Assembly: GCA_028712375.1 (NCBI GenBank)
Contig: JAQTQG010000007.1
Span: forward strand, 1 to 59,268
Direction: 5' to 3'
Length of the DNA: 59,268 nt
Origin: Candidatus Omnitrophota bacterium
GTDB lineage: Bacteria; Omnitrophota; Gorgyraeia; Gygaellales; Profunditerraquicolaceae
Positions 1 to 59,268 of the stretch are shown piece after piece (positions within the stretch are counted from its first letter, which is position 1; the number at the start of each line of letters is the position of its first letter). The notes under the pieces were generated by a model, which was not told the DNA's origin, searched no databases, and saw nothing but the letters and a program-made list of their open reading frames with translations. Made by a program: the position numbers and the translations under genes.

Positions 1-13
1 GCGAAGTGAACGC
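1..13. repeat. Partial Family A palindrome (GCGAAGTGAACGC), cut by window start
   Basis: Matches the core of the copy at 5319-5342 (GAACGAAGTGAACG). Confidence 0.35.
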
Positions 14-34
14 ATAAGGCGAATTCTTTACTGG

Positions 35-1489
35 TTATTTATTAAATACTTCTTTTAAGATGGTACAAGCGATATTCTCTGCCAACAGGCGGTTGCCTTT
101 CTCTGTGCAGTGGCCGAAGTCTCCGGCAAACATATCACGGAAATACTCTTTATAGCCGGATTTCTGTAACGCCTCTTTAAAGATCTTTTCGTTGTCGACA
201 AAGATAACTCCTTTATCATCAGGGAAAATCTTCTTCAGCGGTTCTACGCTGCGCACCGGGTACTGCACACAAACCAGTTTTATCTTCTGCCGGGATAGAA
301 TTTCCTTTAACCTGCGGTAGTTATGCACAATAATTGGATGATAATAATTCAGCCTTAATGCATTTGCCTTTCTGGCATACTCTTTTGCCAATTCCGGTTT
401 TCCTATTTGCTCATAAAAAGACAGCAGGGCTCCATAAACGTATGCGTTTTCAGGATTACGTTCCAAGGCTCGTTTAAATAAAACTTCCGCTTGAGTATTT
501 TTATCTTGATTCTTATAAGACCATCCCAACACAAGGCAAGCAGTAGTATTGCCGGGATTAAGCTCCAAAGCTTTTCCGAATGCTTCTTCGGCCTGAAAAT
601 ATTTTCCTTGGCTGCGATACAACCACCCTAACTCGGTATAAACATTGTCATTTTTAGGGTTTAGCTCGGCTGCTTTCTTAAGCGCAATTTCAGCTAATGA
701 ATACTTCTGTTGATCGCGGTAAAGCCAGCCCAATCCGGCGTAAGCACTATCATTTTGCGGGTTAAGTTCCAAAGCTCGTTTAAATAAAATTTCCGCCTGG
801 ATAAATTTTCCCTCATTCCGGTAAAGCCAGCCCAACCCGGCGTAAGCATTATCATTTTGCGGGTTATGCTTAATAAAATCCTTAAGCAGCTTTTCAGCAG
901 GAATAAACTCCATGCTATATTTTTCGTACTTAGTTCCCGCCGGATTATTCCGGCAGCATAATCCGGCCTCCCGGGCCTTATTCATGATGTGCAGCCAGAG
1001 AAGCCTGGCTAATTTATAGGTTTGCAGGGATTTTAAAAATGGCGGATGTTTCGAATCAATGCTTGTTTCAAGAGGAATATAATCCCCCCGGTCATTAATC
1101 CCCATCATTGCTACCACCATATCCGGATGATATTGCGCAAGATAAGATTCCAGGTTGTTTAAAATAGTCGGGGTATTTGTGCCCCGCAACCCCTTATCAA
1201 TCACGCTGAAATGTATGCCGATGTTACGTTGGTTTAATATTTCTTCCAGGAAAGGAGGATACTGGTTTTGGGTAGTGGATTCTCCCAGGCAGAGGATACG
1301 ATAGGCGCCCTTCTGCTTGATGGATTGGTAGTTACGGTGCTCCTGTATAGACAAAATGATAAACCCGCCCAATCTCAGGCTGGACTCCAGGAGAATGAAA
1401 AAAAACAATATTCCGAATGTAACCAGCAATAACCTTTGTTTAAAAAATGCCCCCGGCACTAAAACTTTTTTATTAGGCATAAGACGCAC
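35..1489 (-). CDS. SGNH/GDSL-type hydrolase with a TPR array inserted in the catalytic domain
   Basis: LCLGES (block I), MMGINDRG (block III) and DFGHCTEKG (block V) flank about four 34-aa TPR units. The start may be the ATG near 1480. Confidence 0.8.
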   Translation of the reverse strand: MRLMPNKKVLVPGAFFKQRLLLVTFGILFFFILLESSLRLGGFIILSIQEHRNYQSIKQKGAYRILCLGESTTQNQYPPFLEEILNQRNIGIHFSVIDKGLRGTNTPTILNNLESYLAQYHPDMVVAMMGINDRGDYIPLETSIDSKHPPFLKSLQTYKLARLLWLHIMNKAREAGLCCRNNPAGTKYEKYSMEFIPAEKLLKDFIKHNPQNDNAYAGLGWLYRNEGKFIQAEILFKRALELNPQNDSAYAGLGWLYRDQQKYSLAEIALKKAAELNPKNDNVYTELGWLYRSQGKYFQAEEAFGKALELNPGNTTACLVLGWSYKNQDKNTQAEVLFKRALERNPENAYVYGALLSFYEQIGKPELAKEYARKANALRLNYYHPIIVHNYRRLKEILSRQKIKLVCVQYPVRSVEPLKKIFPDDKGVIFVDNEKIFKEALQKSGYKEYFRDMFAGDFGHCTEKGNRLLAENIACTILKEVFNK

Positions 1490-1516
1490 TATGTTTTTTA
1501 TAATTTAATTCTTATT

Positions 1517-2902
1517 CTAACCCATCCGCTGTTCTTCTTTTAATATTTTATCGCGGTCCGCATTTGCGTGTTGATGAGCGACTCCTTGCACAGCAAGTTG
1601 TTTCATTAAGCACTGATAACGCCTCCGGCGTATCGCAGGCGTATTCGCGGCAGATTCCCAGGTGTCCTGCGCTTTATTAAGTGCATAAATGCCATATCTC
1701 TCTGGATGTAAAGCCAAATCATTACCACCAACAAAACAATGCGGGCAAACTGAAATATTCGTCACATACTTTCCTACTCGCGCAGTAAACTCAGAGGTCA
1801 GCTTAAAATCTTCTTCGGTTTCTTCCGGATAACCAATAATAAAATCGATAGTCACTAAAACACCTGCCCGGTACATAACCTCAAGCATTCTTTCGGCCTG
1901 CGCAGCAGTATAAGGCCTTTTCATGCTTTTTAAAATACGGTCGGAGCCGGATTGCACCCCTATGCCCCAAGAATTAAAACCTGCGCGTTTTAACTTAAGC
2001 ATTACTTCTTCTTGCAGCATTAACGGGTTAACTTGTCCAAAGCCGCTAAATTCCTCAATATGAATATTTTCTCCGATAATAAGATCGCACAATCTAAGCA
2101 GCTGAGGCATATTGGCATTCATGGCATGATCGCAGGATTGAAACTTTTTCATAAAAGGATACCGGGAAAAACAATGCCGCATTTCTTCAAAAATATTCTC
2201 CGGGCTACGGTATCTAAAATTCCGCCATACCGAACGCCGTGTACAGAAAGAACAATTCCAAGTACACCCTCTGCCCAGCAGGATAGGATACGCTGACAAA
2301 AGATACTTATTAAAATCAAAATGCGCATAGTCAGGAAAAGGCAACAAATCTAAATCCCCGATTTCCTCCCTCCAGCCGCCATCAACTATTTCCCCGTCTA
2401 TTCTCCGGAAGCAACCTGCGATCGCCCGTTTAGAATTTTCTGACTCAACGATTTCCGATAAAGTGGCCTCACCTTCGCCATATACAATATAATCTACACC
2501 ATCTCCAATAACATAACTAAGCGAAGATCCCATATATGAACACCATGGTCCGCCGAATACTACTTTTATGTCTTTATTTCTAGCCTTGACCATTTGTGCA
2601 ATCTGCAGGGAAAAATACAATTGCGAATGCCAAACAGAAAACCCAACAACATCCGGGGCAAAATCTAATATCTGCTGAACCCAGGCCTCTACAATATGTT
2701 TGTTTTTATTAAAAAGCCGCTCCTGATTCCCAAGATCACACCAAATATCGGTATCACAATCATCCGATACCGGTATTTCTACATTAAAATCATGCAGATA
2801 AACTTCATGACCGCGTTTTTTTAAATACGCCGACAAATAAGCAATATCAATGGGGGGAAGATTACTGAAACGCACCGGAAAGATAAACAAGCCTACTCTC
2901 AT
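1517..2902 (-). CDS. B12-binding-domain radical SAM protein
   Basis: N-terminal cobalamin-binding-like domain; radical SAM CTWNCSFC motif. Confidence 0.9.
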   Translation of the reverse strand: MRVGLFIFPVRFSNLPPIDIAYLSAYLKKRGHEVYLHDFNVEIPVSDDCDTDIWCDLGNQERLFNKNKHIVEAWVQQILDFAPDVVGFSVWHSQLYFSLQIAQMVKARNKDIKVVFGGPWCSYMGSSLSYVIGDGVDYIVYGEGEATLSEIVESENSKRAIAGCFRRIDGEIVDGGWREEIGDLDLLPFPDYAHFDFNKYLLSAYPILLGRGCTWNCSFCTRRSVWRNFRYRSPENIFEEMRHCFSRYPFMKKFQSCDHAMNANMPQLLRLCDLIIGENIHIEEFSGFGQVNPLMLQEEVMLKLKRAGFNSWGIGVQSGSDRILKSMKRPYTAAQAERMLEVMYRAGVLVTIDFIIGYPEETEEDFKLTSEFTARVGKYVTNISVCPHCFVGGNDLALHPERYGIYALNKAQDTWESAANTPAIRRRRYQCLMKQLAVQGVAHQHANADRDKILKEEQRMG

Positions 2903-2908
2903 ATCAAC

Positions 2909-2937
2909 ATATTACAACGCCACCCACAGGCTGTCAA
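2909..2937 (-). promoter_or_regulatory. Sigma70-type promoter, predicted leaderless
   Basis: TTGACA-N17-TAATAT, with -10 ending 6 nt before the ATG at 2902; no Shine-Dalgarno. Confidence 0.65.
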
Positions 2938-3181
2938 AGGCTTTACTGTTTGGCATACACAACCGGGGCTGCCTGCGCACTTATCCATAGCACAGGTATA
3001 AAACAATGAACTCTATCGGCTGGAAAGCAGCCAAATTATAAATATTCAGTTTGAGCATATGAAAGCAAGCGGCTTATAGAACAAACAAAGCGGGTAAGCA
3101 TAAGTTGCTGCGCGAATTAATCCCTGGGGTTACAGCCTGGCTCAGGATAAAGTGTCAAGTATCGGGAAAACCCACGCGCAT

Positions 3182-3211
3182 AAAAAAATAAGCGGCATTT
3201 TCTTGCCACTT
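3182..3211 (-). terminator. Intrinsic terminator after tRNA-Phe
   Basis: AAGTGGCA-AGAAAA-TGCCGCTT followed by ATTTTTTT on the minus strand. Confidence 0.8.
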
Positions 3212-3223
3212 ACATATAAAAAA

Positions 3224-3295
3224 TGCCGAGAGAGGGAATCGGACCCCCCACGCCGGCCTTTTCAGGGCCGCGCTCTACCACTGAGCTATCTCGGC
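3224..3295 (-). tRNA. tRNA-Phe(GAA), CCA not encoded
   Basis: Full cloverleaf read by hand: acceptor GCCGAGA/TCTCGGC, D stem GCTC/GAGC, anticodon loop CTGAAAA, T arm GGGGG-TCCGATT-CCCTC. Confidence 0.93.
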
Positions 3296-3375
3296 TAAAA
3301 TCATCCAATCTTTTGATATATTGTACACAAATTCCTTAAAAAGAAAAGAGAAAAAACAGGTTCCAGCGCATATTC

Positions 3376-3480
3376 TTACCTGCGCGCTTTCCTTATAAAA
3401 ACCCGGGTAAAACAAAAAACAGCCAAACCGATAATTACCCCCCAGGAAAAAACCAGGAACATCCAACCGGTTAATTTCAT
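3376..3480 (-). CDS. MetS-like small subunit of NSS-family transporter (34 aa)
   Basis: MKLTGWMFLVFSWGVIIGLAVFCFTRVFIRKARR; its ATG overlaps the transporter stop (ATGA); upstream GGAGG; single TM. Missed by the ORF track because of length. Confidence 0.85.
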   Translation of the reverse strand: MKLTGWMFLVFSWGVIIGLAVFCFTRVFIRKARR

Positions 3481-5045
3481 TTTACCTCCATGCGGCCGGC
3501 TGGCCTGCGTTTCCAGGCAATCTTAACGAGAATTACCAAAATCAGAAAAACCAGCAATAAGCCCAAACGGGTAGCAAAAATAAACGGCTTATCTTGAGCT
3601 GAAACATTCTTCATCATAATTATCGGCAGCCATTCCTGCACAAACCACATCCCCAGAATAATGAATAAAAACAACGGAGTAATGTATTTAATAATAAATT
3701 TATAAACTTTGGGAATGGTCATCTCCGCGCCTTTATGTATCTCTTCCCAGGCCCGATTCATGCCGAAAACCCAAACAAAAAGCACCGTCTCAATCGTAGC
3801 AAAAACAACCAGAAAAAAAGTGCCGCCCCAAAAATCCAATTCATCAACTACCCCCCGGCTTAAGAAGAATACCGCCGGCTGGCATAAAATAAAAGAAGTT
3901 ATCCCGAAAATTTTAACCGCGCGTTTCCTTTTAATATTAAATTCGTCTTCTAAAAATGCCACTGCCGGTTGGGCTAAAGAAACCGAGGAAGTTATCCCGG
4001 CTAAGAATAAAAAAAAGAACCATAAAAACCCAAAAAGCTGCGGGGCGGGCAATTTATTCAGAACCAGGGGCATAGTTACAAAACCTAAATTAAAAACTCC
4101 GGACTGGGCAATGGATTTAATATCTGCGGGGCCGAAAAATACAAATGCCGCCGGAATAATAATACTTGCTCCCAGGATAACTTCCGCTATTTCATTAGTA
4201 GTTGCTGCGGTTAAACCGGAAAGTACCACATCATCGGCTTTTTTCAGATAACTGGCATAAGTAAGGATTACACCAATTCCCACGCTAAGGGTGAAAAATG
4301 TTTGTCCGGCCGCCTCCAGCCATACTTTAGCCGACCTAAGCGCGGAAAAATCCGGATTCCATAAAAAACCAAACCCCGCCGAAATGTTCCAATCCGGATG
4401 ATTTAAATCCGGGGCCCCCAATGTTAATACTCTGGCCATCAAAATAAGCCCAAAAATAAACAAAGCCGGCATCGCCCATCTGCAAAACTTTTCAATCCCG
4501 CCTTTAATCCCATAATAAATTACCCAGATATTCAACAAAAAAGTAACCAGAAAAAAAACATAGGCGGTAGATATGCCGCTAAAATATTGGTTTTTTTCTA
4601 TTCCCTGAAAACCGGCCAAAAAACTGCGCAGGGAATTTTGGTCCAGGAAGGTTGTATATTTACCGGTTAAAGCAAAAAAACTATAAGCTAGTGTCCAGGA
4701 TTCGATAAAGGTATAATAGATAAAAATAACCAGCGGGCCGAATATTCCGATTACTCCGAAATATTTAATAAAACGGTTCTTCTGCAGGAGGCTGTGGAAT
4801 ATTCCGGGGGCAGTGCCATGCTCAAAACCGCCTCCGTAACGGCCCAGAGTCCATTCGATCCATATTAACGGTATTCCTACAAGCAAAAGGGCAACAAAAT
4901 AGGGGATCATAAATGCTCCCCCTCCGTTTGCCGCAGCCTTGGCCGGAAAACGCAAAAAATTCCCTAAACCAATGGCTGAACCTGCCACCGCCATAATAAT
5001 TCCCAGGCGCGAGCCCCAGCTGTCCCTTTTTCTTTTTTGCCCCAT
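3477..5045 (-). CDS. Sodium-dependent neurotransmitter:sodium symporter (NSS/SNF) family transporter
   Basis: GSAIGLGNFLRFPAKAAANGGGAFMIPYF is the characteristic NSS N-terminus; about 12 TM helices. Confidence 0.92.
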   Translation of the reverse strand: MGQKRKRDSWGSRLGIIMAVAGSAIGLGNFLRFPAKAAANGGGAFMIPYFVALLLVGIPLIWIEWTLGRYGGGFEHGTAPGIFHSLLQKNRFIKYFGVIGIFGPLVIFIYYTFIESWTLAYSFFALTGKYTTFLDQNSLRSFLAGFQGIEKNQYFSGISTAYVFFLVTFLLNIWVIYYGIKGGIEKFCRWAMPALFIFGLILMARVLTLGAPDLNHPDWNISAGFGFLWNPDFSALRSAKVWLEAAGQTFFTLSVGIGVILTYASYLKKADDVVLSGLTAATTNEIAEVILGASIIIPAAFVFFGPADIKSIAQSGVFNLGFVTMPLVLNKLPAPQLFGFLWFFFLFLAGITSSVSLAQPAVAFLEDEFNIKRKRAVKIFGITSFILCQPAVFFLSRGVVDELDFWGGTFFLVVFATIETVLFVWVFGMNRAWEEIHKGAEMTIPKVYKFIIKYITPLFLFIILGMWFVQEWLPIIMMKNVSAQDKPFIFATRLGLLLVFLILVILVKIAWKRRPAGRMEVK

Positions 5046-5052
5046 AATTTTA

Positions 5053-5286
5053 CTACATTGATTTAAGCGCTTCCTGGATTAACGGCAAGACACCTTCGGC
5101 TTCTTCTTTTACCAAACGCCCGAGCTTGGCAAAAGCATATTCACCATTTCTATCTTTAACTTCCCTAACAATTTGAATTTTTTTAGGGCCATTATTATAA
5201 GAATACACGCTCACTACAATCTTACCGGAATCATTTTCCCAGAACCGTGTAAACACCTGCGTATCTAAACTGCTGTCGTATGGCAT
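5053..5286 (-). CDS. Hypothetical protein, 77 aa
   Basis: ORF with AAAAGGAGG Shine-Dalgarno. Confidence 0.65.
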   Translation of the reverse strand: MPYDSSLDTQVFTRFWENDSGKIVVSVYSYNNGPKKIQIVREVKDRNGEYAFAKLGRLVKEEAEGVLPLIQEALKSM

Positions 5287-5318
5287 TATTTCCTCCTTTT
5301 AAGTTTCATACAGAAAAA

Positions 5319-5342
5319 TCCCCGCGAACGAAGTGAACGGGA
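5319..5342. repeat. Family A hairpin (CCCGCGAACGAAGTGAACGGG)
   Basis: Palindromic stem with GA...GA and a GAA triloop, intergenic. Confidence 0.5.
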
Positions 5343-5349
5343 ACCCATC

Positions 5350-5658
5350 CTAAAACTTTTTTCCGTGCCGATAAGGCCGGGTCTTGTTATATTCAATTTT
5401 CTTCAATAGCGCTTTCTGTAAATCGATCTTCCGCGAACCGCAATAGTCAAAGATACGAATACAACAATCTGCCAGTTCTTCCGCCAATGCGTCTTCTGTG
5501 CCATGGTTACGCATTGCCTCCAAAGCTTCAGATAACTCCGAATGCATCAGGGCAATTAACTCTCCGTCATTACGCGTGTCATCCCACCACCCCTTACTTT
5601 TAGCAACCCGATGGCACTCTTTAATTAAATCTTTAATTACTGGTTTTTTCTTTAGCAT
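5350..5658 (-). CDS. MazG-like nucleotide pyrophosphohydrolase
   Basis: MHSELSEALEAMR...EELADCCIRIFDYCG matches the MazG-like helical ExxE/ExxD pattern. Confidence 0.8.
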   Translation of the reverse strand: MLKKKPVIKDLIKECHRVAKSKGWWDDTRNDGELIALMHSELSEALEAMRNHGTEDALAEELADCCIRIFDYCGSRKIDLQKALLKKIEYNKTRPYRHGKKF

Positions 5659-6097
5659 TAATCATATTCTCCTTAGAACCGGGGTTGGTTAATCCGGATA
5701 AACCGGAAAAAATCCTGCTAGCAATTTCTTCTTTCGCATAGGTGCTCGGGCTGGATACCTCAACTAATGTTTCACCTCCGGACTCCGTAAAAAATATCCC
5801 TACCGGAGTAGTATCATCCAATGAAAAATAAGTAGCAATTAATCTTTCTTCGGCATCCTGCGCGTAAATATACGATTCTTTGTCTTTTTGATTTAAGATT
5901 TCTTTGACTTTCGAATAACACCGGTCATAATCCAAAGCAAAGGATTTCTTCAGCGCATCTTTACGGTTGTCCTCTAAAACCTGCGTAGATACACCGGCGA
6001 AGCCTTTACCCATTTCCTTGATTCTGGCACAACCTAAACCAACAACCGATATTAAACAATAAATGACAACCGGTAAAATCTGATTCCGATATTTCAT
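5633..6097 (-). CDS. Putative lipoprotein of unknown function
   Basis: Signal peptide and lipobox (VVGLGC); start at M11 of the ORF with a good Shine-Dalgarno; overlaps the downstream MazG-like gene. Confidence 0.7.
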   Translation of the reverse strand: MKYRNQILPVVIYCLISVVGLGCARIKEMGKGFAGVSTQVLEDNRKDALKKSFALDYDRCYSKVKEILNQKDKESYIYAQDAEERLIATYFSLDDTTPVGIFFTESGGETLVEVSSPSTYAKEEIASRIFSGLSGLTNPGSKENMINAKEKTSN

Positions 6098-6136
6098 TAT
6101 CCAATTCCTCCTTTTACCAACAAACAACTCAATCAG

Positions 6137-8197
6137 CTATTCATTCACCAGCTGCTTGATCTGATCTAAATGCTTACGCGCTTCTGCTTCTCCGCGCCTG
6201 GCAAATTCATCCGCCCTATGTAATTCCAGCCAGAATAATCCGGTGGTATCCGGATGCAAAACAACATCCGCTAATTCACCTTCACGCCGTGCTACCTCAG
6301 ACTGTAAAACTTCAACGCTGCTAAAAATAATATTTACAATATTCAAGTTGAAAATACTCTTCAGACGGCTAAAAAATCCAATCCGCTTAGGTTTATGGTC
6401 TTGCGCTATCAATCCGGACGGAGCTGCGTCTTTAAGTTTCTTTATTTGTTTTAGAATATCATCCCGGGAAGGAGTAACGTTAACCGCAATAATCTTCCTG
6501 ACCCCCATTTGCATCAAAGGTTCGGTAGGCAAAGGATAGGTTACCCCGCCATCAAAGAGCATTTCTTCTTTTCCCGCATCTTGCGGGATCCCGTTTTCAT
6601 TTAATACCACCTTACGGGAAAATTTAAACGGCGCAAATACGCCCGGCATAGAACAACTAGCCATTATAGCATCAACTAACGGCCCTTTATCTAAAATTTT
6701 CGGTTCTTTCTTATGCACATCGCTGGCGATAATCTTTAAAGGCAGCTTAACATCATAAAAAGTTTTATCCCCTAAATGTTTTTTCAAAAACCGGTATAAT
6801 TTATTGCCTTTAATAAAACCCAGGCGCGGCCAAGTTATATCAATCAACCCCCAAATATGCTTGGGCTCTTTGAATTCCCGGGTAATCTCCAAAATCTCCG
6901 CGCTGCTTTTACCAATCGCCCAGAGGCTGGCGATCAAGGAACCAATGCTGGAACCCACAATAACATCAATCGGGATATTCTCTTCCTCCACAACCTTTAA
7001 TACTCCCACATGGCAGAACCCGTAACCGAACCCTACGCCTAAAACTAAACCCACTAAACAATCCCCGAGCTGGCGCGCAATACGCCTGACCGCTTTAGAA
7101 TACTCGCAATCCGGCGCATCAATAATTAAACGAGAGGGAGAATCAAACTCAATCTTAGGGATCGTGGCAAAAACATCCTGGCCCAAAATCTCCAACTGAT
7201 CACTATGGCCGATCTTGGATAATTTATATTCATTAATAATTGTTTTTATCTTAGCCGGATCAAAATTAAAATCTGCCTTTAAGCGGTTAGTCAAATTATT
7301 GGTCCGCTTTAAATCACAGGGATCCGGGCTGGTCAAAATATGGATAAGATCGCTTTGATTGAGCATGCTGATAATCGAACGATCCATCGCCGCCGGAAGG
7401 TCTAAAACAATATAATGATAATCATTAACTAAAATACTTAATATTTCAATCAGCCGCTTAAGGCAAAAATCATTGCCCTCTTCATAATAAAAACAGAACA
7501 AATCGATGCCAAAGCTGCTTTTAAGGATAAAATCCGCGGGCAAAGCGTAGATGTCGGCAGCGCTGGATAAATCGAATATCGGAGGCTGTTGAATATTTAA
7601 TTTCTGGGGCAGGGTATGTATTTTGTCTTTGGATAAGATATCTAAAATAATTACCGATTTATGCGTTTCGCGGTTAAGGCTCAATGCCAGATTCAACGCA
7701 TAAATGGTTTTTCCCGCCTGGGCATAGGAGCTAAAAACTGAGATTACCGTGCTTTCAAATATTTTTTTCTGATGTACATCTTTACGTTTAAGCCTGCGGC
7801 TTAAAGAGCGGCTTAAATCGATAGCCAAATGAGGGATACTCTGTAATACAGAATTAAAATCATCTTTCTGAATTACCAGGATAGCGCAATCATTGATTGC
7901 TTCACTGCTCACTGAGTGTGTTTCATCAGTCAATAAGGATATAATGCCAAAATATTTACCACGGTGTAAATATTCCAGGATCAGGCGGTTGCCGGTTTTG
8001 TCTTTAGTATAAATTTGTACTCTGCCGGAAAGAATACAGTAAAAAGCGCTGGGGGCAGAACCTTCTTCGTAAATTACCTGTCCTTTGCGATACTCAATGA
8101 TTTGGCTTTTGGCATCAATAATCGACAGTTCTTTTTTGCTTAAACCTGCAAAAAACGGCAAACCCTTGATAATAAATTCTTTATCTTTAGGATCCAT
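6137..8197 (-). CDS. Three-domain protein: cyclic-nucleotide-binding domain, MinD/ParA-like P-loop, patatin-like phospholipase
   Basis: cNMP-binding N-terminus (KGQVIYEEGSAPSAFYCILSGRVQIY); AQAGKT P-loop in the middle; GSSIG nucleophile elbow and DGG dyad in the C-terminal patatin domain. Confidence 0.85.
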   Translation of the reverse strand: MDPKDKEFIIKGLPFFAGLSKKELSIIDAKSQIIEYRKGQVIYEEGSAPSAFYCILSGRVQIYTKDKTGNRLILEYLHRGKYFGIISLLTDETHSVSSEAINDCAILVIQKDDFNSVLQSIPHLAIDLSRSLSRRLKRKDVHQKKIFESTVISVFSSYAQAGKTIYALNLALSLNRETHKSVIILDILSKDKIHTLPQKLNIQQPPIFDLSSAADIYALPADFILKSSFGIDLFCFYYEEGNDFCLKRLIEILSILVNDYHYIVLDLPAAMDRSIISMLNQSDLIHILTSPDPCDLKRTNNLTNRLKADFNFDPAKIKTIINEYKLSKIGHSDQLEILGQDVFATIPKIEFDSPSRLIIDAPDCEYSKAVRRIARQLGDCLVGLVLGVGFGYGFCHVGVLKVVEEENIPIDVIVGSSIGSLIASLWAIGKSSAEILEITREFKEPKHIWGLIDITWPRLGFIKGNKLYRFLKKHLGDKTFYDVKLPLKIIASDVHKKEPKILDKGPLVDAIMASCSMPGVFAPFKFSRKVVLNENGIPQDAGKEEMLFDGGVTYPLPTEPLMQMGVRKIIAVNVTPSRDDILKQIKKLKDAAPSGLIAQDHKPKRIGFFSRLKSIFNLNIVNIIFSSVEVLQSEVARREGELADVVLHPDTTGLFWLELHRADEFARRGEAEARKHLDQIKQLVNE

Positions 8198-9414
8198 TAA
8201 ATTTCACCTTTTTTAATCACTTCCGCCAGCTGCATTGCGCTTTGTTTGACCGAACGCTTCTGGTTCTGATAATCTATATGTACCAGGCCAAAACGCGGAG
8301 AAAAGCCCTTATCCCACTCAAAGTTATCAATCAATGACCAATAAATATAGCCTAAAACTTCAACCCCCCCGGCAATCGCCCGGTGCAATTGCAGCAAATG
8401 CCGGTAAATATAATCCCACCTTAAATTATCATCCTCCGTGCAAATACCGTTTTCCGTAATCAAAACCGGAAGCTTATATTTCTTCAGCGCCATCAAAAGT
8501 TTAAATAATCCTTCAGGATAGATATCCCATCCCAGGGAATTTTTAGGCAAAGGATGATGATTAAACTGGCAGGTCTGGGATAACAAGCCCCTGATCCCCC
8601 AATTATTTACATCTACCAAGTTCCGGCTGTAGTAATTGACCCCGATATAATCCAATGTTTTCCTGTGCAGGATTTTTTCAATAAAATAAAAATTATATAA
8701 TTTATCCCGTAAACATGCGGCCAGTTTATTCTTTAATGTCGGCTGGCAGATTTCAAAAGCCTGTAAATTAGCAGCAATGCCGACCATGGGTTTGGTAAGA
8801 TTTTTTTGCCGGTAGATTCCATGTATAATCCGGTAGGCTTTGATATGCGTTCCGGCTAAATTCAAGGTAACTTTAATAGTCTTAAATAAAGAATGTTCCT
8901 TAGGTGGCCAAACACCTAAAAAATAAGAGTGCGAAGAATAAACCAGCGGCTCATTAATCGTTATCCAGAATTTTACCTGGCCGGCTAATTCTCTGACCAT
9001 TCTATCCACAAAACGTAAGAAATATTTTTGCTGCTTGAATTTAGTCCAGCCGCCTTTACGGCTGAACCAAACAGGGTTAGTGAAATGATGCAAAGTGACC
9101 ACCGGTTCCAACCCCTTGCTTCTTAAATCCGCAACAACTTTACGGTAATGTTCTATTTCCGAGGCCTGAAAATTACCTTCCTGAGGTTCAATCCGGCTCC
9201 ACTCTATGGAAAAACGGTGGCAATTGTGATTAAGCTGCCGGGCAATTGTAAAATCTTCCGGGTAGAGCTCATAATGCTTACAGGCTGAATTAGAAGCTTC
9301 TTTTAAAAGATGCTCCTGTTCAGCCTGCCACCAATCGTTATAAATATTCTGGCCTTCCACCTGATGGGCTGCAGTTGCTGCCCCCCAAAGAAAGGCTTGC
9401 GGGAATTTATTCAT
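8197..9414 (-). CDS. GH1 family beta-glucosidase-like protein
   Basis: WGAATAAHQVEG, TINEP and ITENG GH1 motifs. Confidence 0.93.
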   Translation of the reverse strand: MNKFPQAFLWGAATAAHQVEGQNIYNDWWQAEQEHLLKEASNSACKHYELYPEDFTIARQLNHNCHRFSIEWSRIEPQEGNFQASEIEHYRKVVADLRSKGLEPVVTLHHFTNPVWFSRKGGWTKFKQQKYFLRFVDRMVRELAGQVKFWITINEPLVYSSHSYFLGVWPPKEHSLFKTIKVTLNLAGTHIKAYRIIHGIYRQKNLTKPMVGIAANLQAFEICQPTLKNKLAACLRDKLYNFYFIEKILHRKTLDYIGVNYYSRNLVDVNNWGIRGLLSQTCQFNHHPLPKNSLGWDIYPEGLFKLLMALKKYKLPVLITENGICTEDDNLRWDYIYRHLLQLHRAIAGGVEVLGYIYWSLIDNFEWDKGFSPRFGLVHIDYQNQKRSVKQSAMQLAEVIKKGEI

Positions 9415-9438
9415 ATGGAATTATTATAGCACCGGAAA

Positions 9439-9475
9439 AAAGAAAATCCCAACATAAAATGCTGGGATTTTCTTT
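9439..9475 (-). terminator. Intrinsic terminator downstream of the peptidoglycan-binding gene
   Basis: AAAATCCCA...TGGGATTTTCTTTTTT on the minus strand. Confidence 0.7.
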
Positions 9476-9505
9476 AAATAAAACTATACTAAATTTTAAT
9501 GCGGG

Positions 9506-9955
9506 TTATCTTTTTACCGGTTCAGCCGCTGCCTCCGAATGTCTACTCAGCATTTCCCAAGTTTTCGGGCCGACTTTGCCATCAACTTTCAGGCCGTTGG
9601 CCTTCTGGAAATCTTCGATGGCCTTTTTGCTTTTAGGACCGATCTTCCCATCAACATTGCCGGTATAAAAACCTGCATTTTTCAAAGCTGTCTGTATTTC
9701 AATACCTGTCGGTTTATAAGGGCCCTGGGGAGGTAAAGGCAAAACATCTTTGGCCGGAGTAAGCACGGTGGTATTCGTAGTCAAAATTTTTGTTTCCGGG
9801 GCTTTCATATCCGGGGCAACCTGAACGGGACCGCCAACTGCGCTTAGAGATTCCATAGTAATCGGCTGCAATTCTTCCATCTCCTGTTTCTTACCACAAC
9901 CGGATAAAGCCGCCAAAACCAGAACCACTACCCCAAGACTTAACAACCTTTTCAT
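9506..9955 (-). CDS. Lipoprotein with C-terminal peptidoglycan-binding (PG_binding_1) domain
   Basis: Lipobox LSGCGKK; IQTALKNAGFYTGNVDGKIGPKSKKAIEDFQKANGLKVDGKVGPKTW. Confidence 0.9.
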   Translation of the reverse strand: MKRLLSLGVVVLVLAALSGCGKKQEMEELQPITMESLSAVGGPVQVAPDMKAPETKILTTNTTVLTPAKDVLPLPPQGPYKPTGIEIQTALKNAGFYTGNVDGKIGPKSKKAIEDFQKANGLKVDGKVGPKTWEMLSRHSEAAAEPVKR

Positions 9956-10086
9956 ACCAATCTCCTCTCTATATATAATTTATTAAATTAATATTATAAC
10001 GTTATTTGATTTTGCATTGCCGGAGTTTATTCACCTCCCTGCCGGCAGGCAAGCTTTAATAATAATTTTAGCAAAATATTAAAATA

Positions 10087-10440
10087 AATCAAGCACCTTT
10101 AAGTTTTTATACACCGCAGTCCTTACGAGCGCCAGCGAGCAAGGGCAAGCACCTTGCTACTAACGCTACTACCGCAGTCCCCGCGAACGCTAGTGAGCGT
10201 GGACAAGCACCCTGTTAAATCAAGCACCTTTAAGTTTTTATGGTACGGAAAAACGCAAAGCGTTTTCCGTACCACTGCGAAAATTGTCTTTATTTGTATG
10301 CTCACAAACAAATAGTATTCTTCAAAAACAATTTTCTTGTCCACCGCAGTCCTTGCGAGCGCCAGCGAGCAAGGGCAAGCACCTTCCATCTAAACTTTAA
10401 CCCACCACAGTCCCCGCGAACGCTAGTGAGCGGGGACACT
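10087..10440. repeat. Array of Family A palindromes and other hairpins
   Basis: Four copies of ACCRCAGTCCYYRCGARCGCYAGYGAGCRNGGRCA, the first three followed by AGCACCYT; a 25-bp direct repeat AAATCAAGCACCTTTAAGTTTTTAT (twice); a 15-bp stem hairpin at 10241-10274. Confidence 0.85.
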
Positions 10441-11633
10441 TACAATCTCTTTAACCCCGGAAACAAAAAATTAATTAATGTAAACAACACCAAGCATACT
10501 GAACCACACAACAAAAGCGCCATTGACACTCCCCAGGTTTGTGCCAATACTCCGGAAATTAAATTACCAAACGGTACCACTCCGGCAAAAGTAATCATAA
10601 ACAAGCTCATTACCCTGCCGCGGAATTCATTAGGCACATTAATTTGCAGCAAGGTATTTACTAAAGCAACCGGAATAACGCTTGTGCCGCCGACAAAAAT
10701 CAGAGCAAAAACAGATAAAATATAATTTCTGGATAATGAAAAAACAATTAGTGAAACTGAAAATAAAAATACCGACCAGACCAAAAGCCTGCCTTTGGAT
10801 TTAAAATCTCCCAGCCGGGCTAAACCCAAAGCGCCTGCCAAAGCGCCTATACCGGCACTCGACATCAGCACCCCCAAACCTCTTACTCCCACACTGAGTA
10901 CATGGCTGGCGAAAACCGGCATCAATATGATATAAGAAACGCCAAAAAGGCTCATCGCTGCCACCACGCTTACTAATGCCAAAATAAGGCGGTTGTTAAA
11001 AACAAAAACTAACCCTTCTTTAATATCCGCCAGCGCAGAATTATTCTTACGTACTTTGTTTTTACCAAGCTTAATATAAAAGAGCGCGATAATTACCGCT
11101 AAAAAGCTAACCCCGTTTAAATAAAAACATCCACTCATCCCGATAACCGAAATTAATACACCGGCAATCGCCGGCCCGATAATCCGTGAAGAATTAAAAG
11201 CCACGGAATTTAAAGCAATGGCGTTAAAAATATGCTCCCGGCCCGCCAGTTCTACTACTATCGACTGCCTGGCCGGGGCATCAAAAGACATAATCACGCC
11301 ATTAAACAAGGCAATGAGCATGATCTGCGCTGCGGTAATAAATTTAAACTGGGTAAGCACTGCCAATAAAAATGCCAAAAGCATAAAAGCAGCCTGAGTA
11401 AAGATCAGTATATTTCTTTTATTTACCCTGTCCGCCAGGACGCCTCCGAATAAAGAAAGTATAAATATCGGAATTGAACCTAAGAAACCGACTACTCCTA
11501 AAAGAAAAGCCGAATTAGTCAGCTGAAATACCAACCAACTTTGCGCCACAGTCTGTACCCAAGTACCCACCAAAGATACAAACATCCCCAGCCAATATAC
11601 ACGGAAATATTTTATTTTTAATGAAGAAAACAT
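10440..11633 (-). CDS. MFS transporter (EntS-like)
   Basis: About 12 TM helices; FGGVLADRVNKR MFS motif. Confidence 0.88.
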   Translation of the reverse strand: MFSSLKIKYFRVYWLGMFVSLVGTWVQTVAQSWLVFQLTNSAFLLGVVGFLGSIPIFILSLFGGVLADRVNKRNILIFTQAAFMLLAFLLAVLTQFKFITAAQIMLIALFNGVIMSFDAPARQSIVVELAGREHIFNAIALNSVAFNSSRIIGPAIAGVLISVIGMSGCFYLNGVSFLAVIIALFYIKLGKNKVRKNNSALADIKEGLVFVFNNRLILALVSVVAAMSLFGVSYIILMPVFASHVLSVGVRGLGVLMSSAGIGALAGALGLARLGDFKSKGRLLVWSVFLFSVSLIVFSLSRNYILSVFALIFVGGTSVIPVALVNTLLQINVPNEFRGRVMSLFMITFAGVVPFGNLISGVLAQTWGVSMALLLCGSVCLVLFTLINFLFPGLKRL

Positions 11634-11645
11634 AATTAAACTAGA

Positions 11646-12098
11646 TTAGGAAGGAGTGTTTAGCCTTTGCCTTACTAAATCACTTACTAATTTACCATCA
11701 GCCTGCCCGGCAATTTTAACCGTTAATTCTTTCATCAGGCGGCCCATATCCTTCATGCCGCTGGCACCAGTTACCGCAATCGACTCTTCAATCAAAGCTT
11801 TAATTTTATCCTCCGATAACTCAACAGGCAAATAAGCCTTAAGGATCTGGAGTTCTTTTTTCTCTTTTTCAGCTGCTTCTGTGCGCCCACCGGCGGTAAA
11901 CTGCTCAATAGAATCCTGATGCTGCTTAACCTGCTTTTTTATGACTACCACAACTTCCGCATCATCCAGCTTATCTTTTTTCTTGGCGGTTGCCTGATTA
12001 AGCATATCCGCGCGCAAAAAACTTAAAACAGAACTTTTCAAAGTATCCCGGGCTTTCATCGCTTCTTTATAGTCATCAAATATCTTTTCCACTAACAT
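11646..12098 (-). CDS. GatB/YqeY domain-containing protein
   Basis: KARDTLKSSVLSFLRADMLN and ILKAYLPVELSEDKI are typical of YqeY. Confidence 0.9.
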   Translation of the reverse strand: MLVEKIFDDYKEAMKARDTLKSSVLSFLRADMLNQATAKKKDKLDDAEVVVVIKKQVKQHQDSIEQFTAGGRTEAAEKEKKELQILKAYLPVELSEDKIKALIEESIAVTGASGMKDMGRLMKELTVKIAGQADGKLVSDLVRQRLNTPS

Positions 12099-12114
12099 AA
12101 TTACCTCCTTTTAA

Positions 12115-13014
12115 TCAAAAAGAAAAACAATTCTTAAATTTAGCCAGGCGCCTCTCTAAATCGCTCCGGGTAAGCCTGCTTGTCCGGAGCAAACCAAAGT
12201 CTTCCACATTAAAAGAAGCTGCTACTGTCCCATAGGCCAGAGCTTTCTTAATCGCAAGAGAATTAACTTGACGTGTTCCGGCTAAAAACCCCATAAATCC
12301 TCCGGCAAAAGTATCGCCGGCTCCGGTAGGATCGATAACTTTTTCCACCGGATACGCCGGCAGGGAAAAAATAAATTTTTTATTATAAAACAATACCCCG
12401 TGTTCACCTTTTTTTATCAAAACCATTTTCGGCCCTAAAGAACATAGCTGCTTGGCTGCCTTAATCAAATTATTTTCGCCGCTTAAAGAACGGGCCTCCT
12501 GATCATTGGCCACATAAATATCGATACGCTTGAGCAATTTAATTAATTCTTTACGCTTAGTATTTATCCAATAATTCATGCTATCTAAACCCACTAATTT
12601 TGGAGAACGCATTTTGGTTAAAAGATGCTCCTGGATATCCGGATCAACATTGGCTAAAAATATATTTTCAATTTCACGCTGCTCTGATGAAACTTCCGGT
12701 TTAAATACCGACAATACCCCCAGCTGAGTATTGAGAGTAAGCGCGGAATTCAAATCGCCTTGATACTGGCCTTCCCATCTGAAAGTCTTACCATCGCCTA
12801 CAATTAAAGAATTAAGATTAAGCCCCTTATCCCTTAAAAAAGTAACGTGTTGGCGCGGAAAATCACTACCGACAATCGCAATTAAATTCACCTTGGTAAA
12901 AAGCCTGGCGGCCATAGAAAAATGCGCAGCAGATCCACCCAAGAGTTCCTTGCGCCTGCCAAAAGGAGTTTTTACGCTATCCAACGCTACAGTACCCAAA
13001 ACAATAATACTCAT
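12115..13014 (-). CDS. PfkB-family carbohydrate kinase
   Basis: LGGSAAHFSMAARL N-terminus and DPTGAGDTFAGGFMGFL signature. Confidence 0.9.
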   Translation of the reverse strand: MSIIVLGTVALDSVKTPFGRRKELLGGSAAHFSMAARLFTKVNLIAIVGSDFPRQHVTFLRDKGLNLNSLIVGDGKTFRWEGQYQGDLNSALTLNTQLGVLSVFKPEVSSEQREIENIFLANVDPDIQEHLLTKMRSPKLVGLDSMNYWINTKRKELIKLLKRIDIYVANDQEARSLSGENNLIKAAKQLCSLGPKMVLIKKGEHGVLFYNKKFIFSLPAYPVEKVIDPTGAGDTFAGGFMGFLAGTRQVNSLAIKKALAYGTVAASFNVEDFGLLRTSRLTRSDLERRLAKFKNCFSF

Positions 13015-13027
13015 ATTTTTTCCTCCA

Positions 13028-13116
13028 CGTGGGTATGCACCCGACGCCTATTGGATTTGCGTCGGTACCCGCCAGGTGGCGGGACACCCGCATAAATCAA
13101 CTTAACACGGGGTGCC
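13028..13116. repeat. Family B palindrome cluster
   Basis: CCGACGC-CTATTGGATTT-GCGTCGG (13041-13065; reverse-complement loop AAATCCAATAG) and CCCGCC-AGGT-GGCGGG (13068-13083). Confidence 0.7.
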
Positions 13117-13120
13117 TCAT

Positions 13121-13891
13121 TTATTTTACGATCAACCAAAATACTAAAGCGATAATTATACGATAAACTCCAAAAAGAATAAAACTGTGTCGCTTAATAA
13201 AAATAAGTAAAAATTTAATTGAGACAATCGCCACCGTAAATGAAACAACAAATCCCACGCCAAGATAAATAAACTGGCCGTAATTAAATGCCGGTGCGCT
13301 TTTAACCAGGTCTAAAGATACTGCCGCAAGCATCGTAGGAACCGCCAGAAGAAAAGAAAACTCAACAATCGTTTTTCTTTTTAAACCAACTGCCAGCCCG
13401 CCGACAATCGTAGCGGCGGCCCGGGAAACCCCCGGGATTATCGCTACCGACTGAAATAAACCAATTATACATGCCTGCCGCAAGGAAACGGCGGATATCT
13501 CCTCCACGGCTTCTTCCTTTTGACGGTAAAACAGTTCAAAAATTATCAGAAATAACCCTCCGATAAACAATGACCAAAGCACTACTTCATTATTACCCAA
13601 CAGTTGCCTTTTAATCATTTTATACAACAGACCCCCCACCAAGGCCACAGGCAAAAAAGCCATCAATAGCTGTTTCCAAATTTTACTTATGTTAATCAAC
13701 CTTTCCCAATACACCACTACCACTGAAAGTATCGCACCTAATTGAATAGCAATTTCAAAACTTTTGATGAATTCAGATTGGTTAATCTGCAGAAGTTTTG
13801 CCGTGAGCATCAGGTGGCCGGTGGAAGAAACCGGCAGAAACTCCGTAACCCCTTCAATAATACCGAATATTAAAACATGCACCATATCCAT
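13121..13891 (-). CDS. uppP: Undecaprenyl-diphosphate phosphatase (UppP/BacA)
   Basis: GIIEGVTEFLPVSSTGHL and PGVSRAAATI motifs. Confidence 0.96.
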   Translation of the reverse strand: MDMVHVLIFGIIEGVTEFLPVSSTGHLMLTAKLLQINQSEFIKSFEIAIQLGAILSVVVVYWERLINISKIWKQLLMAFLPVALVGGLLYKMIKRQLLGNNEVVLWSLFIGGLFLIIFELFYRQKEEAVEEISAVSLRQACIIGLFQSVAIIPGVSRAAATIVGGLAVGLKRKTIVEFSFLLAVPTMLAAVSLDLVKSAPAFNYGQFIYLGVGFVVSFTVAIVSIKFLLIFIKRHSFILFGVYRIIIALVFWLIVK

Positions 13892-13905
13892 GAAATACTC
13901 CCCAA

Positions 13906-14529
13906 TTAATGTTCTTGCAGAAATTTCTGCATATCCTCGGGTAAAGGCGATTGAACCGCTACTGTCTTTGCAGTTTGAGGATGTTTAAATTCCAAATATT
14001 CAGCGTGCAAACAAACCCGCTTGGCCCGTAAGGCGAAATCTTTACGGAACGCAAATTTATCTTCCCCGACTAAAGGATGCTGGATATGTTTAAAATGAAT
14101 ACGTATCTGGTTGGTTCTGCCGGTGGCCGGAGAAATCTCGACCACACTATAGTTACTTTTTTCCTGGAGCACCTTGTATTTAGTAAGCGCGCTTTTTCCT
14201 TCAATCGCGGAGTTAATTACGCCCTGCGGCTTGCCTAATTTTCCGTGTGCAAAAGCAATATATCTTTTATTAATAAGCTTATTCCTGAAAGCCTCCGCCA
14301 TCTTTGTTTCGACCCCTCTGCTTTTGGCATAAATCAAAAGCCCGGAAGTCTGCCGGTCAAGGCGATGACAGGGATACAACTGGTATTTTGCTCCTTTAGA
14401 CTGGGCATCCTGATTCAAAATACTGGTTAAAGTACGCGATTCATTCTTAGGGGTAGGAACAGTTAATAACCCTGCGGGTTTATTAACTACTAACAGCCAA
14501 TCATCTTCAAAGACAATCGGAATATTCAT
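13906..14529 (-). CDS. RluA/RluD-family pseudouridine synthase
   Basis: CHRLDRQTSGLLIYAK catalytic motif. Confidence 0.93.
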   Translation of the reverse strand: MNIPIVFEDDWLLVVNKPAGLLTVPTPKNESRTLTSILNQDAQSKGAKYQLYPCHRLDRQTSGLLIYAKSRGVETKMAEAFRNKLINKRYIAFAHGKLGKPQGVINSAIEGKSALTKYKVLQEKSNYSVVEISPATGRTNQIRIHFKHIQHPLVGEDKFAFRKDFALRAKRVCLHAEYLEFKHPQTAKTVAVQSPLPEDMQKFLQEH

Positions 14530-14605
14530 CCCGCACCTTATTTTTTATTGAATTTATTCAGCCGCATGACTTTAATAATTAGATAACTAGAAAGCGCGGG
14601 GTTCA
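14530..14605 (-). repeat. Family C element, copy 1
   Basis: CCCGCACCTT...AAGCGCGGGG ends; interior ATGACTTTAATAATTAGATAACTAGAA shared with copy 2; abuts the ATG at 14529. Confidence 0.75.
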
Positions 14606-15523
14606 TTAAATAATTTCAAGCATCCGGTCGATAGCCAGGCGCGCTTTTATCCTGATCTGGTCGGAAACCCGCACTTCATCCTTAAGCTCTTCTAAAGCCC
14701 AAAGCACTTTCTCCTGCGTTGTGCGTTTCATATTCGGGCATACCGCGCGTTCACTGGCCGAATAAAACTCCTTATCCGGATTATCCTGTTTAAGCCGGTA
14801 AAGCAAGCCGGATTCCGTACCAATGATAAACTCTTTTGCGGGATCATCTTTAACATATTTGGCCATCTGGCTGGTGGAAAGAACAACATCGGCTAAAGAC
14901 ACTACTGCTGCCAAACATTCCGGATGAACCATCACCTTGGCCCGAGGATGGAATTTCTTCTCCCGTTTTAAATCTTCAGGTAATATTTTCACATGCGTGG
15001 GGCAGAACCCATGCCAGGAAATTAATTTTCTGCCGCTTTTTTTAGAAACATAATCCGCCAGATATTTATCCGGAATAAAAATTATTTCTTTTTTATCTTT
15101 TAGCGCATTGATTACCGCTACAGCATTAGTCGAAGTACAACAATAATCCAGCTCAGCCTTAACCGCCGCCGAAGTGTTTACATACCCCACCGCTACTGCC
15201 CCGGGATGTTCTGCTTTAAGCTTCCTTAAATCCTGTGCACTCATCATGCTGGCCATGGGACAGCCGGCAGACACATCCGGCATAATTACCATCTTATCCG
15301 GAGAAAGAATGGAAGCGGTCTCCGCCATAAAATAAACCCCGCAAAAAACAATAACCCCGGCTTCAGTCTTAGCGGCAATCCGGGAAAGTTCCAGGGAATC
15401 CCCGCGGAAATCCGCAATATCCTGAACTTCCGGCAGCTGATAATTATGCGCCAGAATAATGGCGTTATGTTTTTTCTTAAGCTCCTTGATTTTAGTGATT
15501 ATTTTTTTATCTTCTTTGATCAT
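14606..15523 (-). CDS. nadA: Quinolinate synthase
   Basis: AIILAHNYQLPEVQDIADFRGDSLELS and CPNMKRTT. Confidence 0.96.
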   Translation of the reverse strand: MIKEDKKIITKIKELKKKHNAIILAHNYQLPEVQDIADFRGDSLELSRIAAKTEAGVIVFCGVYFMAETASILSPDKMVIMPDVSAGCPMASMMSAQDLRKLKAEHPGAVAVGYVNTSAAVKAELDYCCTSTNAVAVINALKDKKEIIFIPDKYLADYVSKKSGRKLISWHGFCPTHVKILPEDLKREKKFHPRAKVMVHPECLAAVVSLADVVLSTSQMAKYVKDDPAKEFIIGTESGLLYRLKQDNPDKEFYSASERAVCPNMKRTTQEKVLWALEELKDEVRVSDQIRIKARLAIDRMLEII

Positions 15524-16631
15524 TTGAATTAATAACTTTTTTAATTATTCCTCCACCGATAACTGTATCTTTATCGTAAAAAACTGCAGATTGGCCGGGA
15601 GTAATCGCAAACTGGGCCTGTTTAAAAACCACTCTCTGTTGATTTTTACCCGGATAAACAGTGGCGGGTGCTTCTTTATGATTATAACGTATGCGCACTT
15701 TAATCTCAATCTTCTTTTTAGGAGGCTTGCCCAAATAATGCCCCTGATTTATAACAAATTCATTTTTACAAACTTCCTGGCGGCTGCCCAAACTTATCCG
15801 GCTGTTTCTACTATTAATTTGTGTCACATAGAGAGGATGCCCCGCGGCCACTCCCACTCCATGACGCTGGCCGATCGTATAAAACGCTATACCCTGATGC
15901 GTTCCTAAAACATTCCCATTTTTATCCACAAAATTCCCCGGCCGGATACGCCCCTGCCCTTTGGTTTTAACAAACTCGCTATATTTACCTCCGGGCAAAA
16001 AACAAATTTCCTGGCTATCCTGCTTATCCGCAACTAAAAGCCCGAAATCAGCGGCCAGCCGTCTAACTTCAGATTTATGCAGATTGCCCAAGGGAAAAAT
16101 TACACGTTTAAGCTGCCTTTGAGTTAAACGATAGAGAAAATAAGACTGGTCCTTTTGAAGGTCTTTGGCTTTCTTAAGCAGAAAGCCTTCCGGAGATTTT
16201 ACAATTCTCGCATAATGGCCGGTAGCCAAAAGTGGCACCCCGAGATTAACCGCTTTTTTGAGTAAAATACCGAATTTTATAAATTGATTGCAGCGGACAC
16301 AAGGGTTAGGAGTGCGCCCGCTAAGATACTCCTGGTAAAAATTCTGAATTACTTCCCGGTAAAAATCCCGATTAAGATTTAGAATATAATGCCGGATCCC
16401 TAATTTATGGCAAACCCGGCGCGCATCTTCAATTCCAACCAGGCCACAACAGCTGGGTTTACGGGTTTCAAGTTCCGAAGGATTCCCGCCGAAAGCGGAT
16501 CCGCCTGCGGCGGAAAAACACATCGTTAAACCAATCACTTCATAACCCTGCTCTTTCAGCAAGGCAGCGGCTACAGAAGAATCAACTCCTCCGCTCATCG
16601 CGACTACTACGCGTTTTTTAGTATTTTTCAT
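15507..16631 (-). CDS. mnmA: tRNA-specific 2-thiouridylase
   Basis: AMSGGVDSSVAAALLKEQGYEVIG PP-loop; C-terminal FDKDTVIGGGII-like end. Confidence 0.96.
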   Translation of the reverse strand: MKNTKKRVVVAMSGGVDSSVAAALLKEQGYEVIGLTMCFSAAGGSAFGGNPSELETRKPSCCGLVGIEDARRVCHKLGIRHYILNLNRDFYREVIQNFYQEYLSGRTPNPCVRCNQFIKFGILLKKAVNLGVPLLATGHYARIVKSPEGFLLKKAKDLQKDQSYFLYRLTQRQLKRVIFPLGNLHKSEVRRLAADFGLLVADKQDSQEICFLPGGKYSEFVKTKGQGRIRPGNFVDKNGNVLGTHQGIAFYTIGQRHGVGVAAGHPLYVTQINSRNSRISLGSRQEVCKNEFVINQGHYLGKPPKKKIEIKVRIRYNHKEAPATVYPGKNQQRVVFKQAQFAITPGQSAVFYDKDTVIGGGIIKKVINSNDQRR

Positions 16632-16637
16632 ATTAAG

Positions 16638-16646
16638 ACAATAGCA
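16638..16646 (-). promoter_or_regulatory. Extended -10 promoter, predicted leaderless mnmA
   Basis: TGC-TATTGT followed by 6 nt then ATG; lies just downstream of the csp terminator; no Shine-Dalgarno. The -35 is weak. Confidence 0.4.
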
Positions 16647-16654
16647 GAGCCTAA

Positions 16655-16689
16655 GAAAAAAGGCCCAGCTGATTATGCCGGGCCTTTTT
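16655..16689 (-). terminator. Intrinsic terminator of the cold-shock gene
   Basis: AAAAAGGCCCGGC-ATAATCA-GCTGGGCCTTTTTT. Confidence 0.85.
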
Positions 16690-16705
16690 CTTTATTCCTG
16701 TTAGG

Positions 16706-16906
16706 TTATAACTTCACTACTTTAGTAGCTTGTTCACCTTTGGGACCTTTTTCAATCTCGAACTCAACCTCCTGGCCCTCCTCGAGAGTTTTATAGCCAT
16801 CACCCTGAATTGCGGTATGATGTACAAATACATCCGCGCCATTTTCAGGAGTAATAAAACCATAACCCTTTTGATTGGAAAACCACTTTACTTTACCTTT
16901 TGCCAT
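16706..16906 (-). CDS. Cold-shock protein (CspA family)
   Basis: [28 protein letters not shown]. Confidence 0.97.
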
Positions 16907-16958
16907 TTTCTTTGCTTCCTCCTTTCCACTAAAATTATAGCAAACATTGGGAATAAAA

Positions 16959-16999
16959 ACAAAAAACCGTAAGGCGTGTTATTCTTTCTCCTTACGGTT
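16959..16999 (-). terminator. Intrinsic terminator
   Basis: AACCGTAAGG...CCTTACGGTTTTTTG on the minus strand. Confidence 0.7.
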
Positions 17000-17070
17000 A
17001 AAAGACTTCTACTCCCTTGCTCACTACAAAGAAATTATATAATAACCACATTGATTGTCAATAAATATTA

Positions 17071-17361
17071 TTACCTTAAAACGTCCAACTCCTTAAGATT
17101 GTAGTAATCTACCACCTCAACCCTGGCCTTAGATTTACTCACCAGCCAATCATGATATTTACGCATAAAACGATCGTGATGGCCTTTTGTAGCCCATTGG
17201 TATACAGAAGCGTACTGATCTTTATAACCATAGCGCTTCATCGTCCGGTATGACAGAAAACCGGCTGCTTTCTTGGTATGACGGGCCCACATTAAACTAT
17301 CTGCGCGGTATTTGGTAACTTCTTTGGGCTTTACGACAAATAAAACGACGTGAATAAACAT
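17071..17361 (-). CDS. Small protein, possibly ABM/Dabb (ferredoxin-like) fold
   Basis: MFIHVVLFVVKPKEV N-terminus; GGAGG Shine-Dalgarno. Confidence 0.55.
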   Translation of the reverse strand: MFIHVVLFVVKPKEVTKYRADSLMWARHTKKAAGFLSYRTMKRYGYKDQYASVYQWATKGHHDRFMRKYHDWLVSKSKARVEVVDYYNLKELDVLR

Positions 17362-17414
17362 AATCCTCCTTTTCCAGATATTATATAATACCTGTTATTC
17401 AAAATCAACCGGGG

Positions 17415-19205
17415 CTACCACTGGATTCTTAAACCGGCCTGAATATATCTTCCGGGCTGGGGAATACCTGCGATATCCTGATACTCTACATTCAAAATAT
17501 TGGTCGAACTAAAAAACACCCTGGAATTTTTATTTAAATCATAATTGAATCCGGCATCCAACAACAGCCAACCGCGCCGGCCCGGCCGCTGTTTATAATT
17601 AAGCCCTATTTCCTGCCGGCCAAAAGGAAGCTCCAGAATAAAAGCTGTGCCCGCTAAATGCCGGGCATAATTGGGTCCATATTTATACTGATATCCTTGA
17701 GTATCTACCACCTTATCCGTGTAGGCATAGCGCGCATCCCAGCTTAACCGCTGGTTAATTTTTTTATGTAACGTATATTCAACCCCAAAAACATCATCAC
17801 GGGTAAAATTCCTGGCTTCCCACTTCTGGCTGGGATCAATCCTTACCCAATCGATCATTTGGTCCTCTTGCCGCAAAAAGAAAACCAGACCTGAGGAGAG
17901 ATTATCTTGTTTATATTCAAAACCTATCTGATAATTCCAGGCCCGTTCTGCAGTTAAATTAACATTACCCACGGTAGTCGGATCATTATAATAAAGTTCA
18001 GTAAATGACGGGACGCGCATGCTCCTGGAAAACCCTAAATTAAACGCTGTTTCAGGAGTAAGCTTAAATTTAAAATTAGCAGAACCCGTATATACTTGGT
18101 CAAAATCGGAAAAATCATCCAGGCGCAAAGAAAAACCCATCTCCCACCGCTGGCTTAACACCAGGCTGTCATCTAAATATATGCTTTGATGTTTACGGAC
18201 ATGCTCTCCCAAATTAGTCGAAACAATTCCTTCCTGGCCCCATTCCAAACCTAGCCCGACTTTACCCAATAGCCCGGCTTCTTTTTGTAAATAAACACTC
18301 GGGACAAACATATCGGTGCGGTGGTTATTATAACTATCAATCCTTTCATCCAAAGCAAACTTATCAAAATGCCGCCGCCAAAGAAAATTCGGCTTAATTA
18401 ATAACTCATCTTTATTCAAAGTAAAACCGCTGTTTAACAGATATGTTCTGATCCATTCCCGGGAAGGATAGCCCCGGCCGGGAGTATAGAAATCATATGC
18501 TCCGTATTCTTTCTCTTGATAACCAAAATCATTCTGCCAACTGCCCAGCGGTAGCTGCCATTGCGTACTTAAAGAAGTGGTGAATTTTTTATAATCCGTA
18601 TCATAACGAAACCCTTTAGACTGCGCATCTTCGATAGAAATCCTGAACCCCAAATCCTTAAACCTGTCGGTCATACTAAATAATCCATAGCCGTTGCGTT
18701 GATTGCCTGCCGCAAATTCCCAAACCGTTTTCTTATTTTTAGGCTCCTTTAGCATAAAGTTTACCGCACCTCCAATAGCATCCGCGCCAAACAGAGAAGA
18801 ACCTGCCCCGGGCAAAACTTCAATCTTCTTGACGTCTTCTTTGGTAAAAGGAATATCCGCGTTATAATGCGCGGTTTGCGGATCATTTATTCTTACCCCA
18901 TTCAGCAGAATCAGTACCTGTGAAAAAGTTGAACCGCGCAGCGAAAAATCCGCCTGAATACCGCCGGCCAAAGACCGGCTCTGCAAATCTACCGGCAGGC
19001 TATTTAACCCCTCTAAGCTGGATTGATAATTAAATACATTATTCCGGGCAAAATCTGTTGAATAGGAATTTAAAAGGAATTGTTTTTGCTGGGTAATCAC
19101 CAGGGGTTCGAGTTCCTGAGAATCTTCCTGGGCAGAAATAGAGGCTTGCGGGCAGGCAAGCAGCAGGGTAATAATCAAAAACCGCCTTAGCTTTATCTTC
19201 AACAT
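17415..19205 (-). CDS. TonB-dependent outer-membrane receptor (BtuB-like)
   Basis: Plug domain (DFSLRGSTFSQVLILLNGVRINDPQTAHYNADIPF, VLPGAGSSLFGADAIGGAVNF), C-terminal beta-barrel ending in W. Confidence 0.92.
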   Translation of the reverse strand: MLKIKLRRFLIITLLLACPQASISAQEDSQELEPLVITQQKQFLLNSYSTDFARNNVFNYQSSLEGLNSLPVDLQSRSLAGGIQADFSLRGSTFSQVLILLNGVRINDPQTAHYNADIPFTKEDVKKIEVLPGAGSSLFGADAIGGAVNFMLKEPKNKKTVWEFAAGNQRNGYGLFSMTDRFKDLGFRISIEDAQSKGFRYDTDYKKFTTSLSTQWQLPLGSWQNDFGYQEKEYGAYDFYTPGRGYPSREWIRTYLLNSGFTLNKDELLIKPNFLWRRHFDKFALDERIDSYNNHRTDMFVPSVYLQKEAGLLGKVGLGLEWGQEGIVSTNLGEHVRKHQSIYLDDSLVLSQRWEMGFSLRLDDFSDFDQVYTGSANFKFKLTPETAFNLGFSRSMRVPSFTELYYNDPTTVGNVNLTAERAWNYQIGFEYKQDNLSSGLVFFLRQEDQMIDWVRIDPSQKWEARNFTRDDVFGVEYTLHKKINQRLSWDARYAYTDKVVDTQGYQYKYGPNYARHLAGTAFILELPFGRQEIGLNYKQRPGRRGWLLLDAGFNYDLNKNSRVFFSSTNILNVEYQDIAGIPQPGRYIQAGLRIQW

Positions 19206-19211
19206 GAAATT

Positions 19212-19239
19212 ATTATAAAGTAAGCGGTTTGATTGTCAA
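19212..19239 (-). promoter_or_regulatory. Sigma70-type promoter, predicted leaderless
   Basis: TTGACA-N16-TATAAT; -10 ends 6 nt before the ATG at 19205; no Shine-Dalgarno. Confidence 0.7.
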
Positions 19240-19322
19240 CCAATAATATTAATATGGTTTACATTTACCCCCATGCCAATGAAAGTAAAACTTTTAGTCA
19301 ACTGTACAATCGGTGCGGGTTT

Positions 19323-20279
19323 TTATCGGCAAGCTATTACATCGCCGCTGGAAACTTTTTGGATTAATCCGGAATCTTTGCGGATAAGCAGGCAGCCATC
19401 CTGGTCAATATCCGTTGCCTGCCCCTCAATATGCTTATTCTGATAATAAACCTTAACCCGGGTGCCCAGAGTAAGGGCAAAATTACGCCATTTATGGATA
19501 ATCTCTTGCGCCCCCCTGTCTTCCAGGAGAAAATAATTGCTTTCGATTTTACGTAAAATTTCCTGCAGCAGGGATACCCGGTTTATCCAGTCGCCATGCT
19601 CTGCCTTTAAGGAAGTAGCCTGGGGAAGTAAAGATGATTTATCGTTGTTCACATTCAAGCCGATTCCGATTACCACAAAATTTACTTTGTCCACCTCGGC
19701 ATTCATCTCGGTTAAAATACCGGCAACTTTTTTATGATGAATAAATATATCATTGGGCCATTTTATCTGCACATCCAGGCCGGTCACTTCTTTTACCGCC
19801 TCACAAATACTTACCGCGCTCATTAAAGTTAATACCGGACAAGCGGCAGGCGAAATCCGCGGCCTAAGGATTAAAGACAGATAGATGCCTTTATATTTAG
19901 GCGATAACCAACTCCTGCCTAATCTGCCGCGCCCCTTAACTTGGGACTCCGCTAACACTAAAGTACCGCTCTGGGCAGCATTCATCCCCAACTGCATAGC
20001 TGAATCCATCGTCGAAGGCAAATAATCGAAATAATGAATATTTTTCCCGATAAATTTTGTGTGCAGGTTACGCAAAACTTCGAATGCAAAAAGGCGGTCC
20101 GGGCAGGATTCCAGCCGGTAACCTAAATGCGGAACAGCAATAATCTCATAGCCTAAATCTTTCAGTTCCTGAATATGCTTCCATAAACCCTGGCGGCTAA
20201 TCCCCAAATGTTTGCTGATCTGGTCTCCGGAAAGATAGTCGTGCTTTTTATTTAAATACTCCAGTATTCTCTCTTTCAT
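19323..20279 (-). CDS. birA: Bifunctional biotin ligase / biotin operon repressor
   Basis: N-terminal HTH (ISKHLGISRQGLWKHIQELKDLGYEI); GRGRLGRSWLSP and KWPND motifs. Confidence 0.95.
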   Translation of the reverse strand: MKERILEYLNKKHDYLSGDQISKHLGISRQGLWKHIQELKDLGYEIIAVPHLGYRLESCPDRLFAFEVLRNLHTKFIGKNIHYFDYLPSTMDSAMQLGMNAAQSGTLVLAESQVKGRGRLGRSWLSPKYKGIYLSLILRPRISPAACPVLTLMSAVSICEAVKEVTGLDVQIKWPNDIFIHHKKVAGILTEMNAEVDKVNFVVIGIGLNVNNDKSSLLPQATSLKAEHGDWINRVSLLQEILRKIESNYFLLEDRGAQEIIHKWRNFALTLGTRVKVYYQNKHIEGQATDIDQDGCLLIRKDSGLIQKVSSGDVIACR

Positions 20280-20352
20280 CGCGCACCTTCTATTTTATTT
20301 AATTCATTAGACCAAATGACTTTAATATTAGAATAACTAGAAGGTGCGGGAT
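20280..20352 (-). repeat. Family C element, copy 2
   Basis: CGCGCACCTTCT...AGAAGGTGCGGG ends; fills the gap from the upstream stop codon to the birA ATG. Confidence 0.8.
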
Positions 20353-21393
20353 TCATCTTTTCTTTAAATACTCCGCAAACTTGCCCCAAAAAGGATCAAC
20401 CTTGGGATGCTTAAGTTCATACCTTTTTCCCTTATTTAGAACATACATTCCTTCCGACTGCGCCGTAACTTCACCGGCAATGCTGGCAGGAATCCCCGCT
20501 TTTTCCAAAGCCTCAACAATAAACCTGGCTTTTTGCTTATCCGCCGTAGCCAATAAAGTCCCTTCGCTGATAGATTTATAAGGATCAATATCGAAACATT
20601 CACAGGTCAATTTAACCTCTTCCTGTATAATTATCTTGCTTAAGTCAATGCGCATGCCGACATGGCTGTGTTGCGCAATCTCAAAAAGCCCGCCCCAGAC
20701 CCCGCATTCCGTAGCATCATGCATCGCAGTTACTCCGCCGATAGATGCCGCAATCGCGGCGTCCTTAACCGTGGACATTTGATAAAAAACATTCTGCGCG
20801 CGTTTAAGAAAAGATTTTCCGTGCTTTGCTTCCAAGAATTCCGGAAAATAAGCGCTCATCAATCCTGTAGTTTCAATCGCCGGCCCCTTAGAAACAATAA
20901 TAACATCCCCGGCTTTAGCCCGGGGGATAACTAATTTTCTCTTTGGCCCTAAACCAAACATCGTAGCTCCGCCAACCATCGGATAATTGCATCCGGCATA
21001 TCGGGCAGTGTGCCCGGTAACCACGCTGATTTTGAGCTTCCGGCATTCTTGATGCACCGCATCCCACATCTTCACTAATTCCGGCTCAGTCATCTCCGGA
21101 GGAAGATTTAAATCTATCGCCAAATATTGCGGGGCGATACCGCTTACCGCAACATCGCTGGCAATAATATGCACGGCAAACCAGGCAGCTTTTTCCAACC
21201 CCAATTCTCTGGCAATAAAAAAAGGGTCACAGGACAAAACCATTACCTTTGCCCCCAAATCCACTACTCCGAAATCTACTCCGTTTTGCGGGCCCACAAT
21301 AATGGCGTTATCCGGCTTGCCTAATTTACGATAAATATGCCGATTAAAAAAATCCGGATGGATTTTTCCCAGAGGAGGTAAGCTATTTTTCAT
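20353..21393 (-). CDS. AIR synthase-related (HypE/ThiL-like) protein
   Basis: PurM-like fold features: MVLSCDPFF...AWFAVHIIASDVAVSG...GGVTAMHDATECGVWGG; start overlaps the NifS-like stop. Confidence 0.8.
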   Translation of the reverse strand: MKNSLPPLGKIHPDFFNRHIYRKLGKPDNAIIVGPQNGVDFGVVDLGAKVMVLSCDPFFIARELGLEKAAWFAVHIIASDVAVSGIAPQYLAIDLNLPPEMTEPELVKMWDAVHQECRKLKISVVTGHTARYAGCNYPMVGGATMFGLGPKRKLVIPRAKAGDVIIVSKGPAIETTGLMSAYFPEFLEAKHGKSFLKRAQNVFYQMSTVKDAAIAASIGGVTAMHDATECGVWGGLFEIAQHSHVGMRIDLSKIIIQEEVKLTCECFDIDPYKSISEGTLLATADKQKARFIVEALEKAGIPASIAGEVTAQSEGMYVLNKGKRYELKHPKVDPFWGKFAEYLKKR

Positions 21394-22543
21394 AAAGAGG
21401 AGACATCGCGCGTAATTTTTGAACAACCGGTGGTAATTTTTCTAAAAGATAATCTATGTCGGACTCTTTGGTCCAACGTCCCAGCGTAATCCTAAGCGAC
21501 CCATGCGCTGTTTCATGATCTAAACCAATCGCCAATAAAACATGCGAAGGCTCAAGAGAGCTGGAGGTACAAGCTGAACCGGTAGAACAGGCAATCCCCA
21601 GCAAATCCAGGCTCAACAGCATAGATTCGCCTTCAATATATTTAATCGAAAAATTTACACTGTTGGGCAGCCTTTGCGTAGGATGGCCATTAAGCCTCAC
21701 CTCAGGAATTCTGGCGGGAATCTCTTTAATCAATCTGTCCCGCAAACCGCTCTGAAATTTTATCTCATCTTCCATTTTATTCTGACAAAGTTCAATAGCT
21801 TTGGCTAACCCTACAATCCCGGCGATATTATGTGTAGAGGCACGCCTGCCTCTTTCCTGATCTCCACCGCGCATAAATGTTTCAAGCCGCGTACCTTTTC
21901 TAACATACAAAGCTCCCACCCCTTTCGGGCCGTAAAATTTATGTGCCGAAAGCGACAAAAGATCAACATTAAGTTTATCCACATGAATCGGGATATGCCC
22001 TATAGTCTGCACGGCATCAGTATGAAAATAAACCCCCCTATCTTTAGCCAACTTACCTAATTGCGTAATCGGCTGAAGTGTCCCGATTTCATTATTCGCA
22101 TGCATAATACTAACCAAAATAGTTTTATCAGTAATTGCTTTTTTTAAATCATCCGGTGAAACTAAACCATCTTTATCCACCTTCAGATAAGTAACTTTAA
22201 AACCCTTTTTTTCCAAAAATTTAGCCGGCTCGCTGATTGCGTGATGTTCAATGGCAGAGGTAATAATATGATTGCCTTTTTTTTCTAAAGCATAAGCAGT
22301 ACCCAAAAGCGCGTAATTGTCTGACTCTGTTCCTCCGGAAGTAAACACAATTTCCTCTGGTTTTGCGCCGATAAAATCCGCCAAAGCCTGACGGCTGTCC
22401 TCCAGGGCTTTCTTGGCCTCCTGGCCGTAAGCATGCAGGCTTGAAGCATTACCGAATTTGTCGAAAAAATACGGTTCCATCGCCGCAACAACTTCCGGAT
22501 CCGCGGGGGTGGTCGCCGCATAATCTAAATATACCTTTTTCAT
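21383..22543 (-). CDS. Cysteine desulfurase (NifS/IscS family)
   Basis: YLDYAATTPADPEV, LSAHKFYGPKGVGALYVRKG, CSTGSACTS. Confidence 0.96.
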   Translation of the reverse strand: MKKVYLDYAATTPADPEVVAAMEPYFFDKFGNASSLHAYGQEAKKALEDSRQALADFIGAKPEEIVFTSGGTESDNYALLGTAYALEKKGNHIITSAIEHHAISEPAKFLEKKGFKVTYLKVDKDGLVSPDDLKKAITDKTILVSIMHANNEIGTLQPITQLGKLAKDRGVYFHTDAVQTIGHIPIHVDKLNVDLLSLSAHKFYGPKGVGALYVRKGTRLETFMRGGDQERGRRASTHNIAGIVGLAKAIELCQNKMEDEIKFQSGLRDRLIKEIPARIPEVRLNGHPTQRLPNSVNFSIKYIEGESMLLSLDLLGIACSTGSACTSSSLEPSHVLLAIGLDHETAHGSLRITLGRWTKESDIDYLLEKLPPVVQKLRAMSPLYEK

Positions 22544-22615
22544 CCCGCACCTTCTCCTTATCCTTTTATTCTAATCCCTGCGCCTTTTTGTTTAAATAAA
22601 AGAAGGTGCGGGATT
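22544..22615 (-). repeat. Family C element, copy 3
   Basis: CCCGCACCTTCT...AGAAGGTGCGGG ends with a diverged interior; contains the larE-like stop codon. Confidence 0.75.
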
Positions 22616-23422
22616 CGCCTTTCCAATTACCTCGTTTAAACTGCCAGTACGGTACCCTTCTAAATCTACAGTAACATAGCTGTATCCGAGCCCTTTTAAT
22701 TTTTTCACTATTTCTTTACGCTGCTTCATCAACTTACTAATTTCATTTTCATCTACTTCAATCCGGCAAAGCCCGTCATAATGCCGCAAACGTACCTGCT
22801 GAAAGCCCAAGCGGTTTAAATATGCTTCCGCCCGGTCAATACGTTTAAGCAAACCAGCCGTAATCTTAACACCGTAAGGAATACGCGAAGCTAAACAGGC
22901 AAGACTCGGTTTATTCCAGCTGGAAAGGCCCATTTTTTTACTTAACAAGCGGATATCTTCTTTGTTAAAACCTGCCTGAATCAAAGGTGATTTTATTTTA
23001 AGCTGGCGCTTAGCAATATTGCCCGGGCGATAATCTTTCCGGTCTGTAAGGCTGCTGGCTTCTAAAATAAAATCCAGCTTATTCTGCTTGGCTATAATGA
23101 TTAATTTTGAAAAAAGCTCCTGCTTACAGAAATAACAACGGGTCACCGGATTATCCGTAAATTTTTTATTGCCCAGCTCATTGGTCCGGATAATTTTAAA
23201 TCTTGAACCGATTTGTTTAGCCAGTATTTTTGCTTTAGCCAGCTCTCCCTTGGGATAAGCGGCCGAAACCGCGGTAACGGCCATAACCTTGCCCGGAGGC
23301 AATACCAGCGCACAGATCTTAAGTAAAAAAGCGCTATCCTGCCCGCCGGAAAACGCAACTAACACCGATCGGTAGGACAGAATTATACGCTTAAGTAATT
23401 CCAGCTTATCCTGCAGTTCCAT
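22592..23422 (-). CDS. LarE-like ATP-dependent sacrificial sulfur transferase
   Basis: AFSGGQDSAFLLK PP-loop; RCYFCKQELFSKL; ACLASRIPYG motifs. Confidence 0.88.
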   Translation of the reverse strand: MELQDKLELLKRIILSYRSVLVAFSGGQDSAFLLKICALVLPPGKVMAVTAVSAAYPKGELAKAKILAKQIGSRFKIIRTNELGNKKFTDNPVTRCYFCKQELFSKLIIIAKQNKLDFILEASSLTDRKDYRPGNIAKRQLKIKSPLIQAGFNKEDIRLLSKKMGLSSWNKPSLACLASRIPYGVKITAGLLKRIDRAEAYLNRLGFQQVRLRHYDGLCRIEVDENEISKLMKQRKEIVKKLKGLGYSYVTVDLEGYRTGSLNEVIGKANPAPSFI

Positions 23423-23435
23423 AACAAAGCTGTTT

Positions 23436-23657
23436 TTATAAGGCGACGACTTCTTTTATTTCCGGGACTTCCTGCCTGAGAATTTTTTCAATACCATTTT
23501 TTAAGGTCATTGAACTCATCGGACAGCAGCCGCAGCTGCCTTTTAATTTTAACTTCACTATCCCGTCAGGCGTAACTTCTACCAATTCCACATTTCCGCC
23601 ATCGGCCATTAACATCGGACGAACCTTATCTAACGCTTTTTCGATTCTTTCTCTCAT
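23436..23657 (-). CDS. NifU C-terminal-like Fe-S scaffold (Nfu)
   Basis: [19 protein letters not shown]...[18 protein letters not shown]. Confidence 0.94.
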
Positions 23658-23670
23658 TTTTTCTCCTTGT

Positions 23671-23815
23671 CTACCTAGACAACACCAACGCAATACCAAT
23701 CAGCGTTGGGTGTCTGGTCTGCCTAGACAACACCAACGCAATATTCGCCACATGGCGAACACTGGCCCAATTCCAATCTGGGCCAGGTACCAATCAGCGC
23801 GGGGTGCCAGGCGGT
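23671..23815. repeat. Family B palindrome cluster with a nested copy
   Basis: CCAACGC-AATACCAATCA-GCGTTGG; a second copy split in its loop by GTTCGCC-ACAT-GGCGAAC and CTGGCCC-AATTCCAATCT-GGGCCAG. Confidence 0.8.
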
Positions 23816-23908
23816 TATTCTCATATACCCTATTCAATTGTACCACCGCAAAAAATGCCTGCAACTTAATTATTCCACTTCGCCGGGCAAAAACATTCTA
23901 ACAATTAA

Positions 23909-24826
23909 TTAAAAATTGTTTTTTGACAAATAATTGAAAACGCTTAAAGCGGCCTTGGAGCCTTCTCCGGCGGCAATAATAATCTGTTTCTCGGGGACAT
24001 CCGTTACATCTCCGGCGGCAAAAATTCCCGGAATATTTGTTTGATTGCGCGAATCAATAACAATTTCGTTTTTCAGGTTTTTTTCTACACTCTGGGCAAA
24101 TGCCGAATTAGGAACAAGCCCGGCCTCTACAAACACCCCTTGCACAGCCAACTCTTTCTCTTGATCTGGACTTTTTACCTTTATCCCGTTAACAAATTTA
24201 TCACCAAAAACAGAAACCACTGAATGATTATTCAGGATTGTAACATTAGCCGCCTCCTGAACCTTGCGCAGCATAATCGCATCGCCGGAAAGATTCAAAG
24301 TATTATTAATCACATAAACATGCTTGGCAATTTTCATTAACTGCAGGACTGCATCTAACGCGGAATTTCCCCCGCCGATAACCGCAACATCTTTTCCGGA
24401 AAATAACGGCCCATCACAAGTCGCACAATAGGTAAGGCCGCGGTTCTTGAACTCTCTTTCACCGGCAACACCTAATTCTTTTGATTTCTTCCCGGAAGCA
24501 ATAATCACGCTTCTGGCCTGATAATCTGCCTTATTGGTTTTTAACCGGATAACCTGCCCCGTTTTTTCCAATTCCAAGGCTTCTTCATTCTCTTTAAGCG
24601 CTGTACCGTATTTAAGCATATGCTCTTGAAATTTCTGCGCCAGTTCCGGGCCGGTAATAAATTGATACCCGGTGTAATTTTCAATATCTCCGCTCCAGGC
24701 AGCCTGCCCGCCGATATCCAGGCTAACCACCAAAAAATCCATCTGTTTTCTGGCCGCATAAACACTAGCGGTAATCCCCGCCGGCCCGGCGCCAATAATA
24801 ATCAAATCATAAATTTTATTTTCCAC
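23909..24826 (-). CDS. trxB: Thioredoxin reductase
   Basis: IIGAGPAGITASVYAARK, CATCDG redox motif, GDVTDVPEKQIIIAAGEG. Confidence 0.95.
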   Translation of the reverse strand: MENKIYDLIIIGAGPAGITASVYAARKQMDFLVVSLDIGGQAAWSGDIENYTGYQFITGPELAQKFQEHMLKYGTALKENEEALELEKTGQVIRLKTNKADYQARSVIIASGKKSKELGVAGEREFKNRGLTYCATCDGPLFSGKDVAVIGGGNSALDAVLQLMKIAKHVYVINNTLNLSGDAIMLRKVQEAANVTILNNHSVVSVFGDKFVNGIKVKSPDQEKELAVQGVFVEAGLVPNSAFAQSVEKNLKNEIVIDSRNQTNIPGIFAAGDVTDVPEKQIIIAAGEGSKAALSVFNYLSKNNF

Positions 24827-24846
24827 TTTATACCTCTGCTAAATTC

Positions 24847-25083
24847 TTATAGCCCAAGCGCGGATTTAATTCTCTCTTTATCAAACCCGACAATAATTTC
24901 TCCGCCGATATCTAACACCGGAACCCCCATCTGCCCGGTTTTCGCCATCATTTCATTGGCTGCCGACTGATCAATAGAAACATCCAGATTTTGAAATTCA
25001 ATGTTATTGTCTTTTAAATATTGTTTTACGCGGATACACCAGGGGCAAGTAGAAGTACTATAAACTTTTACGCTCTTTGCCAT
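24847..25083 (-). CDS. Glutaredoxin/NrdH-like redoxin
   Basis: STCPWCIRVKQYL with GVPVLDIGGEIIVGFD. Confidence 0.93.
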   Translation of the reverse strand: MAKSVKVYSTSTCPWCIRVKQYLKDNNIEFQNLDVSIDQSAANEMMAKTGQMGVPVLDIGGEIIVGFDKERIKSALGL

Positions 25084-25103
25084 GCTCTCCTCCTTAGCTA
25101 CCG

Positions 25104-25574
25104 TCAGACAGGTTTTTTTAAATGCAACGGGGCAAGATCAACAATTTCTTCCAGCTCTAAAAGAATAAGGCTTTGGGGATGCGGGAGTTTAGCCTCAGGA
25201 TGATGCCCCTGCCCCTTATCCTGTGTTAAATTCTTCAACAGCCTTTTTGTCAGGCGGGAAATAATTTTATCCTCCCAGGCCTTAATAAGCTCCTGGCTGA
25301 TTATTTCATCTTTGATAATTCTGGCTTTCCCTTTAAAGCAATAGCCGATGAATTTATGCTCATCCACCGCGCTGATGCTTATGTGCGGATTATTAGCAAT
25401 ATTCTTTCCGGTTGAGCCCTGATAAACATCAATCAGATAAATCCTGCCGGCCGGGTCAATCTTAACAATGCCTTTACATGAGCTATGCGGAAATCCATTT
25501 TTATCAATCGAGGAAACAATCACAAATCCCTGATTGTGCAAAAAATCAACAGCTGCTGCGGGTATAGGTTTCAT
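25104..25574 (-). CDS. Pyridoxamine 5'-phosphate oxidase-like flavoprotein
   Basis: VDFLHNQGFVIVSSIDKNGFPHSSCKGIVKID split-barrel start. Confidence 0.8.
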   Translation of the reverse strand: MKPIPAAAVDFLHNQGFVIVSSIDKNGFPHSSCKGIVKIDPAGRIYLIDVYQGSTGKNIANNPHISISAVDEHKFIGYCFKGKARIIKDEIISQELIKAWEDKIISRLTKRLLKNLTQDKGQGHHPEAKLPHPQSLILLELEEIVDLAPLHLKKPV

Positions 25575-26758
25575 TTTAACCCCTGCGCGAATTTAGACCC
25601 GAATTCAAAACAACTTTTTAACTCCAAGGCATCCGGGACGTATTTAAAAGATAACTCCGGAAGAGCCTGCTCCATTGCGCTATCTTTAAGCATTTCCTGC
25701 ATTTCTTTAGTTGCTCCGCCGGCCCAGCCGTAGGAACCAAAAAAACCTGTTTTTCTCCCCCGGGGTTTTAACCCCTTGACTATCTCTAGAAATGCGGCGA
25801 TATTCGGCAGCATATCATTATCATGCGTTGAAGAACCGAAAACAAATCCTTTAGCGGATAACATTTGTGTAATTATTTCCGTACGGTCGCTCTGTGCTAC
25901 ATCATAAAGCTTAACTTCTACTCCGCAAGAAGCGATACCCTCAACGATTTTTCTCGCCATTTTTTCGGTTGCTCCCCACATTGTCTCATAAACAACCACT
26001 GCCTTATTCTCGGTTTCTCCTTTAGCCCAGGAAACATAAGCATTAATTATCTTAAAAGGATCAGTTCTCCAGATGACCCCGTGGCTGGGTGCAATAATTT
26101 TAATCGGTATATTTAATTTCTGCACATCCTGGATCTTCTTCAAAATCACTGATCCCAGCGGCCAAAGAATATTCGCATAATACTTCTTGGCTTCATCCAT
26201 TAAAGCGCATTGATCAACCTGATCATCAAACCGGCCGCTAGTGGCAAAATGCTGGCCGAACGCATCATTAGGCATAAGCAGCGCATCTTGCGGGCAATAT
26301 GTAAACATACTGTCCGGCCAATGAATCATGGGCGCTTCGATAAAAGTAAGCGTACGCCTGCCTAATTCTAATTGATCATTGGTTTTAACCACCTGAAAAT
26401 CCCAATCTTTATAATAATGTTTATACAAGCCTTCCTGGCATTTAGCGGTACCTAAAATCTTAGCTTTGGGACAAAGCGGCATAATTGCCGGTAAAGCTCC
26501 AGAGTGGTCTGTCTCAACGTGATTAGCAATAATATAATCGATCTTCTCTAAGGGAATAACCTCTTTGATATTATCAATTAATTCCTGGGCAAATGCTCCA
26601 TGCACTGTATCAACAAGCGTAATCTTCTCATCAATAATCAAATAAGCATTATAGCTGGAGCCTCTTTGCGTAGTATAAGTGTGCCCGTGAAAATTACGCA
26701 CACTCCAATCCACTACCCCCACTGAATAGATATCCGGTAATATTTTTATCGCTGCCAT
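25571..26758 (-). CDS. Flavodiiron protein (FprA-type)
   Basis: NHVETDHSGALP metal ligands; C-terminal flavodoxin domain VYETMWGATEKMA...GSSTHDND...FGSYGWAGG; start at M8 after a Shine-Dalgarno. Confidence 0.95.
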   Translation of the reverse strand: MAAIKILPDIYSVGVVDWSVRNFHGHTYTTQRGSSYNAYLIIDEKITLVDTVHGAFAQELIDNIKEVIPLEKIDYIIANHVETDHSGALPAIMPLCPKAKILGTAKCQEGLYKHYYKDWDFQVVKTNDQLELGRRTLTFIEAPMIHWPDSMFTYCPQDALLMPNDAFGQHFATSGRFDDQVDQCALMDEAKKYYANILWPLGSVILKKIQDVQKLNIPIKIIAPSHGVIWRTDPFKIINAYVSWAKGETENKAVVVYETMWGATEKMARKIVEGIASCGVEVKLYDVAQSDRTEIITQMLSAKGFVFGSSTHDNDMLPNIAAFLEIVKGLKPRGRKTGFFGSYGWAGGATKEMQEMLKDSAMEQALPELSFKYVPDALELKSCFEFGSKFAQGLK

Positions 26759-26793
26759 AACTCCTCCGTATCCTAGCAATACCCTGCCAGCTC

Positions 26794-27498
26794 TTAATAA
26801 CCTTGGAAATTCTCGGTTACTACCCTCTCTTTTGCTATGCCTAACTCTTCAAGCAGAAGCTTACACATCGCCTCCACCATCTGCGGCGGCCCACATAGGT
26901 AAAATTTTCTTTCCCGATAGTCCGAAACCTCGTTTTTGATTACCTGAGCGTTAATCCGGCCGACCGTACATTTAAACCCGGGTTCGGTTTCACATAACAC
27001 ATGCGCAACTTTTAGGTTGGAATAATTTTTTACCATCGCATCGAAGTCTTCCTTAAAAACTACATCCCTCACTGAACGATTCGCATAAACTAAAACTATG
27101 TCGTTGCCTAAATTTTTATCCACCACATATTTACAGATGCTGCGAATGGGAGTAATCCCTATACCGCCGGATAAAAAGACAATCTTGGAAAACGATTCAT
27201 CTAAAACAAATTTTCCAAAAGGATACTGAATGGTAACCTGATCGCCGGCTTTTAAATCATCCAGGACTTTGGAAAAATCGCTCTCGGTCAGTTTCTTAGT
27301 AAATTCCAGGTAGCATTTTTCGGTGGGGGAGCTGGAAATCGAAAGATATTTTTTAAGACGGGGATCATCCTTAAGCTGCACAGAAAGAAACTGTCCGGCT
27401 TTAAAATCCAAATCACCGGGCGGCTCCAGGCGGAAACTTTTAACATTATAGTTACGCCGGATAATTTCTTTAATTTTAACTTTGAGCTCCACTGGCAT
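26794..27498 (-). CDS. FAD/NAD(P)-binding ferredoxin reductase-like protein
   Basis: KYLSISSSP, GGIGITPIRSICKYV and YLCGPPQMVEAM. Confidence 0.9.
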   Translation of the reverse strand: MPVELKVKIKEIIRRNYNVKSFRLEPPGDLDFKAGQFLSVQLKDDPRLKKYLSISSSPTEKCYLEFTKKLTESDFSKVLDDLKAGDQVTIQYPFGKFVLDESFSKIVFLSGGIGITPIRSICKYVVDKNLGNDIVLVYANRSVRDVVFKEDFDAMVKNYSNLKVAHVLCETEPGFKCTVGRINAQVIKNEVSDYRERKFYLCGPPQMVEAMCKLLLEELGIAKERVVTENFQGY

Positions 27499-27500
27499 AT

Positions 27501-28058
27501 CTATTTGCCGCCGCAACAAGCGCCCCAAGGTTTTTTAATCTTCTCCGGGGCAAGCAACACTCCTTTTAAGTTCTCAAAAACCTCGCCAAAATTAACCGAA
27601 TTAGTTATTTCACTGACTGCCTGAACATACCTAAGGCAATCATCTTTATCAATAATCAAAGTCCCTCTGGCCAAAAGGTTTAACTCTTTAATCAAAAATC
27701 CGTAATTTAAGCCGAAAGAGTTGAATTGATAATCCGAAAGCACTAACTCGTTCTTTATTTCATTGGCCGAACAAAACCGTGCTTGAGCAAAAGGTAAATC
27801 TTTGCTTATCCCGATCACCACCACCTCCGGGCTAAGTTGGGCGGCTCTTTGATTAAATTCTTTAACCTGCAAATCACAAACCGGCGTATCCAATGAAGGG
27901 AAAAAATTAACTACTTTGATTTTTCCGCTGAAATCCGACAACCTGACAACTTTCAGATCCTGAGAGGTAAGCTTAAAATCAAAAACCCTGCGGCCCACCT
28001 TAACCGGCCTGCCGGTTAAGGTCAAAGGCGCCCCTTTAAAAGTAACTATCCTGGCCAT
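27501..28058 (-). CDS. tpx: Thiol peroxidase (Tpx-type peroxiredoxin)
   Basis: NFFPSLDTPVCDLQVKEFN; two conserved Cys. Confidence 0.88.
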   Translation of the reverse strand: MARIVTFKGAPLTLTGRPVKVGRRVFDFKLTSQDLKVVRLSDFSGKIKVVNFFPSLDTPVCDLQVKEFNQRAAQLSPEVVVIGISKDLPFAQARFCSANEIKNELVLSDYQFNSFGLNYGFLIKELNLLARGTLIIDKDDCLRYVQAVSEITNSVNFGEVFENLKGVLLAPEKIKKPWGACCGGK

Positions 28059-28072
28059 TACCCTTTTTCTCC

Positions 28073-28234
28073 TTAAGCTATTTTTTCAAACTGATCTTTG
28101 CCTACCCCGCATTCTGGACAAACCCAATCAGCCGGCAAATCTTCAAAGCTGGTTCCGGGAGCAACCCCATTATCCGGATCGCCAATGCCCGGATCATAAA
28201 TATAACCGCAAACTAAACATTTATATTTGCTCAT
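28073..28234 (-). CDS. Rubredoxin (53 aa)
   Basis: [53 protein letters not shown] with two CxxCG motifs; missed by the ORF track because of length. Confidence 0.97.
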
Positions 28235-28265
28235 TCATTCCTCCATAAACATAAGAACCTTTAAT

Positions 28266-28640
28266 TTATTCTCCCTTAGAAACAATCCCCTTATCGGCTC
28301 CACATTTAGGCATCCCGGGGCGTTTTCCATCCTTGACTAACGGGCCTTTTTCAGGCATCGGCATATCCATGTCCTTTTTCATCATTTGCGGCATACCATC
28401 CATTTTCATCTTCTGCTGGAACATACCTCTGGAGATGAATGATCCTTGGGCTGTTTTATAGATTGCGCCGGAAAAAACAACTAATGCGGCTAACCAAAGA
28501 AATCCCACGACCACATAACCGAACCCTTTCAGCGCTTTCTCTTCAACTCTGCGTAGAGTAAAAAGAACAAAAAAGCTGGCGGTTAATAAAACTGCGATCG
28601 GTACAACTGACATTAAATGCGTTAACCTTAATATACACAT
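28266..28640 (-). CDS. Small membrane protein with Met-rich C-terminal tail
   Basis: Two TM segments then QKMKMDGMPQMMKKDMDMPMPEKG. Confidence 0.7.
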   Translation of the reverse strand: MCILRLTHLMSVVPIAVLLTASFFVLFTLRRVEEKALKGFGYVVVGFLWLAALVVFSGAIYKTAQGSFISRGMFQQKMKMDGMPQMMKKDMDMPMPEKGPLVKDGKRPGMPKCGADKGIVSKGE

Positions 28641-28667
28641 AGCGCCCTCCTTGGTTTAAATAAAATT

Positions 28668-29063
28668 TTAATCTACCGTAATTTCTTTTTCGCTTCTCCA
28701 GAGGCCATGAATATTACAATAAGCAACCGCCATAACTACTCCGCTTTTCTCGGTTTTAAAAGATGCGGAAACCTTGGGCTCTGAGAATATTGTGCTGGTA
28801 TTTGGCCCTTGCACAGATTCTCCGTGCGCATTAAATTCAAACCGCCCCAATTGATAAGGAAATTTCTCGCCGGATGCCAAAAAATACAACTCGATGGACC
28901 GAATATGATGTTCAGTAGTATTAGGATGGGCAATTTGCTTTCCTACGCTTACTTCAATTCGTAAAACCTCACCCTTACTTATTTTATCTGCTACTTCAAT
29001 CAGCGGAACATGCTTTTCTGTTTTCCAATCCGCGCTCTGCAATAAATCTCTCAAATCCGCCAT
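28668..29063 (-). CDS. Class II superoxide reductase (neelaredoxin-like)
   Basis: TEKHVPLIE, HPNTTEHHI and YCNIHGLW supply the His4Cys Fe ligands; no N-terminal desulforedoxin domain. Confidence 0.95.
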   Translation of the reverse strand: MADLRDLLQSADWKTEKHVPLIEVADKISKGEVLRIEVSVGKQIAHPNTTEHHIRSIELYFLASGEKFPYQLGRFEFNAHGESVQGPNTSTIFSEPKVSASFKTEKSGVVMAVAYCNIHGLWRSEKEITVD

Positions 29064-29078
29064 TAACCCACCTCCTTG

Positions 29079-30368
29079 TTATCTTTTTAATATTTTTTTC
29101 AAATCTTCATCGGGCGTACTAATCAATTTCAGGCCAAATTTCTCCTGCAAAACACCAAACACATTCTTGCTGATAAAAGCTGGCGGAGTTGGTCCGATAT
29201 AGATACCTTTGATATCAAGATACAACAAAGACAATAGAATGGCAACTGCTTTTTGTTCAAACCAGGAAAGTATCAATGTCAGCGGCAAATCATTTACTCC
29301 GCAGCCAAAAGCCTTACTTAAAGCCAAGGCTATTTGTACCGCAGAATAAGCGTTATTGCATTGGCCCAAATCAATTAATCTGGGAATCCCCTCAATTTCA
29401 CCAAAATCCAGTTTGTTGAAACGGTACTTTCCGCAGGCTAAGGTTAAAATAACACAATCCTGGGGGACTTTCTCGGCAAACTCCGTATAATAATTGCGCC
29501 CGGGTTTTGCGCCATCGCAGCCGCCGATTAAAAAGAAATGCCGGATTTTTCCGGACTTGACGGCGCTGACAATTTTATCCGCTAAACTCAAAACTGCCGT
29601 ATGGTGAAAACCGGTCCAGATTTTTTTTGCAGGGGCTGGCGGTAAAGGCGGCAGGGATTTTGCTTTCTCAATCAAAATTTTAAAATCCCGGTCCTTTAAA
29701 TGTGTTGCTCCGGGCACTCCGGTAATGCCGATTGTAAACAGCCTGTCTAAATAAGTACCTTCCGGGGGGATTAACACGCAATTAGTGGTAGCCAGCAACG
29801 CTCCGCTAAAAGCATTAAATTCTTTTTTCTGCTCCTGCCAGGCCCCGCCATAGTTTCCTGCCAGGTGCTTAAATTTTTTTAGTTCCGGATAACCATGCGC
29901 CGGGAGCATCTCGCCATGAGTATAAATATTTACGCCTGTTCCTTCTGTTTGCCTGAGTAATTCGTAAAGATCCAGCAAATCATGCCCGGTAACTAAGATT
30001 CCGGGCCCGGCCAGCGTGCCGGTTTCTACCTGAGTAGGCACAGGGTTGCCAAATCTTTGCGTATGCGCGCTGTCTAAAACTTCCATAATTTTATAATTCA
30101 TTTTCCCGCATTTTAAAACCAATTCCAGGTATTGATTTAAATCAAAACTGACATTAGTAATGGTTTTAAAAAGCGCCTCATGCATAAAAGCGTCCACCTC
30201 TGGATCAAATGCCCCTAATTCGCGGGCATGATAAGCATAGGCGGCAATGCCTTTTAACCCGTACAAAAGTGTATCCTGCAAGCTTTGAATATCCTCATTT
30301 TTGCCGCATACCCCGGATTTAGTGCAGCCTGTACCGCCGGCTGTTTGTTCGCATTGATAACAAAACAT
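29079..30368 (-). CDS. hcp: Hydroxylamine reductase / hybrid-cluster protein, short form
   Basis: MFCYQCEQTAGGTGCTKSGVCGK start; GGCDGAKPGRNYYTEFAEKVPQDCVILTLACGKYRF; 429 aa. Confidence 0.94.
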   Translation of the reverse strand: MFCYQCEQTAGGTGCTKSGVCGKNEDIQSLQDTLLYGLKGIAAYAYHARELGAFDPEVDAFMHEALFKTITNVSFDLNQYLELVLKCGKMNYKIMEVLDSAHTQRFGNPVPTQVETGTLAGPGILVTGHDLLDLYELLRQTEGTGVNIYTHGEMLPAHGYPELKKFKHLAGNYGGAWQEQKKEFNAFSGALLATTNCVLIPPEGTYLDRLFTIGITGVPGATHLKDRDFKILIEKAKSLPPLPPAPAKKIWTGFHHTAVLSLADKIVSAVKSGKIRHFFLIGGCDGAKPGRNYYTEFAEKVPQDCVILTLACGKYRFNKLDFGEIEGIPRLIDLGQCNNAYSAVQIALALSKAFGCGVNDLPLTLILSWFEQKAVAILLSLLYLDIKGIYIGPTPPAFISKNVFGVLQEKFGLKLISTPDEDLKKILKR

Positions 30369-30381
30369 TATTTCCTCCTTT

Positions 30382-31098
30382 TTAAAGATATATATCTTTG
30401 GAGATATCTTTACCTGTCTTGGTTAAAAATATTTTCTTAATCATTTCAGCAGTCCTAACTTTATCGCTGGTGTCAACCTCCTCCTCTAAATTTACCAGCC
30501 AATCCGCATCATATAAAACTTTAAAGTTTGCGGAATCAATCTTGCCGGGAGAATGATGAAAAGAAATAATCTGGCAAATCTCATCCACACTTTCTTTCTT
30601 TACCCCCAGTTTTAATAGTATTTTACGGGCAATTTCCGGCCCCAAAGCCTCCTGTAAATGCCCGGCGCTAGAGCCGTATTTTTCCTCCGCCGGCTTTATC
30701 CCCACATCATGCAAGATACTCGCCGGAATAACAATATCCCAATCAGCTATTTCCTGCTTTAATATCTCCTCAGCATAACGCAATACTTTTTTAGCATGGG
30801 TTATCCGCTTAATATCATCCCCGAAATAATCTTCCAGCTCTTTTACAAGCCTCTCTTTTAAAATAACTGTTTTTGCCTCCAAATACCCCTGGTAGCGCTG
30901 TTGGCCCAGACACTCTTTAGCCGCCTTGCACCAATCCAAACAGGAAGGCAGCCTCTCTTTACAGATTAAATTCTTGCATTTGGGGCAAACTATTTTAATT
31001 TCATCAGAAAAAATTTCCGCCGCATACCCGCAATTGCCGCAAGTTATATTTTCCGCTTTGGCTTTACGCCTATCCTGGCCCGGGCACTGATTAAACAT
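30382..31098 (-). CDS. HD-domain phosphohydrolase with N-terminal Cys-rich (zinc-ribbon-like) region
   Basis: CGNCGYAAEIF...CPKCKNL; ASILHDVG HD motif. Confidence 0.82.
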   Translation of the reverse strand: MFNQCPGQDRRKAKAENITCGNCGYAAEIFSDEIKIVCPKCKNLICKERLPSCLDWCKAAKECLGQQRYQGYLEAKTVILKERLVKELEDYFGDDIKRITHAKKVLRYAEEILKQEIADWDIVIPASILHDVGIKPAEEKYGSSAGHLQEALGPEIARKILLKLGVKKESVDEICQIISFHHSPGKIDSANFKVLYDADWLVNLEEEVDTSDKVRTAEMIKKIFLTKTGKDISKDIYL

Positions 31099-31925
31099 TA
31101 AGCTATTTCTCCTTTAATCGTAACAGTAACATCCTCAAACGGTACCTCTTTGCCGGAACTTTTCAGCGCTGCCTTAATAATAGGAAGCAATCCGAGGCAG
31201 CAAGGTACCTCCATATGCGCATAAGTAACGCTTTTAATCTCATTGTTAGAAAAAATCTGCTCAAGCTTCTGCTGATACAAAGATAAATCATCCAGTTTCG
31301 GGCAACCGATCACCAACATCTTGCCTTTTAATAAATCCCGGTGAAAATTAGCGTATGTAAAAGGTACGCAATCTGCGGAAATTAGAAGATGCGCCCCGGA
31401 AAAATACGGCGCATGCGTAGGAACCAGGAGCAGCTGCACCGGCCACTGAACCAACTCTGATTCCTGGTGTTGAGTTATACCGGCATGCTTAGTTGATGGC
31501 AGCTTTTTAAGTTCAAAAGATTTTGAACCCGGACAAACTGTAGCGCCAGAACCATGACTGCCCGCCCGGCCCAAAACAATATTTATATTATTCTTTTTTA
31601 AAAAATCCATTGCCTGTTTTAGATAAACTAATTCTCCGTGTTCCTGCAAATGCCTTAAGTGCGCTTTAATAACATTGGGGCCCTGTTTGACAATATTAGC
31701 AATAACTTTATTTTCATCATAAGCAACCGCTTCTCTTTCTTCTATAGTAATCGCACCTTGCGGGCAATGCCCGATACATGCCCCTAAACCATCACAAAAC
31801 AAATCGCTCACTAACCGTGCTTTCTGGTCGATAATCTGGATTGCCCCTTCCGGGCAGTTAGGTATACATAAACCACACCCGTTACACTTATTTTCATCAA
31901 TAGTAATAATTTTTCTTTCAGGCAT
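31098..31925 (-). CDS. 4Fe-4S dicluster-domain protein
   Basis: CNGCGLCIPNCPEGAIQI and CDGLGACIGHCPQGAITI. Confidence 0.92.
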   Translation of the reverse strand: MPERKIITIDENKCNGCGLCIPNCPEGAIQIIDQKARLVSDLFCDGLGACIGHCPQGAITIEEREAVAYDENKVIANIVKQGPNVIKAHLRHLQEHGELVYLKQAMDFLKKNNINIVLGRAGSHGSGATVCPGSKSFELKKLPSTKHAGITQHQESELVQWPVQLLLVPTHAPYFSGAHLLISADCVPFTYANFHRDLLKGKMLVIGCPKLDDLSLYQQKLEQIFSNNEIKSVTYAHMEVPCCLGLLPIIKAALKSSGKEVPFEDVTVTIKGEIA

Positions 31926-31929
31926 ACCT

Positions 31930-32328
31930 TTACCCCTTAATTAAAACAGCGATATTAATTTGCCGAAGCTGGGTAAGCGCATTATTTTCAATCACGCGTA
32001 TTTTCTTTCTTAAAATACATTTACCTCTATTGGGGCAAATATCTTTTTTTAAAAAACACCCGTCTAAACCCGTCTGGCCCTGGAAAATATGCATAATCTG
32101 AATGATAGAAATTTTTTTGGGCAGCAAGTTTAATTTAAACCCCCCGGCTTGGCCTTTATGTGATTCAAGTATCTTCTCTTTACTTAAGCGCTGTAAAATT
32201 TTACGCATGAATGGGCGAGGCACCCCCAACACTTTTACTAGCTCAGGAGCTGTTACTATTTTATTTTCCTTAGCTATATAGCAAATCGCGCGTAAAGCAT
32301 AATCGGTATTCCTGGTAATAAGCTTCAT
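31930..32328 (-). CDS. Rrf2-family (likely Fe-S) transcriptional regulator
   Basis: MKLITRNTDYALRAICYIAKE; three Cys in GCFLKKDICPNRGKC; start at M6 with a GGAG Shine-Dalgarno. Confidence 0.92.
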   Translation of the reverse strand: MKLITRNTDYALRAICYIAKENKIVTAPELVKVLGVPRPFMRKILQRLSKEKILESHKGQAGGFKLNLLPKKISIIQIMHIFQGQTGLDGCFLKKDICPNRGKCILRKKIRVIENNALTQLRQINIAVLIKG

Positions 32329-32440
32329 TAAATTTTTCTCCAATATTAAATTATAAATACAGCGGGTAGTATTTGCCGATTATCTGGCGGCAAATTTATT
32401 TGCGCCTTAACCCTGCCTACCCAACACGGTTAAGGCTGAT

Positions 32441-32500
32441 TTAGCAGCCCTCTTTACAATGAGCTATTGCTCTGAGCATATACCTAATCGTAATATCCAT
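32441..32500 (-). CDS. 19-aa mini-ORF resembling an Rrf2 N-terminus (leader peptide or remnant)
   Basis: MDITIRYMLRAIAHCKEGC; near-perfect AAAGGAGGT Shine-Dalgarno 7 nt upstream. Confidence 0.55.
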   Translation of the reverse strand: MDITIRYMLRAIAHCKEGC

Positions 32501-32530
32501 ATATTAACCTCCTTTCTTAGTTTATGCTTA

Positions 32531-32558
32531 ATGATACCATATTAGTATCTTTTGTCAA
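32531..32558 (-). promoter_or_regulatory. Promoter of the redox operon with an overlapping operator-like inverted repeat
   Basis: TTGACA-N16-TATCAT; GATAC-N7-GTATC (32533-32549) overlaps the spacer and -10. Confidence 0.7.
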
Positions 32559-32567
32559 GAAATTTTT

Positions 32568-33617
32568 TTATTTTATTAGTAAATTAAAAAGATACCCCAG
32601 GGCAATTACCTGCGGCACGGCAATCAGCGGCATCCAAAGGGCTACCCGCCTGCCCAGATTGCTCCAGAGCAGCCCGATTTCCGTATAGTCCGTGACTACC
32701 CCGGCCATTAAAAATACGAAGCTATTGCCCAAAGCTTGAGTTTGACGGTAGATTTCAAAAGCCAGGGGGCTGGAACCCTCAGAACAAACCTCAATTACTG
32801 TAGCTAAAATCAATGTAACAAATAAACCGGCTAAAGCGGGGCTCATAAATTTGTGAAAAAAATGTACCGGGATAAAAGCTCCGGCCAAGCTAGCTAAAAG
32901 TACCCCCAGAATAATCCACCCTAAAACCATTTGAGCAAGCATCAATAAGCCGGCGCAGACACCTTTAGCATCTGTGACAAGAGAATCTCTGTTAAACTTA
33001 TAGCCGCTTAAGCGCTCCCGGAAATTTGCAATAATAGAATAATCGGAAGCTACCGGCACAATATTTTTATTTTGCTCAATCCATCCTTTTTTCTCTAAAA
33101 ACATAAAAATCAAACCTGTATTTATCGCGATAATTATCGCCGCTAAAATAATCAACATGCCCTTTAGCCCGAACAAGCTCAACAACATCATTGTTACCGC
33201 AAAGTTCGCCCAAGGGCTGGCCAGCAGAAAACTCACTACCGCCGGGTTGCTCGCCCCCTTCTTATGCAGCTGGATAGATAAAGCTAAAATTCCATGGCTA
33301 CAGGCGCTCATCAAAAACCCCAAAAATACCGCATTTAAAATAGTAAATGCGGAGTTGCGGGCTAAAATTTTGGAAACATATTCTTTAGGAATATAATGCT
33401 CAATTATCCCGCCTAAAAATAAACCTGCCAATACTGCCCACCAGATAGACCCTGCATAATGGAATAAAATTTTACGGAAAGGTGCAAGCGGCGCAAATAT
33501 ATAGGAAAGAATAACCAAAACCAGAGTAGTAAATGTGACTAAAAATAACTTGTTCTTGAAAAAGCTTTGCTTACCTTGATGGCAGCAGGCAGGGGCCTGG
33601 GGCATATTTACCTCCAA
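32568..33617 (-). CDS. Permease (DUF318/ArsP-like)
   Basis: GIIEHYIPKEYVSKIL...LMSACSHGILALSIQLHKKGASNPAVVSFLLASPW. Confidence 0.85.
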   Translation of the reverse strand: MEVNMPQAPACCHQGKQSFFKNKLFLVTFTTLVLVILSYIFAPLAPFRKILFHYAGSIWWAVLAGLFLGGIIEHYIPKEYVSKILARNSAFTILNAVFLGFLMSACSHGILALSIQLHKKGASNPAVVSFLLASPWANFAVTMMLLSLFGLKGMLIILAAIIIAINTGLIFMFLEKKGWIEQNKNIVPVASDYSIIANFRERLSGYKFNRDSLVTDAKGVCAGLLMLAQMVLGWIILGVLLASLAGAFIPVHFFHKFMSPALAGLFVTLILATVIEVCSEGSSPLAFEIYRQTQALGNSFVFLMAGVVTDYTEIGLLWSNLGRRVALWMPLIAVPQVIALGYLFNLLIK

Positions 33618-34876
33618 ATAAACCAGACAAACAAATAAGCGGCGGTTACCGCAAAAATAGTAAAAGGAATCCCTATCTTCATAAAATGTGTGAATTTAAC
33701 CGGATACCCCTCTTTCTTAAGCAGGCCGCAAGCAACAATATTAGCTGAGGCGCCAATCGGAGTAATATTGCCTCCCAAGCTGGCGCCGATCAATAAACCA
33801 AAAAGAAATAAAGAAGGATTGATCTGTAACTTATCCGACATAATCATCGCCACCGGAAGCATCGCCACCAGAAAAGGAACGTTATCAATGAATGCGGAAA
33901 GAATCACTGATAAGAACACAATCGCAGTATAGCCCAAGAATATATTCCCGCCGACCAGGCTGGCCAGGCAATCCGCCAAAACCTGGATCCATCCGGTAAG
34001 GGAAATTCCCCCGACAATTATAAAAATACCAATCAGGAAAAATGTCGTATCCCAATCCAGTTTTTTAAGCCCGGAGGCAATGGAAGCATTCTTTGCCATC
34101 TTCTCCCAAACTAAAGCCAGGATACCAAAAACCATACAGATTTGCCCGGCCAAAGAAGCAAACCCGGAATCAAATAAGGAAGAAAGCGCCAATAAAACGA
34201 TTAAGCTCACTAAAAGAATTGTCGGTACCCAGCTCTTCACTTTTTCTATCGGGACAAGCCGTGTTTTAATCCGGTGCTTTCTAAATATGAAATAAAGCAC
34301 AAAAAAAGAAGCAAAGGCTCCCAGCTCTACAGCGAAAAAAATACTGGGTTTACCTTGGTAAAAAAAGAAATCCCCGAAATTCATCTTGGAAAAACCACCC
34401 AAAAGCATGCTCGGCGGATCCCCGATTAAAGTAGCTGCGCCCTGCAAATTACTGGAAACAGCAATGGCAATCATCATATTGGTAGGATTGATTTGAAGTT
34501 TCTTAGCCAAGGCCAAAGCAATGGGCGCCACGATTAATACCGTAGCCACATTCTCTACAAAAGCGGAAATAAAACCACTTAAAATACAAATAAACAAAAT
34601 TGCCCAGGCTGTACTCTTAGCCCTATCCACCACAATTTCCGCAATATAAGCCGGAACTCTACTTTGCATAAATACATCCGCCAAAATCAGAGTGCCTACG
34701 AATATACCCATTACATTCCAGTTTACCGCCAAAAAAGCATCTTTAACGGATATGGCACCGGTTAAAACCAATAATAAACTGCCCCCTAAAGCTACCAAAG
34801 TCCGCTTATGCGGCAAGCAGACAAATAGAATATAAGAAATAATGAAAATAATTAAAGCTAAAATTTTTGGATTCAT
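33608..34876 (-). CDS. ArsB/NhaD-type (ion transporter superfamily) permease
   Basis: VENVATVLIVAPIALALAKKL and IDNVPFLVAMLPV motifs; about 11 TM. Confidence 0.88.
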   Translation of the reverse strand: MNPKILALIIFIISYILFVCLPHKRTLVALGGSLLLVLTGAISVKDAFLAVNWNVMGIFVGTLILADVFMQSRVPAYIAEIVVDRAKSTAWAILFICILSGFISAFVENVATVLIVAPIALALAKKLQINPTNMMIAIAVSSNLQGAATLIGDPPSMLLGGFSKMNFGDFFFYQGKPSIFFAVELGAFASFFVLYFIFRKHRIKTRLVPIEKVKSWVPTILLVSLIVLLALSSLFDSGFASLAGQICMVFGILALVWEKMAKNASIASGLKKLDWDTTFFLIGIFIIVGGISLTGWIQVLADCLASLVGGNIFLGYTAIVFLSVILSAFIDNVPFLVAMLPVAMIMSDKLQINPSLFLFGLLIGASLGGNITPIGASANIVACGLLKKEGYPVKFTHFMKIGIPFTIFAVTAAYLFVWFIWR

Positions 34877-34931
34877 AATTTAAATGTTAACCTAAACGGC
34901 CAGCCCAAACAGTTAAAATCCGCTTCCTGCT

Positions 34932-35315
34932 TTAACTTAAACTGACAAAAATTATCCCCACTACAATCAACCCTGTGCCCAGCCAGCGTCCAAAGCCCAT
35001 CTTTTCTTTCAATACAAAGTGGGAAGCCAAGGCGATAAAAATATAGTGCATGCTATCGGCAGAAAAAGCAAAGTTAAGGTCCGCTTTCGAAAGCACCACC
35101 AGCCAAACACACAAAGAAATCAAGCTGAAAACAAACCCCAGCCAAAGCCGGGGCGTAATTAATAACCGAAAAATAAATTTAAATATTTTTATAAGGTTAA
35201 AAGTAGGAATAAAATGCAAAGAATCAATTGCCGACTTTAAAAAAAGTTGATTGATCGTATCACACAAACTGGTTAAGGCGATCAGAGATAAAACCAGCAG
35301 CAACCCTTCTTTCAT
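34932..35315 (-). CDS. Four-TM EamA/SMR-like transporter subunit
   Basis: Hydrophobic, ends FGRWLGTGLIVVGIIFVSLS. Confidence 0.8.
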   Translation of the reverse strand: MKEGLLLVLSLIALTSLCDTINQLFLKSAIDSLHFIPTFNLIKIFKFIFRLLITPRLWLGFVFSLISLCVWLVVLSKADLNFAFSADSMHYIFIALASHFVLKEKMGFGRWLGTGLIVVGIIFVSLS

Positions 35316-35728
35316 TTTAACTGTTCAGCCCTTTCTTTACTGCTCAAGGAAACCAAGATTACTCCGGCCAGAACAAAAAATACCCCCAGCCAGCGCAAGG
35401 CAGTAATCTGCTCATGGAGAAATATAACGGAAACCAGCGGGACCAAAATATAGCTAAAACTGGCAATCGGCACCGCTACGCTTAGGTCTATTTTTGAAAG
35501 AATCAGCGACCAGAGAATAAACACAGAGAATACCGCCAATAACCCGCCCCAGAAAAACGGTGAAAAGAAAACTATTTTTAGAAAAACTACCGCAGTGGCT
35601 AAATCCGTTACTTGTTCATAACTGGCCCCCAAAGTACTTTTCTTAAAGAAAAAATGCACTGCCGTTTCCAGCATATCGCTAGCAATCAGCAAACACAGTA
35701 TTTTAAATGTCACTTTTTTCTTAAACAT
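35312..35728 (-). CDS. Four-TM EamA/SMR-like transporter subunit, overlapping partner
   Basis: LILSKIDLSVAVPIASFSYILVPLVSVIFLHEQITALRWLGVFFVLAGVILVSLS; 4-bp overlap with the next gene. Confidence 0.82.
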   Translation of the reverse strand: MFKKKVTFKILCLLIASDMLETAVHFFFKKSTLGASYEQVTDLATAVVFLKIVFFSPFFWGGLLAVFSVFILWSLILSKIDLSVAVPIASFSYILVPLVSVIFLHEQITALRWLGVFFVLAGVILVSLSSKERAEQLK

Positions 35729-35733
35729 AAAAT

Positions 35734-36855
35734 TTATGCCCGTAACTCCTGATCAAAATTATCCGGTTTTAACATTAAAATTAGCGGCTTAAGTAAAAAA
35801 TTTAAGATTGTATTCCGGTGTTTCAGATAAACAAACAGCGTAACCAACTTTCCTCCCAACCTGATTTTAGGCTCATAATCTGTCTGGCCAGGATAATAAT
35901 AGCTTAAAGAATGGTCTATGCACCATTGGATATTATTAACCCAGCTGATAAAATATAAATTATACCGCCTGGATACATCATAGTCGAAACCGATAAATTT
36001 ATCAATGAACAAATTATCATAAATAAAACAAAGATTAAATGCCGCTAACTTATTATCTATATAGTAAAGAAAGAAACGCACGTGGGGGGATAAATCCTGC
36101 GCAATCTGCAGAAAGAACTTTTTGGTTAGCCTCTCAAATTTAGTCGAACCGCCGCGATAAGCGTTTTCATACAAGTTCATTACCTGATCAATCTGCGGCA
36201 AAACATCCTGAACTACTTTCACTTCAATATTGCCCAGCATATAAGCTTGTTTTATCTTGCGGTTTAAATTTTTACGCGTAGATGCGCTCAGGCTGGCAAA
36301 GTACTCCGCGAGAGATTTAAAATTTAGCTCTACTACTACTGTGGGAAAACTTTTTGCCCGGGAAAACCCCTTTTTCAACAAAAGATCCAAAAACGGCTGG
36401 CTGGATTCAGGAAAATCCTTAAAAATAATCAAAGGGGCTTTAATTTTTAGGGCCAGATTTTTTAATCCCGAATTCAAAACAGAAATCAGTTTGGCTTTAT
36501 CCGGATAACTTGGGCGGATTCCCAATACCCCAAACTCTGAAAAAGGAGACCCGCAGAATAATGTCCTGGCAACTAGAAAACGCGGATAAATTTTGCGTAT
36601 CCACCGGATAACTCCCGTCAGCTTGCCTTCTACGGCTATATCCAAATTAAAATCCTTGCTAAACAACGGAGCAATGAGCACAATTTCATCATCAGAATAA
36701 ATAACCAGATAGAAAAAAGAAAACTCATAAAGCTCGGAATCGCCCAGGGCTTTATAAAACGCGAAACTTTCCGGAATATTTCCAAAAATATCATCCCAGT
36801 CTTTTTTGGCAATCCGGTCAATGCTATCATATATTTTATATGTAATTTCAGGCAT
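35734..36855 (-). CDS. GNAT/FemAB-like N-acyltransferase (BioF2-like)
   Basis: SASTRKNLNRKIKQA...LYENAYRGGSTKFERLTKKFF...YYPGQTDYEPKIRLGGK. Confidence 0.7.
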   Translation of the reverse strand: MPEITYKIYDSIDRIAKKDWDDIFGNIPESFAFYKALGDSELYEFSFFYLVIYSDDEIVLIAPLFSKDFNLDIAVEGKLTGVIRWIRKIYPRFLVARTLFCGSPFSEFGVLGIRPSYPDKAKLISVLNSGLKNLALKIKAPLIIFKDFPESSQPFLDLLLKKGFSRAKSFPTVVVELNFKSLAEYFASLSASTRKNLNRKIKQAYMLGNIEVKVVQDVLPQIDQVMNLYENAYRGGSTKFERLTKKFFLQIAQDLSPHVRFFLYYIDNKLAAFNLCFIYDNLFIDKFIGFDYDVSRRYNLYFISWVNNIQWCIDHSLSYYYPGQTDYEPKIRLGGKLVTLFVYLKHRNTILNFLLKPLILMLKPDNFDQELRA

Positions 36856-37000
36856 ATGCTAAAATAATCAAGGCACTTTTAAAGCCAAAAGAGTGGTTTG
36901 GCCTCCAATAAGCCAAAGCCACAAGCTAGACAAGCAGTGGTTTGCTCTCCAATAAGCAAAGCCACAGAGAGTTCCCTTGAATTTTGGCTTATTTTAGCAT
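36856..37000. repeat. 145-bp composite palindrome with two Family B hairpins
   Basis: Outer arms ATGCTAAAATAA / TTATTTTAGCAT; inner hairpins at 36893-36922 and 36937-36965 share loop CTCCAATAA. Confidence 0.8.
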
Positions 37001-37027
37001 AAAATGATTATATAAATAATAATAAAT

Positions 37028-38311
37028 TTGGACGGTGCCGCTGACAAAACACCACGAAGCTCTACCACACCAATAGAATGGAAACGAAACTTGAACATTT
37101 TTAAAGAAATCCCCCCAACCGCAGGCTGGTCAATCAGTATTAAAAGCTTAATCTTACCATTAATAAAGAAATGCCCCGCCAGAGGGCTTGAGGAAGAATT
37201 TAAAAAATACCTGGGGGCTCCTGCTGCCCTGCTCACTTACTCCGGGACTGCCGCCTTCTACTTAATCCTGGAAAGCCTGAAAAAAATTTCCGGAAAAACA
37301 ACGGTGATCATCCCTGCTTTTGTTTGCCCCCTTATCCCTCTGGCGATAAAAAGGGCCGGCCTTAAAATAAAACTTTGTGATATAAATCAAAACGATTTTG
37401 ACTTTAACCCGGGATTACTGCGTAAAATATGCGCAGAAGACAAAGATATCCTGGCGATACTAGCGGTGCATTTAGGGGGAATCCCCGCGGAACTAGAAAC
37501 TATCTCAGAAATCGCCAAAAAAGATAATATATTCCTGATTGAAGATTGCGCGCAAAGCCTGGGAGCAGAATACCAAGATAAAAAAACCGGCTCTTTCGGA
37601 GAATTCGCTTTTTTCAGCCTCTGCCGCGGTAAAGGGTTAACCATATATGAAGGCGGGCTGGCCATAACGAATAAACCTGAATACTCCTGGCTTTTAGATA
37701 CCTACGCCCGTAAGGCCATTCCGCGCAGCAGGCTATCTGAAACTTTAAAAATATTGGAATTACCCGCTTACAGCCTATTCTATCGCCCACAACTATTCTG
37801 GTTTGCCTTCAGGTTGCCGCAGATCTTCTGGCAGATGCTTAAAAATCCGGTAAAAGCAATGGGGGAATATTTTGATATTGATTTCCCGATACATAAAGTT
37901 TCCGGATTCCGGGAATCTCTGGGGTATCTATTTTTTAACCAGCTCGATGAAAACATCCAACAACAGCGTCAAAAAACAGCCGATTATCTTGCGGCGCTGG
38001 GAGGTATCCCGGGAATTAAACCACTGGTTGAATCGGCACGGACAAAAGCCAGCTACCCCTATCTTACCTTGGTCTTTGAGGATGCCGGCAAAAGAAACCG
38101 GGCGCTAAAACTTTTCCAGAATTCCGGGCTAGGCATATCACAAATATACCTGGCGGCAATCACCGATTACCCTTATTTAAAAAATATTGTGCCAGATACA
38201 GATTGCCCGCATGCTAGGTCTTTAGCAGAAAGAACTATTACCCTGAGTACCAGTAAATTCTTAAAAGAAACAGACTTAAAAAACATTATTCATCAACTCA
38301 AGAAACTTTGA
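37028..38311 (+). CDS. DegT/DnrJ/EryC1-family PLP aminotransferase
   Basis: FLIEDCAQSLGAEYQDKKTGSFGEFAFFSLCRGKGLTIYEGGLAITN; exact start uncertain (TTG). Confidence 0.88.
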   Translation: MDGAADKTPRSSTTPIEWKRNLNIFKEIPPTAGWSISIKSLILPLIKKCPARGLEEEFKKYLGAPAALLTYSGTAAFYLILESLKKISGKTTVIIPAFVCPLIPLAIKRAGLKIKLCDINQNDFDFNPGLLRKICAEDKDILAILAVHLGGIPAELETISEIAKKDNIFLIEDCAQSLGAEYQDKKTGSFGEFAFFSLCRGKGLTIYEGGLAITNKPEYSWLLDTYARKAIPRSRLSETLKILELPAYSLFYRPQLFWFAFRLPQIFWQMLKNPVKAMGEYFDIDFPIHKVSGFRESLGYLFFNQLDENIQQQRQKTADYLAALGGIPGIKPLVESARTKASYPYLTLVFEDAGKRNRALKLFQNSGLGISQIYLAAITDYPYLKNIVPDTDCPHARSLAERTITLSTSKFLKETDLKNIIHQLKKL

Positions 38312-38321
38312 AAGGATTTTC

Positions 38322-39185
38322 ATGATCATTTTTTCCACCAGAGAAGATAACCGGCTGATTAATAGCATACCAAATACCAGCTTTTTCTTACCGGGAAACA
38401 AAAATTTATGTTTCCTAATCCATGGATTAACCGGTACTGCTAAAGAAATGGGTTCGATTGCCCAACACCTAAACAAAAAGGGGTTTTCTGTTGCCTGCCC
38501 CTTAATGGCTAATCACGATAAAACTATCTCCTGCCTGAAAAGAACATCCTGGCAAGAAATTTACGCGGCGATACGCAACGAATTCACTAAATACGCCAAT
38601 GATTATGAAAATATATTTGTGGCAGGGTTGTCTTTCGGCGCCCTGATCGGAATATTACTGGCGCATGAGTTTCCCGGCAAAGTAAAGGCCTTAAACTGTT
38701 TTTCCCCGACTTTATTTTTTGACGGCTGGGCTAACCCGAAATCCAGGTTTCTCTTACCGCTGGTTTACAAAACACCTTTACAATATTACTTTTATCTTAA
38801 AGAAGGATATCCTTACGGCATTAAAAACCAAAGGCTGCGCTCAAGAATTGAAAACTTTTACAAAAAATCAGACTTATTCGATTATAGCAAGGTACATCTC
38901 TACGGATACCCGGTTATCCCGGTATCCAGCATGCGCCAAAATCATTTACTGGCAAAACAAGTAATGAAAATACTCCCATCCATAACCACGCCGGTACAAT
39001 TGCTCCAGGCCAAAGACGACGACGTAACCAGCCCCAAAAATTCATACTATATCTACAATCATATCGGATCAAAAAACAAGGAAGTATTTTTATTTGAAAA
39101 CTCCTACCATATTATTATCGCTGACCAGGAAAGAGAACAAGTTGCGGAAAAAACATCGGAGTTTTTTGAAAAATATTTAACTTAA
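38322..39185 (+). CDS. Alpha/beta hydrolase (carboxylesterase-like)
   Basis: FLIHGLTGTAKEM, GLSFGALIG nucleophile elbow, C-terminal SYHIIIAD. Confidence 0.9.
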   Translation: MIIFSTREDNRLINSIPNTSFFLPGNKNLCFLIHGLTGTAKEMGSIAQHLNKKGFSVACPLMANHDKTISCLKRTSWQEIYAAIRNEFTKYANDYENIFVAGLSFGALIGILLAHEFPGKVKALNCFSPTLFFDGWANPKSRFLLPLVYKTPLQYYFYLKEGYPYGIKNQRLRSRIENFYKKSDLFDYSKVHLYGYPVIPVSSMRQNHLLAKQVMKILPSITTPVQLLQAKDDDVTSPKNSYYIYNHIGSKNKEVFLFENSYHIIIADQEREQVAEKTSEFFEKYLT

Positions 39186-40108
39186 CGGAATAATTCATTC
39201 AGGATAGCCAGGTTACTACGCGCATTTACCTGCCGGATCAATTCCTCCGCGCAATGGCTTCCGGTAAACTGCTGCGGATGGTCTATTCTAGAAATCATCC
39301 CTTTCATCCCTTTCAAATCCCCGACAGGAGAATAATCCCCTACCACATCTAAGCCAAGGATATCCAGATTATCCCGCAATAACTTAAGCATTATCAAAAG
39401 TTGCTCCAACCGCAATAATCCTTCTTCCCAATTAGTCAGTGCAAAATCTTTTTTAAGGCAATCCTTGTCTATAGAAATATAAACTCTCGGAGTAGGCAGG
39501 CGGCTGATTAATTCTAAAGTAAATTTCTCCAAATCCTCGTTTGCTAACTGGCGCCAGCTAATTTTACTTGAAAAAAAATCTTTCCGCATATTCAACGAAT
39601 AATTCTGCGCCACCCTCCTGAAATAAACCCGGCTGGGTTTATGCCGATAAGGATAAATTTCCAAACGGTCACCGGCCAAAGCCTCCAAATTAGCTGCCTG
39701 CAATGCGCCGGTATTTAAATCATCGGAGCCTGCGCCAATTAACACGCATTTAAGGATGTTTTTATTTTTTAAAGATGCGCTTACCCATGAACCGCATCCA
39801 AAGCGCGGAGGTAAACTGTCCCAATCCGGATGAAAATCAAATACAATCAGGCAAAAAGGTTCCTTGATCCGGCTAGTGAGTATTTCACTGACATGATGGA
39901 AATCACCTGAACCGATAAAAACGGGGTATTTATTTTCTTGCGGGATAAGCTGCTGGACTTGTCCGCGCACAACCGCAGGCATATAGTGCCGGGCAAGGCT
40001 GGATAGCCCGGTAAGATCGATTACCCGGGCAGGATATTGGGAAAAAAGTTGCTGCTGCTGAATAACGCTGTTATCAAAATTTAGGACGGTAATGCCCTTA
40101 TTCAGCAT
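39182..40108 (-). CDS. Ureohydrolase (arginase/agmatinase superfamily) protein
   Basis: GSGDFHHVS, DFHPDWD, SIDKDCL metal-ligand motifs. Confidence 0.8.
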   Translation of the reverse strand: MLNKGITVLNFDNSVIQQQQLFSQYPARVIDLTGLSSLARHYMPAVVRGQVQQLIPQENKYPVFIGSGDFHHVSEILTSRIKEPFCLIVFDFHPDWDSLPPRFGCGSWVSASLKNKNILKCVLIGAGSDDLNTGALQAANLEALAGDRLEIYPYRHKPSRVYFRRVAQNYSLNMRKDFFSSKISWRQLANEDLEKFTLELISRLPTPRVYISIDKDCLKKDFALTNWEEGLLRLEQLLIMLKLLRDNLDILGLDVVGDYSPVGDLKGMKGMISRIDHPQQFTGSHCAEELIRQVNARSNLAILNELFR

Positions 40109-40122
40109 AAAAATACCAAGGC

Positions 40123-41535
40123 CTATTTCTTTAACGCCCTGCTTAAAGCTTCTTCAAAAAGCTCGACTCCCAAATCAATTTCTTCTTCCGTAATATAAAA
40201 TGAGGGGGCGATAGTAAAAACGTTCTTATAATACCCGCCGACATCTAAAATTAATCCCCGCCGCTTATCGCGGACATTTAATGACCCGCTTAATCCCAGA
40301 TTCGTGATTTTATCGGTAAGATCTTTATTCGGGGTGTAACCGTCTTTCTCGCAAATCTCTACCCGCAAAGCCAGGCCAATTCCATCAACATCGCCAATTT
40401 GAGGATATTTTTTCTGTAATCTTTTAAGTTGGGCAACAAAATATCTGCCCTTCCTGGGGATAGAAGTCGAAAAGTCGGATTCTTCAATTAACTTCATTAC
40501 CTCCAGCCCTGCAGTTGTGCCCAGAGGATTACTGGAAAACGTGGCATGAGTAGAACCGGGAGGAAAAACCGTGGGTGAAATTAATTTTTCTTTCGCCCAA
40601 ACCCCGCTGATCGGATTCAAACCATTGGTCAAGGCCTTACCAAAAACCAGAACATCCGGAGTAATATTGAAATGTTCAATCGCCCAGAATTTACCTGTAC
40701 GAAAAAAACCCATCTGTATCTCATCATCGACAAATAGAATTCCGTAGTGATCCAAAATATCCTTTAATCTGGAATAATACTCCTGAGGCGGCACGATATA
40801 ACCGCCGGTGCCCTGGATGGCTTCAGCATAAAAAGCAGCAAATTCACATTTATTATTTTTTTTGTTTACTACTGAATAATATTCGGTTTCGAAAAGCCTT
40901 TCGAATTGTTTTAAACAATATAAATCGCAAAAATCTCTTTTTTTATCATACGGGCAGCGGAAACAATAAGGATACGGCACAAACATCGCCCGGTCGCCAA
41001 AATGCCCGAAACGTTCCCGGTACCTGAAACTCGAAGTAATCGCCGAAGCGCCCAGAGTCCGTCCATGATAACCGCCCATAAATGCAAAAACCAGGCTGCG
41101 CCCGGAATGATTGCGCACTAACTTTAGTGAATCTTCCAAGGCGCTTGAGCCGCCGACATTAAAATGAATTCTTCCCTTTTCCTCAAACGTCCGCTCATTT
41201 TTTTGTGCTAATTTAGCTGCTAACTGTATCTTTTCTTCATGAAGATACTGGCAAGCCAATTGCGGCAAAGTATCAATTTGGTTCTTTAAGACGGTGTTTA
41301 GGCGTTGATTCCGGTAACCGAAATTAACCGCCGAATACCACATCTGCAGGTCTAAATACTCTACGCCCTGGCGGTCATAAAGATAACTCCCTTCGGCGCT
41401 TTTAAATACATTAAGCTTCTCGGCATAATGCACGGTATCCCCCCAAGAACAATATTTTGCCTCCAAGGCTAATAATTCATCAAGGGTAGAAGATTTTTTA
41501 TTCTTAGGTTCCCTGTTCAATTGTTTTGAATTCAC
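40123..41535 (-). CDS. Class III PLP-dependent aminotransferase
   Basis: MGGYHGRTLGA, FVDDEIQMGFFRTGKFWAIEH, VFGKALTNGLNPISG. Confidence 0.92.
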   Translation of the reverse strand: MNSKQLNREPKNKKSSTLDELLALEAKYCSWGDTVHYAEKLNVFKSAEGSYLYDRQGVEYLDLQMWYSAVNFGYRNQRLNTVLKNQIDTLPQLACQYLHEEKIQLAAKLAQKNERTFEEKGRIHFNVGGSSALEDSLKLVRNHSGRSLVFAFMGGYHGRTLGASAITSSFRYRERFGHFGDRAMFVPYPYCFRCPYDKKRDFCDLYCLKQFERLFETEYYSVVNKKNNKCEFAAFYAEAIQGTGGYIVPPQEYYSRLKDILDHYGILFVDDEIQMGFFRTGKFWAIEHFNITPDVLVFGKALTNGLNPISGVWAKEKLISPTVFPPGSTHATFSSNPLGTTAGLEVMKLIEESDFSTSIPRKGRYFVAQLKRLQKKYPQIGDVDGIGLALRVEICEKDGYTPNKDLTDKITNLGLSGSLNVRDKRRGLILDVGGYYKNVFTIAPSFYITEEEIDLGVELFEEALSRALKK

Positions 41536-42206
41536 ATTAATTTCCTTTTTAAATAGGTGAAGACGTCTTTTAAATTATGAAAAGCCATATAATCCAGCTT
41601 ACTGTCTTTAAGGTGCCTAAGCAAATGATCCTTAGCGAATACCACATGCGCATGCTTGGCCGGGCAGATATCCGACTCCCCGTCACCAATATAAATAACT
41701 ACAGAATCTTTAGCCGTTTTTGCCAGAAGATTTTTTGTCTTGCAATGCGCGCAAATCTGGCAATCTTTATTTTTGAAAGGATAGTCTGTAATAATTTTAT
41801 CACGGGAAAAACTTAATTTATTAGCGTAAACTTTAAGCTTGTTGATTCCGTTGATTTTTAAAACCCGGTTAAGAATATAATCATAATTATCGCTTAAAAT
41901 CAGGGTTTTAACCTTTTTAGCCAACAAAAGTTTATAAATCGGCTTAAAATAAGGATCCAGTTTTATCTTAGGCAAATAAGCATCTAAAGATTTCTTGTCC
42001 AAGGCCATGCCCCGCAACTGGCCTTCCAGGCAGGTTTTCGAACCAATCTTACCGCTCTTCCATCTTTTCTCCAGCTCTACCCAACGGTCATCCTTGGAAA
42101 AAAGCAGAAGCATATTATCAAAAACATCACAGGTAGCAATCGTATTATCAAAATCAAAGAATACAATGCATTTTTTAGGATCAAATTTATTGGTTTCCGG
42201 GGCCAT
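41532..42206 (-). CDS. HAD-IB phosphatase (MtnX/PSP-like)
   Basis: FFDFDNTIATCDVFDN; LILSDNYDYIL; YIGDGESDICPAKHA. Confidence 0.88.
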   Translation of the reverse strand: MAPETNKFDPKKCIVFFDFDNTIATCDVFDNMLLLFSKDDRWVELEKRWKSGKIGSKTCLEGQLRGMALDKKSLDAYLPKIKLDPYFKPIYKLLLAKKVKTLILSDNYDYILNRVLKINGINKLKVYANKLSFSRDKIITDYPFKNKDCQICAHCKTKNLLAKTAKDSVVIYIGDGESDICPAKHAHVVFAKDHLLRHLKDSKLDYMAFHNLKDVFTYLKRKLM

Positions 42207-42224
42207 ATAAAAGTCGTAAAAATA

Positions 42225-42248
42225 TACCCCTACTGATTGATAGGGGTA
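42225..42248. repeat. Perfect hairpin upstream of the HAD gene
   Basis: TACCCCTA-CTGATTGA-TAGGGGTA. Confidence 0.6.
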
Positions 42249-42317
42249 AAATTATGGGTTAAATTAAGCTATTGGTTTATTTTAAACCTAACCCCCCAAC
42301 CTGTCAATACCAAACTT

Positions 42318-42452
42318 AATAAGCACTTGACTTACGAGTACGATAGTACGAGTAAGTCAATGTGCGCATTAATCCCCGCCGCCTTCTGCGGGGATCTATG
42401 CCAAAGCTTAACTTACGAACACGCTAGTGTGAGTAAGTTTAATCCTTGGCAT
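42318..42452. repeat. Family A palindrome cluster
   Basis: TTGACTTAC-GA-GTAC-GATA-GTAC-GA-GTAAGTCAA (42327-42360); ATCCCCGC-CGCCTTCT-GCGGGGAT; AACTTAC-GA-ACAC-GCTA-GTGT-GA-GTAAGTT (42410-42439). Confidence 0.85.
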
Positions 42453-43467
42453 GCATGCAACCTTGCCCAAACACCCCAGGCAAGACTGCCTGACAAAATA
42501 CGCACCTATTTTGTGACAAATGAGACTCTAAAACATTAAATCCATCCCGCTTAATCAAAAGTTTATGGCACTTCCCGCATAAAGTATCCTGCCCCCAAGC
42601 AGTAAAATTCCCGGCATAGACGTAACGCAATCCCTGCTCTACTCCGGCATTATAGGCTAATTTAAGCGTAAGTTCAGAAGTAGGCGCATAATCTTTAAAA
42701 TTATAATCCGGATGAAAACGCGAAATATGCCAGGGGATATCTTTATCTATTGCAGCAATAAATTTTGCCATTGCCGCCAGTTCTTCCGGGTTATCGTTCT
42801 CCCCGGGGATAATTAAAGTAGTAATTTCAATCCAGACTCCGGCAGCATGCAATGATTGTATGGAATCAAGTACCGGGCTAAGTTTGGCTGAGCATATCTT
42901 TAGATAAGAATTTTCTTTAAAAAACTTTAAATCAATATTAGCCGCATCCATATACGGGCAAAGTAATGAAATTGCCTGCCGGGTCAGATAACCGTTAGTC
43001 ACAAAGATATTCCGTAAACCTGCCGCTCTGGCTAACTTGGCTGTTTCCAGAGCAAATTCAAAATAAATTGTTGGCTCGGTATAAGTATAGGCGATACTGC
43101 GGCAACCGGATTCTTGGGCTAATGTTATAACTTGCCCGGCGCTAAAATTTTCGCCCAAATGCGGATTATCCAGGTTAAACTGGGAAATCTCCCAATTCTG
43201 GCAGAAGCCGCAACGAAAATTACATCCGGAACTGGCAATAGAAAAAGTGGACGAGCCGGGCAAAAAATGATACAGCGGCTTTTTTTCAACCGGATCAATA
43301 TTAGCGGCTACGAGTTTACCATAATTATGCGTATAAAGAGTACCGGAAATATTCTGCCTGACCCGGCAAAATCCAAATTTACCTTCCGGAATTTTACAAT
43401 TATGCGCGCAAAGCTGACAATGTACTTGCCGGTTTTCTAAACGGGTATAAAGCTGGGCCTCTTTCAT
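42439..43467 (-). CDS. AmmeMemoRadiSam-system radical SAM enzyme (AmrS-like)
   Basis: CQLCAHNCKIPEGKFGFCRVR and SSGCNFRCGFCQNWEISQ. Confidence 0.92.
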   Translation of the reverse strand: MKEAQLYTRLENRQVHCQLCAHNCKIPEGKFGFCRVRQNISGTLYTHNYGKLVAANIDPVEKKPLYHFLPGSSTFSIASSGCNFRCGFCQNWEISQFNLDNPHLGENFSAGQVITLAQESGCRSIAYTYTEPTIYFEFALETAKLARAAGLRNIFVTNGYLTRQAISLLCPYMDAANIDLKFFKENSYLKICSAKLSPVLDSIQSLHAAGVWIEITTLIIPGENDNPEELAAMAKFIAAIDKDIPWHISRFHPDYNFKDYAPTSELTLKLAYNAGVEQGLRYVYAGNFTAWGQDTLCGKCHKLLIKRDGFNVLESHLSQNRCVFCQAVLPGVFGQGCMHAKD

Positions 43468-44444
43468 ATAAACAAATACGTAAATCTTTCTTTGGGAAGC
43501 TGGGGAATTTTATGCACGCTATCTTTAGCTGCGGGAACTTGCCGGTAAAGCACCTCTATTTTATCTAACCCCGCGGTATCGGTATAAGCAGAGGTAACCT
43601 GCGAAGCTAAAAAGATCATTTCTTGGTTCATTAACCCTCTAGCCAACGCCGTGGGGCCGGCTAAATCCTTCTGGGGCCCAAACAAATAATCACCTGGCTG
43701 CGCCAAATGCAAGAGCCGGTTATTTTCGCCTTCATCCCGGCCTACCACCAGCCTGGTGTCATTTCCCAGGCGGAAATGCCGGCCGATTTTTAAAAGTTCC
43801 AGATTCTCTAAGTTTAATTCATTGTGCGACAAAAGTTCTGCTAATCTTTTAGAAAAACAAGGATCGGTTAACAAGCATCCGCCGGCCGGATTGGCATAAT
43901 CATCAAACCCCAAGTTCTTCGCCAGCTGCATCTGCGGAGTGCGTATCCGGCCGTTAAAATTGAGCAGTTTTTCCCGCTTAACCCAACCTTCTTTTTCGGC
44001 CAGGCTAGGAGGAAAAAACTGAGCCGAAAGCGGCCGCAATAATAAATCATCCAGGCCGCTCCTGCGCCTGATTAATTTTAAAGCCTGTTTATTCTGGGAC
44101 ATCGGCCGCTGGCCAAGCACTTCACCGGTAATAATAAATCTTGCCCCCAATTCCGGCATTAATTCCTTGGCCCGGCTAAACATAAGAATCTTGCAATCAA
44201 TGCAAGGGTTCATATTCGAACCAAAACCATAATGCGGCTGCCGGAGCAATTCGAGAAACTGCACTCCAATATCTTCTTCAATAATATTAATACCGATGTC
44301 TGGAAAGGATTCTTTTATATTTAATTTACAGAAAGGAATTTTAAAATGCAGCCCGGTAACTTCACACCCCTGGTCATGAATAAGCTTGGCAGCCAATAAA
44401 CTATCCAGGCCCCCGGAAATTAAGGCCAGCGCTTTTATCTTCAT
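43464..44444 (-). CDS. PP-loop (MnmA/ThiI-like) ATPase with NFACT-R/DUF814-like C-terminus
   Basis: LISGGLDSLLAAKLIHDQGCEVTGLHF; NPCIDCKILMFSRAKELM; FRLGNDTRLVVGRDEGEN. Confidence 0.8.
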   Translation of the reverse strand: MKIKALALISGGLDSLLAAKLIHDQGCEVTGLHFKIPFCKLNIKESFPDIGINIIEEDIGVQFLELLRQPHYGFGSNMNPCIDCKILMFSRAKELMPELGARFIITGEVLGQRPMSQNKQALKLIRRRSGLDDLLLRPLSAQFFPPSLAEKEGWVKREKLLNFNGRIRTPQMQLAKNLGFDDYANPAGGCLLTDPCFSKRLAELLSHNELNLENLELLKIGRHFRLGNDTRLVVGRDEGENNRLLHLAQPGDYLFGPQKDLAGPTALARGLMNQEMIFLASQVTSAYTDTAGLDKIEVLYRQVPAAKDSVHKIPQLPKERFTYLFI

Positions 44445-44478
44445 AGAATTTAATCTGTGGTTGCGTCCGCGCCTGCAG

Positions 44479-45222
44479 CTAACATGGCAAAAATTTCTTG
44501 GCCAAAGCCATAAATGCTATCCCCAACAAAAAAGCGGAAAAAGCAGCCATCGAACGCTTAAGATCGTTTTCTTTATGCAGTTCCGGGATAAGATCACTGG
44601 TAGCGATGTAAATAAATCCTCCGGCGGTAAGCGGTAAGATAAGATTCGCAAATCCCCGGACATAATCAAGAATAAAATAGCCGGTTAAAGCCCCGATCAT
44701 CGCCATTAGCGCCGAAGCAAAATTAAATAACAGCGCCTTTTTCTTGCTAAACCCCCCGTATACTAGAACGGCAAAATCACTCAGTTCCTGAGGTATTTCG
44801 TGCAAAATGATGGCTAAGGTAGTCACTAAACCCAATTGGAGAGAAACTACAAAACTAGTGGCAATGACCATCCCGTCGACAAAATTATGAAAACCATCAC
44901 CGACTAAAGTCAGGTAGGTAAAGGCGTGGGTCTTGCAAACACCCTCTTCATGGCAATGGCGCCAGTGCAGGAACCTTTCCATAATAAAGAAGATGACAAT
45001 CCCCAGAATTAGGTAAGAAAATACTGCGGTGCTTGGATTACTCTCCAAAGCCTCCGGAAGGATATGCAAAAAAGCACTGCCAATGAGCGCCCCGGCAGAA
45101 AAACCGATCAAGCAGAAAAGAATCTTATGCAGAAGGTTCTCCTTGACCGCCAAAGTAAAAATACCTACTAAGGAAATAAGGCTGACTAAAAATGTGCTGG
45201 CTAATATCCAGAATAAAACCAT
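44479..45222 (-). CDS. ZIP-family metal transporter
   Basis: VGDGFHNFVDGMVIATSF and LHEIPQELSDFAVLVYGG. Confidence 0.95.
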   Translation of the reverse strand: MVLFWILASTFLVSLISLVGIFTLAVKENLLHKILFCLIGFSAGALIGSAFLHILPEALESNPSTAVFSYLILGIVIFFIMERFLHWRHCHEEGVCKTHAFTYLTLVGDGFHNFVDGMVIATSFVVSLQLGLVTTLAIILHEIPQELSDFAVLVYGGFSKKKALLFNFASALMAMIGALTGYFILDYVRGFANLILPLTAGGFIYIATSDLIPELHKENDLKRSMAAFSAFLLGIAFMALAKKFLPC

Positions 45223-45232
45223 ATGCAGGAAT

Positions 45233-45313
45233 TTAACCTAAATTGGGTTTTCTGCCTTTATTTGCTTTCTTGGAACGCCAATTAAGCTTTCCTCTACGTT
45301 TTCTTTTTCCCAT
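45233..45313 (-). CDS. 26-aa highly basic small protein
   Basis: MGKRKRRGKLNWRSKKANKGRKPNLG; Shine-Dalgarno AAAGGA lies in the last codons of the upstream gene. Confidence 0.55.
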   Translation of the reverse strand: MGKRKRRGKLNWRSKKANKGRKPNLG

Positions 45314-45318
45314 GTTTT

Positions 45319-45963
45319 TTATCCTTTATAATAATTCTGCGGTACATTCTGAACAATAAAACTGCCGGCTTCAATAATGCAGTCGTAAATAACTTTCCCC
45401 ATCGGGGTGTCTACATAATTAGTAAAACCATTCCTAAAAGCTTTATCCTGCGGAAATTTTATTTTCTTCCCGGGATGTTCCACCACCTGGCTTTGAATAT
45501 CCCTGCTGCTGATTACTGCCGAAGTAACCCGGTCGATAATCCGCAGGCTTAACTGCATATTGGCTTTGTTTAAAACTTCGCCTAATAAACCGCCCATAAA
45601 ACCACTGGCGCTGCTTCCTCCGCCGGCTAAACCGCTTTTCCCGCCGGAATTCTCCGGGATAAACTCAACAATACCCACATTAATAATAAGGTCTGCCTCC
45701 TGCGGAGCGACAATCGTAAAACGCTTTGTCCTGTGGAGAACGCTGACCAGATATTCTTTAAGGGCCAAACTTACTTGCGCATCAGCTCCGGAGGTTTTTA
45801 GCTCAAAATCATTAATGGAAATTTTAGCTTGTGGCCCCTGGTACGGTTCTAACAACTCCTTAGCGGGAGTTTTATTTAGTGCAGAATGGGATTTTGTGGA
45901 AAAACACCCTCCCAAAAATAGCAAAATGACCACAACACTTAAAAGCTTAAAACTTTTTTCCAT
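45319..45963 (-). CDS. CsgG-like lipoprotein
   Basis: Lipobox LGGC; TKRFTIVAPQEADLIINVGIVEF; YDCIIEAGSFIVQNVP. Confidence 0.65.
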   Translation of the reverse strand: MEKSFKLLSVVVILLFLGGCFSTKSHSALNKTPAKELLEPYQGPQAKISINDFELKTSGADAQVSLALKEYLVSVLHRTKRFTIVAPQEADLIINVGIVEFIPENSGGKSGLAGGGSSASGFMGGLLGEVLNKANMQLSLRIIDRVTSAVISSRDIQSQVVEHPGKKIKFPQDKAFRNGFTNYVDTPMGKVIYDCIIEAGSFIVQNVPQNYYKG

Positions 45964-45974
45964 GCTTAGGTGTT

Positions 45975-46003
45975 AATATATTACCGATTGAGCAGGCTGT
46001 CAA
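45975..46003 (-). promoter_or_regulatory. Sigma70-type promoter with a very short predicted leader
   Basis: TTGACA-N17-TATATT; -10 ends 11 nt before the ATG at 45963; no Shine-Dalgarno. Confidence 0.6.
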
Positions 46004-46082
46004 GGAAAGTTTCAATCTAAAGAACTTCCTTAATCCTGTGGATAACAACTAAAAAATTAGCATAACTTATGATAACCGGCCG

Positions 46083-46721
46083 TTAAAGTAGCTTGAGTAA
46101 ACGGCGAACCGCGGGAATAATCATAAATGGGTGCTCTTTTTTGATATCCGGCCGGCTGCTTGAGCCGCTAGTGACAATTATAGTCCTGATTTTTGCGCGC
46201 TTTCCCGCCTGAGCATCAATAACCATATCTCCAACATATAAAGCCTGCGATTTCTTAAACCTAAACCGCCTAACTATTTTATTGAGCATCTCCGGATGAG
46301 GCTTACCATACCGGGACTGATCCGCGCAAAGAACATAATCAAAAAAAACACTTATACCTAAATGCTTTAACAAGATACGGGAAAATTTACTAGGCCGGTT
46401 ACTGGCTACCGCTAACTTATAATCCTTTTTCTTTAAAGCCAATAAAAGAGACCTAACTCCGGGATAAAGATGTGCATATTTAAGCAGGCTGTGTTTATGA
46501 TGACCCCGATACAACTTTAAAGCGCTCTTTAACCCTGCCGGTAACACATATGGCGTAAGTAAATTTATATCCCCCCAACCCACCAGCCGCCGGACAGCGC
46601 CTTCACTTTGCGGTTTTAATCCTAGGTTACGCATTACATAATTAAAGCTTTCGCCTATCGCAGCATAAGCATCAATTAATGTCCCGTCTAAATCAAAAAT
46701 AATCAACTTTATATTTTTCAT
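46083..46721 (-). CDS. HAD-family phosphatase (phosphoglycolate-phosphatase-like)
   Basis: IFDLDGTLIDAYAAI, VASNRPSKF, YVGDMVIDAQAGKRA. Confidence 0.92.
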   Translation of the reverse strand: MKNIKLIIFDLDGTLIDAYAAIGESFNYVMRNLGLKPQSEGAVRRLVGWGDINLLTPYVLPAGLKSALKLYRGHHKHSLLKYAHLYPGVRSLLLALKKKDYKLAVASNRPSKFSRILLKHLGISVFFDYVLCADQSRYGKPHPEMLNKIVRRFRFKKSQALYVGDMVIDAQAGKRAKIRTIIVTSGSSSRPDIKKEHPFMIIPAVRRLLKLL

Positions 46722-46754
46722 ATAAAAGCTTGGTAATTAAACTTAATTAATAAA

Positions 46755-46786
46755 AATCAGGCAGGGCTTTGAAACCCTGCCTAAAA
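46755..46786 (-). terminator. Intrinsic terminator
   Basis: AGGCAGGGTTTCAAAGCCCTGCCTGATTTTTATT. Confidence 0.8.
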
Positions 46787-46822
46787 CACAGCAATTTAAA
46801 CTTTATACAACCGGAGAAAAAT

Positions 46823-47455
46823 TTACTGGGGCTGAACTTGAGTAGCAGGCGGAACTGTTTCTGACGCAACCGGCGGAGCAGTAGCTTCATCAGTTGTTGT
46901 TGCAGCTGAACTCACAACAGGCGTTTTCGGTTGCGTAAGCACAGCAGCAGCCGGCTCCACAGAAGAAACTGCAGGTTGCGCTGTCTCAACGGCGGGCTTA
47001 TCTGCCGCCACAGCAACAACCGGCTGGTTATTCTCTGTAATCAACACCGGGGCTGAAGGCGAAGTATCCGGTTTCTCAAAACTAATATTTTTGGCGATAT
47101 TGCGGTTATCTGCTCCGATCATATAATCGATGCTCAGGGTATCTTTGAGCTTTAACTCATTAAGATCCTTTACATTTTCAAAAGTAGTATTTTCATCGAC
47201 GATCAAAACCAGGTCTTTTTCCTGGTCCGTCTCATAATCAAGGTACTTCAAGGTAAGCATCTTGGCTTGGCTATCTAAATTTGTTACTTCCCCCCAGGCC
47301 CATTGCATATCATTCTGCGCACCAGGCTGTGCGCTAGACTCCGCTATTGCAGAATCAACAGGCACAAACACAGCCTCTTCAGCCAGGGCAATTTGCGCAG
47401 TAGCTATCATTGCGATAGCAAACCCGGATAAAATAATAAATTTCTTAAAATTCAT
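46823..47455 (-). CDS. Secreted protein with Ala/Pro/Val-rich C-terminus
   Basis: Signal peptide ending AQIALAEEA; start at M19 after AAAGGAGG. Confidence 0.7.
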   Translation of the reverse strand: MNFKKFIILSGFAIAMIATAQIALAEEAVFVPVDSAIAESSAQPGAQNDMQWAWGEVTNLDSQAKMLTLKYLDYETDQEKDLVLIVDENTTFENVKDLNELKLKDTLSIDYMIGADNRNIAKNISFEKPDTSPSAPVLITENNQPVVAVAADKPAVETAQPAVSSVEPAAAVLTQPKTPVVSSAATTTDEATAPPVASETVPPATQVQPQ

Positions 47456-47510
47456 TTTTGCCTCCTTTAAAGTTATTTTCAAATTAACATAAGATTTCCG
47501 GCTTGTCAAG

Positions 47511-48902
47511 TTATCTATAAAACGGCAGAAAAACCAATGCTGCCGTAATAATCAAGGTAGTAATTAAGCCAACCGTTAAGCCTACCCAGAACCAATCTAA
47601 AAAAGTAACTTTTAAGCGTTTTTCTTTCTCCAGAATACCGATTGCCACGATATTTGCGGTTGAACCGATAAGAGTAATATTGCCCCCCAGGCAGCCGCCA
47701 AAAAGTAAAGCCCACCACAATGGCTGTAAATTCATATTTAGCCCCTCAAAACCTTGTACTACCGGAATAAACGCCGCCACTAAAACAACGTTGTCTAAAA
47801 CACTTGAACCCAGCGCGCTTATCCACAATATTGCTCCGGTCAAAAGCTCCAGGCTATTGCCGGTTGCCGCCAGCATATGTTCGGCAATAAAAACAGTTGC
47901 TCCGGTATATTTTAATGTCCCGGCTTGCACAAATAAGAGCAGAAAAAAAAGCAAAGTCCACCATTCCACATCTTTTTCAATATACTTTCTGGCCTTTTGA
48001 TGCTTCCAGATCATTACGGCGCCGCTAGCTATCAAAGGGACAACTAATAAAACAGTATTTGCCGGTAATCCCCAGGCTATTTCCATACGGTGATGCAAAG
48101 AAATAAAAATAAGCATCATCCCGAATATCCCCAAGCTTATTTTGAGGCTTTTTTCCGGGGGCACAGAAATCAACCTGATCAATATTTCGTTAGCCCCCAA
48201 TCTCTGCATCTGTTCATCCAGCAGTTTAATAGATTTTTTATACCAAAACAAAAGAATAAGCATCGTAACAATTAAGCAAACCAAAGCCAAGGGGAAAGCC
48301 TTAACGATAAAATCTTCAAAGGTCAGCCCGGATTTAGAAGCAATCAATATACCGATAGGATTCCCTAAAACCGTGGCGGCCGAACCGATATTAGTAGTTA
48401 AAACAGAAATAATTAAAAAAGGCACCGGGTTAACCTCGAAATATTCACAAATTTCTAAAACCGCGACAACCATAAAAATGATCGAGGTTACCTCATCAAC
48501 CGTACAAGCAAGCAAGGCAGACAAAAGGCCAACCAGTAAAACAAATTTCTTGCCGGTTAATTTCGGGATCCGCAAAATAAGGCTGACGATCCAGGCAAAA
48601 ACCCCGGAGTCTTTCAATAATCCAATAATTACCATCATCCCCACCAAAAATAGGATTACTTCCAACGATGAGAATTCGATAACGTGTTCTAAATCAACCG
48701 TCTTGGTCATTAATAATACAGATGTGCCGATAAAAGCAAAACTCAGGCGGAAATCCCAAAAGAAAAGTGTTCCAAGAATTGATGCGGAGAATATGCCTAT
48801 GGAGAGAGCCTGGTGTGCGGTCATCCCGGAGAACCTGGCGCAGGCACCCAAAGAAAATGCCAGAAGAAACAAACAAAGCAGCTTCAGGGAAAGGCTTTTC
48901 AT
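47511..48902 (-). CDS. SLC13/ArsB-type (ion transporter superfamily) permease
   Basis: CTVDEVTSIIFMVVAVLEI and LDNVVLVAAFIPVV motifs; 11-12 TM. Confidence 0.88.
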   Translation of the reverse strand: MKSLSLKLLCLFLLAFSLGACARFSGMTAHQALSIGIFSASILGTLFFWDFRLSFAFIGTSVLLMTKTVDLEHVIEFSSLEVILFLVGMMVIIGLLKDSGVFAWIVSLILRIPKLTGKKFVLLVGLLSALLACTVDEVTSIIFMVVAVLEICEYFEVNPVPFLIISVLTTNIGSAATVLGNPIGILIASKSGLTFEDFIVKAFPLALVCLIVTMLILLFWYKKSIKLLDEQMQRLGANEILIRLISVPPEKSLKISLGIFGMMLIFISLHHRMEIAWGLPANTVLLVVPLIASGAVMIWKHQKARKYIEKDVEWWTLLFFLLLFVQAGTLKYTGATVFIAEHMLAATGNSLELLTGAILWISALGSSVLDNVVLVAAFIPVVQGFEGLNMNLQPLWWALLFGGCLGGNITLIGSTANIVAIGILEKEKRLKVTFLDWFWVGLTVGLITTLIITAALVFLPFYR

Positions 48903-48932
48903 TTATTTAGATATTGCTGGCGATCTCTTAAA

Positions 48933-49502
48933 CTAATAAAGAATGGACTTAATCCGCGTATGCAGTTTATTATAGACAACTGTCGCCAGGGCAACTTTCA
49001 ATATATCGCCAAATACAAACGGTAAAAAACCCAGCAAGAATGCTTTGCTCAGCGCAATAGAAATGCTTACTTTTAACCAAAGCATACCGCTCAGTAAAAG
49101 TATAAAGTCTGCGGCTAATAATTTAATAAAAACGACAGGCGTACTTTGCTTTTCTTTAAACAGCAAATTACCGGCAAGAAAAGAAGCCAAAACAAACCCG
49201 ACCAGATAACCTCCGGTAGGCCCCAGTAGGTAAAGGCTGCCGCTGCCTAAGCCGGTAAATACCTGCTGTCCGCTTAATCCTAAAAACATATATGTTACTT
49301 GAGTGATTATCCCTAATTTTCTTCCTAATAATGCCCCGGAGAGCAGGACAAAAAATGTCTGCAAAGTAAGGGGAACGGGCGTAAAAGGCAAAGGAATACG
49401 CACAAAGGCTGACAAGGCGGTGAAAATAACAAAAACCCCCACGCCTAAAAACCGGCAAAGCCGTTTATCGGTGATAAATTCATTCTTGATAATCGCTTCC
49501 AT
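48933..49502 (-). CDS. bioY: Biotin transporter BioY
   Basis: RIPLPFTPVPLTLQTFFVLLSGALLGRKLG; GPTGGYLVGFVLASFLAG. Confidence 0.95.
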   Translation of the reverse strand: MEAIIKNEFITDKRLCRFLGVGVFVIFTALSAFVRIPLPFTPVPLTLQTFFVLLSGALLGRKLGIITQVTYMFLGLSGQQVFTGLGSGSLYLLGPTGGYLVGFVLASFLAGNLLFKEKQSTPVVFIKLLAADFILLLSGMLWLKVSISIALSKAFLLGFLPFVFGDILKVALATVVYNKLHTRIKSILY

Positions 49503-49596
49503 GTCTATCTCCTCTATTATCGTTAAAGATGTAATTTCTATACATTATATATGAAAAAATAAATAATAGCAAAAGAAATAGGGCTATAACGATAAA

Positions 49597-49633
49597 AAGG
49601 GGCATTCCTGTTTTTAAATTGAGAACGCCCCTT
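49597..49633 (-). terminator. Intrinsic terminator
   Basis: AAGGGGCGTTC...GAATGCCCCTTTTTAT. Confidence 0.75.
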
Positions 49634-49645
49634 CTAAAAATTTAT

Positions 49646-49873
49646 TTATTCTTTAGCAATAGCCAGGATAATTACGCCGGCTAATATCAACAATAAACCA
49701 ATACCGCCTTGGATAATTACCAAGAGCGATGGCCAAAACTTCAAAATTGCCCATCCCCCTAAAACTAAAAATCCCAGACCCAAAACAATTTTAAAAAACG
49801 TAGCTACTGCTTTCTTGGAATCACAACCACACCTCTTTTCTGCGCCGCAGCATTTCGTCTCTTCTGCTGACAT
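49646..49873 (-). CDS. Small two-TM membrane protein with Cys-rich N-terminus
   Basis: MSAEETKCCGAEKRCGCDSKK; AAGGAGGTG Shine-Dalgarno at the internal ATG. Confidence 0.65.
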   Translation of the reverse strand: MSAEETKCCGAEKRCGCDSKKAVATFFKIVLGLGFLVLGGWAILKFWPSLLVIIQGGIGLLLILAGVIILAIAKE

Positions 49874-49922
49874 AAAACACCTCCTTAAAAAATAATGTTT
49901 CGCTTGCGAATACAGCCATTTT

Positions 49923-50837
49923 CTATTTAACCGGACGGCTTTTCCATCTACGGTGGATCCAACCCCACTCCGCAGGATATTTGCGGATATATGACTCAAT
50001 TATATTTGTAAGCCTTTGGATATTAATCAAGATCACGTCCCGGGAATCCTTCCCTTCCTCCAGCTTTAACTCCGGTTCAAAGATTATCTTGTGTTGGTCA
50101 TCAGGCTGCCTGATGATAAAGCAGGGGATTAATGCCGCTTTCGTCCTTTGCGCCAAAATCACCGGGCCGGTAGCCGTAGCTGCTTTTTCGCCAAAAAAAT
50201 CAACAAATACTCCTGCCGTGCCGAAATTCTGGTCAATCGGTATAAAAATTAACTCGTTATTACGCAAAGCACTGATGGAATTATTTACGCATTCATTACG
50301 CGGCTGGCTATAAATAGTCCTGACCCCGAACTTTTTTCTTTTCTCAAGAAAGATTTTTTCCATTTTGGCATCATGCATCGGTTTCATAATCCCACCGGCC
50401 TTATAACCTTCCACCGCCAATCTTCCCAGAAGCAGCGGAAAATTCCCGAAATGCGCGCTGACCAGAATAACCCCCCGGCCGGCGGCTAAAGCTTTGTCAA
50501 GATTTTCTTTTCCCTGGATCTGCACCAGTTTCTTTAAAGCCTGCGGCTTATCAAAAAAGAACATTAATTCCACCGCGCTCTTGGCCATATACGTAAAGCA
50601 ATCTTTAGCTATTTTTTCAATTTCCTTAGGTGATTTTTCTTTGCCAAAAGCAATACCTAAGCTGTCCAGGGCTATTTTTCTCTGCTTCCCCGCAAAAATA
50701 AAAGCCAATGCCGCAATATTCTTAGCGAAAGAATAAAGGCATCCTGCCGGAATAACCTTAACAATCAAAGAACATATATTAATTCCTACCCAAGCCGCAA
50801 AACGGCTAAAACTTTTACGAATTTTTTTAAAGTCCAT
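49923..50837 (-). CDS. LpxL/HtrB-family lysophospholipid (lipid A) acyltransferase
   Basis: VSAHFGNFPLLLGRLA; IPIDQNFGTAGVFVDFFGEKAATATGPVILA; WGWIHRRWKSRP. Confidence 0.92.
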   Translation of the reverse strand: MDFKKIRKSFSRFAAWVGINICSLIVKVIPAGCLYSFAKNIAALAFIFAGKQRKIALDSLGIAFGKEKSPKEIEKIAKDCFTYMAKSAVELMFFFDKPQALKKLVQIQGKENLDKALAAGRGVILVSAHFGNFPLLLGRLAVEGYKAGGIMKPMHDAKMEKIFLEKRKKFGVRTIYSQPRNECVNNSISALRNNELIFIPIDQNFGTAGVFVDFFGEKAATATGPVILAQRTKAALIPCFIIRQPDDQHKIIFEPELKLEEGKDSRDVILINIQRLTNIIESYIRKYPAEWGWIHRRWKSRPVK

Positions 50838-50947
50838 TATTAATTTTGGCGGCACTCATGCCGGCCTTTAAGCCCCGGAATAGAAAACTGATTTCAGTTG
50901 GACAAATTATATATCAAGCTACCCCTAAATTGCAAGCATGAACAACT

Positions 50948-51430
50948 TTAAAGCTTATAACCAAGCTTGCGCAGCAACCCCTTACGCCAGGCAATATCTT
51001 CAGGATTTTCGATCCCCCGAGGGACTTCCCCGTCAATCACCCCTAATATACCGCGGCCGGACTGGCTCTTGGCCACGATTATTTCTGTGGGGTTAGCCGT
51101 AGCACAATATATGTTGCATACTTCAGGAATATTCTTAATGGCATTTAAGACATTGACCGGGTAAGCCTGCTTAAGAAAAATAAGAAAGCTATGCCCGCAG
51201 CCCAGCTCCAGCATATTTTTACAGGCTAAATCCACCAAATCCGGGTCATTGCCTTCGCTTCTTATTTTACAGGCTCCGGAGGCTTCCGCAAAAGCTAAGC
51301 CGAATTTTATCCCGGGAACATTAATTAAAACTTCATAAAGATCCTCAACGGTTTTAATAAAATGGCTTTGCCCTAGAATAAAATTTAAATCCAAAGGCTT
51401 ATTGATTTTTACCGCCAGGAACTCCAGCAT
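50948..51430 (-). CDS. Adenosine-specific kinase family protein (DUF355)
   Basis: FGLAFAEASGACKIRSEGND; YCATANPTEIIVA; GRGILGVIDGEVPRGIE. Confidence 0.9.
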   Translation of the reverse strand: MLEFLAVKINKPLDLNFILGQSHFIKTVEDLYEVLINVPGIKFGLAFAEASGACKIRSEGNDPDLVDLACKNMLELGCGHSFLIFLKQAYPVNVLNAIKNIPEVCNIYCATANPTEIIVAKSQSGRGILGVIDGEVPRGIENPEDIAWRKGLLRKLGYKL

Positions 51431-51439
51431 ATACCCCTC

Positions 51440-52849
51440 CTATTTAATCTTGACTTTACGAAATACCACCGCGTCGATAGGTAAATTGCCATGGTAGGCT
51501 TTCAGCGCTGTAAGCGCATAATCCGGCTGGCCTAAAAGATCAAGCGGGATCTTAATAATTAAAGAATTTCTTTGAAAATCTAATATTACCCCGGATTTAA
51601 TTACTTTCTTCTTGGCACTAAATATTTTACAACTTTTGCCCTTGGTAATAATCCGGATCTTGGGCATCAAAGCAAAAGGAGTATTGCGGCTATACCCAAA
51701 GATATGCAGGATTACTCCAAATCTGCTACTCAATTTCTTAGGCTTATCCAAATGCACAACAAAATAATCATCTACAACCGCATAATTTACAGTCCCCTTG
51801 TCTTCAATTGTTTCATCAGGCTGCTTTAAATCCGTTGGGCGTTGCACCTCTTCCAACATCTCTGAAACGTCAGAATAAACAACCTCCTTGCCGGGTGAAG
51901 CTGGCTGGGGCTTTAGCTCCAATTCCGGATAATCACTAAACAGTTCATTCCTTCTGGCAAAAGCCAATAAATAAAATGCGCTGGATTGTGTCTGGCTTTT
52001 ATAAAAAAGAATCGACCGGTATTTTTTGTCTAATTCCTCCGGGCTTAAATCCAAACGCTGCCAAACAAGAGGAGAATCAATAAATTTATCCGGCGGGTAT
52101 AACTCTAATTCCGGATGGTAATGCCGGGGCTTAGGCCAGCCCACACAGTGCACAAGATACGGATAAACTTCCGGCTTAGCTATCCGCGAACCTAAATCAC
52201 TTAAAGCCACCTGCAAGAACAAATATAATGTTTTATGGTCAACGTTAACATCCGCAGGATGCGACACAAATATCTTGTCCGGCTGATAGTCCAAAATCTG
52301 CTTAGTAATATCCGCCAGAATATTGCCTCCAATATACTCGGAGCCATAAGAAGGATTGTCTTTATAAGGCACGCGGGATATCCGGGTTAACCGGTCGCGA
52401 AAAGGTTTACCCGCTTCCCAATATTTACAAAAAATCTCAAAAGTACCGTAATCCGGATACCCTAAAAACACCAGGTCTTTTTCCGCCAACCCCAGGAATT
52501 TCATCGCTTTAATCGACTCTTGCTGGCGCACTTTGCCCAAATGAATAAACTCACCCTGGCGGATAGTAATTCTTTTTTCATAAACAATAAACGCCAGTTC
52601 GTTATGGTCACCGTTAGTTAGAAAAACTATTTTAACCTGCGCTCCCGCTTTAAGCGCTTTTTGAATAACTCCTGCGCAAGCGATTGCTTCATCATCCGGA
52701 TGCGGTGCCAGAATTAAAACTTTCTGGCCCGGTTGAAAAGCAGGTAATTCTACCTCATGGCTTTTCCACTTTAAACCGGATTGCTGAACCCCCGCACAAC
52801 CTGCGGATAACCAAATAAACACAAATATTAATATTTTTATTCTACGCAT
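51440..52849 (-). CDS. PIG-L family deacetylase lipoprotein
   Basis: LILAPHPDDEAIACAGVIQKA; lipobox SAGCAG. Confidence 0.92.
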   Translation of the reverse strand: MRRIKILIFVFIWLSAGCAGVQQSGLKWKSHEVELPAFQPGQKVLILAPHPDDEAIACAGVIQKALKAGAQVKIVFLTNGDHNELAFIVYEKRITIRQGEFIHLGKVRQQESIKAMKFLGLAEKDLVFLGYPDYGTFEIFCKYWEAGKPFRDRLTRISRVPYKDNPSYGSEYIGGNILADITKQILDYQPDKIFVSHPADVNVDHKTLYLFLQVALSDLGSRIAKPEVYPYLVHCVGWPKPRHYHPELELYPPDKFIDSPLVWQRLDLSPEELDKKYRSILFYKSQTQSSAFYLLAFARRNELFSDYPELELKPQPASPGKEVVYSDVSEMLEEVQRPTDLKQPDETIEDKGTVNYAVVDDYFVVHLDKPKKLSSRFGVILHIFGYSRNTPFALMPKIRIITKGKSCKIFSAKKKVIKSGVILDFQRNSLIIKIPLDLLGQPDYALTALKAYHGNLPIDAVVFRKVKIK

Positions 52850-52855
52850 AAGTTT

Positions 52856-52884
52856 ATTCTATCATTAAAGTAATTTTTTTTCGA
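52856..52884 (-). promoter_or_regulatory. Promoter of the PIG-L gene, predicted leaderless
   Basis: TCGAAA-N17-TAGAAT with TGA extended -10; -10 ends 6 nt before the ATG at 52849. Confidence 0.45.
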
Positions 52885-53006
52885 GCATTTTAATAAACGC
52901 CTGGCTTAGAATTTCCGGTATATATAAGTATTTCCCCCTATAAACGCCGGGTTTTTCGTTTACAATCCGCCGTAGGCCAAGGACAATTCTATCCCCGATT
53001 TAACGT

Positions 53007-53034
53007 TTGCAAACCACAGTAATTATTATACAAT
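53007..53034 (+). promoter_or_regulatory. Promoter of the CDF gene, predicted leaderless
   Basis: TTGCAA-N16-TACAAT; -10 ends 6 nt before the ATG at 53041. Confidence 0.5.
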
Positions 53035-53040
53035 AATACC

Positions 53041-53919
53041 ATGACCGCGGATATCCGGAAACATTATCAGAAAATCAGAAAGATCCTGGTTATCATCTTA
53101 GCCTTAAACTGGGCGGTAGCTTTAGCCAAGATAATTTACGGATTAAACAGCCGCTGTTCCAGTATGGCTGCAGACGGATTCCATTCTTTATCTGACGGGA
53201 CGTCCAATCTTATTGGAATAATCGGCATCTATTTCGCCTGTCAACCGGTAGACAAAGACCACCCCTACGGACATAAAAAATATGAAACCTTGTTTTCCCT
53301 GGGGATTGCCGCTATGCTCTTCCTTGTTTCATTCAATTTATTAAAACAAGGCTGGCAGCGCCTGCATCATCCGATCCCCTTCCAGGCAGACCTGGGCAGC
53401 TTCATAATAATGCTGATTACTTTAGCGGTAAATATTTATGTAATGCGCTATGAATATAAAAAAGGCAAGGCCTTAAAAAGCGATATACTGGTTTCGGATT
53501 CCCTGCATACCCGGGCAGATATTTTTACTTCTTTTTCGGTAATCATCTCCCTCATTGTCACCCGCATGGGATTCCCTCTAATTGACCCCATTGCCACCAT
53601 ATTAATCGCGTTATTTATCGGATACGCTGCTTTTGAGATTGTTAAAGAAAGCTCGGATGTGCTATGCGACACAGCAGTTTTCCTGGACGATCAAAAAGTC
53701 AAAGATATTGTATTAAAAGTACCGGGGGTGCGCTCCTGCCATAAGATTCGCAGCCGCGGCAGGATCGATGATATTTACATAGATTTACATGTACAGGTTA
53801 ATCCCAGCATGCATATAGATAATGCCCACCAGATAAGCGACCGCATTGAAGAGGCAATTAAAATCGCCATTCCCGGGATAACGGATGTCGTAGTGCACAT
53901 GGAACCTTTGGGCCGCTAA
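53041..53919 (+). CDS. Cation diffusion facilitator family transporter
   Basis: SSMAADGFHSLSDGTSNLIG; DKDHPYGHKKYE; C-terminal cytoplasmic domain. Confidence 0.96.
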   Translation: MTADIRKHYQKIRKILVIILALNWAVALAKIIYGLNSRCSSMAADGFHSLSDGTSNLIGIIGIYFACQPVDKDHPYGHKKYETLFSLGIAAMLFLVSFNLLKQGWQRLHHPIPFQADLGSFIIMLITLAVNIYVMRYEYKKGKALKSDILVSDSLHTRADIFTSFSVIISLIVTRMGFPLIDPIATILIALFIGYAAFEIVKESSDVLCDTAVFLDDQKVKDIVLKVPGVRSCHKIRSRGRIDDIYIDLHVQVNPSMHIDNAHQISDRIEEAIKIAIPGITDVVVHMEPLGR

Positions 53920-54020
53920 ATATATTCAAAAGGGCGAACAAAATACTGCTTAACCTGCGAGCTTAAACCCAGCGCAGGTTACAACCAGAATAATCAATAA
54001 AACTCTTTTTATCATTTCGT

Positions 54021-54090
54021 GTCCGGATATAATATGCTCCGCAAAGAGCACATCGGCACAACCGCCGTAGAAAACAGCGCACCCCCGGAC
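54021..54090. other. Compact multi-stem inverted-repeat element
   Basis: GTCCGG...CCGGAC closing arms enclosing TGCTC-CGCAAA-GAGCA and CGGC-ACAACC-GCCG. Confidence 0.45.
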
Positions 54091-54113
54091 TTCTCCCTGG
54101 GCTGGGCATCTGG

Positions 54114-55628
54114 TTAAGCGCGGGGTTTTAATAAGTAGCGGTTTCTTAAAAAGGATATTATAACGCAGGCATTAAACAGTAGGCAAAAAACAGGGAAAAA
54201 ATTTCCGTAGCGATTATAAATGGTGCGATTGCCTCCGGCTAAACAAATGCTCTGGCTGCTGTAGCCTTGAACAAAAATATCTTTACCTAAAGCATCCCGC
54301 ACGGTTGCCGATATTTTTCCGGATGGATCAATAAAACCGGAAATCCCCGTATTGGCTGCCCGGGCTAAATATACGCGATTCTCAACCGACCTAAAAACCG
54401 AAGCGGCACAATGCTGATACGCAGCGCTGCTTTCTTTATACCAGGCATCATTAGTAATGTTCACCAGAAACCTTGCCCCCCGTTTTACAAACTCCCGGGA
54501 TAATTCCGGGAAAAGGTCCTCGAAACAAATCAGCACGCCAAAATTAGCGGGCTGGTTAAATATCGTATACTCCCGGCCCGGCTGGATATCACCAATCGGA
54601 GCAATTGTTTCTAAAAATGGAAAAATATTTTTAAGCGGGATGTACTCGCCAAAAGGAACTAAATGCAGCTTACTATAAGTTGCTACCGGGATACCTTTTC
54701 CGTTAATAAGCAAAGCGCTGTTAAAATAATTCTGATTAGAATATGCAACCGCGCCGGCCAGCAGGTTGGTATTAAGTTGGCCGGCCAGAGAAAAAACCTG
54801 CATAAACTCAAGGTCATCCCTGCCCCAAAGGCCGGGGACAGACGATTCCGGCCAAATGATCAATTCCGGTTTATCTGCCGCGGCGGCCACCGTGAGGCCT
54901 CTATACCTGCTCTGGATAAAGCTAACCGCCCGTCTGTCCCACTTCAAATCCTGAAAAATATTCCCCTGCACCACCGAAACTTTAACCTGTTCCTTAGGGT
55001 TACACCAAACCGATTTATAATTTAGCCTTACTACGCCATAACTAAGCGATAAAATCAGGGCGAAAACAGAAAAAAACAGGATTTTTATTCCGGCGCTCTT
55101 GCGTAAGAATAAATAAAGCGCGGTATTGACTAAGACAATCAAAAAGCAAACTCCCCAGGCCCCGGTAATATCCGCGATCTGAATAACCGGCAAGTTCCTA
55201 TATTGAGAAAACCCGATCAAAGCCCAAGGAAACCCGGTAAATAAATAACTCCGCACATACTCTAGTAAAACCCAGCTGGCAGGAAGAAAGAGCAAACATC
55301 TGCCGGCGGAAAGAAAACGCGAAAAATAAACGGCTCCGCCAAAAATGGCAAAATAAACAGATAAGTACAATATTAAGATTGACTGTCCGAGCAAAGTAAC
55401 GTGGATAAGCCAATAAACGGTGAATGCCCAAAAAAATATTCCGCAGGACAAAGCAATGAACATAGCCTGGCGCAGAGATTTATTTTCTAGTGCAATAAAT
55501 AAGGGGATAAAACCGCACCAGGCAAACAACCATAGGCTTGCGCCAAAGACGGAAAAACTTGAAAAGGAAAGAGATAATAAGGCCGCAGCAAAAATAGAAA
55601 GGATTACAACTCTCATTCTCCACAACAC
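54114..55628 (-). CDS. lnt: Apolipoprotein N-acyltransferase
   Basis: Multi-TM N-terminus; [41 protein letters not shown]. Confidence 0.95.
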
Positions 55629-58537
55629 TTCTTGAACTTTTTTCCCGAGCCGCAGGGACAGGGCTCATTACGGCCGACTTTAGGCGAATGCGGCTGCGCA
55701 ACGGGGCCGGTTGTGCGGCCGGGCACAATTTGCCCCTGCGGTGGAATACTTTCCTGCGCGGCGGAATCCGGAAACTGCGCCAGTTCCGGATGGTTCAATT
55801 CTTTAGGCAAAGAACTAAAAACCCCCTGGAACTTATCCGGTTTAACCGATTCTAATTTAAAAATAGTCTGCACCGCATCCTCTTCAATAGCGCTAATCAT
55901 CTGACTGAACATTCCGAAAGCCTCGCGTTTATATTCAATCAAAGGGTCTCTTTGCCCGTAAGCCCGCAAGCCGATCCCCTCGCGTAAACTATCCATAGCA
56001 TAAAGATGGTCCTTCCATTTGCTATCGATAATCTGCAGAAAAACCATCCGCTCCAGATTACGCAGCAATTCCTGGCCGATCACTTTCTCTTTATTCTCAT
56101 AAGCTGACAACAACTCCTGGATTAATTTTTCCTTAATTGCCTCAGCGGATTGATTACTAAATATTTGCGCATCTAACTGCAATCCAAAATTTAAATCCAT
56201 AAAACTAATTAACCCGGCACTATCCAATTCAGAAGAATCAACAGGCTGATAAATCTTTAAATAGTCATCCGCTAATTTCGAAATGATTTCAACAATGTTC
56301 TCCCGCAAAGAAAACCCCTCCAGGATCTGGCGGCGCTGGCCATAAATAATTTCCCTCTGCTTATTCATTACATTATCATACTCTAGAAGCTGTTTGCGGA
56401 TTTCAAAGTTATGCTGCTCTACTCTGCGCTGGGCGATTTCAATTGAACCGCTTACCCAGGGATGCTCAATCACCTGCCCCTCCTCCAGGCCCAGTTTTTC
56501 CATTAACCCGATAATCCTGTCGGACCCGAACAGGCGCATCAGGTCATCTTTTAAAGACACATAAAAACGCGAACTTCCCGGGTCCCCCTGGCGGCCGCAA
56601 CGGCCGCGCAGCTGATTATCAATCCTGCGAGCCTCATGCCGCTCAGTGCCTAAAACATGCAAGCCGCCTAAGCCCACTACTTTATCATGCTCAATAGCCG
56701 CCATAGATTTATAATGCTCAAGGATTTTTTTGTATTCAACAGCATAATCCGGATCTCCTGAATCCAATTTCTGCTTAGCCACATTTTTCGCTACAAACTC
56801 CGGATTACCGCCTAAAAGTATATCTGTACCGCGGCCGGCCATATTTGTGGCAATCGTCACACCCTTATAGCTGCCAGCCTGGGCGATAATCTGGGCTTCC
56901 ATTTCATGGTATTTGGCATTTAACACCTGATGTTTAATCCCCCGGCGCTTTAACATCTCGGAAAGTTTTTCAGATTTATCAATCGTGATCGTACCCACCA
57001 ATACCGGTTTACCCAGGTTACTTAACTCCACAATCTCCTCGACCACCGCGGCAAACTTTTCTTCTTCCGTTTTATAAATACGATCCGGATAATTCTTGCG
57101 CACCAAAGGCTGATTAGTCGGCAACACTACAACATCCAGCTGATATATACTCTTAAATTCATTGGCTTCCGTAAAAGCCGTACCCGTCATTCCGGACAGC
57201 TTCTCATACATCCGGAAATAATTCTGAAAAGTAATCGTGGCTAAAGTCTGATTTTCCCGCTCAATTTTTAATCCCTCTTTAGACTCTACCGCCTGATGTA
57301 AGCCATCGGACCAGCGCCTGCCTGGCATGAGACGCCCGGTAAATTCATCAACAATAATTACCTCTCCATCCTTAATTACATAATCCACGTCGCGCTGGAA
57401 AAATTCTTTAGCCCGTAAAGCTTGAATGGTATGATGGCGGTATTCAATAGTCTCCAAAGCGTGCAGAGTATCTACTCCCCAAAGCTTGGAAGCCTTCAGC
57501 TCCCCGGCTTCGGTAAGCGCAACGGTTTGCGCTTTCTCATCGGCCACATAGTCGAAACCTTTCCCTAGATCTATACCCTTATATTTTGCGTCAATCTCAT
57601 CGCGCTCCGTAACTCTCCGGCCGTCTAATTGTTCAACTATTTTTTTAGCGGTGTAATATTTTTCGGTTGATTCTTCCGCCGGGCCGGAAATAATTAAAGG
57701 TGTGCGCGCTTCATCGATCAGAATAGAATCCACTTCATCTACGATCGCATAATAAAACGGCCGCTGCACCAAATCATGCGTGGAATATTTCATATTGTCG
57801 CGCAAATAATCAAACCCGAATTCATTATTCGTTCCGTAAGTAATATCGCAGGCATAAGCAAGTTTTCTTTCGGCATCCGACATGTCATGCTGGATAGTCC
57901 CTACCGATAAACCCAAAAATTCATAGATCGGCCCCATCCACTCGCGGTCGCGGCGGGCCAGGTAATCGTTAACTGTTACCACATGCACGCCTTTACCCAA
58001 CAAAGCATTCAGATAAGCCGATAGCGTGGCAACCAGGGTCTTTCCTTCTCCGGTAGACATCTCCGCAATCCGGCCTTCGTGCAAAATAATCCCCCCGATA
58101 ATCTGCACATCAAAATGCCGCAGGCCGATTGTCCGGCGGGACGCCTCTCTAACTACAGCAAAAGCCTCCGGTAAAATATCCGCGAAAATCCGGTTACGGC
58201 TAATTTTCAGTTTTTCTTTTATTTTTTCCTTCTCTTCCGGCATAGCGACATTAAGCATCGCCTGCTGCAATTCTTCAAATTCCTGTTGAAACTGCGCAGA
58301 TTTCTTTTTTAAATGTTCTTTAAACTCTTCTGTTTTAGCGGCAAGCTGGCTGTCCGTTAAAGCGCTTATCCGGCTTTCGCAGGAATTTACCAGATTAACC
58401 AGCCGGGCCACCTCCGCCATTTTATTCATTGAAGGGCTGGGCATATCGGCATGTAAAGTAATCTTTAATTCCGGAAATTTCTTCGCAATCAAACTTTGCT
58501 TATTTTTAAGAATGAGTTTCTTGATTAATCCTAGCAT
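55613..58537 (-). CDS. secA: Protein translocase subunit SecA
   Basis: [43 protein letters not shown]-terminal [17 protein letters not shown]. Confidence 0.98.
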
Positions 58538-58554
58538 TTCTCTCCTAAATTCTA

Positions 58555-58591
58555 AAAAATCCCGGGGGCGCTTCTTAAGATAAGCGTCCCC
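58555..58591 (-). terminator. Intrinsic terminator between prfB and secA
   Basis: GGGGACGCTT-ATCTTAAG-AAGCGCCCC followed by CGGGATTTTTT. Confidence 0.75.
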
Positions 58592-58596
58592 ATGTT

Positions 58597-59265
58597 TTAT
58601 TTATTAGCACTAAACTTTAAATACGCCTCAATAAATTCATCCAAACCGCCGTCTAAGATCTTTTGACTGTCTCCGGTTTCAAAATCCGTGCGGTGATCTT
58701 TTACTAAATTATAAGGATGCAAGACATAAGAACGAATCTGGCTGCCCCACTCAATTTTCTTCTTATCCGCATCATGTTGCTTTATTTCTTCAGCTTTTTT
58801 GGCCTGCTCTGCTTCATAAATACGCGCTTTCAATATCTTTAAAGCCGTTTGCTTATTCTGAAACTGCGAGCGCTCATTCTGGCATTGCGCAACAATGCCG
58901 CTGGGCAAATGGGTAATCCTCACCGCCGAATCCGTGGTGTTAACGCTTTGTCCGCCGGCGCCCTTGGCCCGGAAAACATCCACACGTAAATCACTTTCTT
59001 CAATCTTTATATCCAGTTCTTCTTCTATCTCCGGAATGACATCCACAGAAGCAAAAGAGGTATGCCTGCGTTTATTCGCATCAAAAGGAGAAATCCGCAC
59101 TAAGCGATGCACGCCCCGCTCTGCCTTTAAATAGCCAAATGCGTAAGGCCCCTCGATCAACAAGGTAACATTTTTAATCCCTGCTTCTTCTCCGGGGAGA
59201 ATATCAATGGTTTTAACGTTATAACCGCGGCTTTCTGCAAAACGGCTGTACATCCTTAAAAGCAT
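58597..59265 (-). CDS. prfB: Peptide chain release factor 2, 3' part (5' end outside window)
   Basis: [36 protein letters not shown]. Confidence 0.95.
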
Positions 59266-59268
59266 CCC

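Follow-up and report, generated by a model that had tools for sequence, protein, structure and literature searches.

The window analysed here is a 59,268-nt contig from a Candidatus Omnitrophota genome of 1.65 Mb (95% complete). It carries three intergenic inverted-repeat elements, each meeting the start of a minus-strand gene. The downstream genes encode an RluD-like pseudouridine synthase, BirA and a NifS-like class-V aminotransferase. Five of the six flanking proteins were identified by Pfam, and the LarE-like one, without a Pfam match, was assigned by reading its sequence. The initial annotation had recognized these three elements with their arms, all of which are present, and had placed them at 14530-14605, 20280-20352 and 22544-22615; with the end bases that pair included, their limits and flanks are as follows.

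14525-14528, minus strand: downstream target duplication of copy 1, TGAA, bases 2-5 of the RluD-like gene (from the sequence and the empty sites of relatives)
14529-14601, minus strand: copy 1, a miniature at the junction of nadA and the RluD-like gene, CCCCGCGCTTTCT...ATAAGGTGCGGGA; the empty site in relatives is TAATGAATATTCC
14538-14606, minus strand: mini-ORF of copy 1, decayed, MNPALSSYLIIKVMRLNKFNKK and stop, with the stop four codons early (frame analysis)
14602-14605, minus strand: upstream target duplication of copy 1, TGAA (from the sequence and the empty sites of relatives)
20275-20278, minus strand: downstream target duplication of copy 2, TGAA, bases 2-5 of birA (from the sequence)
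20276-20356, minus strand: mini-ORF of copy 2, intact, MNPAPSSYSNIKVIWSNELNKIEGAR and stop (frame analysis)
20279-20351, minus strand: copy 2, a miniature at the junction of a SelD/HypE-like (AIR synthase-related) gene and birA, 77.9 bits with the covariance model; the empty site in G023 is AAAAATGAAGG
20352-20355, minus strand: upstream target duplication of copy 2, TGAA, containing the TGA stop of the SelD/HypE-like gene (from the sequence)
22539-22542, minus strand: downstream target duplication of copy 3, TGAA, bases 2-5 of the NifS-like gene (from the sequence)
22543-22613, minus strand: copy 3, a miniature at the junction of a LarE-like PP-loop gene and the NifS-like gene, 66.9 bits, with empty and filled sites in 30 relatives
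22614-22617, minus strand: upstream duplication of copy 3, mutated to CGAA (from the sequence and relatives)

Copy 2 is the best preserved of the three: the ATG of its mini-ORF overlaps the upstream TGA, and its own TGA overlaps the ATG of birA. Copies 1 and 2 have a common interior, as previously annotated (79% identity over 82 nt). In copy 3 the mini-ORF has lost its initiating ATG, and the LarE-like gene upstream has lost its stop, so that its ORF now ends within the element (...NPAPSFI and stop). The window also holds repeats of other kinds: a different palindromic element of 147 nt at 36855-37001 (TATGCTAAAATAA...TTATTTTAGCATA) that overlaps the start of a minus-strand 373-codon ORF; four REP-like repeats of ~60 nt with GCGAGCGCCAGCGAGC-type palindromes at 10104-10454, separating an MFS-type transporter ORF from the neighbour downstream of it; and two 30-nt direct repeats, 93% identical and spaced by 48 nt, at 23666-23743 (CTTGTCTACCTAGACAACACCAACGCAATA).

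The elements are repeated throughout the genome. The arm AGAAGGTGCGGG occurs 30 times, against once for the reversed control, and a 14-mer search allowing up to 2 mismatches gives 93 matches against 5. A covariance model of the element without its flanks yields 99 matches, counting both strands, with copies down to E = 6e-22. In all, the genome has ~51 copies. Their placement at translation starts, which the initial annotation had singled out as unusual, holds genome-wide: of the 51 distinct loci examined, 46 run up to the start codon of an ORF no shorter than 36 codons, 43 of them ending exactly there and 3 within 1-2 nt, and four of the remaining five are stacked directly beside another copy. 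By rough ORF calling, the window has 16 RTGAR gene starts, while its non-coding DNA contains 29 further TGAA and 270 further TNAA sites, so insertion at random among non-coding targets would seldom produce such a pattern. Among 167 elements in the pooled loci, 127 adjoin an ORF with 40 or more codons; of the 40 that do not, several lie ahead of the 37-codon rpmJ or of an ORF cut by the end of the locus. Head-to-tail stacks also occur (L036:2197-2363, L101:4208-4339, L062:2429-2670 and L058:1667-1810); in these, the target duplicated by an earlier insertion is re-used by later copies.

Among 58 related genomes, 33 carry the element, with 0 to ~80 matches per genome (both strands counted), and the distribution of the family across the phylum Omnitrophota is patchy. 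A scan of 84,980 species genomes for exact arms returned 91 stretches, nearly all in Omnitrophota MAGs and three in Planctomycetes/Phycisphaerae MAGs; ~85% of these copies likewise end at a start codon. The copies in contigs labelled Phycisphaerae/Planctomycetes (L068, L069 and L070, the interior of L069 being in reversed orientation) reflect either transfer or mis-binned contigs.

Read in gene direction, the insertions have the layout ..ATGAA, YCCCGCACCTTCT ... AGAAGGTGCGGGR, TGAA... The 4-bp flanks are identical in 95 of 127 copies (TGAA/TGAA 80, TGAG/TGAG 9, TGGA/TGGA 3, TGCG/TGCG 2 and TGAT/TGAT 1), and copies away from starts have TTAA/TTAA, TCAA/TCAA or TAAA/TAAA. Left and right tetranucleotides thus vary together, which rules out an IS200/IS605 or RAYT mechanism in which the right-hand TGAA would be the element's own. 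The targets are dozens of unrelated sites with little beyond RTGAA in common. Comparison of orthologous junctions in relatives reveals empty sites at all three window positions, and typically the upstream stop and the downstream start overlap there as ATGA or TAATG. The nifS junction is empty in ~20 relatives, where the upstream TGA overlaps the nifS ATG or lies within a few nucleotides of it (for example AATAAATGAAAAGG), and is filled in G013 with a perfect duplication (AACAAATGAA, CCCC...GGGG and TGAAAAAGG in succession). Empty sites are also clear at the RluD-like and birA junctions, for instance TCTGATGAATATTCC in G016, CCTAATGAATATTCC in G013 and that of G023 listed above. At the level of sequence, this demonstrates that the elements are mobile and duplicate their target.

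The arms form terminal inverted repeats of 13 nt in which 94% of cells are paired. The last base of the element (A or G), which follows AGAAGGTG-CGGG, is also the first base of the start codon. Because this base pairs with the opening base of the left arm and the two co-vary (left Y, right R: C:G 83, T:A 35 and mixed 35, of 153), we assign it to the element, which therefore donates the first base of the ATG or GTG. The RNAalifold consensus omits this end pair; counts that include it are T:A 9 and C:G 7. At the other arm positions there are 11 compensatory double changes against 3.1 expected, a figure that counts sequences and not events. The earlier description of each element as ending exactly at the ATG is hence right as to its meeting the start of the gene, and is amended in that the first base of the start codon is the element's own.

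Besides the miniatures, the family includes full-length copies of ~290-335 nt, bounded by the same arms (13-16-bp inverted repeats), in which the sole gene encodes a small GIY-YIG endonuclease. The copy in G011 (L208/L215) is intact: it measures 297 nt, has perfect 16-bp arms, and its ORF (MNPAPS..KKEGAG and stop; in full MNPAPSLNSIMYHAYLLKSKKNDTFYIGYTNNIERRLKDHSSGIVEYAGKYVPWEIVYYESSISLVDANQRERSLKSFGRAYSGLKLRIKNSLNKKEGAG) begins at the left ATGAA and ends in a TGA that overlaps the next GTG. Another copy (L117:6431-6724, 294 nt) lies at the start of a purN-like ORF within a TGAA duplication, with one frameshift in the GIY-YIG frame. A protein search of the phylum found the gene in 7 of 334 genomes at E <= 1e-22. 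All seven are arm-flanked, including G011, G241, G223, G247 and G037, and the arms in G010 and G012 are degenerate; beyond these seven there is the frameshifted copy of G015. Several full-length copies are thus frameshifted or degenerate. The arms of the G223 copy are altered on both sides and still complementary; this copy and that of G247 have no clear matching 4-bp duplication, and the former is not at a start codon. The proteins score above the cut-off for Pfam GIY-YIG (PF01541; E = 3e-12 to 8e-18), and the catalytic residues Arg36 and Glu60 are invariant in 9 members. The window's own genome yielded no GIY-YIG gene with these arms. An arm-bounded transposase gene (DDE or HUH) was found neither in the loci around ~170 copies nor in an arm map of three rich genomes. 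What looked like long elements at L037 (808 nt) and L102 (2240 nt) were discarded, each being a pair of separate insertions. An IS1380/piggyBac-like parent, suggested by the C-rich ends and TTAA targets, was set aside too, as we found no arm-bounded element with such a gene in those loci or that map.

The miniatures retain the MNPAPS and Y-S...N-K-K-E-G-A-G of the 297-nt G011 element, and the 71-nt type reads MNPAPSKYSTIKAIGFNKLNKKEGAG and stop, that is, the first six and roughly the last twenty codons of the long frame. Judged by these shared ends, the miniatures are internally deleted forms of the full-length GIY-YIG element. Although the arms are palindromic, the interior follows the gene direction in ~81 of 83 copies, an orientation that is fixed because the elements derive from a GIY-YIG gene frame read in that direction. 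The two outcomes named in the initial annotation as refuting it, a majority of copies away from starts or an unbiased orientation, are both contradicted by these counts and by the positions given above. Of 107 start-codon copies, 54 keep a frame open from the left NTG to the overlapping TGA, where shuffled interiors would give 10.7, and about half of the miniatures still read MNPAPS...KEGAG up to the stop; element length is 2 mod 3 in 74 of the 107; about half of the miniatures, window copy 1 included, have no open frame. The peptide itself is under little constraint (pN/pS 0.64), a value which, like the entropies of codon positions one to three (1.17, 1.09 and 1.24 bits), gives little support to its being a functional product. 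The frame seems more important than the peptide, or may partly be a relic of shared descent.

RNA folding places the Shine-Dalgarno and the start base within a stem of -21 to -33 kcal/mol, with hairpin z-scores of -2.7 to -6.2. As a consequence, initiation at the downstream gene is predicted to depend on ribosomes arriving through the mini-ORF. The initial annotation had proposed that the elements supply a ribosome-binding site. Indeed, the terminal Shine-Dalgarno does lie 4 nt from the start, and it is locked in this hairpin; the proposal is partly supported, being right in sequence and incomplete in mechanism. The annotation was also right to treat the elements as insertions. It did not include the 4-bp target duplication, the split and rebuilt start codon, the translatable mini-ORF or the descent from a GIY-YIG nuclease gene.

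Sister families with different arms occupy the same kind of site. A search for TGAAYCCC-N42..72-GGGRTGAA, which gave zero control matches in 58 genomes, also retrieves the CCCCGCCCTTCC and CCCCGTTAGAA families and variants with arms altered on both sides (GTTCAAA, GTTCGAA and GTTACAAA). Family W of UBA1562, with CCCCGCCCTTCC arms, includes a full-length GIY-YIG copy with TGAA duplications (L228; MNPALP..KKGRAG and stop). GIY-YIG frames also lie beside CCCCGTTAGAGAT arms in G026 (on contigs that break within the element) and, in L240, between CCCCACACCCAGCA arms, which suggests that these arm families likewise encode GIY-YIG proteins. The orthologous nifS start codon carries a CCAGCCCTTCT element in G026 and a CCTTCGAC palindrome in G015. 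In G026, a sister palindrome family (CCCAGCCCTTCT/AGAAGGGCTGGG) sits at the orthologous birA and nifS start codons (L154, about 520-580; L242). The same genome has 13 GIY-YIG matches, several of them beside CCCCGTTAGAGAT or CCCCACACCCAGCA arms (L233, L235, L236, L238 and L240), with TTTA/TAAA-like flanks and not at start codons. In G014, a second palindrome (GGGGACGGTTCT...AGAACCGTCCCC) is nested in some elements (L197:2238-2387, L198:1996-2173 and L244).

The explanation we favour, with a probability of roughly three in four, is that of a GIY-YIG-linked transposable mini-cistron with MITE-like derivatives, which keeps operons translatable by adding a cistron coupled through its stop and start. 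The ~73-bp elements would be non-autonomous copies of the ~290-335-nt GIY-YIG element. Insertion takes place at a 4-bp target, with a strong preference for the TGAA of an RTGAA start codon, and duplicates it. The native leader, once displaced, could no longer act on the downstream start; since the right end reads ...AGAAGGTGCGGG(A/G), the inserted element restores RTGAA as a start codon with a Shine-Dalgarno 4 nt upstream. On the other side, the upstream TGAA preserves the TGA stop of the preceding gene. In an intact body the frame starts at the left ATG and closes with a TGA that overlaps the downstream RTG, so that insertion would add a coupled cistron and not break the operon. The hairpin would seal the Shine-Dalgarno in the mRNA until ribosomes translating the mini-ORF melt it, which would then reinitiate at the start that its stop overlaps. 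We infer that this coupling is the reason insertions survive. The GIY-YIG protein, whose catalysis is putative, would be the mobility enzyme, nicking RTGAA-like sites and mobilizing the element ends. Known GIY-YIG homing enzymes leave short 3′ overhangs, and the 4-bp duplication is not explained by these alone, which counts against the model, as do the lack of a parent in the window's own genome, the rarity of full-length copies, several of them damaged, the absence of a clear matching duplication in G223 and G247, and the half of the miniatures that have no open frame.

The elements could instead be ordinary MITEs of a DDE transposase, with the GIY-YIG gene a passenger or homing gene in one copy and the start position the outcome of purifying selection in gene-dense operons. 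A 4-bp duplication together with 13-16-bp inverted repeats is indeed the classical signature of DDE transposons, and the TTAA, TCAA and TAAA insertions show that the target is not strictly the start codon. We nevertheless consider this unlikely, given that no longer arm-bounded transposase element appeared in the fetched loci or the three-genome arm map, that a single passenger event does not explain GIY-YIG genes inside the arms of at least two families with different arms, and that selection alone should leave more copies at non-start intergenic TNAA/TGAA sites. A cis-regulatory RNA hairpin, a translational switch kept or spread for regulating downstream genes and only incidentally mobile, would account for the stable stem holding the Shine-Dalgarno, for the fixed orientation and for the excess of compensatory arm changes. 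This is very improbable: orthologous genes of close relatives do without the element, the downstream genes are functionally mixed (nifS, birA, rluD-like, rpmJ, nrdR and purN), interiors diverge freely, and G026 and G015 carry unrelated palindromes at the same nifS site. The empty sites and the mixed downstream genes are our grounds for rejecting a pure RNA switch. As for chance hairpins or terminators beside genes, which have in their favour only that inverted repeats exist near genes, they are refuted by the genome-wide counts against reversed controls, the zero control matches in the 58 genomes, the empty sites and the duplications.

A transposable mini-cistron of this kind can be compared with several known systems. 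Penelope-like retroelements disperse using a GIY-YIG nuclease and encode a reverse transcriptase, which is absent from the ~300-nt element. REP/RAYT systems also disperse short palindromes between genes, with RAYT/IS200-type insertion occurring without target duplication, whereas here both flanks vary together. With bacterial MITEs (PMC10969869) our elements share small size, inverted repeats, a short target duplication, many diverged copies and derivation from a longer coding element by internal deletion; they differ in their parent, whose gene is for a GIY-YIG nuclease and no known transposase, and in that copies lie within the start codon, in one orientation, with a frame that can be translated. 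That review contains none of the terms 'start codon', 'ribosome' and 'GIY'. Rickettsia palindromic elements (PMC10969869) are likewise mobile palindromic repeats encoding a conserved peptide and keeping the reading frame open; by their description they are set apart, being ~150 bp long and often in-frame inside ORFs, where they produce fusions, whereas the present elements lie between cistrons as a separate overlapping mini-cistron. The free-standing GIY-YIG homing endonucleases SegA-G of phage T4 (PMC2988022) are also small genes between host genes that spread by their own nuclease. Their homing copies the gene between alleles, at a long specific site and by way of flanking homology; the elements described here instead have inverted repeats, a 4-bp duplication and deletion derivatives, and occur at dozens of unrelated sites. 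No single long specific site in cognate alleles is seen for them. In the literature that could be searched, which left out most subscription papers and all preprints, we found no GIY-YIG-encoding inverted-repeat elements and no bacterial start-codon MITEs. The anatomy is MITE-like; nothing within that literature corresponds to the parent without a recognized transposase, the start-codon target or the coupled mini-cistron. We give even odds to a new class of bacterial transposable element, in which a small GIY-YIG nuclease alone drives start-codon insertion with a 4-bp duplication, as a one-cistron element neutral to operon translation, with several families, whose arms differ from one another and are complementary within each, and miniatures across Omnitrophota.

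Typical transposons disrupt their targets. An element that restores the start codon and the Shine-Dalgarno, spares the upstream stop and passes ribosomes on through its mini-ORF can therefore enter the tightly packed operons of small genomes. To our knowledge, the nuclease fold of GIY-YIG proteins is not known as a stand-alone DNA transposase; were the GIY-YIG protein to prove the mobility enzyme, this would add such a fold and would explain the multicopy small GIY-YIG genes of uncultured bacteria. Furthermore, translation reinitiation could be studied on these elements as naturally occurring modules of stop-start coupling, for which related genomes provide both filled and empty sites.
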